Part shown: one piece after another, positions 1 to 64,000 of the stretch
How positions within the stretch are numbered: the first letter of the stretch is position 1
How the letters are laid out: every line of letters begins with the position of its first letter
Source: Advenella kashmirensis WT001
GTDB lineage: Bacteria; Pseudomonadota; Gammaproteobacteria; Burkholderiales; Burkholderiaceae_B
Reading direction: 5' to 3'
Assembly: GCF_000219915.2 (NCBI RefSeq)
Contig: NC_017964.1
Coordinates: 3,906,001 to 3,970,000 of the forward strand
Length of the DNA: 64,000 nt
The notes under the pieces: model-generated
The model's database searches: none
Told to the model about the DNA's origin: nothing
Seen by the model: the letters and a program-made list of their open reading frames with translations, nothing else
Position numbers and translations under genes: made by a program

Positions 1-2119
1 TGCGCATGGTCGCCCGCGACATGGCGATTGCCTGGGACACATGGGTCAGGTCGCCAGACATCAGCACCACATCGGCCGACTCCATGGCAATATCGGTCCC
101 TGAACCGATAGCGATCCCCACGTCGGCAACCGCCAGGGCAGGGGCATCGTTAATGCCGTCACCAACAAAGGCGACCGGCCCGTAGGTTTGCTGCAGCCGC
201 CTAACGGTATCGGCTTTGGCGTCGGGCATCACCTCTGCAACCACTTCATCGATATTTAATTGTCGCGCAATCGCCTGCGCGGTGCGCTGGTTATCGCCAC
301 TGACCATGACCACCTTGAGCCCCTGCTCATGCAAGGCTGCAATCGCTTCAGGCGTTGTTTCACGAATACTGTCGGCCACTGTGATGACGGCAGCCAGTTT
401 GTCGTCGATCGCAACATAAAGCGGCGTCTTGCCCTCATCGGCCAGCTTGCTGGCAATGGTCGAAAACACCGCCGGATCCAGCTTGTGCTGCATCATCAGC
501 CGGTCCGAACCAACCAGAATCTGTCGTGCATCGACCTGGGCACGAAGGCCGAGCCCGGTCAGGGATTCGAAATTCTGGACCGACGCAATGGGCAGCTTCT
601 GTTTTTCTGCAGCGGCGACAATGGCGCGCGCAATGGGATGCTCGGAGCGGCTTTCAGCCGCAGCCACCAGCGCCAGCACCTGGTCACGGTCAAATCCTTT
701 GGCCACCGTCAAATCGGCCAGTTCAGGATAACCGCGGGTCAGCGTGCCGGTTTTATCGACCGCAACCACGCGCACGTCCATCAATGTTTGCAGTGCTTCG
801 CCCTGTCGGAACAGAATCCCCAGTTGCGCTGCGCGCCCCGTGCCTACCATGATAGATGTAGGTGTTGCCAGACCCATCGCGCAGGGGCAGGCAATAATCA
901 GCACGGCCACCGCATTGACCAGGGCAAAACCCAGCGCCGGTTGCGGGCCGAATATCAACCATATTGCAAATGTGATCAACGCAATCAGCATGACCGCCGG
1001 AACAAACCACATGGTAATACGATCGACCATGGTCTGGATCGGCAGCTTTGCGCCCTGCGCCTGTTCAACCATGCGGATGATCTGCGACAGCACGGTATCG
1101 GCACCGACACCGGTAGCGCGCAAATTCAACGTACCGTTCTGGTTCACCGTGCCCGCCACCACAGTGGCACCAGGCGTTTTTTCAACCGGCATCGGCTCGC
1201 CGCTGATCATGGATTCATCGACAAAACTATTGCCTTCGGTCACTTGCCCGTCCACAGGAATACGCTCACCGGGACGCAGTTCGATCTGATCGCCCACCAC
1301 CACTTCTTCGATGGCAATTTCACTCACCTCTGCACCGCGCCGTACCCGGGCCGTTTTTGCCCGCAGTCCGGCCAGCCGCCTGATCGCTTCCGATGTATTG
1401 CCCTTGGCCCGGCCTCCAGATAACGTCCAAGCAGCACCAGGCGACAATCACCGCCGCCGCCTCGTAGTAAACGTTAACGGTGCCGCTGGGTAGCCAGGCA
1501 GGAACGAAGGTGGCTACGACCGAAAACAGATAGGCTGCGGTCGTGCCCACGGCAACCAGCGAGTTCATATCAGGCGTCAGGCGCAGCAGGGCTGGTATCC
1601 CCTTGACGAAAAAACGACGTCCCGGTCCTGCCAGCACAGCGCTGGTCAGGACGAACTGCAGATACCAGCTGTTCTGCATACCAATGGTTTCTGCCACAAA
1701 ATGGTGGAATGCCGGTATTGCGTGGGCGCCCATTTCCAGAATAAACACCGGTAGCGCCAGTAGCACGGCCAGCAGCAGATCGCGCTTGAGTTCAAGCCTG
1801 TCGGCTTGGCGCCGTGCTGCTTCTGTGTTGCTGCTTTGCTGGGGATTGCTCACCACCTGCGCCTCGTAGCCGGCGCGCACCACGGCCTGGGTCAGCAAAG
1901 TGCTGTCCAGATCCAGCGGCGCACGCACCTGCGCCCTTTCGGTAGCCAGGTTGACGCTGGCCGACTGCACGCCCGGCACGGTAGACAGGGCGTTCTCAAC
2001 ATGCCGCACGCAGGAAGCGCAGGTCATACCGGCCACCGATAGTTCTATCAGCCGGTTTTCATTGTCTGCCTGGGGGCAGGATGGCCCGCCACACTGCGGG
2101 ATAGGGTTGTAGAGCTCAT
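1..2119 (-). CDS. copA: Copper-type P1B ATPase CopA, 3' end cut by window, frame interrupted
   Basis: Inner-membrane heavy-metal pump that exports Cu(I) with ATP hydrolysis. The N-terminal HMA domain carries the metal motif MTCASC. After the frame break come the phosphorylation motif DKTGTLT, the intramembrane CPC motif ([10 protein letters not shown]) and the hinge [10 protein letters not shown], which together define a Cu/Ag P1B ATPase. The frame breaks near 1440: conserved [11 protein letters not shown] is followed by [10 protein letters not shown] only after adding one base. An ATG at 2119 has a good ribosome site (AAAGGA, complement of about 2128-2134) but runs out of frame; one extra C in the five-C run at 2072-2076 would join it to the HMA domain. 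Otherwise the first in-frame start is near 2036. The last residues of the protein lie beyond base 1. Confidence 0.9.
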
Positions 2120-2259
2120 GATTTGCGTCCTTTCGAAGAAAAACCGCCGCTTATGGTTCCGTCTCGGGTCGATAGTGGCATCGCCCAGGCCAGCGCGGCA
2201 CGGGTCTGTCAACGCGGTCGGCCAGGCAATAATGACGGCGCAAACAGTTTATGTTCTTC

Positions 2260-2290
2260 AATGTAAAGCTTACCATGATGGGAAGGTCAA
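2260..2290 (-). promoter_or_regulatory. CueR/MerR-type copper-responsive promoter of copA
   Basis: On the minus strand TTGACC (2290-2285) and TACATT (2265-2260) are separated by 19 bases, the over-long spacer typical of MerR-family promoters. The spacer holds an imperfect dyad, ACCTTCC then GGTAAGCT, resembling the CueR operator of copA genes. It lies about 140 bases upstream of the copA start. No cueR gene is seen in the window. The -35, spacer and dyad are read directly; CueR control is inferred from the family pattern. Confidence 0.65.
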
Positions 2291-2428
2291 GCATCTGATG
2301 CGCATGTCAATCTCAGGGTCAAATCCGGTCCAAGCCCATTCAGGCAGACAATCACAACGCGCATATGGCGCCAACCCGGCAATATGGGTAAACTGACGCC
2401 TTCCTTACTTTTACCGGACGTTGCCGCC

Positions 2429-2916
2429 ATGGATCTGCCCAATCACCAACTTACCATGACTGTATTGATGACGCCTGACATGGCCAATTTCTCGGGCAAT
2501 GTCCACGGCGGCACCATTCTGAAGCTGCTTGACCAGGTCGCGTATGCCTGTGCCAGCCGATATGCCGGTCGCTATGTTGTAACGCTGTCGGTCGACCAGG
2601 TCATGTTTCGCCAGCTATCCACGTTGGGGAACTGGTCACTTTTCTGGCTTCGGTGAACTACACCGGGAATACATCCATGGAAATCGGCATCAAGGTGGTG
2701 ACCGAAAATATTCGCAGCAAGCAGATTCGCCACGCCAATAGCTGTTTTTTTACCATGGTCGCCGTCGATGACAATGGCAGCCCCGTTCAGATTCCTGCGC
2801 TCACGCCCGACAATGACCTGGATCGCTGCCGCTATGAAGCGGCAAAAATGCGACGTTCGCTGCGCCAGGAACTCGAAGCGCGCTATGGGGAAATCCGAGC
2901 TACTGCCGGCGCCTGA
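2429..2916 (+). CDS. Acyl-CoA thioesterase, YciA-like hotdog fold, frame interrupted
   Basis: Cytosolic hydrolase of acyl-CoA thioesters. The N-terminal stretch with MTPDMANFSGNVHGG then ILKLLDQVAY is the hotdog signature of the YciA/BFIT-type acyl-CoA thioesterases. Near 2614 the frame breaks; adding one C restores FRQP then VGELVTFLASVNYTG, and the second half continues to the stop at 2916, giving about 162 residues, normal for the family. The ATG at 2429 (MDLPNHQ) fits homologues better than the in-frame ATG at 2384. It is divergent from copA with no evident functional link. Confidence 0.8.
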
Positions 2917-3524
2917 TAAAATATCGAAATATATCAATAATTTAGCTTGACACGCTCATAAAGCACTGCTAATATAGCTGACTACCATGACGTATTTGTA
3001 TTGGTAATTTGAACAGTAGTATTTGAGCAGTAGCATTTTTTGCGAATTATTTTTGGCAATCAATCTGTACTGGTCATGTGAAATATCAGTCATTTGAAAT
3101 TCTGACTGCTTGCAAACAATAACCTGTGTATAAAAAACCGGGCATACCCCCAGCAGGCAGGAGCCCCCACCGGTTCCGCAATTTCAATCCCGACGTTCAC
3201 ACGACCGGCAATCCTGATGCCAGATTCATACTGAATAATTATTCTTACTAAGTTTGCGGGTCTTTCTCACGACACCGCAACGCGAGACAGAACTCCATAT
3301 CGTCATTGTTATATTGCCCGTGGCGTCAGCGTTGCTATATCCATTGCAGCTGCCATCACAGGTACACCCTTAACAAATTGATGCGCCTGCATTCTCATAC
3401 TTACAACGAAACGCCGGCGCAATCATGATTCTGCAATAAATTTCGGCTACGCTATGCATAGCTGAACCGGATCGTCTCCGCGCAGAAAACCAAAAACAAT
3501 AATCTCATAATAAAGGAAACTACA
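2917..3524. other. 608-base AT-rich intergenic region with one tandem repeat
   Basis: No gene with coding character is seen. It contains the tandem repeat listed separately and several T- and A-rich stretches. It is the leader region of the 51-residue gene that starts at 3525, so a long 5' untranslated region or a small RNA is possible but not demonstrable here. Confidence 0.4.
3007..3034. repeat. Tandem imperfect 14-bp direct repeat
   Basis: ATTTGAACAGTAGT at 3007-3020 is followed immediately by ATTTGAGCAGTAGC at 3021-3034, with two mismatches. It lies about 500 bases upstream of the small gene at 3525. It could be a pair of protein-binding half sites or chance in AT-rich DNA. Confidence 0.35.
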
Positions 3525-3680
3525 ATGAAATTACTTACACGCTTCCGCCAGGAATTTGGCGCACAGAACAATAACAACAATCAGCAGCACCCTGCTGTCA
3601 GCACACCGGTTAAACCCACCGGCTTCAAGCTGGGCATGGCAATGAATCAGCCGCAATTTCGCATGCATTCTGAAAAATAA
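3525..3680 (+). CDS. Small protein of 51 residues, unrecognised
   Basis: The start has a clear ribosome site (AAAGGAAAC, six to eight bases before ATG) and the gene is closed by an intrinsic terminator about 50 bases after the stop, so it looks like a genuine single-gene unit. The product starts MKLLTRFRQEFGAQ, has a run of five asparagines at residues 15-19 followed by QQH, then a Lys/Gly/Met/Gln-rich tail ending MHSEK. There is no signal peptide, membrane segment or cysteine. It has no similarity I can name. The evidence is the translation signals, not homology. Confidence 0.55.
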   Translation: MKLLTRFRQEFGAQNNNNNQQHPAVSTPVKPTGFKLGMAMNQPQFRMHSEK

Positions 3681-3732
3681 TCTCTGCGGCTGCCGCAAGC
3701 AGCGGCGCCAGCAGTTGATCTGAAATACAAAA

Positions 3733-3771
3733 CCCGCTGCCGGTAATGAAACCGGACAGCGGGCTTTTTTT
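3733..3771 (+). terminator. Intrinsic terminator, probably bidirectional
   Basis: Stem CCCGCTG-CCGGT (3733-3744) pairs with ACCGG-A-CAGCGGG (3751-3763), followed by CTTTTTTT. On the minus strand the same hairpin is followed by TTTTG, so it may also end the lipoprotein gene that stops at 3801. Confidence 0.85.
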
Positions 3772-3800
3772 AAGGGCTGCCGTCTTTACGACGATAAAAT

Positions 3801-4439
3801 TTATTTAACCGCGTACAGGTACAGCTCTACACGTCGGTTCTGAGCACGGCCCTGCGCGGTCGCATTGTCTGCGATCGGATCGTTGGGACCACGACCTTCA
3901 ATGCTCATGCGGCTGGTATTGACGCCTTTGCCGCCCAGATAATTGACCACGCTTTGTGCGCGATTCACAGATAGCTGCTGATTGAATGCTGCTTTGCCGG
4001 TGCTATCGGTATGGCCGACAGATTTCAGACGCAATTGCTGGCTTTCATTCATTGATTGGGCCAGGGCATCAAGCACAGGGAACAGCGCAGGTTTCAGATC
4101 ATACTTCGCCGTATCGAAGGTCGCACCTTCAGGAATATTCACTTTGAGGCTGCCGTCAGGCATTTTGGTGGTGGAAATGCCCAGCTCTTTGCCGCCGGCA
4201 TCATTCACGCGACCCACAATGCGGTCCCAGTTATAGCCAACAATGGCGCCGCCGATAGCGCCAATACCGGCGCCGATGCCCGCGCTTTTGGAAGAATCTC
4301 CTATCAGCGCGCCCAGACCGGCACCCAGTGCGGCGCCAACGCCGGTGCCTGCTGCCGTGTTGCCGCCTTGCGTAGCACATCCGGCCAGCAGCGCGCCAGC
4401 TACCAGCACTGCCGCGATTCGAGTTTGACGAATAATCAT
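3801..4439 (-). CDS. OmpA-family outer-membrane lipoprotein, YiaD-like
   Basis: Predicted lipoprotein anchored in the outer membrane with its C-terminal domain binding peptidoglycan. The signal peptide ends in the lipobox LLAGC (Cys21). Residues about 28-75 form a glycine-zipper region (repeated GAGLGALIG-like and GAGIGAIGG-like patterns), followed by an OmpA/MotB domain (about 100-210) with the motif GHTDSTG and RAQNRRVEL. At 212 residues it is full length for the YiaD type. It is monocistronic between a terminator and a 228-base upstream gap. Its role is probably envelope stability; no specific partner is visible. Confidence 0.88.
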   Translation of the reverse strand: MIIRQTRIAAVLVAGALLAGCATQGGNTAAGTGVGAALGAGLGALIGDSSKSAGIGAGIGAIGGAIVGYNWDRIVGRVNDAGGKELGISTTKMPDGSLKVNIPEGATFDTAKYDLKPALFPVLDALAQSMNESQQLRLKSVGHTDSTGKAAFNQQLSVNRAQSVVNYLGGKGVNTSRMSIEGRGPNDPIADNATAQGRAQNRRVELYLYAVK

Positions 4440-4667
4440 TGACTTCTCCTTATTGGATTTGTTTGCTGTACTAAAAAATCTGAATAACCAGGTTGAAAAT
4501 CAGCCACACCACATATCCTGAGCCACATTCAGACCGGACTGCCGCCCGGGTGAACGCTGTCTTATGACAGTCGTAATTATCACGACCTGCCCAAAAAAGA
4601 GCCGAAAGACTGTGATAACCTTGATGGTGTCAATACAATAACCGAGCAATCGCCAAAGCGCAAGTAA

Positions 4668-5485
4668 TCATCCAAGCGTTGTTATATCCGGGCAAACCCT
4701 TTGATGCAGCAGCATGACCAGCTTGCAATCGGGCTGGGTGGCCAGGCGAAAAGTGATCTGTTCAAATTGCCGGATGCCCAATTGCGGATGGTTAAATTCC
4801 CTTAAGCCGCCTTCGCGTTCGACCACCACCTGGCGTGCCCACCAATGGCTGAACACAGGACTGCCGGCCAGCAGCTCATCGATCAGACTGGAGGTGTCGC
4901 CATCGTCCAGATAAGCGCCGATATCTGCGCGAAACTCCGCTACCACTCGATTGGCACGGGTCTCCCAGTCTACGACGATGTCGGGCGCTTGTGCATCCAG
5001 GAAAATAAAACGCAGCAGATTAGGCTGCGCTTGCGCACTCATCCATCCGGCAAACACCTGGTCCAGCGCGGCGTTAAACGCCAGTACATCCCAATGCCGG
5101 TCCAGAATATATGCCGGCGCATTGATGCTATCGACGCATGCCTGCAACGACGCGGTTGGCGCCGAGACGACAGCGCTGTCATGATCAGGGTCACTGACAT
5201 CGGCCAGTTCAAACAGATAGCTCGCTCGGCCCTGGTCATTTGCAATACGGTAGCCAGCCGCGCCCATACTGTGGCCGACACCGACACATCACGTCCCTGC
5301 TCAATCCAGGTGTACCAGGTAACGCTGATATCGCACAGCTGGGCCACCTCTTCACGACGCAGGCCGGGCGTGCGGCGGCGCTGGCCACCAGCAATCCCTG
5401 CCTGCTGGGGAGTTACACGATCACGAGCGCTGCGTACAAACGCACCCAGTGCCTGCTTGCGAAATGCTCCGTGTTTGTCGGCCAT
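4668..5485 (-). CDS. XRE-family regulator with MmyB-like ligand domain, frame interrupted
   Basis: Transcription factor with an N-terminal XRE helix-turn-helix (TPGLRREEVAQLCDISVTWYTWIEQGRD) and a C-terminal MmyB-like PAS-type domain reported to bind small ligands such as fatty acids in Streptomyces homologues. The frame breaks near 5222 where ERA- must continue with YLFELADVSDPDH; one added base restores it. The second half ends with the expected family pattern (FSHWWARQVV, HPQLGIRQFEQITFRL). The gene ends well before the lipoprotein gene, and metH lies upstream on the same strand. Its target is unknown. Confidence 0.82.
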
Positions 5486-5520
5486 GCCACTCCTGCCAGA
5501 TGATACGTTCAGCGCTGTAC

Positions 5521-9307
<3,787 letters not shown>

Positions 9308-9456
9308 TCTAATTAGTTGAATTTAATACAAAATTGTAGCGGATTTGCAACCGTTCTACCGGCAAACCCCTGCAAACGGCAGGCAAATAGCAGCTGCAGG
9401 CCGTCCAAATGGCCTGGCAACTGTCATGATCTGTACCAATCAATTACAATCGCGCA

Positions 9457-9660
9457 TTCAGGGTGCATTCACCTTGCTATGCATGGAGTGAATGGTAAAC
9501 GGGAAACAGAACGCGCAAGATGGCGCGCCAACCTGTGCTGCCCCCGCAACGGTAATCAGGCTTTCGGCCTGCAGCCCGACATCGGCCCTGAACCTGCCGC
9601 TGCTCTGCTTATCCAGACAGTATTTATTCGAACCTGATGTGCGGGGTCGCGCATCTTTAC
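9457..9660 (+). promoter_or_regulatory. Cobalamin riboswitch upstream of btuB
   Basis: The leader has the conserved parts of the AdoCbl riboswitch in order: GTAAACGGGAAACAG (about 9492-9506), the core GCTGCCCCCGCAACGGTAA (about 9537-9555), then the B12-box region AGCCCGAC ending in AACCTGCC (9591-9598). It sits 70 bases before the btuB ATG, where bound cobalamin would normally block ribosome access or extension. Boundaries are approximate. Confidence 0.92.
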
Positions 9661-9671
9661 CGGTATACCAT

Positions 9672-11543
9672 ATGAAGTTCTCTCTTACCCCCATGGCGCT
9701 TGCCCTGGCGGTTCTGCCTGCAACCGTCATGGCGCAAACCTCTACCCCTGTCTCTCCTGATACGCCCGTTACCCGTCTTGAAACCATTATTGCCACGCCG
9801 GCACGTGCCAATCAGGCGCTTGGCGATGTGTACGGCGATGTCAGCGTTATCACAAGCGAAACGTTGCGCAATGCAGGCGCGACCTCCCTGACCGAGTTGC
9901 TTGCCCGCCAGCCGCAAATCCAAACCTATCAACTCGGCGGCCCGCAAACCTTGTCAGGCTGTTCGTGCGTGGCGCAGGCCCCCAGCAGACGCTGGTGATG
10001 GTTGACGGCCAGCGCATCAATGACCCGGCAACCGGCAGTACCTACCTGAGCGCCATGGATCCGACCACCATCGAACGGGTAGAGATCGTGCGCGGCGCAG
10101 CCAGCAGCCTGTATGGTTCTGACGCCATGGGCGGGGTCATCAACATTATTACCCGCAGCGATGGCCAGGATAAACCACTGAGCGTGTTCGGCAATATTGG
10201 CGTTGGCACTCATAGCCTGTTCAAGGCCAGCGTGGGCGTCTCCGGCGCCAGCAACGCCTGGGACTATCGCCTGGCGGGCAGCTACGCCAGCAGCGATGGC
10301 TTTAATGCCACCCGTGAAAAACTGGGCGCAATGATCTACAACCCGGATCGTGACGGCTACGAGCAGGCGTCGTTATCGGGTGCATTGGGCTACACATGGA
10401 AACCTGGCAACCGCCTGGGCGTTTCTTTTTATAACGGCTATACCCATGGCGACTTCGATAGCGGCGCCTACGACACAAATACTTTTGGCATTATGCGCCA
10501 GCAATCGGTCGCCGTTACCAGCAATAACCAGCTCACAGACTGGTGGGAAAGCGTGCTGCAGGTCAGCGTGAACCGTAATGTGTATGACTCGCGCGCCTCA
10601 TATGGCGATTCGGTGCTCGGCAGCATACAGCGCACCTACTCCTGGCAAAACAACTTCTCCATCAATCGTCAGAACAAGCTATCACTGGTGCTGGAGCGCA
10701 AGGATGAAAGCATTTTTGGCACCACCACCTACGAACAGGACAAACGTCATACCAACGCAGTCGGGCTGATTTATCGCGGCGACTTCAATCGTCATCACAT
10801 CCAGGCCAGCCTGCGCAACGACAATGTCTCCGGCTATGACAGCAAAACCACAGGCAGCCTGGGCTACGATTTCGATATCACGCAGCAATGGTCTGTCGGA
10901 CTGGCGGGCAATACCGGCTATCGCGTTCCCACCTTTGCCGATCTGTACACTCCGCTGAGCTTTGGCTATCAGGCAATCCGAATTTGAAACCGGAAACCTC
11001 ACGCAACATTGAGTTGCGCACCGCGTGGCGAACCGAGTCCAGCACCTTGTCGGTCAATGCCTGGCAGACTCGCTATCGCGATTTGATCAATGGCTACGTC
11101 TGTGACGAAATGTTCAACTGCACCGCCGAAAACGTCGACAGGGCCACGGTTCGCGGCGTTTCCGTCAATGCCGAGCACCGCTTTGACAATACGCGCATCT
11201 ATGCGGGCGCAGATTTCATGAACCCGAAAGATGATGAGAGCGGCAAACGGCTGATCCGTCGTGCCAAACAGGTTTATCGAATCGGAGCCAGCCATACATT
11301 CGGTCGGGCGACCGTGGGGGCAGACTTCACCCACACCGGCGCGCGCTACGACGACAAGCAAAATACAGAGGCAAAACGGCTGGGGAGCTATGGCGTGCTG
11401 AACCTGCATGCCAGCTATGCCTTCAGCAAGAACCTGGAAGCCAGGTGTATTGGAACAACGCGTTGAACAAGAAATATGAGACTTCATATGGCTACAACTC
11501 GGCCGGTTCCAATGTCTTTTTGAATCTTGCATTCAGGATGTAA
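9672..11543 (+). CDS. btuB: TonB-dependent vitamin B12 receptor BtuB, frame interrupted three times
   Basis: Outer-membrane beta-barrel that imports cobalamin using TonB energy. It has a signal peptide ending AMA-like (ATVMAQ), a TonB box region (ETIIATPA), the plug domain (VRGAGPQQTLVMVDGQRIND, VEIVRGAASSLYGSDAMGGVINIIT) and a barrel whose last strand ends NVFLNLAFRM. Breaks lie near 9956, 10973 and 11444; each is repaired by one base (for example GYQ-GNPNLKPETS). Joined length is about 620 residues, normal. The upstream cobalamin riboswitch and the downstream btuF gene (3-base gap) fix B12 as the most likely substrate. Confidence 0.9.
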
Positions 11544-11546
11544 ATC

Positions 11547-12452
11547 ATGGCCTGCCGCAAGCACCCCTCTTTTCTGTCTATGACAATTGCAATAACAGGA
11601 ACAGTGCTTGCGGCACTCGTGTGCTCGTTCGCCCTGGCAGCGCCGGCGGCAAAGACGATAGAAAAAAATGCGGTCAGTTTATCGCCACATCTGACAGAGC
11701 TTGTCTATGCTGCGGGTGCCGGCGACCATCTGCTGGGCGTTTCCGAAGGCAGTAACTACCCGCCTGCTGTCGGCGCTTTGCCCAAGGTGGGCAGCGGCGT
11801 GACCCCCAATGTGGAACGGATCGCGCTTCTGCAGCCGGATGTCATTCTGGCCTGGGGCTATAAAAACAGCAAGGACCTGTACCCTGCCTTGCGCAAGCTG
11901 AATATACCCGTGCATTATCAGGCGCCGGCCAGCCTGGACCGCATCATTGACGATATTGAAGAACTGGGCGCGCTGTTCGGCACCCAGGCCACCGCTGGCG
12001 CCACCGCGCAGGAGCTGCGGGAAATACTGAGAACCACGCGCCAGCGTTACCAGCATGCAGCAAAGGTAAAAACCTTCGCGCTGGTCAGCCAGGAGCCGCT
12101 CTATACGTTAGGCGCAGGTTCGTTTGTTATTGATGCCCTGCACGCCTGCGGTGCTGAATCGGCCTTTGAAACCCTGTCGGCGCCAGCGCCGGTAGTCAGC
12201 CGGGAACAACTGCTGCTTGCCCATCCGCAGGCCGTTCTCTTTGCCGCAAAAAACATCGCCAGGGAAAGCCAGGCCGTTGCCCGCTATTTTTCTTCCATGG
12301 GCATTAAGTTACAGGCAGACCAACTGCTGGGCATGGATCCGGATATTATCTTTCGCCCTGCCGACAGACTGATTCGCAAGCTGCCAGAGTTATGCAGCAA
12401 TATTGATCAGATCAGACGTCGCCTTGCTCCAGTTGCTTCTGGATCGCCTTAG
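11547..12452 (+). CDS. btuF: Cobalamin-binding periplasmic protein BtuF
   Basis: Binds cobalamin in the periplasm and hands it to an ABC importer. It has an N-terminal signal segment (TVLAALVCSFALAAPA), then a type III periplasmic binding fold with VSLSPHLTELVYAAGAG, GVSEGSNYPPAV and LQPDVILAWG, all typical of BtuF/FhuD. At 301 residues it is complete. It directly follows btuB and so shares its riboswitch control. The membrane and ATPase subunits btuC and btuD are not in this window. Its 3' end overlaps by about 40 bases the end of the convergent oxidoreductase gene. Confidence 0.88.
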   Translation: MACRKHPSFLSMTIAITGTVLAALVCSFALAAPAAKTIEKNAVSLSPHLTELVYAAGAGDHLLGVSEGSNYPPAVGALPKVGSGVTPNVERIALLQPDVILAWGYKNSKDLYPALRKLNIPVHYQAPASLDRIIDDIEELGALFGTQATAGATAQELREILRTTRQRYQHAAKVKTFALVSQEPLYTLGAGSFVIDALHACGAESAFETLSAPAPVVSREQLLLAHPQAVLFAAKNIARESQAVARYFSSMGIKLQADQLLGMDPDIIFRPADRLIRKLPELCSNIDQIRRRLAPVASGSP

Positions 12453-13318
12453 CCGCCACCACGCCGTCTGCCATTGATGTCACCACGCAAGGATGCTGCC
12501 GATGGGTCACTTCGCCGATCGCGTAAATGCCCGGCAAATTGGTTTGCGTCGTTTTAAAATCGGTACGCACATAGCCGAGTTCATCGCAATCAAGACCCAG
12601 ATCCTGCATGCCCTGCAAACGGGCGCGAAAACCATAAAGCACCAGCACAACATCGTAGGTCCGGCCGTTCACCTGGCGGGTCGCCGGATCAAAGGTGTAG
12701 GCGCCGGTGGTGATATCCGATTCATTGAGAAACTTCATCCAATGGCGCTGGCAGCGTAGCGTGCGCGCATAAATGTGCACAGACTTGGCACCCCGCTCTT
12801 TCAGAAACAGGGCGTTTTCAAAGGCATTGTCACCCCCGCCCAGAATGGCCACGTCCTTGAGGGCAAATTCATAATTGGCTACATGCTTGCCGGGTCCGAC
12901 AAGTACGTCATCATAGTGATCACGCTCCCACTCCGGCGGTTTCCTGGGTTCTACCCCGCTTGCAATAACGACATAGCGTGCATGCAAGGGCAGGTCTGCG
13001 CCGAAATACACCTTGAATTGCCCCTTGTCGCCCTGGCCTGCCTGCTCGCGTTCGATACGCGTCACATGTGAATTGAGCAGCACCGGCACGCGGGCGCTAT
13101 CCAGGCTCAGTTTGATTCTGGCGGCCACTTCCTCGCCCGTCAATCCGGGTGCCGTCACATTCCAGGTATCCTCGAACGGATTACTGCACTTAAGCCACCG
13201 GCGCGTCCGCTGGATTCAATGATCAGGGGAGAGAACCCCATATGGCCAGCCACACCGCACAGGACGCACCTGCCGGGCCTGCGCCAATCACAATGGCATC
13301 ATAGACAGCCTGCTGCAT
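12412..13318 (-). CDS. NAD(P)/FAD-dependent oxidoreductase, thioredoxin reductase-like, frame interrupted twice
   Basis: Flavoprotein of the thioredoxin reductase/ferredoxin-NADP reductase fold. An N-terminal FAD Rossmann motif (IVIGAGPAGASCA) and a central NAD(P) motif (VAILGGGDNAFENALFL) are present, and the C-terminal YAIGEVTH is the conserved flavin-binding segment. There is no CxxC redox pair in the usual position, so it is more like the YumC or glucosaminate-type branch than classic TrxB. Breaks near 13240 (WLA-HMGFSPLIIESSGRAGG) and 13184 (AVNPFEDTWNV) are each repaired by one base. The start is 13318 or the in-frame ATG at 13345. Substrate unknown. Confidence 0.75.
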
Positions 13319-13454
13319 TTTTGGGAAAAATCCTCGTTTAATCATGAATTTATCTAAACAAAGCTTATTGTACCCCCGGCTGCTACCCTAAAACACTACA
13401 ATAGCATCCTGAATAAAAACCGGACTTTTCCGGCGCCTCTTTTACCGATTTCAC

Positions 13455-13814
13455 ATGACCACTCGCCGTATCTTTTTCACCCGGCTCGCGCTGGATGCCC
13501 GCATTGGCATCCTGGAGCACGAACTGCGCGCCACCCAGCCCCTGCATATTGATGCCGATATCGACATGCGCGTTGACCAGCAGGTCAATGACCATGATAT
13601 TCGCAGCGTACTGGACTACCGCAAGCTGCGCGAAGCGATTATCGAAGAATGCACGCGCGCGCATGTCCATCTGGTGGAAACGCTGGGCGACATGGTTATA
13701 CAGCGCATTCTGAATGATTTTCCCGAGGTTTTCCGCGTACGCCTGCGTATCGGCAAGCCTCTGGCTTTCTCCGATTGCGCCGCCGTTGGCATCGAAGTTG
13801 AAGCGACCCGCTAG
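13455..13814 (+). CDS. folB: Dihydroneopterin aldolase FolB
   Basis: Cleaves 7,8-dihydroneopterin to 6-hydroxymethyl-dihydropterin in folate synthesis. The 119-residue protein shows the family pattern: LDARIGILEHE near the N terminus, then DYRKLREAI and HLVETLGDMVIQRIL in the middle, which includes the conserved Glu of the pterin pocket. Length is normal. It starts a same-strand run with ttcA, queF and an EI24 gene, with gaps of 45 bases or less up to queF. Confidence 0.9.
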   Translation: MTTRRIFFTRLALDARIGILEHELRATQPLHIDADIDMRVDQQVNDHDIRSVLDYRKLREAIIEECTRAHVHLVETLGDMVIQRILNDFPEVFRVRLRIGKPLAFSDCAAVGIEVEATR

Positions 13815-13859
13815 CAACACGCTGCCCTTTCCTATTTTGGACTTGAACACGTCACTATC

Positions 13860-14891
13860 ATGACTTCTGCCGCCCACTCCAGCCATCAGGCTGCCCTGAA
13901 ACAGCGCCAGCACGACAACAAGCTGACCAAACGCATCATGCGCGAAGCGGGTACCGCGATCGTCGATTACAACATGATCGAAGACGGCGACAAAGTGATG
14001 GTCTGTCTCTCGGGCGGCAAAGACTCATACAGCATGCTGGATATCCTGCTGGCCCTGCAAAAACGCGCGCCCATTCATTTTGATATTATCGCGGTGAATC
14101 TGGATCAGAAGCAGCCCGGCTTTCCTGCCCATGTCCTGCCAGATTATCTCACCGAACTGGGTGTGCCTTTTCATATCGAAAACCAGGATACCTATTCGAT
14201 TGTCAAACGCCTGATTCCGGAAGGCAAGACAACCTGCTCGCTGTGTTCCCGCCTGCGCCGCGGCATTCTGTATCGCGTCGCCACCGAACTGGGCGCCACC
14301 AAGATTGCGCTGGGCCACCACCGCGATGATATTCTGGCCACCTTTTTCCTGAATCTGTTCTACGCGGCAAAACTCAAATCCATGCCGCCGAAGCTGGTTT
14401 CCGATGACGGCCGACATACTGTGATCCGTCCGCTTGCCTATATTGCGGAAAAGGAACTGATTGCCTATTCCGAACTCAAGCAGTTCCCCATCATTCCCTG
14501 TAATCTTTGCGGCTCCCAGGAAAACCTGAAACGCCAGGAAGTGGGCCGCATGATTGCGGCATGGGAAAAGGAAAGCCCCAAGAAAGTCTGGAACACCTTC
14601 AAGGCCCTGTCGGCGATTACGCCGTCGCACCTGATGGACCGCGACCTGTTTGACTTCGCCGGCCTGCGGCCCACTGGTGTTGCCGACGAAAACGGCGACA
14701 AGGCCTTCGACGCCGACACCTTTGCCGATGCCGCCGATACCACCGCTGGCGCAAGCTTTACGCAAGCGATTGACGATCATGACGATGCTCATGGCCACCC
14801 GTCCACCCAGAGCGCCAACGCACAAGCGGCAGGCACCCTCACTTCCGGGAACTCATCGCGCGCGCGCACGATCCGCATTCAATCATTGTGA
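13860..14891 (+). CDS. ttcA: tRNA 2-thiocytidine(32) synthetase TtcA
   Basis: Iron-sulfur enzyme that thiolates C32 of certain tRNAs using ATP. The PP-loop SGGKDS lies at residues 51-56, and two CxxC motifs (CSLC at 126-129 and CNLC near 217) supply cluster ligands, as in known TtcA. The C-terminal tail of about 60 residues after MDRDLFDF is Ala/Asp/Thr-rich and low complexity, longer than in E. coli. The stop codon lies eight bases before the queF ATG, so the two are probably translated from one message; both modify tRNA. Confidence 0.92.
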
Positions 14892-14899
14892 GGCATTCC

Positions 14900-15730
14900 A
14901 TGTCAGACTCGACTTTGCTGCACGCACCACTGGGCAAAGAAACCCAGTATCCCGAACACTATGATCCGTCGTTGCTGTTTCCCATTGCCCGCGATGCCGG
15001 CCGTGCGCACCTTAGCCTGCAGCCACACCCGGCCTGGCACGGCGCCGATATCTGGAACGCCTATGAACTGTCCTGGCTAGATCCCAAAGGCAAACCGCAA
15101 GTGGCCCTGGCCCGTTTTTGCTTTCCCGCCAGCAGCACCCACATTATCGAATCCAAGTCGTTCAAACTGTATCTGAATTCATTCAACCAGACCACCATGC
15201 CCGACGGCGATGCCGTTCTGGCGCGCATGCAGCAGGACCTGAGCGCCGCCGCCGGCGGCGCGGTCAGCGTCACGCTGTTTGCGCCGGCAGACTTTGCAAA
15301 CCAGACCCTGGGCGAGCTTGAAGGCACCCTGCTGGACACACTGGATATCGAAGTCTCCACCTATGCGCCGGACGCAGGCCTGCTACAGGCTGACGCCACG
15401 CAATCCAGACACGAGACGCTGCGCACGAATCTGCTCAAGTCCAACTGTCCGGTCACCGGTCAGCCCGACTGGGGGAGCCTGCAAATCGAATACACCGGCG
15501 CCGCCATCGATCACGCCTCGCTCCTGAAGTATATTGTGTCCTATCGGGGACATAACGGATTTCATGAACAATGTGCAGAACAGATTTTCTGCGATATTAT
15601 GCGCAGCTGTGCGCCAGAAACACTGACCGTCTATGCCCGCTACACACGCCGTGGCGGCCTGGATATCAACCCCTGGCGCAGCACGCAACCGGATTTCGTT
15701 CCCGCTGATGCCCGCAATGCGCGTCAATAA
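14900..15730 (+). CDS. queF: NADPH-dependent 7-cyano-7-deazaguanine reductase QueF, type II
   Basis: Reduces preQ0 to preQ1 in queuosine synthesis. ESKSFKLYLNSFNQT is the QueF signature. The catalytic Cys is in NCPVTGQPDWGS (Cys183 and Asp190 counting from ATG 14900). The length of 276 residues fits the long two-domain type II form. I chose ATG 14900 (MSDSTLLHAPLG) over GTG 14888, which would overlap the ttcA stop. No other queuosine genes are in the window. Confidence 0.92.
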   Translation: MSDSTLLHAPLGKETQYPEHYDPSLLFPIARDAGRAHLSLQPHPAWHGADIWNAYELSWLDPKGKPQVALARFCFPASSTHIIESKSFKLYLNSFNQTTMPDGDAVLARMQQDLSAAAGGAVSVTLFAPADFANQTLGELEGTLLDTLDIEVSTYAPDAGLLQADATQSRHETLRTNLLKSNCPVTGQPDWGSLQIEYTGAAIDHASLLKYIVSYRGHNGFHEQCAEQIFCDIMRSCAPETLTVYARYTRRGGLDINPWRSTQPDFVPADARNARQ

Positions 15731-15760
15731 CCTCACACTCCACAAAAGCTGGTCGTACTT

Positions 15761-16555
15761 ATGAAACAACCGCCCTATGTCAGCGTCGCCGCCGCGTTCA
15801 GCAAGGCAATCGCAACGCAAATGCGCCCTTCCATGCTGCTTGCCGTCATTTTGCCGTTTGTCATTGCCCTGATCACAGCCGTGATACTGCTGGTGTTCGC
15901 CTGGGGTCCGTTGGATAACTGGCTGGACAATACCGCCATGCATTGGGGCTGGTTCCAGTCCGTGTCTACGCGACTGTCCGGCTGGGGGTTTGTCACCATG
16001 AGCGATTGGCTCACGGGCGTGCTGACCTTTGTGGCCCTGCTCGCGGTCAGCGGCATCGCCGGATTGGCGGCCGCAGCCATTCTGGTCATGCCCATGGCAT
16101 TGAAAGTCATCGGCGATGGCAGCTACCCGGATGTGCAGAAAAAAGGCGAGAATGCCACGGTCACCAGCCTGGCCAATACGGTCAAGGTAAGTACGATTTT
16201 CGTAGTTGGCTGGCTGATTACCTTGCCGCTCTGGCTGATTCCCTTTGCCGGAATCGCACTATCATTATTCTGGGGTGCGTATGCGTTCTCGCATATGACC
16301 CGGCTGGACGCCATTGTCGAACACGCAACCCTTGAAGAGCGGGCTTACGTGCTTCGTCATTACAGTCGTGGTTTCTGGCTGATCGGGCTGATCTGCGCAG
16401 CCATTGCCCTGATCCCGTTTGCCGGCTTTGTCATGCCCGTATTTTCAATCCTGGTGTGCACCCATTATGGATTAATGGCGGTCAAAGCCGTGCGGACGCA
16501 ACGGCTTGCCGCAGCTGTAGAGAACAGCGCTGTCCAGGCCAAACGCCTGCCCTGA
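15761..16555 (+). CDS. EI24 (CysZ-like) domain membrane protein
   Basis: Inner-membrane protein of 264 residues with about four to six hydrophobic segments (for example MLLAVILPFVIALITAVILL, WLTGVLTFVALLAVSGIAGL, FVVGWLITLPLWLIPFAGIA and LIGLICAAIALIPFAGFVMP). The segment around WGAYAFSHM near the fourth segment matches EI24 proteins of Burkholderiales. The E. coli relative CysZ imports sulfate, but this branch has no proven substrate. The gene starts 30 bases after queF and is convergent with grxD. Confidence 0.78.
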   Translation: MKQPPYVSVAAAFSKAIATQMRPSMLLAVILPFVIALITAVILLVFAWGPLDNWLDNTAMHWGWFQSVSTRLSGWGFVTMSDWLTGVLTFVALLAVSGIAGLAAAAILVMPMALKVIGDGSYPDVQKKGENATVTSLANTVKVSTIFVVGWLITLPLWLIPFAGIALSLFWGAYAFSHMTRLDAIVEHATLEERAYVLRHYSRGFWLIGLICAAIALIPFAGFVMPVFSILVCTHYGLMAVKAVRTQRLAAAVENSAVQAKRLP

Positions 16556-16568
16556 CAGCGCCGCGCGC

Positions 16569-16898
16569 TCAGGATTCGAACGCGCCAGCCTGCTGCAGCA
16601 CTGTTTTGAGTTCGCCGCTTTCGTGCATTTCACTCACGATATCCGAACCGCCAATGAATTCACCCTTGACATACAGCTGGGGAATAGTGGGCCAGTTGGA
16701 AAACTGCTTGATGCCTTCGCGCACTTCCTGGTCGTCCAGCACATTGACAGTAACCAGTTTTTTTACACCGGATTCACGCAGAATCTGGATGGCCTTGCCA
16801 GAGAAGCCGCATTGCGGAAACTGAGCCGTGCCTTTCATGAACAACACAACAGGGTGTTCTGTAACGGTCTCTCGGATAAAATTCTGTACTTCGCTCAT
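16569..16898 (-). CDS. grxD: Monothiol glutaredoxin GrxD (Grx4 family)
   Basis: Carries and delivers iron-sulfur clusters with glutathione. It has the monothiol active site CGFS (Cys30 counting from MSEVQNF) in [14 protein letters not shown], the glutathione-binding WPTIPQLYV and the GGSDIV motif. The ATG at 16898 gives the standard N terminus; an in-frame ATG seven codons upstream is less likely. It is last in the conserved order hemA-prfA-prmC-grxD. Confidence 0.93.
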
Positions 16899-16968
16899 TG
16901 TATTCACCTGTGTCAGCATTGAAAGAAACCAGTTCCATCATCTGGCCATCTCTCAAAATAGTTTAACG

Positions 16969-17796
16969 CTAAATCGTAAAGCACCCGCCGGAAATGCGCT
17001 CAATACCGGATAAATCATTGCGGGATTCAATATTCTTAAAACCGACCTTGGCCAGCATATAGCGAACATGCTCGGCCTGGTCCCATCCATGCTCAATCCA
17101 CATCCAGCCGCCGTTGGCCAGATAAGCCCGGGCGCCGGCAATAATGCGCCGGATGGCCGCAAACCCATCGGAATAATCGGTCAGCGCCATGGGTGGTTCA
17201 AAACGCAGATCGCCCTTCTGCAAATGGGGATCATGCCGCCGTATATATGGCGGATTGGACACGATCAAATCGAAGGCCTGTTGTGGAATGCCATCAAACC
17301 AGTCGCTTTCCAGAAAACGTACGTGCGCGGTACGATGTTTTTCCGCATTGCGTCGCGCCAGCGCGAGGGCATCTGGACTCTTATCTGTGGCCAGCACCAG
17401 CGCGCCAGGGCAAAACCGGGCAATGGAAACGGCAATAACACCGGTGCCGGTGCCCAGATCCAGCACATTGGCCCTGGGGTGGTCGCGTACATAGTCTATC
17501 GCAGTTTCCACCAGCAACTCCGTTTCCGGGCGCGGAATAAGCGCCGCGGCAGACGTCTCAAAGGACAGGCCCATGAATTCGCGCTCGCCCATGATATAAG
17601 CCATGGGCTCGCCGCTTGCGCGTCGTTCAATCAGGGCGCGAATCTGTACTACCTGTTCATCGCTCAGGGGATCACGGTCGTGTGCAATCATCCAGGAACG
17701 CGACACGCCTAGCGTGCGACCGATCAGCATCCGGGTCTCAAGTGGCGGAAGGCCACTGGTTCGCGTCAAAGATTCAATCGTGATGGCCAGCGCCAT
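16969..17796 (-). CDS. prmC: Peptide chain release factor N5-glutamine methyltransferase PrmC
   Basis: Methylates the Gln of the GGQ motif in release factors, encoded just upstream as prfA. It shows the SAM motif DLGTGTG and the catalytic NPPY (about residues 181-184 from this start). The start at 17796 (MALAITIESL) is chosen because AAGGAG lies seven bases upstream; the in-frame ATG at 17835 lacks such a site. Length of 275 residues is normal. The gap to prfA is about 70 bases, consistent with co-transcription. Confidence 0.92.
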   Translation of the reverse strand: MALAITIESLTRTSGLPPLETRMLIGRTLGVSRSWMIAHDRDPLSDEQVVQIRALIERRASGEPMAYIMGEREFMGLSFETSAAALIPRPETELLVETAIDYVRDHPRANVLDLGTGTGVIAVSIARFCPGALVLATDKSPDALALARRNAEKHRTAHVRFLESDWFDGIPQQAFDLIVSNPPYIRRHDPHLQKGDLRFEPPMALTDYSDGFAAIRRIIAGARAYLANGGWMWIEHGWDQAEHVRYMLAKVGFKNIESRNDLSGIERISGGCFTI

Positions 17797-17868
17797 TCCT
17801 GCTCCTTCTACTACTGCCGGTATCACTCCGGTCAAATGATGTCATTGATATTCAGTGCTGCATGATGC

Positions 17869-18954
17869 TTACAGCGAGTCGTCACCCAGGGCGGCCAGCA
17901 ACTCAGCCTGCCTCTCCGCAATAAGGGCCCCCGTCAGCTCATCCAGCGAGCCTTCCATGATTTGTGCCAGTTTATACAAAGTCAGGTTGATTCGGTGATC
18001 CGTGACCCGCCCCTGAGGATAATTGTAAGTGCGGATGCGCTCGGAACGGTCACCCGTACCCACCAGGCTCTTGCGCTCGGCCGCTTCTTTCTGCTGCTGT
18101 TTCTGGCGTTCAATATCGTTGATGCGGGCAGCCAGTACACTCATGGCGCGCGCTTTGTTCTTGTGCTGTGACCGATCATCCTGGCACTCGGCAACGATGC
18201 CGGTTGGAATATGCGTGATACGCACAGCCGAATCGGTTTTATTGATATGCTGACCGCCCGCGCCACTTGCCCGGAACGTGTCAATGCGCAGATCAGCCGG
18301 GTTTAGCGCCACTTCCGCAATTTCATCGGCTTCGGGCAACACGGCGACCGTGCAGGCAGAGGTATGCACCCGGCCCTGCGATTCGGTCTCGGGCACCCGT
18401 TGCACCCGATGCGCGCCAGACTCGTATTTCAGTCGTCCATACACGCCATCGCCATCTACCCGTGCAATAACTTCGCGATACCCGCCCATTTCCGATTCAT
18501 TCTCGGAAATCACTTCTACTTTCCAGCCTTTCTGCTCGGCATAACGACTGTACATGCGAAACAGGTCGCCGCTGAAAATGGCGCTTTCATCGCCGCCGGT
18601 ACCGGCACGCACTTCAAGAAAAACGCTGCGCCCATCGTCCGGATCCCGCGGCAGCAATTGCACTTGCAATTGCTCTTGCAGCTCTTCCAGGCGCGCTTTG
18701 GCCAGCTTCAGTTCTTCCTCAGCCATCTCCCGCAGCTCCGGGTCCGATGACATGTCCATTGCGGCCTGCATATCGGCCTCGGTCGCTTCGTAACTGCGAA
18801 ACAGCATGACCACCGGATCAATTTCCGCGCGTTCACGCGACAGTTTACGAAACCGGTCCATATCGTTGGCGGTATCGGGCTCGGCAAGCAGTGCATCCAC
18901 CTCGATAAGGCGATGCGAGATTTGCTCCAGACGGGAGCGCATTGATGATTTCAT
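17869..18954 (-). CDS. prfA: Peptide chain release factor 1 PrfA
   Basis: Recognises UAA and UAG and triggers peptide release on the ribosome. The GGQ motif is in [15 protein letters not shown], and the codon-reading PxT motif appears as PET in [14 protein letters not shown]. At 361 residues with start [12 protein letters not shown] it matches the family. It lies between hemA and prmC on the same strand, but a strong terminator after hemA suggests it has its own promoter. Confidence 0.95.
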
Positions 18955-18986
18955 AACGAATGTTTGAAGAAAACGGCGTGTTCAGG

Positions 18987-19014
18987 AAAAAGGCGGCGCC
19001 TGCTTAGCGCCGCC
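18987..19014 (-). terminator. Intrinsic terminator after hemA
   Basis: On the minus strand a perfect 8-bp stem GGCGGCGC/GCGCCGCC (19014-19007 and 18999-18992) with a 7-base loop is followed by TTTTT. It stands between the hemA stop (19041) and the prfA start (18954), so most hemA transcripts should end here. Confidence 0.85.
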
Positions 19015-19040
19015 GCCAAAGATAGCGGGCCAGAGCGCCG

Positions 19041-20316
19041 CTAATGGCTGGAATCCTGATACGGAAAGAGACGGGGCAGCATATCCATGAGCGCAGTACG
19101 ATCATCGCCCTGGCTGCGGTTGAGCGCGACCATAGGGGCGTGCAGGTACTTCTGGGTCAGGCTGCGGGCAAACTGTTCAAGAACCTGGTCGGCGTTCTCG
19201 CCCTTAGCCAGCAGGCGGCGGGCCCGATCCAGTTCGGCCTGCACGATGGCATCGGCGCCTGATTCAGGTTACGGATCACCGGCACGACAGCGCGGGAATC
19301 CATCCAGTGCATGAAATTCTGAACGCGGCTGTCAATAATGGCCTCTGCCTGGACCACGGCGGCCTGGCGTGAATCACTGGCCATTTGCACATAACGGCCC
19401 AGATCATCAACTGAATACAGGTAGACGTCATCCAGTTGCGACACTTCGGGTTCGATATCGCGCGGCACGGCCAGATCAATCATGACCATGGGCATATGAC
19501 GACGCGCCTTGGAGGCTTTTTGCACCAGCCCCAGACCCAATATGGGCAGGGAACTGGCGGTACAGGACACCACAATATCAAATTCAGCCAAACGCTCAGG
19601 CAGGTCTGCCAGCTTCATGGTCTTGCCATCGAACTGGGACGCAAGCGTTTCGGCACGCTCGCGCGTGCGGTTGGCAACGACCATACAGGAGGGCTTTTGC
19701 GCAGCAAAATGGGTGGAGCACAGCTCGATCATTTCACCGGCGCCAATAAACAGCACCCTGGTTTTGGACAGATCGCCAAACACCCGCTGGGCCAGTCGAA
19801 CTGAGACTGCCAAGCCATGGACACCGATTGCGCGCCAATTGCCGTTTGCGTACGCACTTCCTTGGCCACCGAAAAAGTTTTCTGAAACAGCTGATGCAGC
19901 AAGGTACCCAGAGACCCGGCATCGCTGGCCGCACGGACGGCGGTTTTCATTTGCCCCAGAATTTGCGGCTCACCCAGAACCATGGAATCGAGCCCGCTGG
20001 CAACACGAAAGGCGTGACGTACGGCCAGATCCTTGTTGTACTGATACAAATGCGGACGCAGCTCGTTGGCTTCAAGCGAATTGAAGTCAGCCAGCCATGA
20101 GGGGATGTGCTCAGCCACTTCGGGCTGGGCCGCACAGTAGATTTCGGTGCGATTACAGGTAGACAGAATCGTGGCTTCCTGCACCCGGGCGCCAAACGCC
20201 GAGCGCAAGCCGTCAAGCGCCGGGCGCAGCAGCTGTTCGGGCATGGAAACCCGCTCGCGTACTGACACCGGCGCCGAATGATGATTCAAACCGAAGGTAA
20301 GAACGTCAAGTGACAT
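19041..20316 (-). CDS. hemA: Glutamyl-tRNA reductase HemA, frame interrupted twice
   Basis: Reduces glutamyl-tRNA(Glu) to glutamate-1-semialdehyde, the first step of C5 heme synthesis. The catalytic Cys54 is in [25 protein letters not shown] is the family signature, and the NADPH fold begins [14 protein letters not shown]. Breaks near 19812 and 19257 are each repaired by one base, and the joined protein of about 425 residues is complete to the C-terminal dimerisation region. Because this enzyme is normally needed for heme, two independent lesions argue for sequence errors. Confidence 0.92.
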
Positions 20317-20460
20317 GGCCGTAATATCTTGAATTTTCTTTTATGATCTGGTATTAGTCTGATTATAGACCTTCCAGCGATGTTTTTTAATTATTTATGT
20401 CACCAAGGCTGCAAAATATATACACAAGTCAAAAACTAGTGTATTATTTCGTTCTTTGTT

Positions 20461-20536
20461 GGCCAGGTAGCTCAGTCGGTAGAGCAGAGGATTGAAAATC
20501 CTTGTGTCGGCAGTTCGATTCTGCCCCAGGCCACCA
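20461..20536 (+). tRNA. tRNA-Phe (GAA)
   Basis: A 76-base cloverleaf with encoded CCA. The anticodon loop is TTGAAAA with anticodon GAA, the anticodon stem is GAGGA/TCCTT, and the T stem is GGCAG/CTGCC with loop TTCGATT. The acceptor stem GGCCAGG/CCAGGCC has an A-A mismatch at its fifth pair, where a Watson-Crick pair would be expected. It marks the left border of the accessory island. Confidence 0.95.
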
Positions 20537-20553
20537 ATATTGCTATATTAATT

Positions 20554-20592
20554 AAGGACTTACAGCACCAGCTATAAGTCCTTTTTTATTGC
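20554..20592 (+). terminator. Intrinsic terminator of tRNA-Phe
   Basis: AAGGACTTA (from 20554) pairs with TAAGTCCTT (from about 20575), followed by a T run. It closes the tRNA-Phe transcript about 20 bases after the CCA end. Confidence 0.8.
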
Positions 20593-20679
20593 TGAAATTA
20601 TCATTTACTGGTTGTTTACGGGAAACTGATAAAGGAGAAATAAGATTCGGGACTGATGGATTTAGAATTATCCCACACC

Positions 20680-21672
20680 CTACCTCCTTGGTTTGCGTCT
20701 TTTACCAGGAAGCGCATCTGATGAAATAATATATTTTTTGCAGTCTGCATATCTTGGTACTTTAGATGCTAATTTAATTGCATTATTAAACTCTCGCGCT
20801 AAGATCGCATTCTTCTGAAAATGATAGGGTTTATCTGACACTTCGTTAAGCTTTTCTTGAAGATGCGCCTGTATCGCTTTGATGTCGGGCTGGACATCAA
20901 CATTTTCCTCATAAAAATTATTACCAGGAAAATCGGCAAATTGATTCACAAATGCGGGGCCATCATCAGCACGCGACACATGGGCATCAAAAAATTTTGT
21001 TAGTTTTTTATATGGATGCTTTTGTCTATGATCATGAATCATTTGTCTTAACTTTTGCTGCAGAATAATTCTCGCACAGCCAGCATGACTTGACTCAAGA
21101 TTATATGCATCAACAAAAGCGGGGCCAAATACCATCGACGAGTTCCGGTCAGATCCGGGTGTGGATTCAGGAGTTAAGTGTAAAAGTTGTCCTATTGCCA
21201 CTCCTCCTCTACTTAAAAATCCAGCCAATAATAATTGCCTGCAGATTTTGAAAATCATAAAAATGAGAAGGCCTAACTCTTCTATTTTGGAATCTACTGA
21301 CATCACAATACAATCAGAAAATGTATGGAATCGATCGTCGAAATCTTCCGGGGAAAGCGATAGCCCTAACTCCGCCACAAAGTGTCGCGCTAATTCATCC
21401 TTTCTAACATCTAGCCCGTTATATATCTGATTCACCAGATCAGGGTCCTTTTGTGACCGCAAAACGATCTCCTTGAACCCCAAAATATCGACAAACGCGA
21501 CTATTCGCTCTTCATATTTAACAAATTTTGGAGCAATAGCGTCAATTGAATAATCTACCTCGTCCTTTTTATCATTAGGAACAGCGCTACGCTTAATCTT
21601 AATATTGTCTAAGAGTGTGTCTTGTGCGGCCGATTCAGCATCCTGCTTTTTACTTTTCTTCTTAACAGCCAT
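20680..21672 (-). CDS. Class III nucleotide cyclase-like protein, partner of Panacea gene
   Basis: A 330-residue soluble protein with a charged Lys-rich N terminus (MAVKKKSKKQ) and C terminus (KRRKPRR). The middle matches the class III cyclase fold: FVDILGF (Asp62) and HTFSDCIVMS (Asp120) supply the two metal-ligand positions, followed by RGGVAIG (155-161) and VFGPAFVDAYNLES with RIIL (181-204), equivalent to the G-x-x-V-N-x-A region. Substrate-selecting residues cannot be assigned by eye. Related folds act as cyclic-nucleotide synthases in Pycsar defence, but no Pycsar effector is seen. It starts nine bases after the stop of the Panacea gene, so the two should be co-expressed. It could be a toxin, a signalling enzyme or an inactive sensor. 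Confidence 0.6.
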   Translation of the reverse strand: MAVKKKSKKQDAESAAQDTLLDNIKIKRSAVPNDKKDEVDYSIDAIAPKFVKYEERIVAFVDILGFKEIVLRSQKDPDLVNQIYNGLDVRKDELARHFVAELGLSLSPEDFDDRFHTFSDCIVMSVDSKIEELGLLIFMIFKICRQLLLAGFLSRGGVAIGQLLHLTPESTPGSDRNSSMVFGPAFVDAYNLESSHAGCARIILQQKLRQMIHDHRQKHPYKKLTKFFDAHVSRADDGPAFVNQFADFPGNNFYEENVDVQPDIKAIQAHLQEKLNEVSDKPYHFQKNAILAREFNNAIKLASKVPRYADCKKYIISSDALPGKRRKPRR

Positions 21673-21681
21673 ATTAGACTC

Positions 21682-22149
21682 TTAATTTTCTAAATCTTTT
21701 TTGAAAAAGCGTCCGATACTATCATCGTCAATAGCGATGGAAAAACCTGGCTCAGAATATACTTTCGCCCATGGACCGTCAGGATCGTGGGATAATCGCA
21801 CAAGCTGAAAACTGGAAAAATTTCCATATTCATCCAGAATTTTTTCAATTAGCTTAGCTTCAACCCGAGTAGAGTCCAATTCTTCTTGCGAAGCAATCAA
21901 TGGGTGATCCGCAGGAATATTATTATTGGAAAACGCTTTCAACGCATGATATAGCTCTGGTAAAACAGGGCCATAACGCCATGCCTCAAACGCATCGTTT
22001 TCCTCTAACAATGGTTTATCAAATAATGCTAAATGCCAGCCATGGGCAAAATATGCCAATTTTTGTAATGATAAATTGGTTAATTTGAAATTCCTTTTGG
22101 CCGCACGACGAACCAACTCACTACCAAGTTGTAATGCAGTGATAGACAT
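21682..22149 (-). CDS. Panacea (DUF4065/SocA-like) domain protein
   Basis: A 155-residue protein with the Panacea pattern: LTNLSLQKLAYFAHGWHLALFDKPLLEENDAFEAWRYGPVLPELYHAL (residues about 23-69, cited here by its key residues LQKL, AHGW, AW-YGP) and a later DGPWAKVY. Panacea domains serve as versatile antitoxins (PanA) and as proteolytic adaptors such as SocA. In such pairs the neighbouring gene is normally the toxin, which makes the following cyclase-like gene the suspect. DNA here is clearly more AT-rich than the housekeeping regions, which suggests acquisition. Confidence 0.78.
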   Translation of the reverse strand: MSITALQLGSELVRRAAKRNFKLTNLSLQKLAYFAHGWHLALFDKPLLEENDAFEAWRYGPVLPELYHALKAFSNNNIPADHPLIASQEELDSTRVEAKLIEKILDEYGNFSSFQLVRLSHDPDGPWAKVYSEPGFSIAIDDDSIGRFFKKDLEN

Positions 22150-22370
22150 AATGCCTCCGCGTCTCGCTGAAACATAAAATTAGACCAATAGGATATTGAT
22201 ATCTGGACTATTAGTATAGACCAGCAACTGTATATTTGTACAGTGCAAATATTAATAATAAATTATACCAATATTAACGACATTAACTTGATACTAACAG
22301 CTTTCACCTAGCTAGTTAACATTTTTTACAACTGTGATCGATAGCACTTGGCACCGCAAGATTTAATGCG

Positions 22371-22658
22371 TCAAGGTAATTCATTGGGGGTTAGTATCCT
22401 TAAATAAGATTTCAAACCGCTGATAATGTCGCGGGCATCGTCGATCTGGCCGGCAAGGGAATCGTCTCCGGCGAGACATGCATGCTCCGATGAAGTCTGT
22501 AGCCCACCGATCATTTCGTCAAGTAAGCCGAAAAATTCACGGTAAAGGTCCTGACGCTTGGCATCGGTTTCGACAGGTAGCTCTGAGGCCGCGAACCAAT
22601 TGATCAAGCACCTTGGCTCGCTAAGCCTCACTTCGTTCGAATGGCCCATGTAAAGCAT
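22371..22658 (-). CDS. Small protein of 95 residues, unrecognised
   Basis: It lies 62 bases after the helicase gene on the same strand and may be part of the same transcript. The product has an acidic middle (LDEMIGGLQTSSEH, DDSLAGQIDDARDIISGL) that looks helical, no cysteine pair, no signal and no membrane segment. Start is uncertain (ATG at 22658 or four codons later). I do not recognise a family. It could be an accessory of the Shango-like operon or a non-coding open frame. Confidence 0.35.
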   Translation of the reverse strand: MLYMGHSNEVRLSEPRCLINWFAASELPVETDAKRQDLYREFFGLLDEMIGGLQTSSEHACLAGDDSLAGQIDDARDIISGLKSYLRILTPNELP

Positions 22659-22719
22659 TAGCTTTCTTTACGACAGACGACATCAATCCAACACCCTGAA
22701 GCTGGCCACTACATACACC

Positions 22720-24924
22720 TCAACTGGACACATTCGGAAGCTTTCTTACCCAAGCCAACGCCTCGTCTATATCCAGATACAAACTCGCATATGCCTTGCG
22801 CAGAAGCGCATCCGGCAAAGCCCAGTCCCACTTCTCTCGCTGTAAATTACTCACATCCCTCAGAAGGACTTCAATGGGTGGTTCTTCCACCGAAGCATTG
22901 ATTAGAGTGCCAATAATATCTTCAACGCTCGATTCATTCTTGGCGACTTCGATACCAGGGCCCGCAGCACTCACTGTGTATCCTCGCCATCGAAGGAGGG
23001 ATGCGAGCGCCTCGTTAGCGGCATCACCAAGCCATGTTAAGAATACGACTTCCCTTCCTTGGTCAATCACAAAAACATTTGCTAGATTACGTGCAACGTA
23101 GCTTCTTCGACCTTCAAGCAAGAAACGCCCGGCCACATCATCAAGAAACGGTGGCATGTCGGAAGACTCCAGCAGTTGACGCATTCGTTGATGTACGCGT
23201 GTATGCGTTCGTCCCGCTCCGCCAGAAAAGAGCGGAGGAATCCCGCCGCCGGAACGAACAACAAAAATAGTCTTCTGCGCATCATCGATATCTTCAACTA
23301 ACCAGGTCTTGCCGGCAAACAAAATACGCTGCCCGATACTTAGCATCTGCGATACGGGTAAAGTGCCGAGCGCTTTACCACTGCAGACAATGCGAAACTC
23401 CTCATCAGTAGAAAATGCGGCAAAAAAAGCATAGTGATTGACAAACCTCTCTCCCAGGCGACCATGTAATAGCAGACCGGATGACTCTTGCATTAATAGT
23501 TCTCGTTTTCCCAAATGGCGAACAAACTCAACGAACTCACCCTTGCTCAGACCAACGAAAGGTGCACCCGACGTGCAAAACACTCCGTAAAGCTGTCCGA
23601 TCGAAGCCCCGCCGTTTTGCGCCACATAGGATAACATCTGTTGCACAAGCGTTGACAAATGAAGGCCATGCGCCATCGGAGGTTCAAACCAACCCTCTAC
23701 CAATAGCGAAATCATTGCAATCATCTTTACAGTATCTAATCGAAGTTCGGTAGCCAGTGATGAATTAGCGCCAAGCATATCCTCTACACTGTAGCCTCGC
23801 AAAATTGCTGGTACTCCCTTGCGGCGACCGGATCGACCCAGGCGTTGGCGCAAACTCGCTACTGAAGGCGGGGCCCCGATCTGCGCAACGCTTTTTACTG
23901 CCCCAATATCAATACCCAACTCCAGCGTACTGGTGCAAATGGCAGTTGCCGGAAACTCCTTCTGCTTCAAGGCTGCTTCAGTTTCTGAGCGAATCTCCTT
24001 GGACAAGCTACCGTGATGTGGCCAGAATTCGTTGGGAACTTGATGCTGCGTGCATAACTTGTTGAGTAAATGCGTGTACCGCTCAACCTCGCGACGCGAA
24101 TTCGGGAAGATAAGATTGTTCTCACCGCGCAACTCCCTGAACAAATGCTGCGCGATTTGCGTCGGCGTGACTGGATCTGGTTCCTTCTTATCATAATCTT
24201 CGACGGGTACAAGCACAGGTTCCTCGTAGCCCTTGACCCGGATTTTTAGTTCACTATGCGAGGATCTCGATTCCAACAAGGCAACAGAGGTTGCCTTTCC
24301 CGGACGCAAGAACACCGCCGCCAAACACATATCACCCAAAGTTGCAGAAAGGCCAATTCGCGGCACCTGACGATCAATCACTCGCTCGATACGGTGCATA
24401 AGAGATTGTAGTTGCTTACCGCGCTCGGTTCCGATAAATGCGTGAAGTTCGTCGATGACAATAAACGTCAGTCGCTCGAACACCGCTCTGATCGCAGATC
24501 CTCGATTGCATAGTGTTGCCTCGAGAGATTCGGGAGTAATTAGCAATACCCCTTGCCGCTTCGACAAGAAGCGAGCCTTGGCTGAAGACGAAATATCTCC
24601 ATGCCATGGCCACACTGGCACCCCCAGGTGCTCACAAAGATGCTCAAGGCGCCCAAACTGATCATTGATCAGTGCTTTGAGAGGACTAACATAGACAATG
24701 AGTCCCAGTGGTTCGTTTTGAAGCAGATGCGTCAATGCGGGTAGAAAAACCGCCTCCGTCTTGCCGGTTGCGGTAGCTGCAGCCACAATAACGTCGCTAT
24801 TTGCCTCGAGGATCAGCGGAATGGCGGCCTCCTGAATATCTCTCAGTGATTCCCAGCCTTCCGCCCAGATAAAGCGCTGGATACGCTCATCTAGCAGGAA
24901 AAAGGAATTGCTATCGTCAGACAT
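22720..24924 (-). CDS. sngC: Lhr-like superfamily II helicase, Shango SngC candidate
   Basis: DEAD/DEAH-type DNA helicase of 734 residues. Motif I TATGKT is at 51-56, motif II DELH at 158-161, motif III SAT at 193-195 and motif VI in LRQRLGRSGRR near 360. A long C-terminal part without named domain follows. BREX BrxHI-type Lhr-like helicases are close in kind. It is the third gene after the TerB protein and the BrxD-like ATPase, the gene content described for Shango, which protects bacteria from phage. It begins about 20 bases after the ATPase gene, consistent with one operon. Assignment rests on context and motifs, not on alignment. Confidence 0.72.
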   Translation of the reverse strand: MSDDSNSFFLLDERIQRFIWAEGWESLRDIQEAAIPLILEANSDVIVAAATATGKTEAVFLPALTHLLQNEPLGLIVYVSPLKALINDQFGRLEHLCEHLGVPVWPWHGDISSSAKARFLSKRQGVLLITPESLEATLCNRGSAIRAVFERLTFIVIDELHAFIGTERGKQLQSLMHRIERVIDRQVPRIGLSATLGDMCLAAVFLRPGKATSVALLESRSSHSELKIRVKGYEEPVLVPVEDYDKKEPDPVTPTQIAQHLFRELRGENNLIFPNSRREVERYTHLLNKLCTQHQVPNEFWPHHGSLSKEIRSETEAALKQKEFPATAICTSTLELGIDIGAVKSVAQIGAPPSVASLRQRLGRSGRRKGVPAILRGYSVEDMLGANSSLATELRLDTVKMIAMISLLVEGWFEPPMAHGLHLSTLVQQMLSYVAQNGGASIGQLYGVFCTSGAPFVGLSKGEFVEFVRHLGKRELLMQESSGLLLHGRLGERFVNHYAFFAAFSTDEEFRIVCSGKALGTLPVSQMLSIGQRILFAGKTWLVEDIDDAQKTIFVVRSGGGIPPLFSGGAGRTHTRVHQRMRQLLESSDMPPFLDDVAGRFLLEGRRSYVARNLANVFVIDQGREVVFLTWLGDAANEALASLLRWRGYTVSAAGPGIEVAKNESSVEDIIGTLINASVEEPPIEVLLRDVSNLQREKWDWALPDALLRKAYASLYLDIDEALAWVRKLPNVSS

Positions 24925-24943
24925 TCGATTTCAACCAGCCTTA

Positions 24944-26247
24944 TCACATCTTGAACGTGGCGAATCCATCATCAGCATCGGCTTCGACCTGTTGGTCAGC
25001 CATACCCCCCGTGTCGGCAACAATGTCAACGCCACCAAGCAAGTCTTGCCACGACGCGTCGGGGTTTTGATCCAGCACTGCAAGCAAATTGATAAATGCT
25101 GTAATAGTCGTGCGTGGCGTACGAAAGTATGTGTCGCCGATCCGCTTAGAGCAGTGCTCCATAAATTTGGAGATACCCTGATCAGGTATAAGAAATTTGC
25201 TGGAATCACCAAATGCATAGACCATGCGGATCTTCTGCAACAAGACGTAAAAGTCTTCGGGTTTTAGACTCGACAGACTAATCACTGTCCCGCTAAAATC
25301 AACAAGCCCATTTGAGGCGAAAGAATTTTGCCCCAAACGGCTCTGCAAGGCAGGATAGCTGTAGAGTCCCCGTCGAGTATCCAACAGGAACTCTGGTGTC
25401 CCTCCCAGAATGAATCCAAGGCCAACAGAGGCACCCTGCAAAGAGTCGTTCAAGATACGCAGGATCTGCTCATAGTTTGAATTTCGGGCCTGAGTATTCG
25501 CCAGTTTGTAGAGATTAACCAGTTCATCAAGCTCAACAAGCAAACCAGAAAAACCCGCAAGACGCACGAAGCGTGCCATAAGTTTGAGTTGGTCGTACAC
25601 ATCCGAGTCGTCCACTATACTCCGGACTCCAAGTGCTTTTCTGGCATCGGTTTTAGTGGAAAACTCGCCACGCAGCCAACGAACAGCATCGGATTTAAGT
25701 TGTTCATTACCTTCCTCGTGTCCACGACAATACGCAGCGATAACATCGGCAAAATCATAACCATTGACCAGCTCGTTTAACTGATCGAGTCGTTGACGCA
25801 AGACTGTCTCTGTGGATTGATTCAACGCCTTAGCCTCGGTCTTGGCTGTGGCTATAAACTTCTCAACAATTCCGGTCAGCGCGCCGCCTCCGGCTTGGTG
25901 CGCGTCGATAGGTTACGCATCAGTTCGGCATAGAGCGAACGAGCCTGACCACCGCTGGCATGAAGACGCCGATCGGGATTCAAGTCGGCGCTAGCCACCA
26001 CCAGTTTTTTCTCGAGAGCGATGGAGCGGATCAGATTTAAGAAGAAAGTTTTCCCCGCGCCGTACTCACCAATGACCACACGGAATGCTGAACCGCCGTC
26101 TGCAATGCGATTAATATCGCCAACCAGCGTGTCTATCTCACTACGTCGACCAATTTGAATCAGATACTGGCCACTACGAGGCACGACGCCCGCTCGCAAA
26201 GATTGAATTATCGCGTCGCGGTCTTTAGGACGTATCGGAACATTCAT
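24944..26247 (-). CDS. sngB: BrxD-like P-loop ATPase, Shango SngB candidate, frame interrupted
   Basis: AAA-type ATPase of the DUF2791/BrxD group. Walker A is GEYGAGKT (about residues 60-67), followed by VVASADLNPDRR typical of this group, and a candidate Walker B is in GFSGLLVELDELVNLY. The frame breaks near 25885: TKPEAA is followed by LTGIVEKFIATAKTEAK after adding one base. Joined length is about 434 residues, normal for BrxD. Its start codon overlaps the end of the TerB gene (26244-26247), so translation is coupled. No pglX, pglZ or brxC is near, which argues against BREX and for Shango. Confidence 0.74.
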
Positions 26248-28639
26248 ACTTCGATTTTCTCCAATAATTCAGGGTTAACTATTACAAGGGTTTCGCCCTC
26301 CGTAAACGGCACATCATATTTATCAAAAGCCGCCTCATTGAGAGTTTCGATTGCTCCGTCAATCATTAAATCGAGATCGCCAGCAGCATCACCAAGCTCG
26401 CTTCTGGTCCACTCAGGGCGCGAAAGCAACAGGCGCGCTAAGGCACTATGCGCTTCATCCAGACCAAGCAACCCGGAGGGCGATATACTCTCGACCTCAC
26501 TCTCCGACTCTTCTTCCATGGATTCTGGTTCATCCAGATTATTTTCGTTAAATATGCCCGACAATAATGCCGAAACAACCTCCGTGTCCTTTTGAAGCGC
26601 AGCGATACGCGCAGGATCGAGCTTGAATCCCGTTCTCTCTACTTCAGCGACAGTGATCAAGGCAGGCTTTGCACCAGCAGCTACTGCATGAACATCGGTA
26701 AACATCTTTGCTGCTTCAATGCCGAGCACTCTGTACACCTTTTCCAGCATTTTTACTTCTGTGGGCGAGATGTGCCCGTCCGACTGAGCAACAGTTGCCA
26801 TAAAAGCAGCGATAGCCTCTTTAGCGGACGGATTCAGCGGCTCAATCTTTTTTTTCAGCACGGATAGAGATATCTGTGTTTTCCTCAACAGATGCAAATG
26901 AGCCAGGAGCCTGCTGATGTGATATGGAGTAAGATGCGTCCACGTCTGCACCTGTTTCTCAAGATGATCCATTTCCTCGATATTAAATTGACCGTCAGCT
27001 GCCGCCACTCCAGATGCCAAATCTAAAGTCAAGACGGCGACTTGGTACGCAGGTGCAGAACGATCTGTCGCTCCTGCAGATGAAACAGCAAAGAGCACCA
27101 CATCCTCATCAGGCTTGGGTTGTTTGGCCCCGCCCAGAACGTCAGGCTCAACACCAATGTTTAACGATTCGAGTGCACGAAGCAAAGCGAGCGTTCTATC
27201 TCTCGTAAATGTCGCCCTAGCACCCAAACTAGCAAGCAAGTCCTGGAAGGACATTGTGACAACCCCATTGTCCATCCGTTTTTTTAGCGCAAACAAAATT
27301 TCCTGAGTACTTTCGGGCCATAATTTGACCGGCAATAGCACGAGTCCCTCAAGAGAATACCTATCGTTCGGATTTTTTCCGACGTAGCGACTGAAAGGTT
27401 CCAGATCTTTCGTAGCTGTCTCGACGACTTTCTGCAACTTGTTAATAGGAGCGGTAAGAGCAGTGACATCCGGTATATCCCCGAAAGTCAAACTAACGTC
27501 GTTGTAGCCGTGAAAGCCTGCAGAAGCTGGTCGGTGAACCATCTTGAGTCTGGTTCTATTCTTTGGAAGAATCAGCCCCTCACCGAAAGTCTCGTAATAT
27601 CTGCAAACGAAAATCCTGTCAAATTCTTCAGGACAACGTGTCGCCGGGGTTCTCAGATAGATTGTCGGATCAAGCTTTACCCATACCAGCGCAAGAGGTG
27701 CCGGTACGGGTACCTTATCGACTGCGGTCTGGCCCAAAGCTACTCGAATATAAAGCGGCAGTTCGTACGTCTTGGGAAAGCTCGGGATAGGTTTGAGATA
27801 TGCCTTCTCAGGACACTCTGAAACCGATACCCAATCGAGCAACGAACCAGCATAATTTCGGAATGAACCTGACTTCTCACCATAGATTCCCAAGAGTCGG
27901 CGTAATTCAACTGCAATAATCGGCCAATCAGCTTTGGCTGCGTCCTCCTTGGATGCATCAAGAATGGCCCGTCGCTCCAGCCCATATAAGAAAAGAAAAA
28001 CGTATCCAATGTCAGCCGCCGGATCCATTCGACCATCAGCTAGCCAATTCAAATAGGCACGCCTGGCAATAGGCGAAATTTCGGAATAGCTAGGCCAATA
28101 GCCCATCTGCCGTTCCGCGTAATTGCCGTATTTCGCCACAGGCTTAGAGGGATCTATGAGCGCGGGATCATTGTTTCGTGAAGCCGTTAATAGAGTCCTC
28201 CCGACGTATAGAAGACCTCCAGGAATCGAAATTCCCGCAATAATCACAGTCTCCCCAGCAGGAATCCATTTAGTCTGGCTATAGTTCTGTGGTGCAACGG
28301 GAACACGAAATGAGGACGGGACAGACTCAAGACTGTGGGCTATCGAAATAGGCTCATCGTCATCCCCAGGAGCCGTGCGGGGAGTAGGGACCACTGAGCT
28401 CGTCGTGATCGGCAGTGGATCCCCTAGGTGAAGCGACGACGAAACTGAAAGCTCACTCTTTTTATAATTTTCATCCGTACTGCCTCGGGATTACGGTAAA
28501 AATAAATGACCGCACCCATGGCGACGGTCACTCCAATTACAATCCAAATTTCACGAGGAATGCTATTAAAAAATACCAACAAACCAATGGCTGCTATACC
28601 AATGGTCTCTCTATATTTTGGTCTCTTACCTCTTGCCAT
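26244..28639 (-). CDS. sngA: TerB-N/TerB/TerB-C protein with N-terminal membrane anchor, Shango SngA candidate, frame interrupted
   Basis: The large frame (start GTG 28394, 716 residues) contains a TerB_N region (MGYWPSYSEISPIARRAYLNWLADGR), a TerB core (VAQSDGHISPTEVKMLEKVYRVLG) and a TerB_C region ending at the stop. Immediately upstream a second frame begins at ATG 28639 (MARGKRPKYRET) and encodes two hydrophobic stretches (IGIAAIGLLVFF and IWIVIGVTVAMGAVIYFY). Adding one base near 28480-28485 joins YRNPEA to STDENYKKSELS and gives a continuous protein of about 790 residues with a membrane anchor. This fits the one-missing-base pattern seen all over the window. Role: predicted scaffold or sensor of a Shango anti-phage system. 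Confidence 0.72.
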
Positions 28640-28651
28640 GCTATTGTTCAC

Positions 28652-29209
28652 TCCGGCGAGCTTTACATTGGTTTGCCCGCATTGAAAGTTACTCCAAAAG
28701 CCTTCATGCGCTTAACGGTTACGAAGCTTGTCATATCGTGCCTGCGGCACCAGTCCCACAAAACGACAGTCGCAGAATGCTGATCGACATTGGTCATTTT
28801 AAAGTTTTTTGAGAGATTATGTTACTTTTGATTAAAACTGTGTCATTTTGAAGCAATTTTGTAAGTTCCACGCCACCGGCTCCCACTTCCGTGTAGAAAA
28901 TAGTTATGCGCAAGTACAGGCGAACATAGAGGAATTGACCCTCGGACTCCATCTCGGCAATCAATATTTAAGCATAGCGGCTTATGGATATTGACAAGAA
29001 GTCAGAACATTTTGCTGGAAAGCCCGAACAATCGGCCGTTCTGCAATGTCGCTGACAACTTGGCTTGTAGTTTCGAGCAACGAACTATTCATTTGTGTCT
29101 TTCTGAATACAAGCCGTCTGTCAAACGCACGCCAACGACCAAAATATGGGAAGATAGGTCGTTACCTGTTGCGTCAATAAAAAATTAAATTAACTCTGCC
29201 GGCCCTCTC
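28652..29209. other. 558-base AT-rich gap at right end of island
   Basis: No gene with coding character is seen. The stretch holds the promoter region of the minus-strand Shango-like operon and of the plus-strand sirtuin gene. I looked for a copy of the tRNA-Phe 3' end as an attachment site and found none; the nearest look-alike (GCCACC in a different context near 28873) is not convincing. Confidence 0.4.
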
Positions 29210-30070
29210 ATGGACTCTTCATCACAACAAGCCTTTATAAAAAAGGCGGCCACGCTGATCAGTGAAGCCGATGGGCTGCTTGTTACTGCCGGCGCCGGTA
29301 TGGGTGTGGACTCGGGTCTGCCTGATTTTCGCGGCGCCGAAGGCTTCTGGCAGCACTATCCGGCGCTGCGTACTTCGGGTATTTGTTTCGAAGATATCGC
29401 CTCGCCTGTCTATTTTCCCGAGCACCCCGAGCTTGCCTGGGGATTTTATGGGCATCGCCTGGCCCTGTATCGGCAGACAACGCCTCATGCCGGCTTCCAG
29501 ATCCTGCGGCAGATTGCATCACGCATGCCAAATAATGCATTTGTGTTTACCAGCAATGTCGACGGTCAGTTTCAAAAAGCAGGCTTTGCCCCCGAGCAGA
29601 TCGTTGAATGCCACGGCTCGATTCACTATTTGCAATGCATAGACGTTTGCGAACAGGATATCTGGCCGGCTGACGACTTTGAGCCGCAAGTAGATATGCA
29701 ACGCTGTCTGCTGCTGAACCCGCCGCCGCGCTGCCCGCACTGTGGCTCGCTGGCGCGGCCCAACATCATGATGTTCAACGACTGGCATTGGGTGGACACC
29801 CGTAGCCGCCAGCAGCATCAGCACCTGCAGGCCTGGCTGAAAAAGACCAGGCGTCCCGTTATTGTTGAACTGGGCGCGGGCACCGCCGTTGCCACTGTGC
29901 GCTACTTTGGCGAACGCCAAAAGGCGCCAATCGTTCGCATCAATACGCACGAAGCAAATATAAAGAAAACAGCAAAGAATGTTTCGCTGGCCATGGGCGC
30001 ACAGCAAGCGCTAACGCAAATTCAAAACGCACTGGACGACATGGGTTACTTGGGAAAAACACAGCCCTGA
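29210..30070 (+). CDS. SIR2-family NAD-dependent deacylase
   Basis: Sirtuin-fold protein of 286 residues expected to use NAD to remove acyl groups from lysine. The NAD motif is GAGMGVDSGLPDFRG, a variant of the canonical GAGxSxxSGIPDFRG. TSNVDGQF replaces TQNID, the catalytic His is in ECHGSIHYL, zinc-type cysteines are CIDVC and CPHC (the first pair spaced one residue wider than usual), and GAGTAVATVR closes the fold. It stands alone just outside the island. Nothing ties it to the Shango-like genes apart from position; single-domain architecture makes a housekeeping role more likely than defence. Confidence 0.82.
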   Translation: MDSSSQQAFIKKAATLISEADGLLVTAGAGMGVDSGLPDFRGAEGFWQHYPALRTSGICFEDIASPVYFPEHPELAWGFYGHRLALYRQTTPHAGFQILRQIASRMPNNAFVFTSNVDGQFQKAGFAPEQIVECHGSIHYLQCIDVCEQDIWPADDFEPQVDMQRCLLLNPPPRCPHCGSLARPNIMMFNDWHWVDTRSRQQHQHLQAWLKKTRRPVIVELGAGTAVATVRYFGERQKAPIVRINTHEANIKKTAKNVSLAMGAQQALTQIQNALDDMGYLGKTQP

Positions 30071-30237
30071 TCCGGCGCCAGCGCATTGCCACATCAACCT
30101 TCGGACGAGCAAACACCTGCCCTTGCTCGTGGCTTTCGCACGTGACATGTTTGGTCACCTGAGTTACAGTCAAGGTTGATATGCATTTGTACCACCCTGC
30201 CTGCGCCCGCTATCGGCCAATACCGGAGGCCAATGTC

Positions 30238-30777
30238 ATGCCATATCCTGTTCGACCACTCTATCGCTTCAGCTGCAGACCGCACTCATGGTTGCTGCTT
30301 GCCGGTTTGGCTGCTGCCACGTTAAGCGCGACCACCAGCGCCAAACCGCCACCAACACTGGCTGCTGCGAACTTCGCTTTCAAAGATACGTCGGGTGAAG
30401 TCAAAGACCAGACAGCCGACCATGCCCGACGCCTGAACGCACTGAATGAAGCGGTTCGCCATGGTCTGGCGCAAAACAAAACAATAAAAACAGTGCCGCT
30501 GGCCTGCCAAAATGACACATGCAATGCTGCGGAACCGGGTCTTGAAGCACTGGCAGCCGACGCAAAAAAGGCCGGCGCAAGCCATCTACTTTTTGGCGAG
30601 GTACACAAGATGAGCACGCTGGTAGGCTGGATCAAATATGCCATGGTAGATCTGAACCAGAACACCCCTGTGTGCGAGCGCACGCTATCCTATCGCGGCG
30701 ATAACGATCAGGCATGGCAGCATGCGGCAAAATTTGCGGTACGTGATATTGAGAGCAATTGCATTAACAGGCAATAG
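30238..30777 (+). CDS. Exported protein, possibly DUF2380 family
   Basis: About 180 residues from ATG 30238 (MPYPVRPLYRF), with a signal-like segment (SWLLLAGLAAATLSATTSA). The mature part opens with FAFKDTSGEVKDQTADHARRL and contains GASHLLFGEVHKMSTLVGWIKYAMVDL and a late RDIESNC, with paired cysteines (CQNDTC). The pattern resembles DUF2380 proteins, whose function is unknown. A longer frame starts at 30181, but the signal peptide favours 30238. Confidence 0.6.
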   Translation: MPYPVRPLYRFSCRPHSWLLLAGLAAATLSATTSAKPPPTLAAANFAFKDTSGEVKDQTADHARRLNALNEAVRHGLAQNKTIKTVPLACQNDTCNAAEPGLEALAADAKKAGASHLLFGEVHKMSTLVGWIKYAMVDLNQNTPVCERTLSYRGDNDQAWQHAAKFAVRDIESNCINRQ

Positions 30778-30807
30778 GATGGGTGCCGGTGAGCCCCCTT
30801 ACCTGAA

Positions 30808-31593
30808 CTACTTGATTGTTCGCTGAAAATCCTTGACCTGGATATTATTATCCAGCGAGGCGTCCACCGCGATATCAAAGACGACACGGTCAGCCCGATG
30901 CCAGGCAGTGAACCACTCCAGCGGCAATCCATGCTGATCGTAATAACACGCCTGCAATTGCAGCAACGAATCGCTTTTTTTCACTTTAAGATAATTGGCC
31001 AGCATCTTGTCGCTGGGGACCGTCTGAATCTGGTTGCGGCCCTGTTGCGGCTCACGGTTAAAGCGTACCAGCAACTGGCGATGCAGCGATTGGTCGATCA
31101 GGTCTTCGCTGCTCAGGGAAGCAAATTCCTTGGGCAGCCAGGTCTTCACATATGAAATAGGTTCATCGTCAATATACCGCACGCGCTCCAGCAGCAGGCC
31201 TTCAGTGTCGCCATAGAATGCCGCAACCTCTGCGGGCAAAGCGGCCTCTTCAAATTTGACCACCGACGTCTGTAAGCGCGTGCCTTCGCGTTCCAGCTGC
31301 GCGTGCAGGCTAAGCGAGTTTTGCAGATTACGCCGGTGTTTCATGCGCGGAGCAACTACCGAAGAGCGGCCAGCCTGCTTCAGAATATATCCATCATCAA
31401 CCAGCAGCGCCAGCGCCTGGCGCACGACACTGCGCGCCACATTGAAGTGTCCGCACAGCGCGTTCTCGCTGGGAATCGGACTACCCGGAGGCAGCCGATT
31501 TTCAGAGATGGCGGTTTTCAGGCTGGCGGCGACCTGCCTGTACAACGCCTCTTTACCTTTGTTTTTTACGTCGATTTTTTTCAGATAAAGCAC
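30808..31593 (-). CDS. GntR-family regulator, HutC subfamily with UTRA domain
   Basis: A 261-residue repressor-type protein: winged helix (ALYRQVAASLKTAI, then IPSENALCGHFNVARSVVRQAL) at residues 15-80 and a UTRA effector domain in the C-terminal two thirds (RVRYIDDEPISYVKTWLP). It is the last gene of the kdgT-dtnK-pdxA2 operon, 21 bases after pdxA2, so it most likely controls that operon through the double TGTACGTACA site ahead of kdgT. Confidence 0.87.
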   Translation of the reverse strand: MLYLKKIDVKNKGKEALYRQVAASLKTAISENRLPPGSPIPSENALCGHFNVARSVVRQALALLVDDGYILKQAGRSSVVAPRMKHRRNLQNSLSLHAQLEREGTRLQTSVVKFEEAALPAEVAAFYGDTEGLLLERVRYIDDEPISYVKTWLPKEFASLSSEDLIDQSLHRQLLVRFNREPQQGRNQIQTVPSDKMLANYLKVKKSDSLLQLQACYYDQHGLPLEWFTAWHRADRVVFDIAVDASLDNNIQVKDFQRTIK

Positions 31594-31614
31594 GATATCC
31601 CCGCCAAATTAAAA

Positions 31615-32657
31615 CTATACCCCTTCCGATTTTGAAGCTGCTTCCCATACGGAAGACCAGCCCAGGGAGAGGCTGGCTGCGCGCTCGGCGGCCAGGATCA
31701 GGCTTTCTTCGCGCGCAATGTTCTGACCGGCAATATCAAACGCAGTACCGTGATCCACAGAGACTCGCACAACCGGCAAGCCGACTGTAATATTTACACC
31801 GTCATCGCCATAGACCGCTTTAAATGGTGCATGACCCTGATCGTGATAGCACGCGACCAGAAATTTCCATTTGCCTCGTACGGCTTGCGGCCAGAGCGCA
31901 TCTGCCGGAATCGGACCCACAGCATTGATTCCCGCTGCCCTGGCCCGTTCGATGGCAGGCGTTAATATAGCACTGTCTTCCGTGCCGAAGATATTGTTCT
32001 CGCCGGCATGCGGATTCAGGCCCGAGACGGCAATCGGCTCTTCCTGACGACCAAGCGCTTTGGAAAACGCGTGAACCAGTTGCAAAATGTCGTCCATGCG
32101 CTTGGGGTTCACATCCTCAATGGCCTGACGCAACGACACATGCGTGGTTGCATGAAATACATACAAATCGCCGGCCGAGAGCACCAGAGAATAATTTTTG
32201 ACACCAAATTCATGAGCCAGCAATTCGGTATGGCCGGGCCACTTATGGCCACCCAGGTGCATGGCTGCCTTGTTCAGCGGCGCAGTCACGATACCGTCCA
32301 CTTCGCCCTTGCGAGCCAGGTCACAGGCTTTCATGACAAACAGCGCAGAGCCAGCGCCAGCACGCGCATCCAGCTTACCCAATTGAACGTCTTCAAGAGA
32401 GGGGCCAACCTGGATGATCTCAATGGTTCCGGCTTCGTTGGTTGCCTCGGCCGGTGCCGAAATTTCCCGAACCTTGCTCACGTCGCCATTCAGGCTCGAT
32501 ACGGCCTTGCGCAAGCCGCCACGTCGCCGATGACGACAAACTTGGCAATATTACGCAGACCGGGATGGTTCAACAGCATTTTGGCTGTAATTTCAGGACC
32601 AATACCGGCCACGTCGCCAACGGTTACCGCCAATACGGGCAATTTTTTCGTGCTCAT
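31615..32657 (-). CDS. pdxA2: Four-carbon acid sugar 4-phosphate dehydrogenase PdxA2, frame interrupted
   Basis: PdxA-like NAD-dependent dehydrogenase that oxidises and decarboxylates a 4-phospho-threonate or -erythronate. The N terminus AVTVGDVAGIGPEITAKM and later HKWPGHTELLAHEF, SGLNPHAGENNIFG and CYHDQGHAPFK carry the metal-binding His/Asp residues of the family. The frame breaks near 32517; one added base joins VVIGDVAA to LRKAVSSLNGD. Its ATG overlaps the stop of dtnK (ATGA). The pairing with a DUF1537 kinase identifies the catabolic PdxA2 rather than vitamin B6 PdxA. Confidence 0.87.
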
Positions 32658-33868
32658 TTGAATTTCCTTTCCGTCAGGGTTTCTGCAGCCTGAATCAAAA
32701 CATTTTCCGCACCAAAGCCACCGGCCTTGGTCACAATCGGCATGCCGGCAAATTCGCCGCCAATCAGCGTGCCCAAAGGAACGCCTCCGGACACTTCATC
32801 AATCAATCGAATCCCGGTCGCCTGCAAAGCAGACATCACCTGCTCTGCACCGTCGCCACCGGTAGCAATCAGTCCGCGCACCTTGCCGGTACCCACAATC
32901 GCCAGCGCAGACTGCCCAAGACGCCGGGCAACCATGGCAGAGGTCAGATCGGGCACCTGGCGGGCCGGCGCCAGTAGCACCAGAATTCGGCTGGCCTCGC
33001 CCGAACGTGTGATCTGCTCAAGCATCGCTTGCTGCCATGACTGCCATAGGCCATCGTCACCCAGCACCAGCGGCTCGGGTGTCAGCACCGTCGCACCATA
33101 CTCTTGCAGCGCCACCACCTGCGCGCGCGTGGCACTGTGTTGTGAGGTCACCACGGCCAGAACAATGTCGCCTGAAGCAGGGTCGCTGGCCCACGCAGCT
33201 GCCATCGCCATTGCCAGTCCACCAGCGCCTACCGGCAGCGCACGTTCGCCAAGCATCACAATAGCCTGTGCGAGGCGTTTCAGATCAGCATCTGTACTGG
33301 CATCGACCACCACTATCGGTCCACAACCGCCTATTTTTTGTGCAAGCGTGGCTGGCGTATCGTCTTGCGTCGGGCTGACCAGGTCGCAGTCCAGCATCAC
33401 CGGCACGGAACTTTCCATGACGGGTGTGACCGGATCAGTTCCTGCCGAGGTTTCTGTCACCGGGGTGCCGTTGACCAGCAAAACACCATTTTCCAATGTT
33501 CTGCCGGTGGCCGGATAGGCCGGGCACACCACGGCGATCGCATTCTCATGCCATTGCTGACGGGCCGCTTCAATTTCCGCCGCGAATGCGCCACGCAAAG
33601 TGGAATCTACTTTCTTGAATACATGACGCACGCCATGCTTGCGAAAGGTCTGCATTTCGCGGGCAACCGCCTGGGCTGCTGCCTGCGGCGCCATGGCGCG
33701 GCTGTTGCTGTTAACCGAGACCACTTGGGCCTGCATATCGCCCAGCGCAAAGGCCTCTTCGGAACCGCCAACATACAACTGCGTTTCCCAGCCACAGCGT
33801 ACGAACTGCACGGCGGAATCTCCCGCCCCGGTCAGATCATCCGCAATGATCGCTATCTGCGGCTTCAT
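32654..33868 (-). CDS. dtnK: Four-carbon acid sugar kinase DtnK, DUF1537 family
   Basis: ATP-dependent kinase that phosphorylates D-threonate or D-erythronate. The N-terminal domain starts IAIIADDLTGAGDSAVQF and has FKKVDSTLRGAFAAEI, and the C-terminal nucleotide-binding part shows LIATGGDGAEQVM and PIVTKAGGFG, all hallmarks of DUF1537. Length of 404 residues is normal. Stop and start overlaps (ATGA) with both neighbours show a tight operon: transporter, kinase, dehydrogenase, regulator. The exact stereoisomer cannot be told from sequence. Confidence 0.88.
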   Translation of the reverse strand: MKPQIAIIADDLTGAGDSAVQFVRCGWETQLYVGGSEEAFALGDMQAQVVSVNSNSRAMAPQAAAQAVAREMQTFRKHGVRHVFKKVDSTLRGAFAAEIEAARQQWHENAIAVVCPAYPATGRTLENGVLLVNGTPVTETSAGTDPVTPVMESSVPVMLDCDLVSPTQDDTPATLAQKIGGCGPIVVVDASTDADLKRLAQAIVMLGERALPVGAGGLAMAMAAAWASDPASGDIVLAVVTSQHSATRAQVVALQEYGATVLTPEPLVLGDDGLWQSWQQAMLEQITRSGEASRILVLLAPARQVPDLTSAMVARRLGQSALAIVGTGKVRGLIATGGDGAEQVMSALQATGIRLIDEVSGGVPLGTLIGGEFAGMPIVTKAGGFGAENVLIQAAETLTERKFK

Positions 33869-34890
33869 AACTTCGCAGGTTCCCCGGCAGTCTCAGCAAC
33901 GCCCGAGATACCATCATCTACCGGCTTTAATTCACCGGATTTTTTCAGGAAATAAGAAGCCAGCAAGGGGGCCATGATTGAGCTGATCAGCACGCATGCC
34001 GCAACCTGTGCAGTCGCGGTCTCAACATAGACCTGAAAGCGTGGATCGGCCGCCGCAACAATGGCCGGTGTTGCAATCGCATTGCCAGCGGTCGTGCCGG
34101 CAGCAAAGCCAATACCGCTTTTTCCGCCGCGTCGCAGGATGAACTTGTACCCCATGTAAACCAGGAAGCCGGTAATGGGACTGATCAGAAAGCCCAGAAT
34201 AATGCCGGTCGTGCCGCCACTGACGATCGCCGACAGGTTGATGCCGGTACCCAGTGCAAAGGCAAAAAACGGGATCACAATATTAGGCACGGGATCCAGC
34301 ACCTTGCGCCATTGCACGTCAAGGTTACCAACCAGCACGCCCAGCAGGAACGGCACCAACGCCGCGACAAGCGCGATTAAAGGAATATCGCCCAGACCCG
34401 AAGCGCCCAGGAACAGCAGACTGAAAAACGGTCCGTCGTTCACGGCGCTGGCCACATAGGCGCCCCGATCCCGGGCATCGCCATACTGCCCGGTAAACGC
34501 CAGCCACAGGCCGCCGTTACTGTTATCGAATGCAGCCAGCAGTGCCAGGATAGAGATTCCCCACACGCCGTCAATACCAACAAAGCTGCCCAGCAGCACA
34601 ATCAGGCTGGCCGGAATAAGCGTTTTGCAAAAAAGAATGGTGCCCGCAGTTGCCAGGATCGGGCCGCCGGTGCGCATATTGACCTGCGTACCGGTAGCGA
34701 AAATCAGCAATGCAATCAGCGGCAAGGCGCTGTTTTTAAACAACGCAGTGGTGAAACTGCCGATGCCAAGGGCTTCGGGGGCAAATGTCCCCAGTATCGA
34801 ACCCAGAATCAGGGGAATAAGCATCAATCCACCAGGGATTTTCTGCATGGTTTGGAACATGGGAAATATTGAACGCTCTTGTGTCATCAT
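33865..34890 (-). CDS. kdgT: KdgT-family acid sugar permease
   Basis: Inner-membrane permease of the 2-keto-3-deoxygluconate transporter family, about 340 residues and about ten hydrophobic segments. Characteristic are MQKIPGGLMLIPLILGSILGTFAPEAL at the N terminus (key residues PGGLMLIP), FDNSNGGLWLAFTGQYGD and AAGTTAGNAIATPAIVA. The start is taken at 34890 or the adjacent ATG 34887, since the frame extends upstream without protein-like sequence. It leads the dtnK-pdxA2-gntR operon, so the likely substrate is a four-carbon acid sugar rather than ketodeoxygluconate. Confidence 0.83.
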   Translation of the reverse strand: MMTQERSIFPMFQTMQKIPGGLMLIPLILGSILGTFAPEALGIGSFTTALFKNSALPLIALLIFATGTQVNMRTGGPILATAGTILFCKTLIPASLIVLLGSFVGIDGVWGISILALLAAFDNSNGGLWLAFTGQYGDARDRGAYVASAVNDGPFFSLLFLGASGLGDIPLIALVAALVPFLLGVLVGNLDVQWRKVLDPVPNIVIPFFAFALGTGINLSAIVSGGTTGIILGFLISPITGFLVYMGYKFILRRGGKSGIGFAAGTTAGNAIATPAIVAAADPRFQVYVETATAQVAACVLISSIMAPLLASYFLKKSGELKPVDDGISGVAETAGEPAKL

Positions 34891-34984
34891 CCGACCCAGC
34901 CTTTTGGTCAAAGGGGAAGTAATAAAGAAAATGAATAGTCTGGTGCATGGCTGTTGATCGTGCTTCTTATCTTTGCCATGACTC

Positions 34985-35010
34985 TGTACGTACAACCTGT
35001 ACGTACAGGT
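34985..35010 (-). promoter_or_regulatory. Double palindromic operator ahead of the kdgT operon
   Basis: TGTACGTACA occurs at 34985-34994 and again at 34998-35007, 13 bases centre to centre; the second copy is the core of a perfect 16-bp palindrome ACCTGTACGTACAGGT (34995-35010). GntR proteins bind GT-N-AC type palindromes, and a gntR gene ends this operon. Control by that GntR is inferred. Confidence 0.65.
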
Positions 35011-35219
35011 GCGATTATTGTCTTTTCAAAACGGCTTGTCAATCCGATACGGATCCCTGGCGTAATTTTTTTGTAATCAGACTGTAGTTTTTTGTGGCCA
35101 ATGCAAATGAAATAGCCCGCAAGGCGCGGGCCGTGGCCGGGTCCGGTCACTCGTTTCCCAGGATTGCCTGAGCGCCCGCCAGGGAAGTCATCCGGATTGA
35201 ACCAGGCGCCAGCACGCGC

Positions 35220-36030
35220 TCAGGCGTCAATATCCAGCAACCGCAGCTTCTGCGACAGGACTTTACACGCGTCCATGAGCGGTTCAATATATGTTTTGCG
35301 ACGATCAGCCGCAATGCGAAACAGGGGAATACTGATGCTGATACACGCTACCGGACGGGCATGTTTGTCCAGAATGGCGCAGCCGTAGCAAAAAATATCA
35401 CGCTCATTCTCTTCACGATCTTCCGAAAACCTGTTGTTCGATATCACGAATTTCCTGATAAAGCGGTTGGGCGCCAGGCAGTGTATTGTCTGTGAATTTT
35501 TCAAATGTGATCGCGCTGACAAGTTGGCGCCTGTGCGCATCATCCTTGAGCGCAGCAAGATACGCCTTGCCAACTGAACTTGAATAAAAGGTGACCTGGC
35601 TGCCCAGCCGGGAATTCATGCGTACCGCCTGCAGGCTTTCAAGTTTGTCGATATAGGTCATCGCACCATTGACCGGTACGGCCAGGTGAACGGTTTCGCC
35701 GGTCTGATCGCGCAGCGCCATCAACTGCTCCCGACAAACCTTACGCAGGTCGGAGCTTTCCAGGGCCTGGCTGGCCAGGCTGATCAGGCGCGGCCCCAGA
35801 CCAAACAATTGCCCGCCTTTATTGATAATCAGGCCTTCGGCCAGCAGGGCATCCACGATTCGGTATAGCGTTGGCTTGGGGTAGCCCACCGATACGCTCA
35901 GATCCTGGATCGTGACACCTGGCCCTGCGTTGCCTGCGATGGCATCCAGTACGCGCATGAATTTGGAAAATGAAGCGGTGCCCGCTACCGGCTGGCCAGC
36001 CTTGCCCTGCGAGGAAGTCGTTATTGTCAT
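35220..36030 (-). CDS. IclR-family transcription regulator, frame interrupted
   Basis: N-terminal winged helix (FMRVLDAIAG, VTIQDLSVSVGYPKPTLYRIVDALLAEGL) and C-terminal effector domain (ETVHLAVPVNGAMTYIDKLES, SSVGKAYLAALK). The frame breaks near 35430: IRDIEQQ should continue FSEDREENERDIFCYGCAILD, which needs two added bases or one removed, so it differs from the usual single-base breaks here. Joined length of about 265 residues is normal. It is the last gene of the Bug-cupin-SDR-SDR operon and probably regulates it. Confidence 0.83.
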
Positions 36031-36039
36031 GATGAAAAT

Positions 36040-36764
36040 TCAAGTTACCATATAGCCACCATCAACCGGCATGATAACACCCGTCATGAATGAAGACGCA
36101 TCCGAACACAGAAAGGTGACTGCACGGGCCACATCGTCGGGGGTCCCCCAGCGCTTGAGCGGCGTGCGATCCAGAATGGGCCGGGCCCGGCTCTCATCGT
36201 TCTGCAGCGCTTCGGTCAGAGGTGTGGCGATCCAGCCGGAGCCACCGCATTCACGCGAATCCCGTCAGCAGCGTAAGCAATGGCCAGCGATTTGGTCAAT
36301 TGCGCAATGCCTCCTTTGCTGGCGCTATAGCCAGGCACCAGTCCGCCACCAAAAAAACTGAGCATGGAGGCCATATTCACAATACAACCTGTCGATGCCG
36401 CAAGCAAGGGGCGCAAGGCCTCGCACAAACGCATGGTGCCAACCAGATTGACATCAATCACCCGCTCAAACACGGGCAGTTTGAACTCTTCGACCCGCGC
36501 GATAATGCCCGCGCAATTGATCAGCACATCCACTTTGTCCAGGGACGCTGCGAACGCCGCCACATCCTTGTCACTGGTCACGTCAACAATGACTTCTGTC
36601 ACTGTCGCATGGCGATATGGTTCCTGGCCGGGCGATGGCAGGCCGGCAGCATAAACCCGCGCGCCCAGCGCGGCCAGTTCTTCTGTAATGGCGCGTCCAA
36701 TACCCTGGGTACCGCCGGTGACCACCGCGGTCTTCCCTTCAAGCAAATTTTGTCTGAAACTCAT
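36040..36764 (-). CDS. Short-chain dehydrogenase/reductase, frame interrupted
   Basis: Classical SDR with TGGTQGIGRAI (NAD(P) motif), NCAGI, the catalytic Ser in IVNMASMLSFFGG and YSASKGG (Tyr-x-x-x-Lys). The frame breaks near 36238: NAVAPG should continue WIATPLTEALQND after one added base, and the C terminus GVIMPVDGGYMVT then ends at 36040. About 240 residues. It sits 10 bases before iclR and just after another SDR gene; the two may oxidise the same pathway intermediates. Substrate unknown. Confidence 0.82.
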
Positions 36765-36781
36765 GAGTTTTCCAAATATTA

Positions 36782-37525
36782 TCAATAGGTGGCGCGACCG
36801 CCGGAAAGATCAAACACGGCACCTGTGCTGAACGAACATGATGCGGACAGCAGCCAGAGTGTGAGTTCGGACACTTCTTCACATTCGCCCAGCCGCTTCA
36901 TCGGACTTTTATCGATCATGGTTTGTACATGTGCCGGCGACATCTGCTGCAACAGCGTCGTATTAATCGCTGCAGGCGCAATGGCGTTGACACGGACCTG
37001 GGTGTGCGCCAGTTCCTTGCCCAGTGATTTGGTTAGCGCCAGCACCGCCGCTTTGGCCGCGCTATAGGCAGAGGCGTTTGGCGTGCCCTCCTTGCCAGCC
37101 AGCGAGGCAATATTGACGATGCGCGCTGCCTGTGCCTGCTTCATCACAGGGACGGCCGCCCGACACGTGTTATAGACCCCCAGCAGATTGACGGCAATCA
37201 CCCGTTGCCATTCCTGCGGATCGGTCTGTTCCAGCGGCAATGTAGAACCGGCGAATCCGGCACAATTGACCAGCATATCGATAGGCCCGCAACTGGCAAC
37301 CACTTTATTACACGCGTCCTGGACAGAACCGTTATCACAAACGTCAACCGCATTAAACTGCATGCCCTGCTCCTGCAAGGCTTGCGGCGGCGGCTTCAAA
37401 TCCCAGACAGTCACTTTGGCCCCGGCAGCCAACAGGCGCTGCGCAATATCCAGGCCGATCCCGCTGCTGCCGCCGGTCACGACGGCTGTGCGGTGTGAAA
37501 AATCATAATTGGCTTTATTATTCAT
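36782..37525 (-). CDS. Short-chain dehydrogenase/reductase, FabG-like
   Basis: Intact 247-residue SDR: TGGSSGIGLDIA cofactor motif, VNCAGFAG, catalytic Ser in IVNIASLAG and YSAAKAAV with Tyr and Lys, and a C-terminal FDLSGGRATY. An Asp after the second strand (VTVWDLK) suggests preference for NAD(H). It follows the cupin gene with a 2-base gap and precedes the second SDR, so all are in one operon. Polyol, sugar-acid or hydroxy-acid oxidation is likely, but no substrate can be named. Confidence 0.85.
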   Translation of the reverse strand: MNNKANYDFSHRTAVVTGGSSGIGLDIAQRLLAAGAKVTVWDLKPPPQALQEQGMQFNAVDVCDNGSVQDACNKVVASCGPIDMLVNCAGFAGSTLPLEQTDPQEWQRVIAVNLLGVYNTCRAAVPVMKQAQAARIVNIASLAGKEGTPNASAYSAAKAAVLALTKSLGKELAHTQVRVNAIAPAAINTTLLQQMSPAHVQTMIDKSPMKRLGECEEVSELTLWLLSASCSFSTGAVFDLSGGRATY

Positions 37526-37527
37526 GA

Positions 37528-38034
37528 TCAGCGTACGAACTGGTCCACATAATCGGCGCCCAGGCCGACGCTTTCATAATGCTTGCGACACATATCCAGC
37601 TTGGTGAAGACATCCTCGTAACCGGTATGATTTCCTTCACTGTCCACGTAATACATGATGCCGTTGACCTGGAACATGGTGATCATCTCCTCCACGTCTT
37701 CGGGCACATACAGCGTATGGGTTTCACCGGGCGGCTCAAAAACATAACTGCCTTCCGTAGCCACCCAGTCATGCTCCAGATAACGCCAGGTGCCTTTGAT
37801 TACGTAACCGTGTACCGGCTGAGGATGCTCGATGACAGCTGAGTACGCCCGATTTCCTGACGCGCAACAGATTCATCCAGTATCCCTGCGAGACGTTCAG
37901 ACAGAGCGGACGAAACCATACATTGGCGCCTGCGGAACCCAGATGCGCTCGTCTTCAGGAACGGCGTTGGGCACCACAATATCTTTCAATGCTTCTTTCG
38001 GGTTGGGGTAACGATAGGGAGTGGGTTCAGTCAT
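37528..38034 (-). CDS. Cupin protein similar to 2,4'-dihydroxyacetophenone dioxygenase, frame interrupted
   Basis: Cupin-fold protein of about 170 residues. From ATG 38034 the frame reads MTEPTPYRYPNPKEALKD (key N terminus) up to VPQAP, breaks near 37910, continues WFRPLCLNVSQGYWMNLLRV, breaks again near 37830 and resumes EHPQPVHGYVIKGTWRYLEHDW then PPGETHTLYV. The two His-containing cupin motifs HPQPVHG and PPGETHT could bind Fe. Homologues are annotated as 2,4'-dihydroxyacetophenone dioxygenase family, a C-C bond-cleaving iron enzyme, though few are tested. It is between the Bug receptor and the SDR genes. Confidence 0.65.
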
Positions 38035-38099
38035 AACAATTCCTTGGCCCCGTCCATGCGGGGCGATATGTCAAATGTGAGTTCTAAAAGCAGGCCGGG

Positions 38100-39067
38100 T
38101 TACTTGATATCCAATTCTTTCAGAACCTTGCTATATCCTTCAGTTTCCTTAGCCATTTTCTGCGCAAATGCCTCGCCATCCGCATACACATAGCCCAGAT
38201 TCTGCTGTCTGATGGACTTGATCAGTTCAGGATCCTGTGCCACTTTCTCAAATGCGTCCTTAAGCACCCTGACCGCGTCGGCCGGCATATTTTTCGGGCC
38301 GGCAACGCCGCGCCAGGTACCATAGGAGACGTCAATCCCTTTTTCTTTTGCTGTCGGCACATCCTTGAACTCAGGCACGCGCTCCTCGTTCATTACTACC
38401 AGCAGGCGCATTTTGCCGCTACGAACATATTCGGCCGCTTCAGCGGGACTGGTGGCCACGGCATCTACCTGCTTACCCAGCAATGCCAGCAGCGACGGAC
38501 CCGATCCGGGATAAGGGACATGCGTTACCTTGGTGCCTGACTTGACCTCGAACGCACTAAGTGCAACGTCGTAAACGGCGCCCGTGCCCGGGGTTCCCAC
38601 GTTCATGCCATCAGGATTTTTCTTGGCGGCTGCCAGGAAATCCTCTACAGATTTATAGGGCGAATCATTGTGCACCACAAGGGTTGTTGGATCCGCATTC
38701 AATTGAACCAGCGGCGTGAAATCCTTGTAAGAGCGATCAAACAGATTAAGCAGGGGCAATGTCACAAACTCGCCGGTTACCACGGCCAGGGTATAGCCAT
38801 CCGGCTTCTGGTTGAGCACATACTTCCACCCCACCGCGCCGCCCGCGCCAGACTTGTTAAGCACGATCATACCTTTGGGAAAGTGCTTTTCAGCGGCTTG
38901 GCAAAACTGCGGGCAACGGCATCGGTGCCACCGCCAGGTTGAAACGGAACCACAAGTGTAATGGGCTGGGCAGGATAGGCATCTGCCGCGGCAGCCAGGG
39001 TGGGAACGGTGGCCAGGCCGGCACAGGCAATCAGTGAGGCCAGCAAGGCACGACGATGGTAGATCAT
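38100..39067 (-). CDS. Bug-family tripartite tricarboxylate transporter solute receptor, frame interrupted
   Basis: Periplasmic binding protein with signal peptide (ALLASLIACAGLATVPTLAAAA) and the Bug N-terminal motif ITLVVPFQPGGGTDAVAR. Later come GYTLAVVTGEF, MNVGTPGTGA and VTHVPYPGSGPSLLALLGKQVD, all typical. The frame breaks near 38890, where FAK is followed in the next frame by KHFPKGMIVLNKSGAGG. About 320 residues when joined. The tctA and tctB membrane partners are absent, as is usual for the numerous orphan Bug receptors of Alcaligenaceae. It heads the cupin-SDR-SDR-iclR operon and likely binds the substrate or an acid related to it. Confidence 0.85.
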
Positions 39068-39174
39068 GACAGATTTGTCTCCAGAAAATGTTCAATTAAG
39101 TAATAAATGAAAGGGAATGGACGTGGCGCGCCCGGCGCTCGATACGGACATGAGCGCGGTGTTATATTGATATA

Positions 39175-39208
39175 ATCCATAATATGGATTTATTTCTATA
39201 TTATGGAT
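39175..39208. promoter_or_regulatory. Inverted repeat ahead of the Bug-cupin-SDR operon
   Basis: ATCCATAATAT (39175-39185) and its perfect complement ATATTATGGAT (39198-39208) flank a 12-base spacer, and the left arm also belongs to a smaller dyad ATCCAT-AAT-ATGGAT. It lies about 110 bases upstream of the Bug gene in very AT-rich DNA. An operator for the operon's IclR regulator is the natural guess. Confidence 0.5.
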
Positions 39209-39320
39209 ATAGTGTATAGAAGATGTGTTCACCAGCCATCTGGGGAAAACCCTTAATCACAACCGAAATGATCACAAATGAATTACATCTACCGGCTCAC
39301 CGGGCATTTTGAGCAGACAT

Positions 39321-39365
39321 AAAAAATCCGGCTGCAGGTCTCCTTTGTGGAAACTTACAGCCGGA
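39321..39365 (-). terminator. Intrinsic terminator after fetAB
   Basis: TCCGGCTG (39327-39334) pairs with CAGCCGGA (39358-39365); on the minus strand the hairpin is followed by TTTTTT. It follows the fetB end, and supports a fetB stop at 39413 rather than the alternative stop at 39355, which falls inside the hairpin. Confidence 0.78.
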
Positions 39366-39412
39366 CCTTATATCTGTGCCCTATGCGGCTACCCTTAACA
39401 CATACGCAATAG

Positions 39413-40211
39413 CTAGGCAGACTCGTGCAATTTCCAATACAGGAAATTATGCTGTGGCTGAATACGCGCCGATAGACCAGCAAAATAGCCAGTACGCATG
39501 CGATAGCCGAAGAGGCGGTCAGCAGAAACATCAGCAGGATCTGGTAACGGATCGCCTGCTCGGGATCCTGTCCCGCCAGGATCTGGCCGGTCATCATGCC
39601 CGGCAGGCTGACCAGCCCGATCACCATCATGCTGTTGATGGTGGGCACCATCCTGCACGCACCGCCGTCTGCGCCGCTTCACGATAGGCCTCCCAGCCGC
39701 TGGCGCCAAGCGAGAGCATCATCTCTACATGATCACGCCGCTGTGTCAGTTCACTGGTAATGCGATCCAGCCCCAGCGACACGCCGGTCAAGGTATTGCC
39801 CATGATCATGCCCAGCACCGGAATCACATATTGAGGGGAATACCAGGGCTGTATACGCATGATCAATACCAGACCAATGGCCATGATCAGCCAGGAAGGT
39901 ATCCAGATTGAAAACAGGGCATCAAATTGCATGCCCCGGTAACGAATGCGACTGCGGTTTCTGGCCGCCAGCCCGGCAATCACGGTCATCACAGTCATGA
40001 TTGCCAGCACGATATACCATTTATCTGCAGCAAACACCCATTTGAGAATCAGGCCGATGGCGAACAGCTGCACCACCATTCTTACAGAGGCAATCAACAA
40101 TTGCCTTTCCAGCTTTAACCGCAACAGCAATGAAATCAACCCATTGGCCAGGATAAGCAATGCTGCCAGGCCAATTTCCCCGATCGATATTTCCATATAT
40201 TCAAGGTTCAT
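39413..40211 (-). CDS. fetB: Iron export ABC transporter permease FetB (YbbM), frame interrupted
   Basis: Integral membrane subunit with about seven hydrophobic segments (for example IGEIGLAALLILANGLISLLL, MVVQLFAIGLILKWVF, IPVLGMIMGNTLTGVSLGLDR) and the conserved EMMLSLGASGWEAYREA and MVPTINSMMVIGLVSLPGMMTGQILAG. In E. coli FetAB helps export iron and protects from oxidative stress. One break near 39650 separates VRAG from MVPTINSMM. A second near 39450 is likely, since only the alternative frame (FLYWKLHESA, stop 39413) ends before the terminator. Its start overlaps the fetA stop. Confidence 0.83.
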
Positions 40212-40925
40212 GCTTGCCTGCCTGCTATTTCATCGGTCGTGAGGCGACCGCTTTTCATTTGCCATACACGATTGCCCACCCGGGCCTTTTGCTGTTCATC
40301 GTGGCTGATCCACAGTGTCGCCGTGCGATGATCGTTCACGTGCATCCAGTGCTCAATCAGCTTTTCCACCAGTTGCGCCGTAGTCTCATCCAGCGCCGAA
40401 GTAGGCTCATCCAGCAGCAAAAGACAGGGATCCAGCTGCAATACGCGCAACAGGCAGACCAGTTGCTTCTCTCCACCCGATAGCGTGTCCGAATCCTTGG
40501 TCAGAAATGAGCTGGGGCGGTCAATAGCGTGCAGAAACCGTTCAATTTTCTGCCGGTCGTACCTTTTATCCCGGTTTACGGCGAGCCCGAAAGGAAAGGT
40601 CAGATTGCCCTCGACACTGGTCTGCAGCAACACCGGGCTTTGCCGGATATAGGCAACCTGAGCCCGGTAGCGACAAGCGTCTGCCGGTTGCACCGGCTTA
40701 CCGCGCAGAACCAGTTCGCCGGCGTCGGGCTTGTCCAGCAAGGCCAGTCCGTACGAATACGCTTTTGCCGGACCCCGAGGCACCGGACAACACAATGCGA
40801 TCACCGCGCCCGACCGTGCAGTGCGCCGGATGCAGCAATATATGACCATTTAAAGGGTCTTTGCGACTGAGATTTCTGGCCTGCAGTAGCGCAGGCGTCT
40901 TTACTTCTGGATTATCGGTTACCAC
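40208..40925 (-). CDS. fetA: Iron export ABC transporter ATPase FetA (YbbL), frame interrupted
   Basis: ABC ATPase with Walker A SGASGSGKS, Q-loop in AYIRQSPVLLQ, signature LSGGEKQ, Walker B CLLLLDEPTSALD and the switch His in WISHDEQQ. The frame breaks near 40755: after KSVFVR the sequence resumes LALLDKPDAGELVLRGKP, needing two bases. Joined length of about 239 residues is normal. Overlap with fetB (40208-40211) indicates translational coupling. Confidence 0.85.
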
Positions 40926-41090
40926 AACTTATGCTTACCATCGTTAACGACGGCGTCGCAGGACAACCGTCAAAAGGCTGCGGGCCATGCCGCGACACCA
41001 TCGGCCACAGTAAAGCCGCCTCATCGCCGCTCACTGGGAACCCGCACAATATACACCGAAAGCGCGACGCGGGCGTGCCATTGGCGGTGC

Positions 41091-42833
41091 TCAGACAGAC
41101 GGTTTGGCCCTGTGGCCTTGCACAAGGAATGGAATGCGCAATACAACATCGCGGTCCTTTTGTTTTTCGGCCTCGGGAAGCATCGCCCATTCCACCAGAG
41201 AAGGATGCAAGCGCCGCTGGTCATCACGCTGGGCGCCGTAACGCCAGCCTGCCAGATAACGTTGCGCCATCCAGCGTGTGTGCTCCACCTGTGCGAGCAT
41301 CTCCACCTCCTCGGCGGTAAATGAGAGGGCCTCCTGCACGCCCGCCCCCTGCTCCTGTAGCGCCGCCAGCTTTCCGCACATGGCCAGCTTGTAGGCGATA
41401 TGATCCGCCTGCGCACGATTGGCGTCCTTGGCCTGTTCATTCAACATGTCCCACGATTGCTTGTAAGCATCGCTTTCGCTGAGCGAACCTTGCTGCGGTG
41501 CAAGTTGTTGCAGATAGTCTTCATGAATACTGCGCGCCGTGACGTCCAGCCGCTCCTGTGTAATCAGCTCCACCTGACACACCGATTCCAGACTGCCAAA
41601 AAAGGTCAGCCGGTTCAATCTGCTCTGTCGCGACTTGAGTAGCGCATTCAGGCCATCATTGTGATAGTTCAAGGCGAACACGCGAAACGCGGCTGCAGGA
41701 GTCGCGTGCAATATTTCCAGCGATAGCTTGAGATTGACCGAATCGTCGTCAAAAGCAGCAATCACCACTGGAACAAGATGAGCCGGCGGATCAATGACGA
41801 GCTCATTCAGAATATGATCATAAGCGCCATCGAACGGCATATATTTGATAGACGACACCATTGCGGCACCCGGATACTCGGCAGCCAGTTGCCTGCCTGC
41901 GTGCTCGGCGTCTGCGCCGTACACAATAATGTCCGGCGAGGCCGGATTAATCGTATGCATCACCTGCAGCGCCTGCACCAGCAAGGCTTTGGCCGTCTCT
42001 CCAGCACCAAAGACAATCAGCCGAAAGGCTGCATTGGGATCGCGCATAGGCTGGGCATAGTCATAAGCAAGTCGTGCAAAGAACTGCCGTGCAATCATCT
42101 GATGGTGATTGAAAAACCGCAAGTCAATGCCATTTTTCTTTTCGTCCTCGAAATAGTCCGATTGCTGCAGCATGGTGCTTACCTTGGCGTTGCCTATGTG
42201 CAGGAAACAACGTACCTGATATTTCTCCGGATTTTTCTGCGTGATCTGGTGCAGCGCCCGCACCACATTGATGGTGGTCTGCTCTTTATCCAGAAAACAT
42301 ATCATGAAGCGCGCGCTGCGAATACCCGCATCCTGAAGCACCGCGCTTTGCGTACCATCGCCAAAATAAACAAGATGGCCATCGCGCCGTAGCGCACTCG
42401 CATTGCTATGATCGGCGTCCAGCTCAATGGCCACTCCGGTTGTATCGTGAGTACGCTTCAGATCTGCGAGCAACGCCTGGCCCTTTCGATTAATGCCAAT
42501 CACCAGTATCTGGTTACGCCTGAACAGCAGCCGAAATTGGGTGTAATATTCAACAAAAAGCTTCTGGGCGATCCGATACATTCCTGCCAGCAGCGCCAGC
42601 GTCACCACGATTTTGACCAATGTCAGTTGCCATGGCAGGTTTTCCGGAGGCAAAGACGACGACACCGGGTCCGATCCCATCAGCGTTCGCAAGGTGCGAT
42701 ACAGTCTTTCAGGCAGATAGAGCCATTCATTGATTTGCGGGTAATGCTGTCCCAGGCCGTTCCAGGTCAGCACGATGACCGCGAGCCCACCGATCATGAC
42801 CAGAATGCTTTTTGTACGGCGCGATAATTTCAT
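41091..42833 (-). CDS. Membrane protein with two TrkA-N-like Rossmann regions and C-terminal RyR domain
   Basis: A 580-residue protein with two N-terminal membrane segments (residues about 9-24 and 70-88), then a nucleotide-binding Rossmann region (ILVIGINRKGQALLADL, 109-125), a second one (RLIVFGAGETAKALLVQAL, 271-289) and at the C terminus an RyR-type domain (VEHTRWMAQRYLAGWRYGAQRDD through HPSLVEWAMLPEAEK, about 505-555; key residues HTRW, GW and L-P). No potassium selectivity filter is visible between the membrane segments, so an ion channel is unproven. RyR domains in bacteria have been linked to nucleotide-based conflict and signalling systems. Its ATG abuts the stop of the TIR gene (TAA-ATG), with GGAG nine bases ahead, so the pair is translated together. 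Confidence 0.72.
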   Translation of the reverse strand: MKLSRRTKSILVMIGGLAVIVLTWNGLGQHYPQINEWLYLPERLYRTLRTLMGSDPVSSSLPPENLPWQLTLVKIVVTLALLAGMYRIAQKLFVEYYTQFRLLFRRNQILVIGINRKGQALLADLKRTHDTTGVAIELDADHSNASALRRDGHLVYFGDGTQSAVLQDAGIRSARFMICFLDKEQTTINVVRALHQITQKNPEKYQVRCFLHIGNAKVSTMLQQSDYFEDEKKNGIDLRFFNHHQMIARQFFARLAYDYAQPMRDPNAAFRLIVFGAGETAKALLVQALQVMHTINPASPDIIVYGADAEHAGRQLAAEYPGAAMVSSIKYMPFDGAYDHILNELVIDPPAHLVPVVIAAFDDDSVNLKLSLEILHATPAAAFRVFALNYHNDGLNALLKSRQSRLNRLTFFGSLESVCQVELITQERLDVTARSIHEDYLQQLAPQQGSLSESDAYKQSWDMLNEQAKDANRAQADHIAYKLAMCGKLAALQEQGAGVQEALSFTAEEVEMLAQVEHTRWMAQRYLAGWRYGAQRDDQRRLHPSLVEWAMLPEAEKQKDRDVVLRIPFLVQGHRAKPSV

Positions 42834-45800
42834 TTACGGATGCTCCTGCATGTTTTTCTGCGCCTGCTCAAGCAGCGTCACGGTTTTCTTCCTGACACTT
42901 TCATCCTTTACCCGTTGAAGCTGTAGTTGAGTCATGCGTATCAGGCTATTGGCTACGAATGCGGTGTCCTTATTCTGACTGAAATACACGGCAAGCGCAG
43001 CCCGCGCCTGCGGATGAAAGCGCCAATAGTTGTAGATCAGGCGCAACTGGTCCGGATTACGTATGGGAAGCTGTTTTTCGATATAAGCCGTCAGCGGCAC
43101 CGTGGAGTCTGGCACCAACGGGCGATTGTACGGGTCCTGGAAGAACCATGATTCAGGACGCTGCGCCACACTGGGCGCGTCGACTACGGCCGCAGCGTCG
43201 TTGTCATACTTTTTGCCAAAGTAGATTTCGCTCTGATCGGCCAGCTCCTGCACCGGCCCAAGCAAGGCATCAGGCACCGCCCACACATTCAGTATTGACT
43301 GACTGCTGCGAGTATCCAGCGTGACAATATCCTTGCCATCGGGTAACAGCACCACGTCATCTATCCGACTAATAGCAAATGGCATCACAACGGGCATCCC
43401 GGTTTGCGTGTCATACATGGCAATGCCCTTGTCACTGCGCAGGTCCAGCGGATCGGATGCGAACAGCAGCTGGCCGTCCCGGGAAAATTTCAAATAACCG
43501 CCTGCCGCATCATTTCGGATTTTTTGCCCAACAGCCTGTTTACGCTCCAGGTTCCACAAACGGATATATTTATTGTCTTCGGCCATAGCAAGCATATTGC
43601 CGTCCGGGCTCAATTCAGCCTTCGGTGCATCGCCCGCGGTAGGCAGCGTCAGCCGGCTGACAAAATCTTTCAGATCATACAGCTGGGCCTTGCCGTTGAA
43701 AAAAGCCAGCAGATATTTATTGTCTGGCGTGAAATAGGCGCCCTTGAGCTCGGTCTGCTCCCGGTGCAGTATCTCGCCGGTGGCAACCTGCTGCACCCGC
43801 CACTTGTTTGGCGACTCCAGAACCAGGATGATCGACAAGTCGGCCGACAGTTTATATTTCTCGTTTTTACGCAAGCCAAAAGTCTGCTTACGGTTTCCTG
43901 TCTCTATTTCCCAGATTGCCATTTTCTCGTCGTCAATTCGGGAGGACACCGTGCTGCCATCATGGCTGAACGATATCACGCCTCTGACTGATAAGGGCTT
44001 GCCCATCGGCTTACCTGTTGTGGCACGATAAAACCGCAATGTACTCATACCCTGCCTGGGTTCGGAAATGGTGTAGACGTAGTCCTGTTCGCTGGCAACG
44101 CCAAAGCGGTCAATTTGCTCCGGCGTGCGTATGAAATCTCTGAGTTTGCTGTTGCCTCCCAGCGCTGCGTACTGCAGGTTATGACTATCTTTTTTCAAAA
44201 GCACAACGCCTTTGCCATCTGGCATGGCGCGAAATGACATCAGATCCGGTCCCAGATTCAATTGCGAACGCAATAATGGCGGCGCCAGATCAGTGACCAG
44301 AAAAAATATTCCTTCCTGATTCTCCACACGTTGTGTGAGGTCAGGAGACACATTGGCTACGTCATCACGCAGCATGGCCGAAAGGCTGATACCCGCGTTA
44401 CCGGAGGTCACCGGCGTGTTGTTGTCGATATCGTACACGGTGTAGTTACTCTGCCAGACCACGACAAAAGACCTGCCATCTTCGTTGAAATAAATATCGT
44501 CTGGAATCAGCTGGCCAGCAACTTTGGCGATCTGGCTATCGTTGCGCCGCAAGTCGATGTGATACAGGCCGTTGGCCGCACGCACAAAAACATGACGTGC
44601 ATCCGGACTGAACCTTACCCAGATAATCCCGCCCGGCACCACATAATTCCTGGCCTGCTGCAATTTTCCGTCTGCATCCATGGGATACACGCGCACACGG
44701 TTGTCATTATCCTCGGTCTCGTGAAATGCAATGGCGTTGCCCTGCGGAGCAAACAGGTAGCGTTGAGTGTTGCCGCCCTCGCGTTGTCGCACCGGAACCT
44801 GGTCAATTACCGTTTGCCGGTCGTGCGTATTGAACAGCAGTGATTTGATGTACTGCATTTTGCCGTCGACGACATGCCAGCCCTGTATCACCAGCCATCT
44901 GCCATCCGCACCTGGCGCAAAGGAGACGATACGCAAATCGTTGGGCGCCTTATAAACCGTCTCTTGCGGCTTGCCATCCTGCCACTTTGCTATCGTGTTG
45001 TCGGCCGTCATAAAATACAGCGCATTCTGGCCGTCAAACGCCAGTTTCGAGAAAGCGTTAGCTTTGGCGTCAGTCACTGTGGCATGCAGTTTCTGCGCGT
45101 ATGCATCCCATATCTGCAGGCCGCGCTGCTCGTTGGACGTCGCATTGAGCGCCGCGATCCAATGGCCGTCGGGGCTGAATACAGGTGTTGAATCCAGTCT
45201 GGGCATCGGCGTCATGCCGTTCTGGCGCATTAGCATCGATTGCAGGTATAGCGCGGTCCGTTCATTGCCGTAGCGAGCAGCGGCCGCCATATACGCAGCG
45301 CCTTCGGCCACTTCCTTCTGATCAATCTTATTCAGGCCAGACAGAAACAATGAGCGCGATAGCATGGTTTGCGCAGCATTGCGTTCTGTCCAGGCATATA
45401 CACCCAGCGCCATTGCCATGACAGCCAGCACTCCGATCACAACTGCAATCCGCTTGACAATCTTCGTACGCTGCCTGGCCTTGGCCAGTTGATAGGCCTG
45501 ATCACGCTGTGTCAAGTCGCCCAGCGGCACGTCAAGCACACCCGCAATAATCTTGAGCTTGGCCAGATCAAGCCGATCCTTGTACGCCTGAACGCGGCGC
45601 TCCACTTCCTTTCTGGACAGGGTTCGATCGCCCTGCAAAGACTGCCTGTAGGCCTCGGGCGTCGTAAAACCCTGGTCCTGCGTACCGGGCAGACGAACGT
45701 CCGCAGCGATGGGCTCCTGACTTACGCTGTGATCGATATTGCCGGACTCATCTACACGATATCGCAGCACTTCCGGAAAACACTGCTGCGCGGAAGACTC

Positions 45801-46205
45801 TGTGCCGTATTCCGGTTCCCCGGCAAGGATCAACGCAATAATCCGATCGCCCTTGCCGGTTTGTTTGAAACGGCGCAGTTCTTCGCTTACATAAACAGAA
45901 CGGGCCGATTGTGGTGAACTTAAGTAGACAAGATAAGATGAGGCATCAAGCGCTGCGGTCAGCGCCGAAGACAAGCTGGCGCTGGCCGACAGTTCCTTTT
46001 CGTCCTGAAAAACGGGGTAGATCTGCGCCGCTATCGGTTTGCCGGCGCGATTGGGTCTGCCCACCAGATCGGCAGGCACCTCGTAGGTTTCCAGTTCGTG
46101 ATGCAGCCAGTCTGCCCATTTGCGCCCCTCCTGTCTGTTATCAGCGTGGCTGTAACTGATAAACGCCGCATAGGTCAGCCGGTTGTCTGCCGTTTCTTCG
46201 GTCAT
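42834..46205 (-). CDS. TIR-domain protein with membrane segment and C-terminal beta-propeller
   Basis: About 1,123 residues from ATG 46205. An N-terminal TIR domain (FISYSHADNRQEGRKWADWL from about residue 15; IYPVFQDEKELSAS; LVYLSSPQSARSVYVSEELRRF) includes a candidate catalytic Glu in the SEE motif around 107-109. A linker leads to one membrane segment (RIAVVIGVLAVMAMALGVYA, about 252-271), followed by roughly 700 residues of WD40/propeller-like repeats (FSPDGHWIAAL, FSPDARHVFV, LSPDGNMLAMAEDNKYIRLWNL) and a helical tail. TIR domains of this kind usually consume NAD or make a cyclic ADP-ribose signal, and propellers serve as sensors. The RyR gene follows with no gap. Function as a defence or stress sensor is inferred. 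Confidence 0.8.
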   Translation of the reverse strand: MTEETADNRLTYAAFISYSHADNRQEGRKWADWLHHELETYEVPADLVGRPNRAGKPIAAQIYPVFQDEKELSASASLSSALTAALDASSYLVYLSSPQSARSVYVSEELRRFKQTGKGDRIIALILAGEPEYGTESSAQQCFPEVLRYRVDESGNIDHSVSQEPIAADVRLPGTQDQGFTTPEAYRQSLQGDRTLSRKEVERRVQAYKDRLDLAKLKIIAGVLDVPLGDLTQRDQAYQLAKARQRTKIVKRIAVVIGVLAVMAMALGVYAWTERNAAQTMLSRSLFLSGLNKIDQKEVAEGAAYMAAAARYGNERTALYLQSMLMRQNGMTPMPRLDSTPVFSPDGHWIAALNATSNEQRGLQIWDAYAQKLHATVTDAKANAFSKLAFDGQNALYFMTADNTIAKWQDGKPQETVYKAPNDLRIVSFAPGADGRWLVIQGWHVVDGKMQYIKSLLFNTHDRQTVIDQVPVRQREGGNTQRYLFAPQGNAIAFHETEDNDNRVRVYPMDADGKLQQARNYVVPGGIIWVRFSPDARHVFVRAANGLYHIDLRRNDSQIAKVAGQLIPDDIYFNEDGRSFVVVWQSNYTVYDIDNNTPVTSGNAGISLSAMLRDDVANVSPDLTQRVENQEGIFFLVTDLAPPLLRSQLNLGPDLMSFRAMPDGKGVVLLKKDSHNLQYAALGGNSKLRDFIRTPEQIDRFGVASEQDYVYTISEPRQGMSTLRFYRATTGKPMGKPLSVRGVISFSHDGSTVSSRIDDEKMAIWEIETGNRKQTFGLRKNEKYKLSADLSIILVLESPNKWRVQQVATGEILHREQTELKGAYFTPDNKYLLAFFNGKAQLYDLKDFVSRLTLPTAGDAPKAELSPDGNMLAMAEDNKYIRLWNLERKQAVGQKIRNDAAGGYLKFSRDGQLLFASDPLDLRSDKGIAMYDTQTGMPVVMPFAISRIDDVVLLPDGKDIVTLDTRSSQSILNVWAVPDALLGPVQELADQSEIYFGKKYDNDAAAVVDAPSVAQRPESWFFQDPYNRPLVPDSTVPLTAYIEKQLPIRNPDQLRLIYNYWRFHPQARAALAVYFSQNKDTAFVANSLIRMTQLQLQRVKDESVRKKTVTLLEQAQKNMQEHP

Positions 46206-46345
46206 ATTATCTTTATGCTGACAGGCTCCCAAGCCATGGTTTTACTGTAGATCGGCGCTATAGACAATAGCCGGCCACCCGGTTTACGGCAAAATGATGT
46301 ATCGGATTGTGAGTTCCTTATTGCGCTTGTGTTAGCGCGGTACGG

Positions 46346-46773
46346 TCACAATGGCTGCCACGGATCATAACTGGTGAAATTCCAGATATTGCCTTCCATG
46401 TCTTTGGCGTCATAGGAACGCCCCGGGTAGCCTGGTTATCGTAAGGCGGCTGAATAATAACGGCGCCGCACCTGGCAGCATGCTCAGCATGGGCATCAGG
46501 ATCATCAACATGCATGCAAATGCACATGGTGATGCCACGCGCTTCATCGGGTGTCAGCCAGTGATATAGATCTTTGGCTGGCGACTCCCGGTCGCTGCCC
46601 AGCATGATCATATTGTTGCCAATAACCAGTTGGGCGTGATGAATGATATTCGGATCTTTTTCGTCTGCGTAGACCGCATGGCGGGTAAACCCAAATGCCT
46701 CGCACAGAAAACGAATCGCTGCGGGCGCATCCTTGTACCGCAGACAGGGAATAATGGCGCTTTTTTCCAACAT
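46346..46773 (-). CDS. VOC-family (glyoxalase/bleomycin resistance fold) protein, frame interrupted
   Basis: From ATG 46773 (MLEKSAIIPCLRYKDAPAAI) the protein shows the PhnB-like VOC pattern: FLCEAFGFTRHAVY, HAQLVIGNNMIMLGSD, CMHVDDPDAHAEHA. Near 46432 the frame breaks; one base restores YPGRSYDAKDMEGNIWNFTSYDPWQP, with the conserved metal-site Glu, ending at 46346. About 142 residues. Substrate unknown. It stands alone between the TIR gene and the malic enzyme. Confidence 0.75.
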
Positions 46774-47109
46774 GATGATCCTCCTGATCCAGTCAGAACG
46801 GCAAGAGCAAGCGGCATTTACATTTGTGATTGAACACACAAACCAGCAAACGAGTACGTTATCCGGCCCGGATTGCCCATTACCTCTATAGTGTATTTGC
46901 AGCATGGTGCCTGCGCATAAGTATACAGGCGCGCCATGACCGTCGCGCTGTATCCGTTGCTATTGCATGCCCCTTGCAGGCAAAACTCACAGCCCGCATA
47001 ACCGCACAGCATGACCAGCGTGTTATCTGACCATGACCGGCGGCGACAATGCTAGGCGATTATCGGTTCTTTATAGTTTACTGGGTATTGCAGGAAACGG
47101 CCAGGGCGA
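46774..47109. other. 336-base gap without recognised feature
   Basis: Lies between the VOC gene and the end of maeB, both on the minus strand. It must contain the VOC promoter. I see no RNA gene, strong hairpin with T run or coding frame of convincing composition. Confidence 0.4.
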
Positions 47110-49400
47110 TCAGCCCTCGACGCGATTCGCGTCAATAACCGTTAGTGCAGCCATATTAACGATGCGTCGAACAGTAGAGCTTGAGGTCAGGATATGCACT
47201 GGCGCATTCACACCCAACAGGAACGGTCCGACCGCCACGTTGCCCCCGGCCACGGTTTTGAGCAGGTTATAGGCAATATTGCCCGAGTCGACGTTGGGGC
47301 AGACCAGCAAGTTGGCTGATCCCTTCAATGTCGATGAAGGCAGAATGCGCTCGCGCAGCACTTCATTCAATGCGCAGTCACCGTGCATTTCACCGTCAAT
47401 TTCCAGCTCCGGCTCCTGTGCCCGCACCAGCTCCAGCGCACGCCGCATCTTGTCGCCAGAAGCTGAACTGCCCGAGCCGAAATTGGACCGCGACAGCAAG
47501 GCCACCTTGGCACAACGTCCATCTGCGCCAGTACCTTCGCCGCAGCCAGGGTGTACTCGGCAATCTGTTCGGCGGTAGGATCATCATTGATGTGGGTATC
47601 GACCAGCGCCACCATGCGCTGATCCAGCAGCAGGATATTCATGGCGGCATACGAAGACGTACCGGGTTTTTTACCGATCATCTGGTCAACGAAACGCAAA
47701 TGGTCATGATAGGAGCCTACCGTGCCGCAGATCATGCCATCGGCATCGCCGACATGTACCATCATGGCACCGATCAGGGTCAGGCGGCGGCGCATTTCCA
47801 CGCGCGCCATTTCCTTTGTGATACCACGGCGGCACATGACTTCCCAGTATTTGGTCCAGTACTGATGAAAGCGCGAGTCAAATTCCGGGTTGGTTACCTC
47901 TACGTCCTCGCCCAGCTTCAGACGCAGTCCATATTTTTCAATGCGGGCCAGCAGAACAGAAGGACGGCCCACCAGGATCGGACGCGCCAGCTTTTCATCG
48001 ACCACAACCTGCACCGCACGCAATACGCGTTCATCTTCGCCTTCGGTAAAGACAATGCGGGCCTTGCCGCCATCGCGAACAATCTGTTTGGCCGAAGCAA
48101 ACAGCGGCTTCATGAAAGCACCGGAATGATATACAAACTGCTGCAGTCTTTCGGCATAGGCCTCCAGATCATCCAGCGGCCGTGTTGCCACACCGCTTTC
48201 CATGGCCGCCTTGGCCACAGCAGGCGCCACGCGGACAATCAGGCGAGGATCGAAAGGCTTGGGAATCAGATATTCCGGGCCAAATGACAAATCATAGCCA
48301 CCGTAGGCAGTAGCGACCACATCGCTGATTTCCTCTTTGGCCAGCCCGGCGATCGCATAAACCGCGGCTTTTTCCATTTCACGGGTAATGGTGGTGGCGC
48401 CCACATCCAGCGCGCCACGGAAAATATACGGGAAGCACAGTACGTTATTGACCTGATTGGGAAAATCGGAGCGGCCGGTGGCCATGACCACGTCGTCACG
48501 CACTGCCAATGCCACTTCCGGCATGATTTCCGGATTCGGATTGGCCAGCGCCAGGATCAGCGGGCGTGCCGCCATGGTTTTGACCATTTCGGGCTTGAGC
48601 ACGCCCCCGGCGGACAAGCCCAGAAAAACGTCGGCGCCATCGATCACATCGGCCAGCGTACGGTGCTCGGTTTTCTGCGCAAAGCGCTGCATCTCAGGGC
48701 CCATGGGCGTATTACGGCCTTCATAAACCACCCCGTCGATATCCGTCACAAATACATTTTCCAGCGGCAGACCCAGATCCACCATCAAATCCAGACATGC
48801 CAGCGCTGCTGCGCCTGCTCCGGACGACACCACCTTCACACTTGTAATATCCTTGCCGACCACCGTCAGGCCGTTGATAAAGGCCGCCGCAACAGTAATC
48901 GCGGTGCCATGCTGATCGTCATGGAATACGGGAATACTCATGCGCTCGCGCAGTTTACGCTCTACCTCAAAACACTCCGGCGCCTTGATGTCTTCCAGGT
49001 TGATGCCGCCAAAGGTGGCCTCAAGCCCCGCAATAATTTCCACCAGCTTGTCCGGATCGGTTTCATTGATCTCGATATCAAAAACATCCAGACCGGCAAA
49101 TTTCTTGAACAGAACAGCCTTGCCTTCCATAACTGGCTTGGAGGCCAGTGCGCCGATATTTCCCAGGCCAAGCACAGCGGTGCCGTTGCTGATCACGCCC
49201 ACCAGATTGCCACGCGCGGTATAGCGGAATGCATTGAGAGGGTCGGCTACGATTTCTTCACAGGCAGCCGCCACACCCGGCGTATAGGCCAGCCCCAGAT
49301 CCCGCTGGGTAACCAGCGGTTTGGAAGCGGTAATGGATATCTTGCCTGGCACGGGAAATTCATGATAATCCAGCGCGGATTGACGATCGATAGTACTCAT
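47110..49400 (-). CDS. maeB: NADP-dependent malic enzyme MaeB, frame interrupted
   Basis: Decarboxylates malate to pyruvate with NADP reduction. The N-terminal malic enzyme domain has [25 protein letters not shown] (metal ligands) and [16 protein letters not shown] (cofactor fold); the C-terminal phosphotransacetylase-like domain ([15 protein letters not shown] onward) is the mark of the MaeB type and acts as a regulatory domain for acetyl-CoA. Joined length of about 763 residues is normal. The frame breaks near 47500: AQMDVVPK continues [11 protein letters not shown] after one base. Divergent from a LysR gene. Confidence 0.92.
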
Positions 49401-49511
49401 GGCGGTAGCCTCCTGACGAATTGATTTTGCACCTAGTTTAGGCTTTCTTCATAAGTAAATTATTTTCAATTATGATAGTGCTATATCAATTACCTTATAT
49501 CTGCTTAAAAA

Positions 49512-50497
49512 TTGAACACGCCCCCTGCCGATACGCTTGAACACAGACTCGCGGGTCGTCTGAAAATGCGCCACCTCACCTTGCTGCTTCACATCGAAGA
49601 ATTGGGTGCGCTGACCCGTGTTGCCCAGCAAATGGGCACCAGCCAGCCGGCCGTCACCCATGCATTGGCAGAACTGGAAGATATGTTCGGCGTGCCCCTG
49701 TTTGAGCGCACCGGACGCGGCATGACGCCGACAGCAGCAGGCAAGGTACTGCTTACGCGTGCCCGCAGCATGTTGCACGACGTGAGTGCGCTCTCCCGTG
49801 AAATGGCAGCGGTCAATGCCGGCCGCGTTGCCCACCTGCATGTGGGCGCATCCCGTTTATTCCCGGTCAAATGCTGTCGGCAGCGCTCGAACGCACCCTG
49901 CCCGACCGCCAACGGATGACCGTTACCATTCATGACGGCACCAGCCGCAGCCTGATGAAGATGCTCAGGGAGCATGCGCTGGATTTTGTGATCGGGCGGG
50001 CATCGGCGTCCCTGGATATGACCGGGCTGCAGCAGGAAGTGCTTTATTATCAGTCGCCCCGTCTGATTACCAATCGCGAACTGGCGGCGCGGCTTGGCCA
50101 GCGCCGGGCCGACTGGCGACATCTGGCAGAACTGGACTGGATTCTTGAACCGGCCCCGGCGCCCTTGCGCGAGCAGGTGGCAGATATGTTTCTGAGCGCC
50201 GGCGTGGTACCTCCGCAGCCGCTCATCGAAAGCCTGTCGGCCAAGCTGACCGGTGAAATCATTGCCGCGCGAGATCATGTGGTCTCAATCGTGCCCAATG
50301 ATATTGCCGAAGAACTGGTACGCATTGCCGGCGTGGCCGTAGTTCCCTGGTCGCTGCAGTGGACGCTGTCGCCCATCGCCTTGTTCAGCCTGAAGGACAG
50401 ACACAAACGTGATGTAGATACGCGCTTTGTCCAGTCACTCAAGGACTATTGCATAAAACACCGCTCCGCCTATTCCCAGGAGCGCTATCAATACTGA
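49512..50497 (+). CDS. LysR-family transcription regulator, frame interrupted
   Basis: Starts at TTG 49512 (NTPPADTLEHRLAGRLKMRHL). The winged helix has LTLLLHIEELGALTRVAQQMGTSQPAVTHALAELED, and the effector domain follows the break near 49855, where HVGA should continue with a short segment then QMLSAALERTLPD. Joined length is about 328 residues. The N terminus resembles the GbpR/PcaQ branch. It is divergent from maeB with about 110 bases between, so control of malic enzyme is possible. An ordinary 3' end at 50497 precedes the convergent cbpM. Confidence 0.82.
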
Positions 50498-50565
50498 GTA
50501 CAGAGCATGGCAGAACACGGCTCGGCCCGGGCCACACCGCATCCCGCTCAAAATTGCAATTGTGG

Positions 50566-50898
50566 TTACTTTGCCTGGCGGTGCCGACCGGGCGCCGGCC
50601 GCAATGCCAGCAATTCGGATTCCAGCGCATCCACCCGACGCAATAAATTAAGCACCAGCGCTACGCCATCGGCATTCAGGTCAAAGTCATCCCGCAGCCG
50701 CCGCGCCTTGCGCGCCACGACAATACATTCGGAATAAAACATGCCCGAGCCGGTTTGCCCGCTCACGGGCGCGAGCACGCCGGTCTCAACCAGATCCAGG
50801 ACTTCGGCTTCACTCAGGCCTGAAACAGCTGCCACATGCTGCAGCGAACACACTTCGTCCTGGTTCAGCCAGATGGTTTCAGTCATTTGCACGTTCAT
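50566..50898 (-). CDS. cbpM: Chaperone modulator CbpM
   Basis: A 110-residue MerR-like helix-turn-helix protein (WLNQDEVCSLQHVAAVSGLSEAEVLDLVETGVL) with a short coiled-coil tail (LVLNLLRRVDALESELLAL). CbpM binds the J-domain of CbpA and inhibits it. The start overlaps the end of cbpA (50895-50898), confirming the usual cbpA-cbpM operon. Confidence 0.88.
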   Translation of the reverse strand: MNVQMTETIWLNQDEVCSLQHVAAVSGLSEAEVLDLVETGVLAPVSGQTGSGMFYSECIVVARKARRLRDDFDLNADGVALVLNLLRRVDALESELLALRPAPGRHRQAK

Positions 50899-51844
50899 GA
50901 TTGGCCTCCTGCAAATCGCTGCCTGCGCGGCTCAAACCCCGACGATGCGGCAGCCAGTTCGGTGTACAACGTTTTCTCACGTTCGCTCACCGATGTGGGA
51001 ACTTCAATTGTGATAACCGCATACAGGTCGCCCTGTACGTTGCCACTGCCCGGAAGACCTCGTTTGGACAGGCGCATTTTGCGTCCGGCGACCGTACCGG
51101 GCGGAATGGTCAGCGCCACCGGACCGCCCAGCGTGGGAATTTCCACGCTCGCCCCCAGTACCGCCTCCCATGGGGCCAGCGGCACCTCGAGCGTCAGATC
51201 ATTACCATTTACTTGAAAATGCTTATGCGGTTGCAACTTCATAACGACGAACAGGTCTCCGGGCGCACCGCCGTTCATGCCCTGCCCGCCCTTGCCAGCC
51301 AGGCGCAAGCGCTGGCCATCGGCCGCCCCCTTGGGGATGCGAATGCGAAAAGTCTTGGGCACACGGTGCAACAGACCCTGGCTGTCATAATCGGGGACAG
51401 CCATCGAGATCTCTGTCTCGGCGCCGTTATAGATTTGTTCCAGCGTAATCGGCATGGTGAACTCAAAGGTTTCCCCATGACGTGCACGATTGGCGTAGCG
51501 GGCCGCCCTTCACGCTGCGCTTCGGCAAATGCCTTAAGCAGATCGGACAGATCCACATCCGAAAACGCATCCGGTGATTCATGAAAATGTTCTTGCCACT
51601 GATGGGGCGGTACAAAATCATCGCCCTGCCGGTGCTGACCAAGATTGTCATAGGCGGCCCGTTTTTCCGGGTCTTTCAGCGTGGCGTAGGCCTCGGCTAC
51701 TTCCTTGAATTTAGTCTCGGCATCGGGCTCCTTGGATACATCGGGATGATATTTGTGAGCCAGGTTGCGATAGGCCTTCTTAATCTGCGCCTCGGTCGCA
51801 TTGCGCTCTACACCAAGGGTTTTGTAATAATCAACGTATTTCAT
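50895..51844 (-). CDS. cbpA: DnaJ-like co-chaperone and DNA-binding protein CbpA, frame interrupted
   Basis: J-domain protein that stimulates DnaK and binds curved DNA. The N terminus [18 protein letters not shown] with HPD in [12 protein letters not shown] is the J-domain; then the G/F-like linker and two C-terminal substrate domains ([62 protein letters not shown]). There is no zinc-finger CxxCxGxG region, separating it from DnaJ. One break near 51472 ([24 protein letters not shown]). Joined length of about 315 residues is normal. Confidence 0.9.
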
Positions 51845-51982
51845 CTGCACCTGCCGGTATCAATGTCATTACGGGTTTGATGTATTGATTTTAACAAGTA
51901 TTTCGTGTTGCGCCACACCCGGCGATAACGATGGCCGGCAGGGCTCTCACGATGGTTACATCGCCGCGGGCAAACCGCGCCG

Positions 51983-52777
51983 TTACGGGTGCCAGGTGGT
52001 CCGCTGTGTGCTGGCCGGCAGGCCCTTGTGCTTACCGCCCAGGGCCAGGGACAATCGGTTGGCCTTGGCGATCAGGGTGTCGGCATACCCCTTGAGAACG
52101 GCACGGGACAATCTACTGGAAGGTCCGGAAATACTGATGGCCCCCAGCAGTTTCCAATTGACGCCGTAAACCGGTGCAGAAATGCTGGCCACATCCTGGT
52201 CGCGCTCGCCAATTGAAATATAGTAGCCATTGCGACGGATGGTATCGTATTGCCGGCCGGGCTTTCCTGAAAAAGCAAGAATCACCTTGCCCGGCGACCC
52301 CTTGTCTAGCGGCAGCACCTGCCCCACGCTGATATGAAACCGGATCGCCTGCGGACCTTCAATGCGATACAGGCAAATCCGCGCCTCGCCTTCCTGTACG
52401 AAAAAAGTAGAACTCTCCGAGGACAAGGCCGATAACTCCTGCAAGACCGGCTCTACGGCAGCCGAAACGTCAAACGACGAGCGGTATCTGGCGCCAAGCC
52501 AGCCGGCCGCGGGCCCAAGGCGCCATGCGCCATCCTCGCGCTGCACAAGATAGCGGTGATGCGCCAGCGTCCGCGCAATGCGCAACACTGTGGACTTGTG
52601 CAACTGACTTCTGGTGCTCAGTTGCAGCAACGACAGAAACTCATCATCCGGCTGAAAACTTTCAAGCAGGCCGATGGCGCGCGACACGGCAATCACGTTC
52701 TCGCCATCTTTTTCCTGATCCTTTTTATTCTTCAAGACGCCAGCCCTCCTGTCCACCAACTGTACACATGCGCACAC
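51983..52777 (-). CDS. IclR-family transcription regulator
   Basis: Intact, up to 264 residues; the first residues (MCACVQLVDRRAG) look untranslated, and a start near VLKNKKDQEKDG is more likely. Winged helix: VIAVSRAIGLLESFQ and TRSQLHKSTVLRIARTLAHH. Effector domain: ARICLYRIEGPQAIRFHISVGQVLPLDKGSPGKVILAF. It follows the 2-hydroxyacid dehydrogenase on the same strand with a 140-base gap and probably controls the Bug-RraA-dehydrogenase operon. Confidence 0.85.
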   Translation of the reverse strand: MCACVQLVDRRAGVLKNKKDQEKDGENVIAVSRAIGLLESFQPDDEFLSLLQLSTRSQLHKSTVLRIARTLAHHRYLVQREDGAWRLGPAAGWLGARYRSSFDVSAAVEPVLQELSALSSESSTFFVQEGEARICLYRIEGPQAIRFHISVGQVLPLDKGSPGKVILAFSGKPGRQYDTIRRNGYYISIGERDQDVASISAPVYGVNWKLLGAISISGPSSRLSRAVLKGYADTLIAKANRLSLALGGKHKGLPASTQRTTWHP

Positions 52778-52916
52778 CAGCCTGCGATCCGCTCATCCAA
52801 TGCAATGTTACGACATTCCCAAGCCCGCATAAACGCCGTCAAAAAAGCTGAAGTATCCATCATACAAACCATGGCATCAGTTTATATACATTTGATGATG
52901 TCATGCGAATCACGCG

Positions 52917-53870
52917 CTATGCGGTCTCTTGTTTTCGACTCTGAATGCCGCTATCGACAAGACTGCGCAACAGGTTTTTTGCGGCAGCCACGCCCATATC
53001 GATGTACGCCTGACCGGTTACCCCGCCGACATGCGGGCTCAGGATAATTTGCGACTCGCCAAAGAATGCATGATCGCTGGCAGGCGGCTCCTGGGCAAAA
53101 CTGTCGAGCCCGGCAGCAAACACCTGGCCGGACTGCACCGCAGCCAGCAGCGCCGTTTCATCAATCAGGCCACCACGGGCCGTGTTGATTAATATGATCC
53201 CCTTGCGGCATGCGGCCAGCGTGACTTCATTGATCAAATTACGGTTGTCATCGGTGAGCGGACAGTGCAGCGAGATGAAATCCGCTTCAGACCAGATTTG
53301 CTCCAGTGGCACCAGGGTAAGGTTGTCGTCATGCGTTACAAAAGGATCATGGGCAATCACATTGAGCTGCATGGCCCGGCACATCGTGGCCATTTTGCGC
53401 CCGATGCTGCCCAACCCAATCAAACCGATAGTTTTGTTCCGCAGCTCAATACTCTTGTGCCTGGCCTTATCCCAATGGCCGTCATGCATGCGCGCATTCT
53501 GTTGTGCAATGGATTTTGCACACGCCAGCAACAACGCCAAAGCATGCTCGGCAACCGCAGCAGCGTTGGCGCCGGCAGCTGCGCATACAACAATACCGTT
53601 GTCTTTGGCCGCCGCCACATCGATCGTATCAATGCCGCTGCCATGCTTGGAGATAACCTTCAGGCCGCGCGCATGCTCAATGACACTCCTGGTAATTCTG
53701 CCGTATCGCACAATGATGCCGACAGGATCATGTGCTTTGACAAGTGCAATAAGCTGCGCCTCACTCGGCAAAGCGCCGGTATAAATTACTTCATAGTCCT
53801 GCAGCACATGCAGCGCCTGGGCGGCCAGGTCGGCGCCCGTAACCAGAATCTTGGGACGGGCGGTTGTCAC
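52917..53870 (-). CDS. D-isomer-specific 2-hydroxyacid dehydrogenase
   Basis: A 317-residue NAD(P)-dependent oxidoreductase of the phosphoglycerate dehydrogenase superfamily. The cofactor motif is TIGLIGLGSIGRKMA, and the catalytic triad positions are Arg in INTARGGLIDE, Glu in DSFAQEPP and His in LSPHVGG. It reduces 2-oxoacids or oxidises D-2-hydroxyacids; no ACT domain follows, so it is not a regulated serine-pathway SerA. It lies 34 bases after the RraA gene in one operon, suggesting that both process a 2-oxo/2-hydroxy acid taken up with the help of the Bug receptor. Confidence 0.88.
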   Translation of the reverse strand: MTTARPKILVTGADLAAQALHVLQDYEVIYTGALPSEAQLIALVKAHDPVGIIVRYGRITRSVIEHARGLKVISKHGSGIDTIDVAAAKDNGIVVCAAAGANAAAVAEHALALLLACAKSIAQQNARMHDGHWDKARHKSIELRNKTIGLIGLGSIGRKMATMCRAMQLNVIAHDPFVTHDDNLTLVPLEQIWSEADFISLHCPLTDDNRNLINEVTLAACRKGIILINTARGGLIDETALLAAVQSGQVFAAGLDSFAQEPPASDHAFFGESQIILSPHVGGVTGQAYIDMGVAAAKNLLRSLVDSGIQSRKQETA

Positions 53871-53904
53871 AGCGCTTCTCCCTGGCGTAGCACACCAGCC
53901 AGCA

Positions 53905-54552
53905 TCAGAGCATTCTCAAGCCAGGCGCCCCAAGGTTTCCTTCCTTAATTTGCGCTATCCGTCTGGCTTCGGCTTGTACTTTCTGTTCTGCCAGAATCAG
54001 CATTTGTTCAATATTTTCCTGGGGAACCACAACCACGCCGTCATCGTCGCCCACAATCAGATCGCCCGGGTTCACGGTCGTGCCAGCCAGCGTAACCGGC
54101 CAGTTAATGCGCCCACCAAGCGATTTGGTCGGACCATTGGGATTGGTTCCTGCCGAAAATACGGCAAACGTGCCTGCGGCAATTTCTTCAGTGTCGCGGG
54201 TCGCGCCATCAACGACAAAGCCAGCCAGGCCTGCAGCCTGCGCCTGGGTAACCATAATGGTTCCGCACAATGCCGCCGTCAGATCGCCCTTGCCTTCAAC
54301 CACAATGACATCTCCGGGCTGCGCCATGGCCAGTGCGGCATGAAACATCAGATTGTCGCCCGGACGCACTTCTACCGTAAACGCAGGTCCGGCAACTTTC
54401 ATTCCCGAAGCCCGAGGCTGTATGCTGCCGCCCAATGTGCCGCGACGCCCGCCCACGTCGGCCAGGATGGCTGCCTGAAACTGCGCAGCACGCCTGACCA
54501 GCTCCGGATCCGGCCGTTGAATGTCCTTGCGGATAAATGGTAAGTACTTCAT
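53905..54552 (-). CDS. RraA-like 4-hydroxy-4-methyl-2-oxoglutarate aldolase/oxaloacetate decarboxylase family protein
   Basis: A 215-residue protein with the RraA/HMG aldolase fold: LADVGGRRGTLGGSIQP, GPAFTVEVRPGDNLMFHAAL, GDVIVVEGKGDLTAALCGTI (key GD-G) and AGFVVDGATRDTEEI, where the Arg-Asp pair binds pyruvate enolate and the divalent metal. Some members act as aldolases in aromatic or itaconate-like breakdown, others bind RNase E. The catabolic context here (Bug receptor upstream by 19 bases, dehydrogenase downstream) favours the enzyme role. Confidence 0.82.
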   Translation of the reverse strand: MKYLPFIRKDIQRPDPELVRRAAQFQAAILADVGGRRGTLGGSIQPRASGMKVAGPAFTVEVRPGDNLMFHAALAMAQPGDVIVVEGKGDLTAALCGTIMVTQAQAAGLAGFVVDGATRDTEEIAAGTFAVFSAGTNPNGPTKSLGGRINWPVTLAGTTVNPGDLIVGDDDGVVVVPQENIEQMLILAEQKVQAEARRIAQIKEGNLGAPGLRML

Positions 54553-54570
54553 GACGCTTGCCTGCTCCTG

Positions 54571-55542
54571 TTACTTGAGTGTGATATTTGCGGTCTTGAT
54601 GACATCGGCCCACATTGCAGTGTCGGTTTTTATTCTTTCAGCAAAGGCTCGCTGATCGCCGTCAACAACCATCGCGCCGGAGTTCTCGATCTGCGTCTGG
54701 AATTTTTTATCGTCCATGGCGGTCCGGATGGCCTGTCCCAGCACTTGCACGATTTCATCTGGCGTTGCCGCGGGAACCAGAATGCCAAACCAGGTGGTGG
54801 CGTTAAACCCCTTGAAACCGGATTCATCCAGCGTCGGCACATCGGGCAAGGTCTTCATACGGGTCAGGGAGGTGACGCCCAGCGGCTTAATCTGCTTATC
54901 TTCAATCGCGCCAGTCAAGGTGGACGCCGATGACATATACGCCTGAATCTGATTACCGATCAGCGAAGGAATGCCGTCGGCCGCGCCTTTGTAGGGAATA
55001 TTTTCAATCTTGATACCTGATTTCTGCTGAAACAGCACCGAGGTCAAATGCGCCACTGTGCCAATACCCGGAATACCAAAATTCATGCTATTTGGCGGCG
55101 CTGCCTTAACCTGTTCGATAAATTGCTGAGCATTCGAATAAGTAGCCTCTCTGGGGCCGACAAATACCAATGGCGCTTCGGCAACCAATGCAACCGGAGT
55201 AAAACTGCTGACCGGGTCATACTGGATTTTGGGTTGCAATGTAGGCAAAATGGCCAGATTGCTGGTCTGCCCCAATACGATGGTGTAACCATCGGGCTTT
55301 GCATTGGCTGCCGATCCCAGCCCCACGCTTCCACCCGCACCAGGCCGATTCTCTACCACTACGTTCCAGTTTTTTTGTTTACCCATATGCAAGGCCAGCT
55401 CGCGGGCAATATAGTCCGTTCCGCCACCCGGCGGGAATGGCACGATCAGCTTGACCGCCCTGGTCGGATAACTCTGTGCATAAGCGGCCGGTACCGCAAG
55501 CGCGCACGCCAGTGCCAAGATCAGTTTTGAACCTGTTTTCAT
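54571..55542 (-). CDS. Bug-family tripartite tricarboxylate transporter solute receptor
   Basis: Intact periplasmic receptor of about 323 residues. The start at 55542 gives a clean signal peptide (LILALACALAVPAAYAQ) and then VKLIVPFPPGGGTDYIARELA, the Bug signature. GYTIVLGQTSNLA, MNFGIPGIGTVAHL and IENIPYKGAADGIPSLIGNQI are typical. A longer frame begins at 55671 but has no signal-like start. It leads an operon with RraA and the 2-hydroxyacid dehydrogenase, so its ligand is probably the starting organic acid. Confidence 0.88.
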   Translation of the reverse strand: MKTGSKLILALACALAVPAAYAQSYPTRAVKLIVPFPPGGGTDYIARELALHMGKQKNWNVVVENRPGAGGSVGLGSAANAKPDGYTIVLGQTSNLAILPTLQPKIQYDPVSSFTPVALVAEAPLVFVGPREATYSNAQQFIEQVKAAPPNSMNFGIPGIGTVAHLTSVLFQQKSGIKIENIPYKGAADGIPSLIGNQIQAYMSSASTLTGAIEDKQIKPLGVTSLTRMKTLPDVPTLDESGFKGFNATTWFGILVPAATPDEIVQVLGQAIRTAMDDKKFQTQIENSGAMVVDGDQRAFAERIKTDTAMWADVIKTANITLK

Positions 55543-55858
55543 CGTTGTCTCCGTCATTTTCTGATTATTACGATCGCATTGAAGCTGAACGAATCCTATC
55601 CATGCGATTCGTTGTTTGCAATGGCGTTTTGTACAATGCAACGCATACTGGACAATGCAACTGCAACACATCTGATCATTTGCGTGGCGGGATTACATAT
55701 GCAATCGCGGGCTGACAGCAGGAAAATGTTGCGAAGAGCCCCGCTGAAACAACAGGAGCCAAGCAAGAAAAAGGAGTACAGGACGTAGTACGGAAGGCCC
55801 GCTATTTTGGGCGGCGTACACGCGGCTCAACGAGAAAGCCGCTTTCGCGCCATAACCG

Positions 55859-55877
55859 AAAAGCCCGGCGGCCGGGC
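55859..55877 (-). terminator. Intrinsic terminator after LysR gene
   Basis: GCCCGGC/GCCGGGC arms (55863-55877) followed on the minus strand by TTTT. It is about 55 bases after the stop of the LysR gene that ends at 55933. Confidence 0.65.
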
Positions 55878-55932
55878 ATAATGGGCACCGCTGCCGTGCA
55901 GAAAACGGCCCTTGCCCGCCCCAATGCAGACA

Positions 55933-56892
55933 CTACAGAAACGATTGTTCCCGAAACGACGCTTTCAGGTAATCCACCAGCAGGCGGATAATGCCCGGCA
56001 CATGCGGGCTATACGGACGCAGCGCATAGATATGGTCGCCAAAAACACTAACCGACTGCCATTGCGGCAGCAGCTCCACCAGCGTACCCCGGTCCAGCTC
56101 TCTTGCCACCGAAAAATCGGGCACCAGCGCGATACCCTGATGCGCGAGCACCATTTCCCGGAGTGTTTCACTGTTATTGGCTGCGAACGAGCCATTAACC
56201 TGCACACTCACCCGCCGCGACGATGATCTGCGGCTCTCGAAATGCCAGGCCGGCTGCCCGCCGGAGCGCAAATAGGTAAGACAGTTGTGATCAACCAGAT
56301 CCTGCGGCCGCACCGGCCGTGGATGCGTTTTCAGATACTCCCGGCTGGCAAGCAGCAGTGTTCTGGTGGTGCAAAGCTTCCAGGCAACATAGGTTTCCGG
56401 CACGGTGGAAGAATGACGAATGGCAAGATCAAACCCTTCCTGCGCCAGCGGACTGATATGATCGGACAGCTCTATCTCGATGCGAATTTTCGGATATTGG
56501 CGCATGAACGCCGGAAAACGCGGAATAATCTGCTGGCGGGCCAGCGCCACCGGCGCGGTCAGACGGATAATGCCCTGGGGTGTATCGGCCAGTTCGCGGA
56601 TGCGGGCACATCCGGTTTCAATGCTGCTGAATGCCGGCCTGGTTTCGGCAACCAGTTCGCGCCCGGCTTCGGTCAGCCTCACGCTGCGCGTCGTGCGCTG
56701 GACCAGCGCTATTCCCAGGGCACTTTCCAGTTCCTGAATACGCTGGCTCATGGCCGCCTTGCTCACCCCCAGCCGCTGGGCTGCAGCAGTATAACTGCCT
56801 GCGACCTCCAGCATGCCAAGCCAGTAGATATGAGACCACAAGGGTTCGTTTTTCAAATTTTTCATACCTGCATTGTCCATTATTTTGAACAA
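55933..56892 (-). CDS. LysR-family transcription regulator
   Basis: Intact 319-residue LTTR. The start is unsettled between 56892 and the in-frame ATG at 56865 (MKNLKNEPLW). Winged helix: YWLGMLEVAGSYTAAAQRLGVSKAAMSQRIQELESALG; effector domain begins GIIRLTAPVALARQQIIPRF. It is divergent from mmsA with about 80 bases between the starts, the classic arrangement for a LysR regulator and its target. Confidence 0.87.
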   Translation of the reverse strand: MFKIMDNAGMKNLKNEPLWSHIYWLGMLEVAGSYTAAAQRLGVSKAAMSQRIQELESALGIALVQRTTRSVRLTEAGRELVAETRPAFSSIETGCARIRELADTPQGIIRLTAPVALARQQIIPRFPAFMRQYPKIRIEIELSDHISPLAQEGFDLAIRHSSTVPETYVAWKLCTTRTLLLASREYLKTHPRPVRPQDLVDHNCLTYLRSGGQPAWHFESRRSSSRRVSVQVNGSFAANNSETLREMVLAHQGIALVPDFSVARELDRGTLVELLPQWQSVSVFGDHIYALRPYSPHVPGIIRLLVDYLKASFREQSFL

Positions 56893-56968
56893 TTAATCCA
56901 CAACTGGCCTATTGATCGCGTTGCTTTGCCGTGTCTATACTGGTGCCATCATCAGCAAGGAGCCAACT

Positions 56969-58495
56969 ATGAATTCCCCATCCACCGCCGCTTTCACAGA
57001 CAGTAGCGATGTCGTCAACTATATCAATGGCAGCGCCGTTACACCCCAGTCCACGGAAAAACAGGCCGTGTTCAATCCTGCCACCGGTAAAACGGCACGC
57101 CACGTTGTGCTCTCCGGCGCAGACGAGGTGAACCAGGCGGTCAGCGCAGCCAAGGCAGCGGCCGCAGGATGGGCCGATGTTCCCCCTATTCGCAGGGCGC
57201 GCATTATGAACCGGTTTCTCGGTTTAATGCATGAACACGCCGACACACTGGCGGCCATTATTACGGCGGAACACGGCAAAGTCTTCAGCGATGCCCAGGG
57301 CGAAGTTGCACGCGGTATCGATGTCATCGAATTTGCCTGCGGTATTCCTCAACTGCTCAAAGGCGACTTCACGGATCAGGTATCCACGGGTATCGACAAC
57401 TGGACCATGCGCCAGCCCCTGGGTGTCGTTGCCGGCATTACGCCATTTAACTTTCCCTGCATGGTGCCGTGCTGGATGTTCCCGGTAGCCATCGCCGCCG
57501 GCAATACCTTTATCCTTAAACCCAGCGAGCGTGATCCCAGTGCCTCCCTGTTCATGGCTCGCCTGTTCAAGGAAGCCGGCCTGCCTGACGGCGTCTTCAA
57601 CGTGGTCCAGGGCGGCAAACCGGCAGTAGATGCCATTTTGGAGCATCCCGATGTCTCTGCCGTCAGTTTTGTTGGTTCCACGCCGATCGCGCACTACATC
57701 AGCGAGCGCGCCGCTCACTTTGGCAAACGGGTACAGGCATTGGGCGGCGCCAAGAACCATATGGTCGTCATGCCTGACGCAGATATCGACCGGACCGTCG
57801 ACGCCTTGATCGGCGCCGCTTACGGATCTGCCGGCGAGCGCTGCATGGCGATTTCGGTTGCCGTGCTGGTGGGCGACATTGCCGATAAGATTGTGGAACG
57901 AGTTGCCGAAAGGGCCAAACAGCTTGTTATTGCAGATGGCATGAATCCCAAAGCGGAAATGGGTCCCATCGTCACGCGCCAGTCGCTGGAAAAAATCGAA
58001 TCGTACATTGAGATTGGCGTGCAAGAAGGGGCCAAGCTTGTCGTTGACGGACGCGGCCATAAAGTACAAGGCAATGAAGACGGCTTTTTCACCGGCGGCA
58101 CGCTGTTTGACAATGTCACGGCCGACATGCGCATCTACAAGGAAGAAATCTTTGGCCCCGTGCTCGCTTGCATCCGGGTCAAAGACCTGGGTGAAGCGAT
58201 CAATCTGATCAATGATCACGAATTCGGCAATGGCGTATCGTGCTTTACCAGTGACGGGCATACGGCCAGAGAGTTTTCACGTCGTATTCTGGTTGGTATG
58301 GTCGGCATCAACGTGCCCATTCCGGTACCGATGGCGTGGCACGGCTTTGGCGGGTGGAAAAAAAGCCTGTTCGGCGATATGCATGCCTACGGCGAAGAAG
58401 GTGTACGCTTTTATACACGGCAGAAATCCATCATGCAGCGCTGGCCGCAAAGCATTGACAAAGGCGCGGAATTTGCCATGCCAACGGCAAAATAG
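56969..58495 (+). CDS. mmsA: CoA-acylating methylmalonate-semialdehyde dehydrogenase MmsA
   Basis: Oxidises methylmalonate or malonate semialdehyde to propionyl-CoA or acetyl-CoA. It is an aldehyde dehydrogenase fold with [33 protein letters not shown] and the catalytic Cys in [17 protein letters not shown]; the usual general-base Glu is replaced in the [15 protein letters not shown] segment, as in true MmsA. From ATG 56969 it has 508 residues, normal. No mmsB lies alongside, so it may serve beta-alanine, propanoate or inositol breakdown. Probably regulated by the divergent LysR. Confidence 0.9.
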
Positions 58496-58531
58496 TTTCA
58501 CTTTGAATACGGGGCCGGTAAACTGGCGTTC

Positions 58532-59272
58532 ATGCATACGCCCGTCCAGCCCGGCATCCCTCGCTTTTTGCAGGATGGTGTTTTCTACCAGGAACACCAT
58601 CCTGATTCTGCATTCCGAGACCAGATCTATTGTCTCTGGCAATTGCGCACAACTTGCATACTGCCCACCGATTGCCACTACCTGGTGGTACCAGATGCAT
58701 GTATTGATCTGGTCTTTGATCTGTTCGGACAGACAAAAGATGTTCTGGTCATGTCGCCCGGCATACGGGCGCTTGATTTGAATCTGGGGCGCCAATTTCA
58801 TTATTGCGGCATCCGGCTATACCCCGGCGTCTGGCGCGGATCGCAGCATATTATCGCGCAATCACAGACCTTTTCTTCGCTGGGCGACATCAATATGCCT
58901 GCCTTCACCCGTCAATTGAGCGCATCTCCAGAAGGGGACCGGCAACAGCTGCTGCAAAACCTCGTGCGCCAACTCACCCTGCAAGGGGCCGTCAACGGCG
59001 CGGCCTGGATGCCCAAATTGCTGGCGCAAGCGGACCATTTAACGCGTGTGGACGATCTGGTCCGGATATCCGGCTACAGCCGCAGGCAATTGCAGCGACT
59101 TTTTCCTGAAAAAACCGGATTTTCGGCCCACGACTTTCTGAAAATCCTGCGCTTTCACCAGGCGCTGGCCAATCAACGTATTGACGCCTATACCGATCAA
59201 TCACATTACATCCGCGAGTTCAAGCGCATCACGGGTATTACACCTGTGGCATTCCGGCAGCAATACCGCTAG
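58532..59272 (+). CDS. AraC-family transcription regulator
   Basis: A 246-residue protein with an N-terminal ligand-type domain (QIYCLWQLR, DACIDLVFDL, GIRLYPGVWRG) and a C-terminal double helix-turn-helix (VDDLVRISGYSRRQLQRLFPEKTGFSAHDFLKILRFHQAL, DQSHYIREFKRITGITPVAFRQQY). It starts 36 bases after mmsA on the same strand. The N-terminal part matches the DUF6597-like group of AraC regulators. Possible targets are itself and the following VOC gene. Confidence 0.84.
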   Translation: MHTPVQPGIPRFLQDGVFYQEHHPDSAFRDQIYCLWQLRTTCILPTDCHYLVVPDACIDLVFDLFGQTKDVLVMSPGIRALDLNLGRQFHYCGIRLYPGVWRGSQHIIAQSQTFSSLGDINMPAFTRQLSASPEGDRQQLLQNLVRQLTLQGAVNGAAWMPKLLAQADHLTRVDDLVRISGYSRRQLQRLFPEKTGFSAHDFLKILRFHQALANQRIDAYTDQSHYIREFKRITGITPVAFRQQYR

Positions 59273-59388
59273 CAATAAAGCACCTGTACCAGACAAGCGG
59301 TCCTGCCCGCATTCAGGCAACCATGGCCAAAATATACAATACAGGCAACGCCGGACAGCCTATGATCAGGCCTGAGATTCAGGAGCCC

Positions 59389-59787
59389 ATGATGAAAAAA
59401 ATCTATTCAATTGTGATTACCGAAAAACTGCAGGCTTGTGCCGATTTCTACACACGCCATTTTGCTTTCAACATCGTCTTCCAGGAAGATTGGTATGTTC
59501 ATCTTGTGCATGAAGCCAGCGGAGCCGAGCTGGCATTCATGGCCCCGAACAGCGCCAGCCAGCCGCCGCAACTGCATGCTGCGTACCAGGGTGCGGGCAT
59601 TGTCTTGAGCCTGGAGGTTGACAATGCCGAACAGGAATATCGCCGGTTGACCGACGGCCACGATTGTGACATCTTCCTGCCCCTGAAAGACGAACCATGG
59701 GGTCAGCGCCATTTTATGTTGTCGGACCCTGCCGGTGTTTGCGTGGACGTGGTCGAACAGCGCGATAGCGGCGGACAAGCGGCGTAA
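59389..59787 (+). CDS. VOC-family protein
   Basis: Glyoxalase-fold protein of about 132 residues from ATG 59389 (MMKKIYSIVITEKLQACADF), preceded closely by AGGAG. Pattern: FYTRHFAFNIVFQEDWYVHLVHEASGAELAFMAP and HFMLSDPAGVCVDVVEQ, where the usual second-half metal Glu lies near the end. A longer frame from 59323 lacks protein-like sequence. It follows the AraC gene by about 120 bases; such pairs in proteobacteria often form a sensor-enzyme unit. Substrate unknown. Confidence 0.78.
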   Translation: MMKKIYSIVITEKLQACADFYTRHFAFNIVFQEDWYVHLVHEASGAELAFMAPNSASQPPQLHAAYQGAGIVLSLEVDNAEQEYRRLTDGHDCDIFLPLKDEPWGQRHFMLSDPAGVCVDVVEQRDSGGQAA

Positions 59788-59805
59788 TCGGCGTTGTAAA
59801 CGACC

Positions 59806-60255
59806 TCAGACTCCGGTACCGGCAGACTCGGCCAGTACCACAATCGTGCCCTGCGCCGTGGCGCACAGTTTTTCTGCGCCGTCTCTCACAACAAACAGAT
59901 CGCAACGCGTGACGGTCTGGGTACGCCCTTTATAGACTACATGCCCCCTGGCGATGAGCGCCTGCCCGAGAACGGGCCGCAAGAAATTGATCTTGAATTC
60001 AGATGTGATCACCGGCGCCCCGTAGACAATACCGGCAGCGAAGGTAAGCGCAGTATCGGCTGCATAGCCGAGCACGCCGCCATGCACCATGCCCATATGC
60101 TGCATGAGGTTGTCGTCAATGGAGATCCGGAACTCACATGTGCCATCAGCCAGCGCACGCGTGGCCTCGGTTTTCAATAGTGCGCTAAACGGCTGCCGGG
60201 CCAGAATGCCCCGTACCCTTTTCAACACATCTTCGTTGCTGACAGCGTGGTTCAT
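59806..60255 (-). CDS. PaaI-family hotdog thioesterase
   Basis: About 149 residues from ATG 60255 (MNHAVSNEDVLKRV). The hotdog core is MQHMGMVHGGVLGYAADTALTFAAG, with the HGG segment and Asp as catalytic elements, then SEFKINFLRPVLGQALIARGHVVYKGRTQTVTRCDLFV. It hydrolyses acyl- or aroyl-CoA, substrate not predictable. Convergent with the VOC gene, 18 bases between the stops. Confidence 0.85.
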   Translation of the reverse strand: MNHAVSNEDVLKRVRGILARQPFSALLKTEATRALADGTCEFRISIDDNLMQHMGMVHGGVLGYAADTALTFAAGIVYGAPVITSEFKINFLRPVLGQALIARGHVVYKGRTQTVTRCDLFVVRDGAEKLCATAQGTIVVLAESAGTGV

Positions 60256-60330
60256 GATCTCACTTCCCAATGTTAGATAACGCTTCGGATACGGTCTTAC
60301 GCGCTTATGGCCGTCACGCCTGCCCTGGCG

Positions 60331-61788
60331 CTACGATTGCGCTTTACGCTGGCGCTGGGCCTGGTGCTCCATCTGACGTACATAATAATAAAAACGCCAC
60401 CAGAGCAACAGCGCAGTGGCGCTCAGCCCGATGAAAAACCCCAGCCAGATACCATTGACGCCCATGTGCAGGACATAGGTGAATACCAGCACAACAGGGA
60501 CACCAATTAACCAATACCCCACCATGGTCAATAAAAATGTATCACGCGCCTTGAGAATACCGCGCATGGCACCTACGGCCAGGTTTTGCTGGCAATCGGC
60601 AAATTGCAGCAGCGCAGCCAATGCCAGCAGAGGAACGGCAATCTGCAGAACGCTGCTGACATTATCCGTATTCTCTTCCAGAAACAGGCCGATCAGGGTC
60701 TGGGGTATGGTCACATAAATAATAGCTACCGCGCCCATCGCCACAAAGCCCATCCGGATAATTGCCTTGGCCAGTAATCGCAAGCGTGATGTATCGCGCT
60801 GCGGCAAGGCATGACTCATATGAATGGAGACCGCATGGGACAAACCGATGGCAACCATAAATGCAATATTCACATACTGGAATGCAAGCGTATGGGCCGC
60901 CAGGCTTGCTGCGCCAAGTGTACCGGCAACCAGAGTAAGCACCGAAACAAACCCGGCTTCGCTGGCATAGGCCGCCCCGGTAGGCAACCCCAGCCTCAGG
61001 GTGTCGCGGATGAACAAACGAGCGCTGATTGAATGCAATGACACGGAGCCAGGCGTGGGCAGCCGCAGCACCGGTGCAAGCAGCGCGTCCCTGCGAACCA
61101 GCGCATAAAACCCGACGGCCATCAGCGTCTGCGTAAAAAGGGTTGCCAGTCCTACGCCCGGCAATCCCATACCGGTCCAGGCACCAATTCCGAATACAAA
61201 CAGCAAGTTCAATCCGATATTGACCAGCACGGCGACCAGCGTAATCAACAGCAACGGGCCCGGACGCTTGAGCGCGACCGCCGCATTGCGCAGCACTTGC
61301 AGCCACAGTAGCGGAATAAGGCTAGGGGCCAGAAAAATCAGCAGCGAATAGCCCAGCGACAGCAGTTGCGGATCCTGACCCAGAAAACGCAGGAAAGGAA
61401 AAGCGATAAGCATGACCCCTACCATCAGCGCGCCACACGCTGTTGCCAGCAGCAGGCCAAGTCGCACCTGCGCGGCCAGACGAGCCCTGACGCTAATACC
61501 GCCTTTTGCCCAGGTCTGGGCAAGTAAGTTGCCCATTGGCGTGACCAGCCCGACACTAGAGGTTCTAAGCAGCCCGAAAAGCGTAATGGCAATGCCGCCG
61601 GCCGCGATCTCGGTCGGGCCAAGCATACCCATCATAATCAAGTCGGTTGTAGTAAGCGCGATCGAGGCCAGTTGCATCAAAACCAGCGGCCAGGCAAGAA
61701 CTGAGATCTCTTTAACGGTAGTACCAGCTTTCACAACACACCAGATGCAAACAGCGCAAAAAATTTGAACCAGTACATGATATCTCAA
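60331..61788 (-). CDS. MATE-family efflux transporter
   Basis: Inner-membrane multidrug/toxin exporter driven by Na+ or H+. About twelve hydrophobic segments over 485 residues in the two-bundle MATE pattern: EISVLAWPLVLMQLASIALTTTDLIMMGMLG at the start and LRLGLPTGAAYASEAGFVSVLTLVAGTLGAASLAAH at the start of the second half (key residues LGLP, E-A-G-F, L-G-A). The start is uncertain; the true one may be a downstream codon near TTVKEIS. Single-gene unit. Substrate not predictable. Confidence 0.86.
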   Translation of the reverse strand: MRYHVLVQIFCAVCIWCVVKAGTTVKEISVLAWPLVLMQLASIALTTTDLIMMGMLGPTEIAAGGIAITLFGLLRTSSVGLVTPMGNLLAQTWAKGGISVRARLAAQVRLGLLLATACGALMVGVMLIAFPFLRFLGQDPQLLSLGYSLLIFLAPSLIPLLWLQVLRNAAVALKRPGPLLLITLVAVLVNIGLNLLFVFGIGAWTGMGLPGVGLATLFTQTLMAVGFYALVRRDALLAPVLRLPTPGSVSLHSISARLFIRDTLRLGLPTGAAYASEAGFVSVLTLVAGTLGAASLAAHTLAFQYVNIAFMVAIGLSHAVSIHMSHALPQRDTSRLRLLAKAIIRMGFVAMGAVAIIYVTIPQTLIGLFLEENTDNVSSVLQIAVPLLALAALLQFADCQQNLAVGAMRGILKARDTFLLTMVGYWLIGVPVVLVFTYVLHMGVNGIWLGFFIGLSATALLLWWRFYYYVRQMEHQAQRQRKAQS

Positions 61789-61847
61789 TTTATTTTTTTC
61801 AGACCCCCAAGGCGGCAGGACAGCAAGCGGCGCCCTGGTCCTGAAGA

Positions 61848-62708
61848 TTAACTGTCGACATATTCGAACTGGGCGCGCAACATTTCATAGATATGGAGCG
61901 TCAGCGGGCTGATGGTGTCTTTGCGCGTGAGCAGGCGGTACGTCACGAATGGCAATGGCGGCAAGCCCTCGGCCTCGCCCAGCACACGCATATCCGGACC
62001 CAGAAACTCAACGCTTCTGACCGTCACCCCCAGCCCGGCACGCACCGCTGCCTTAATTCCGACCAGCGAAGGGGCCAGGTAATTGATATGCCATTTTATC
62101 TGTGTGCCCTCCAGCGCACTGAGCGCCAGACGACGAAAAATGCTGGGTTCATCGGCAAGGATCAGCGGCAACGGGGCCCGGCGGTTATACGGAAAATCTG
62201 CGGCACATACCCATGCTGTGGGCGAAGTGCGCAACACAAACCCGTTCAAGGCCGGATCATCGCGAGTTGAAATCGTCAAATCAATATCGCCGGCCTCCAG
62301 TGAAACCATGAGCGAAGGACTCCGATCAACCTGGATCTCCAGTTTTACCCTGGGCGCCTGCCGGGCAATATAGGTCAGCATGAGCGGCAAAATAGTGTCC
62401 GCCACATCCAGCGTCGCCCCCAGGCGAATATGCCCTTCCATTTGCTGCTGACCAACGGTACGCAGCACCTCGTCATTGATCGCCAGCAACCGCCTGCCAT
62501 ACTCGGCCAATTGCTTGCCCTGCATGGTCATCACCAGCCGTCTTCCTTTTTTCTGGAACAAGGGATATCCCATTTGCTGTTCCAGCTTTTGCATCTGCTG
62601 GCTGATCGCCGACTGGGTTTTGAACAGAACCTGTGCCGCACCGGAGAATGTATTAGTTTTTTCGACAGTTACCAGCGTTCTGAGCAAGCCAAGATCCAGA
62701 TTATTCAT
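61848..62708 (-). CDS. LysR-family transcription regulator
   Basis: About 286 residues from MNNLDLGLLRTLV. The helix-turn-helix has TNTFSGAAQVLFKTQSAISQQMQKLEQQMG; the effector domain starts GHIRLGATLDVADTILPLML. Divergent from the thiol dioxygenase gene with 142 bases between the starts, so it very likely regulates the dioxygenase/lyase pair. Confidence 0.87.
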   Translation of the reverse strand: MNNLDLGLLRTLVTVEKTNTFSGAAQVLFKTQSAISQQMQKLEQQMGYPLFQKKGRRLVMTMQGKQLAEYGRRLLAINDEVLRTVGQQQMEGHIRLGATLDVADTILPLMLTYIARQAPRVKLEIQVDRSPSLMVSLEAGDIDLTISTRDDPALNGFVLRTSPTAWVCAADFPYNRRAPLPLILADEPSIFRRLALSALEGTQIKWHINYLAPSLVGIKAAVRAGLGVTVRSVEFLGPDMRVLGEAEGLPPLPFVTYRLLTRKDTISPLTLHIYEMLRAQFEYVDS

Positions 62709-62850
62709 AGGGAATACCCTTAAAAACAAGCCCTTGAAAGAATACCGCTCATAGAGGACATATTAGCACTGCTTATATGATTTCAAAAATTTCTAATTAG
62801 TAAAGACTGGTTGAACTATCTATACTTTGAAAAAATCACAGGAGAAATAA

Positions 62851-63441
62851 ATGAACGCAAAGCAAGACAAGCAGGTTGCCATCCAGAAATTTATCAGTGT
62901 CGCCAAAGACCTCGGCCAGGATCAACTGGACCGGGAAAAGCTCGCCAAAATACGCGATGCCCTGATTGAAATTGCGGCGCACAAAGCGTGGTGGGGACAG
63001 GACACGTACCCTGCGCCAACCGGCGAAGATCTGCAAGCGCGCTATCTGATTCATTCTGAGCCCGATGACAGCTATGCGCTTTATCTGAACGTCATGAAGC
63101 CAGGTAAAAAAATTGTTCCGCATAATCACACCACCTGGGCCTGTATTGCTGCGGTCGAGGGCGTGGAAAGCAACTATCTGTATGAACGCACCGACGATGG
63201 CAGCGTGCCGGGCCATGCCACAGTTGTACAAACGGGCATGCAGGCCGTGGAGCCTGGCCATGGCATTGCCCTGATGCCCGATGATATTCATGCCGTGCGT
63301 ATCGAAGACGATAATATCCGTCACCTGCATATGTATGGGCGAGCGCTGGAAACCCTGACCGAGCGCATGGCTTTCGACACCACCAACAACACCTGCAAGA
63401 TCATGGACGTGGGCGTCAAAACCCAGCGGAGCCAGGGCTGA
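62851..63441 (+). CDS. Cysteine dioxygenase-type thiol dioxygenase (cysteine or 3-mercaptopropionate)
   Basis: Mononuclear iron cupin of 196 residues that adds O2 to a thiol to make a sulfinate. The HNHTTW motif supplies two iron His ligands and the later [17 protein letters not shown] the third; [12 protein letters not shown] is the CDO-family core. Bacterial members split between cysteine and 3-mercaptopropionate as substrate, and this cannot be settled by eye. AGGAG lies just ahead of the start. The stop shares a base with the ATG of the next gene, so the product is made together with a PLP C-S lyase, suggesting organosulfur catabolism. Confidence 0.82.
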
Positions 63442-64000
63442 TGTCAGCTGTCTCCAGAGCAACCCAACTGGCCTCGCTGGGGCGTCCAGAATCTGGATGG
63501 GCCAATACGCCCATTGTCAAAGGCAGCACCTATCTTTTCGACACCCTGGGCCAATGGCGCGCCGCGCGCGCACAACGCGAGACCGACAGGGTACTGTCCT
63601 ACGGCGCCCGCGGCAACGAAACGGTTTATGCGCTGGAAGATGCCATCACCGCAATTGAGGGCGGGTATCGCAGCAAGCTTTTTCCAACCGGCCTGGCCGC
63701 GATTGCCACCACCCTGTTTGCATGCCTGAAATCAGGAGACCATTTGCTGATTTCAGACGGCGTCTATGAGCCAATGCGCCTGCTGTGCGAAACGCAGCTG
63801 GCCAAGTTTGGGGTCACATACAGTGATTTTTCGCCGACTGATCCACATTGGGAGCGTCAGTTAAGGCCGACGACAAAAATGGTCTATGTTGAATCTCCGG
63901 GCTCGCTGCTTTATGACATGCTTGATTTACCGGCACTGTCACACGTGTGCAAACAACGCAATATTCTGCTTTGCGCAGACAACACATGGGGCTCGGGCAT
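63441..64000 (+). CDS. Cystathionine beta-lyase-like PLP enzyme, 3' end beyond window
   Basis: Only the first 186 or so residues are present. The sequence matches the Cys/Met-metabolism PLP family: TPIVKGSTYLFDT, YGARGNETVYALEDAITAIEGG, FPTGLAAIATTLFACLKSGDHLL, VESPGSLLYDMLDLPAL and LLCADNTWGSG, whose Asp contacts the PLP nitrogen; the Schiff-base Lys lies past the edge. This is the MetC branch that cleaves C-S bonds by beta-elimination. Its ATG overlaps the stop of the thiol dioxygenase gene (TGATG-type), so both act on related sulfur amino acids or their breakdown products. Confidence 0.85.
   Translation, partial: MSAVSRATQLASLGRPESGWANTPIVKGSTYLFDTLGQWRAARAQRETDRVLSYGARGNETVYALEDAITAIEGGYRSKLFPTGLAAIATTLFACLKSGDHLLISDGVYEPMRLLCETQLAKFGVTYSDFSPTDPHWERQLRPTTKMVYVESPGSLLYDMLDLPALSHVCKQRNILLCADNTWGSG

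Follow-up and report, generated by a model that had tools for sequence, protein, structure and literature searches.

A candidate Thoeris-like membrane gene pair in Advenella kashmirensis: a TIR-propeller protein encoded next to an RCK-RyR protein

In animal Toll-like receptors the sensor lies outside, one transmembrane (TM) segment follows and the TIR domain is inside; nucleotide-centred conflict systems have reportedly been compared in earlier studies by the Aravind group. For the TM-macro form of the Thoeris effector ThsA, it has been proposed that nucleotide binding clusters the TM segments, according to part of the text of PMC11204291. The phage RyR-domain protein RyDEP binds or cleaves TIR-made 2'/3'cADPR, and six of eight phage RyR homologues formed a complex, as reported in excerpts of PMC13232231, which also mention the cADPR/ryanodine-receptor idea. 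Among the literature matches listed, RyR binding of a TIR-made signal is demonstrated for phage counter-defence proteins only (PMC13232231, in part), and the same matches contain no described TIR-RCK-RyR system; a preprint on further Thoeris types (Yirmiya 2025) lies outside that scope, and the priority of a TIR-RyR system finding is uncertain. Two separate findings are joined in the locus analysed here, namely that TIR enzymes produce cyclic ADP-ribose signals and that RyR domains bind such signals; here the RyR domain belongs to a membrane protein of the host, and the gene for that protein directly adjoins the gene for a putative TIR enzyme. The reading to which we lean, with moderate confidence, is a two-gene membrane TIR system of Thoeris-like kind, composed of a receptor-like TIR enzyme and an RyR-gated RCK-type membrane effector.

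The gene pair and its two proteins

Both open reading frames were confirmed in Advenella kashmirensis WT001 within the window (the whole stretch of 64,000 nucleotides that was analysed), and they lie on the minus strand, which corrects an earlier description. The first-pass annotation had described two large genes abutting as TAA-ATG. This was borne out, with gene 1 running from 46205 to 42834, gene 2 from 42833 to 41091 and no gap at the junction. Gene 1 encodes 1123 residues counted from its ATG; an alternative frame of 1132 residues starts at a TTG at 46232, and the start of homologue P0022 falls in the same alignment column as the ATG. The AGGAG motif listed below also occurs in L023, L024 and L031.

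42834..46205, minus strand: gene 1, TIR domain, TM helix, probably two beta-propellers and C-terminal helical domain (open reading frame, Pfam, predicted structure)
41091..42833, minus strand: gene 2, 580 residues, two TM helices, two RCK/TrkA-type Rossmann folds and RyR domain (open reading frame, Pfam, predicted structure)
42843..42847, minus strand: AGGAG, ribosome-binding-like, for gene 2, within the 3' end of gene 1 (sequence)

The domains of gene 1, in ATG numbering, are as follows.

45801..46172, minus strand: TIR domain, residues ~12-135 (TIR_2 above cut-off, predicted structure)
45879..45881, minus strand: presumed catalytic TIR glutamate, Glu109 (alignment)
45393..45449, minus strand: single TM segment, residues ~253-271, with the positive charge towards the TIR domain (hydropathy peak 2.54)
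43278..45215, minus strand: probably two beta-propellers, residues ~331-976, predicted extracytoplasmic (strands in the predicted structure, Foldseek)
42843..43253, minus strand: C-terminal helical domain, residues ~985-1121 (predicted structure)

The TIR_2 model matched gene 1 at 37.8 bits (cut-off 28), and this is the sole TIR_2 match at E<=0.001 in the whole 4.4-Mb genome. In the predicted structure (pLDDT 84.5, pTM 0.68), the TIR domain is followed by one long helix across the TM region, by strands at residues 331-976 and by a C-terminal helical domain, over which the Pfam search gave no match. The strands are probably two propellers and not one, since the top Foldseek matches of the model include double-propeller proteins, e.g., Apaf-1 and Pwp2. 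Many WD40/propeller Pfam models matched gene 1 (best E 6e-20), all under their own curated cut-offs, and the propeller assignment therefore rests on the predicted structure. Of the TIR domain, single TM segment and WD40-like propeller described earlier, all three thus stand as folds, with the propeller count revised. By the positive-inside rule, the charge around the TM segment, higher before it than after it in 62/62 gene 1-type proteins, together with the absence of cysteine after it in 37 of these 62, the Advenella protein among them, suggests that the propellers lie outside the cytoplasm and the TIR domain inside. Glu109, which we take to be the catalytic residue and name from the TIR motif, is kept in 58/58 aligned proteins, while the adjacent position 108 is D, E, Q or N. 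The pocket is therefore not degenerate among homologues at this residue, and gene 1 carries a TIR domain with an intact catalytic-type glutamate, one feature of Thoeris.

The features of gene 2 are as follows.

42744..42821, minus strand: TM helix 1, residues 5-30 (predicted structure, hydropathy peak)
42558..42632, minus strand: TM helix 2, residues 68-92 (predicted structure, hydropathy peak)
42060..42518, minus strand: first Rossmann/RCK fold, TrkA_N, residues ~106-258 (Pfam; structural matches to GsuK, MthK, KefC and others)
41550..42038, minus strand: second Rossmann/RCK-like fold, residues ~266-428 (predicted structure; spanned by GsuK, KtrA and CASTOR gating-ring alignments)
41133..41453, minus strand: RyR (R12) domain, residues ~461-567 (Pfam PF02026 at residues 510-564; RyR3 Repeat12 structures)
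41154..41282, minus strand: four RyDEP-equivalent ligand residues H518, W521, H543 and D560 (spacing +3, +25, +42)

Gene 2 matched TrkA_N at 53.4 bits (cut-off 23.8) and RyR PF02026 at 48.4 bits (cut-off 27.4); nothing further was found by Pfam at E<=1, neither SIR2 nor SLOG. Its predicted structure (pLDDT 87) begins with two TM-type helices, continues with a pair of successive Rossmann-like folds and closes with an RyR domain at the C-terminus, in agreement with the composition given by the first-pass annotation. The best folds are those of the GsuK channel and the CASTOR/DMI1 gating rings, and the predicted order of two TM helices and then tandem RCK folds is as in RCK-gated channels, at low TM-scores. 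It should be noted that the label "channel" rests on this fold order because the matches to GsuK, TrkA and CASTOR mostly have query-normalised TM-scores of 0.33-0.40, and the rmsd values are high. No TVGYG-like K+ selectivity filter pattern was found within residues 1-150 of P0002, and a related stretch is present in L074 only, among 44 aligned RyR proteins. This alignment was picked by hand (15 rows from the homologue search and the window protein, and 29 out of 80 loci); at least two hydrophobic peaks occur within the first 150 residues in 38/44 of its members, L079 being a SpoIIE fusion.

The RyR domain matches RyR3 Repeat12 structures both by sequence and by fold, and its N-terminal part was delimited by family conservation. 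The spacing of H518, W521, H543 and D560 equals that of H75, W78, H100 and D117 in RyDEP; H518 and W521 are each kept in 44/44 aligned proteins, H543 and D560 each in 41/44, and the exact spacing in 38/44. These kept residues point to a competent pocket and do not specify cADPR as its ligand, because the whole RyR family, human members included, keeps them (PMC13232231, in part). Human RyR3 domain structures have been solved with ATP and AMP-PCP, and structures of RCK-type proteins with NAD, ADP or ATP, judging from the structure titles. Such ligands would suit an explanation in which the TIR domain serves as a non-enzymatic scaffold, signalling between the two proteins needs only their direct contact and the ligands of the RyR domain are common adenine nucleotides such as ATP. 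We judge this distinctly unlikely; the TIR glutamate is invariant beside a freely varying position, and RyR is also linked with DUF4062, which is reported as an NADase family in part of PMC13174449.

The main rival to the effector reading of gene 2 is a brake, in which RyR would bind or hydrolyse the TIR signal at the membrane and prevent self-poisoning, gene 1 being the sole effector that depletes NAD+. The catalytic pair of RyDEP, H75 and D117, is retained here as H518 and D560 at the frequencies given above, and phage RyR proteins work as glycosidases or sponges, yet the other phage homologues tested were conserved and non-cleaving, two of them shown as sponges (both points from excerpts of PMC13232231). 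Moreover, a brake would need neither two TM helices nor tandem RCK folds of gating-ring type. On the present evidence we consider it rather unlikely, and further evidence on it emerges from the gene neighbourhoods described below.

Co-inheritance, genomic setting and linkage of RyR with TIR

Genes 1 and 2 were both present in the same 6/10 Advenella genomes, and in 11/11 orthologous loci the TIR-propeller partner, or its C-terminal part at a contig end, lies directly upstream of gene 2; the co-occurrence on which the earlier description depended was thereby found. The distances of the partner proteins correlate with r=0.98 over 12 gene 1/gene 2 pairs, a comparison that leaves out L022, L028 (cut) and L032, whose second gene is interrupted, and in which three pairs were joined solely through longest contigs of equal length. 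The two genes are one unit. Plain annotation as "NAD-binding protein" and "TIR protein" is ruled out as a full account by the strong neighbourhood and the co-inheritance. Such tight coupling and equal co-inheritance would also suit a toxin-antidote pair, as the brake explanation supposes. A natural TIR-propeller-RyR fusion, P0079, was observed in one cluster on one contig; as proof of partnership it was given little weight, as deletion or assembly error is possible on a single contig.

The surroundings of the Advenella locus are metabolic genes and not a defence island. The same flanks are found in five other Advenella carriers, indicating a stable chromosomal site in six carriers; in G006 the gene 1 locus is broken across a pair of contigs, and the two flank matches of G001 stand ~5 kb apart, with other sequence in between. 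Recent mobile insertion in Advenella is unsupported, the flanks being shared with the five other carriers, and a clean empty site was not readable in four non-carriers, where the flank matches are on different contigs. Carriage of the whole pair by plasmids or phages was likewise rejected, as no record gave 80% cover of gene 2 (plasmids, phages) or of gene 1 (plasmids). The nearest matches to gene 2 in the plasmid collection are from Sinorhizobium medicae and Fusobacterium vincentii (76-78% coverage, 21-23% identity).

This stable site among metabolic genes, the RCK-channel-like partner and the predicted external position of the propellers are what would be expected of a housekeeping device for envelope, osmotic or potassium stress, in which the propellers sense the periplasm and the TIR output gates an RCK-type channel with no role against phage. 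The spread of the pair is patchy, however, and resembles that of a transferable accessory system: among 399 genomes sampled from the order, a match at E 1e-80 was obtained only in A. kashmirensis WT001 itself, and the pair is also present in Sphingobacterium. Furthermore, Cas9/Cas1 genes and a repeat array are found at a distance of ~3-4 kb from the pair in the two Diaphorobacter loci. On an Arcobacter plasmid, RyR and DUF4062 are neighbours of an integrase and of a type I restriction gene. We therefore hold the housekeeping explanation to be rather improbable. The PADLOC Cas9 and Cas1 models each match 2/50 neighbours, Cas9 in L030 and Cas1 in L032 being confirmed singly, and in L030 a methionine synthase gene sits in between. 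Matches to mad and AriA also occur among the PADLOC families listed for the neighbours (25 of 30) and are not counted here. The evidence for a defence island is thus mixed. As regards the distance to known defence genes, the Diaphorobacter loci speak for the earlier proposal and the Advenella locus against it, and the phage-defence part of the preferred reading is weaker because the latter lies outside any defence island.

Beyond the orthologues, whole-genome Pfam searches placed TIR_2 within 10 kb of RyR in 19/68 non-orthologue genomes, against 1.15 expected, so that the linkage is non-random. By set, linkage was found in 4/4 orthologue genomes, 14/42 of the first set, 0/8 of the long-protein loci added later and 5/18 of L084-L101. 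The first set comprised 47 of 80 loci, chosen after some neighbourhoods had been inspected, of which 46 were searched (L066 out), and 26 were added later; the seven of the 80 that were left out (L022, L023, L024, L026, L028, L031 and L032) are all orthologous pairs. Distances were taken from tables by eye, and 3 of the 19 linked genomes are Promicromonospora and not independent. The remaining 49/68 genomes, some on short contigs, lacked a TIR_2 match at 10 kb or less from an RyR match, and RyR proteins therefore work in other settings too. With a custom TIR HMM, TIR was found within 2.5 kb in 7/53 distant long-protein loci (229 kb) versus 2 farther out (448 kb); this HMM is too narrow, as Pfam adds TIR in L034, L054, L066, L071, L076 and L081. 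RyR-TIR neighbourhoods recur across many bacterial groups and in Methanoregula.

Four of the five linked loci in L084-L101 hold RyR-only proteins, of 116-149 residues by open frame, and RyR-only short genes lie ~3 kb or less from a TIR gene in G877, G882, G883 and G884. The linkage therefore needs no membrane part; these four genes favour a brake and reduce our confidence in the effector reading. RyR is fused elsewhere to simple output domains, namely adenylate cyclase, SpoIIE phosphatase and RelA/SpoT, fusions that resemble sensor input and argue against a brake. DUF4062 genes adjoin RyR genes in L044 as well as on the Arcobacter plasmid.

Proposed mechanism and its meaning

In the preferred, Thoeris-like reading, gene 1 would be receptor-like, its double propeller sensing an extracytoplasmic cue or responding to envelope damage, and the single membrane helix would relay the propeller change to the TIR domain in the cytosol. 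From NAD+ this domain would then make a signal of ADP-ribose type, for which a cyclic ADP-ribose isomer is the likeliest candidate. Gene 2 would be receiver and effector at once: the RyR domain would bind the TIR-made signal, and the linked RCK folds, arranged in tandem and acting as a gating ring, would open the two-helix membrane part or make it cluster. The outcome might be leak, depolarisation or an arrest of growth, and the likeliest purpose a response to phage or to envelope stress. The suggestion of a pair at the membrane in which one protein produces and the other receives a signal is independently supported, since phage RyR proteins reportedly bind or cleave TIR-made cADPR isomers and the RyDEP ligand residues are kept here, and since RyR-TIR neighbours far beyond chance and co-occurrence were found; the signalling itself is still inferred. 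The explanations weighed above are partly compatible and not all mutually exclusive.

If RyR receives the TIR signal, the pair would offer a bacterial model for the disputed link between cADPR and the ryanodine receptor. It would also define a new class of Thoeris-like effectors and, in gene 1, a receptor of Toll-like layout in bacteria. More tentatively, a general "TIR to RyR" axis may exist in bacteria and archaea, in which TIR/DUF4062 enzymes with varied sensors make cyclic ADP-ribose-type signals that gate RCK-type membrane proteins via RyR or are buffered by small RyR proteins. The double-propeller family would then be a TLR-like receptor and phage RyDEP a captured, stripped-down host receiver, and prokaryotes would possess a counterpart of the link between cADPR and ryanodine receptors in animals.

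Comparison with known systems

A named defence system holding both proteins was not found by PADLOC: gene 1 gave only a weak SAVED_TIR match (E 0.0058), and no model matched gene 2 at E<=1. Neither ThsA architecture, SIR2-SLOG or TM-macro, was found in gene 2 by Pfam or PADLOC at E<=1. The pair resembles Thoeris with SIR2-SLOG ThsA in that a TIR product would signal to an adjoining effector (PMC11204291, in part), whereas gene 2, without SIR2 or SLOG match, is by sequence no NADase effector. With the TM-macro ThsA of the E. coli CFT073 type it would share a TIR enzyme and a membrane effector with a nucleotide-sensing domain; compared with that system as excerpts of PMC11204291 describe it, gene 2 would sense via RyR instead of macro and adds tandem RCK folds, and the TIR protein itself is predicted to be membrane-bound with an external double propeller. 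GsuK, MthK, CASTOR/DMI1, TrkA and Slo have gating-ring-type RCK folds, placed after TM helices in GsuK and MthK, but gene 2 shows no canonical K+ filter, carries an extra C-terminal RyR domain and matches them at low TM-scores. Swarozyc is similar in having a DUF4062 TIR-like NADase, of the family whose genes also adjoin RyR genes; it differs in belonging to a separate TIR-like family and in assembling with the phage portal (PMC13174449, in part), and "RyR" or "ryanodine" has 0 occurrences in the main text of that paper. The predicted layout of gene 1, with an outside sensor, one TM segment and an inside TIR domain, is that of animal Toll-like receptors, and an RyR domain within a channel-type protein, as in gene 2, recalls the cADPR/ryanodine-receptor idea; the sensor fold is another one, and the likeness is an analogy with no common descent of whole proteins claimed. 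RyDEP shares with gene 2 the RyR/R12 domain and four identical ligand residues at identical spacing, but RyDEP is encoded by phage and eliminates the signal, whereas the RyR domain of gene 2 is the terminal part of a membrane protein that belongs to the host and has a TIR protein as its partner.

A gene pair inherited as one unit

It can be observed in the window that two long open reading frames abut, as the first-pass annotation had claimed:

46205-42834 (ATG at 46205), minus strand, gene 1, open reading frame of 1123 aa
42833-41091, minus strand, gene 2, open reading frame of 580 aa, no gap after gene 1

The stop of gene 1 touches the start of gene 2 (TAA, then ATG), and sequence inspection places the AGGAG stretch serving gene 2 inside gene 1; because of both features, translation of the two genes is likely coupled. 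In Pfam searches, TIR_2 scored above its cut-off in gene 1, as did both TrkA_N and RyR in gene 2, and WD40/propeller models matched the gene 1 protein with scores below their cut-offs. This TIR is the sole TIR_2 match at E<=0.001 genome-wide. Named homologues place the host in Advenella (Alcaligenaceae). Its presumed catalytic residue, Glu109, is kept in 58/58 aligned proteins, with the adjoining position varying freely.

Co-occurrence, put forward earlier as a check on the pairing, was borne out: the same 6/10 Advenella genomes carry both genes and the same 4/10 lack both. Gene 1 and gene 2 are one unit. A scan of named genomes with an alignment of the RyR protein kept 80/161 matching stretches as loci, 11 of which (L022-L032) match most of the gene 2 protein at 36-94% identity. 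Their hosts are Advenella, Sphingobacterium, which belongs to the Bacteroidota, Brachymonas, Diaphorobacter and a Cardiobacteriaceae bacterium. A TIR protein lies directly upstream in 9/11 of these orthologous loci; in the remaining two the contig ends within the partner, the C-terminal part of which is present. In Diaphorobacter aerolatus (L032 10001-11657) the RyR gene is interrupted and the TIR partner is whole. The distance matrices of both partners correlate at r=0.984 over 12 pairs, a value reached by 0/2000 permutations. The family is rare: a match at E 1e-80 occurred in 1 of 399 genomes drawn from the order, that of the window itself.

The RyR pocket and its TIR neighbours

According to a 2026 preprint (PMC13232231), 2'cADPR and 3'cADPR, both made by TIR enzymes, are bound by phage RyR-domain proteins (RyDEP); one such protein cleaves both, and the ligand is contacted by H75, W78, H100 and D117. 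The gene 2 equivalents, H518, W521, H543 and D560, have the same spacing, and these residues are kept in 44, 44, 41 and 41 of 44 aligned proteins, with the exact RyDEP spacing in 38/44. At least two hydrophobic peaks are present in 38/44 aligned RyR proteins. The residues show a pocket predicted to be competent rather than the identity of its ligand, because they are kept widely in the RyR family, human RyRs included.

Pfam TIR_2 and RyR were searched in the whole genomes behind 72/80 loci, all picked up via the RyR protein. They lie <=10 kb apart in 4/4 orthologue genomes and in 19/68 non-orthologue genomes, three of these 19 belonging to one genus; for the 68, TIR counts and genome sizes predict 1.15. 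The 19 comprise 14/42 in the first set, and 0/8 and 5/18 in the later-added set; TIR_2 was absent within 10 kb in 49/68, some on short contigs. The linkage of RyR with TIR extends beyond the orthologous pairs, and the kinds of TIR partner vary. An alphaproteobacterium has TIR-TPR; a verrucomicrobial genome has TIR-NB-ARC-TPR with a RyR gene on either side; Lachnospiraceae, Actinomadura and Akkermansiaceae carry TIR-WD40 proteins; and an acidobacterial TIR protein also has an NTPase domain and TPR. Methanoregula (L034 9050-11476 and 14785-18243) carries two RyR genes, and a separate TIR gene lies upstream of each. In a Bacteroidales genome the RyR gene is followed by a DUF4062-NACHT-TPR gene. 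On Arcobacter plasmid CP146529.1 (L134 4991-8714), separate NAD-binding and RyR genes precede a DUF4062 gene, adjoining a type I restriction R gene and an integrase. DUF4062 is reported as a TIR-like NADase family (PMC13174449), and the set appears to be a plasmid-borne RyR with a putative TIR-like NADase.

RyR-only small genes (open frames of 116-149 aa) stand beside TIR in 4 of 5 later-added linkages:

L094, L099, L100, L101 (genomes G877, G882, G883, G884), small RyR-only genes, TIR gene within about 3 kb

These may be the host's own RyDEP-like proteins, buffering or receiving TIR signals; their place beside TIR genes favours binding or buffering as well as gating. They also fit a main rival explanation, that protein 2 is a brake on the TIR signal. 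RyR fusions to SpoIIE phosphatase, a RelA/SpoT domain and class 3 adenylate cyclase domains (PF00211), however, fit a role as input or sensor domain instead.

Several other settings were observed. RyR is fused to SpoIIE at L079 2058-3896, to RelA/SpoT at L130 5910-8432 and to adenylate cyclase domains in proteins P0145, P0148 and P0153. L045 8017-10972 is another setting that lacks TIR: here the RyR gene directly follows an LSDAT_prok (SLOG of TRPM) gene. At L125 5371-16952, two caspase-domain genes flank the RyR gene, with a TIR-nSTAND1-WD40 gene opposite. In P0079 (1083 aa; one cluster, one contig), TIR-TM-propeller runs straight into the RyR domain, possibly through natural deletion or assembly error.

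Genomic setting, proposed working and likeness to Thoeris

The Advenella locus is not part of a defence island: its site is stable, with genes of malic enzyme/phosphotransacetylase type on one side and ABC-transporter genes on the other. The malic enzyme/phosphotransacetylase gene (window 47110-49400, minus strand) is read in two frames, PTA_PTB profile positions 3-196 falling in ORF 47367-49400 and 198-319 in ORF 47110-47505, which reflects either a genuine break of the frame or an error in sequencing. In two Diaphorobacter loci, Cas9/Cas1 genes and a repeat array of 66-bp period lie a few kb downstream of the pair, separated from it in one locus by a methionine synthase gene:

L030 14959-21681, Diaphorobacter, Cas9/Cas1 and repeat array
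L032 15351-21623, Diaphorobacter, Cas9/Cas1 and repeat array

A role in phage defence is likely; the other main rival is a stress device with a role unrelated to phage. No description of a TIR-RCK-RyR system was found in the literature, among the matches listed, no PADLOC model matches gene 2, and no bacterial RyR effector is named in the passages of PMC13232231 consulted.

In the simplest account of the pair, an outside cue would act on the gene 1 propellers, and the TIR, inside, would make an ADP-ribose-type signal. This would be received by the RyR domain of protein 2, the tandem RCK folds of which would move its two-helix membrane part. Such a pair would work as Thoeris with a membrane effector does (PMC11204291), whereas its receiver domain is unlike that of the Thoeris membrane effector; because of this difference the pair is not filed as Thoeris, despite the similar working.
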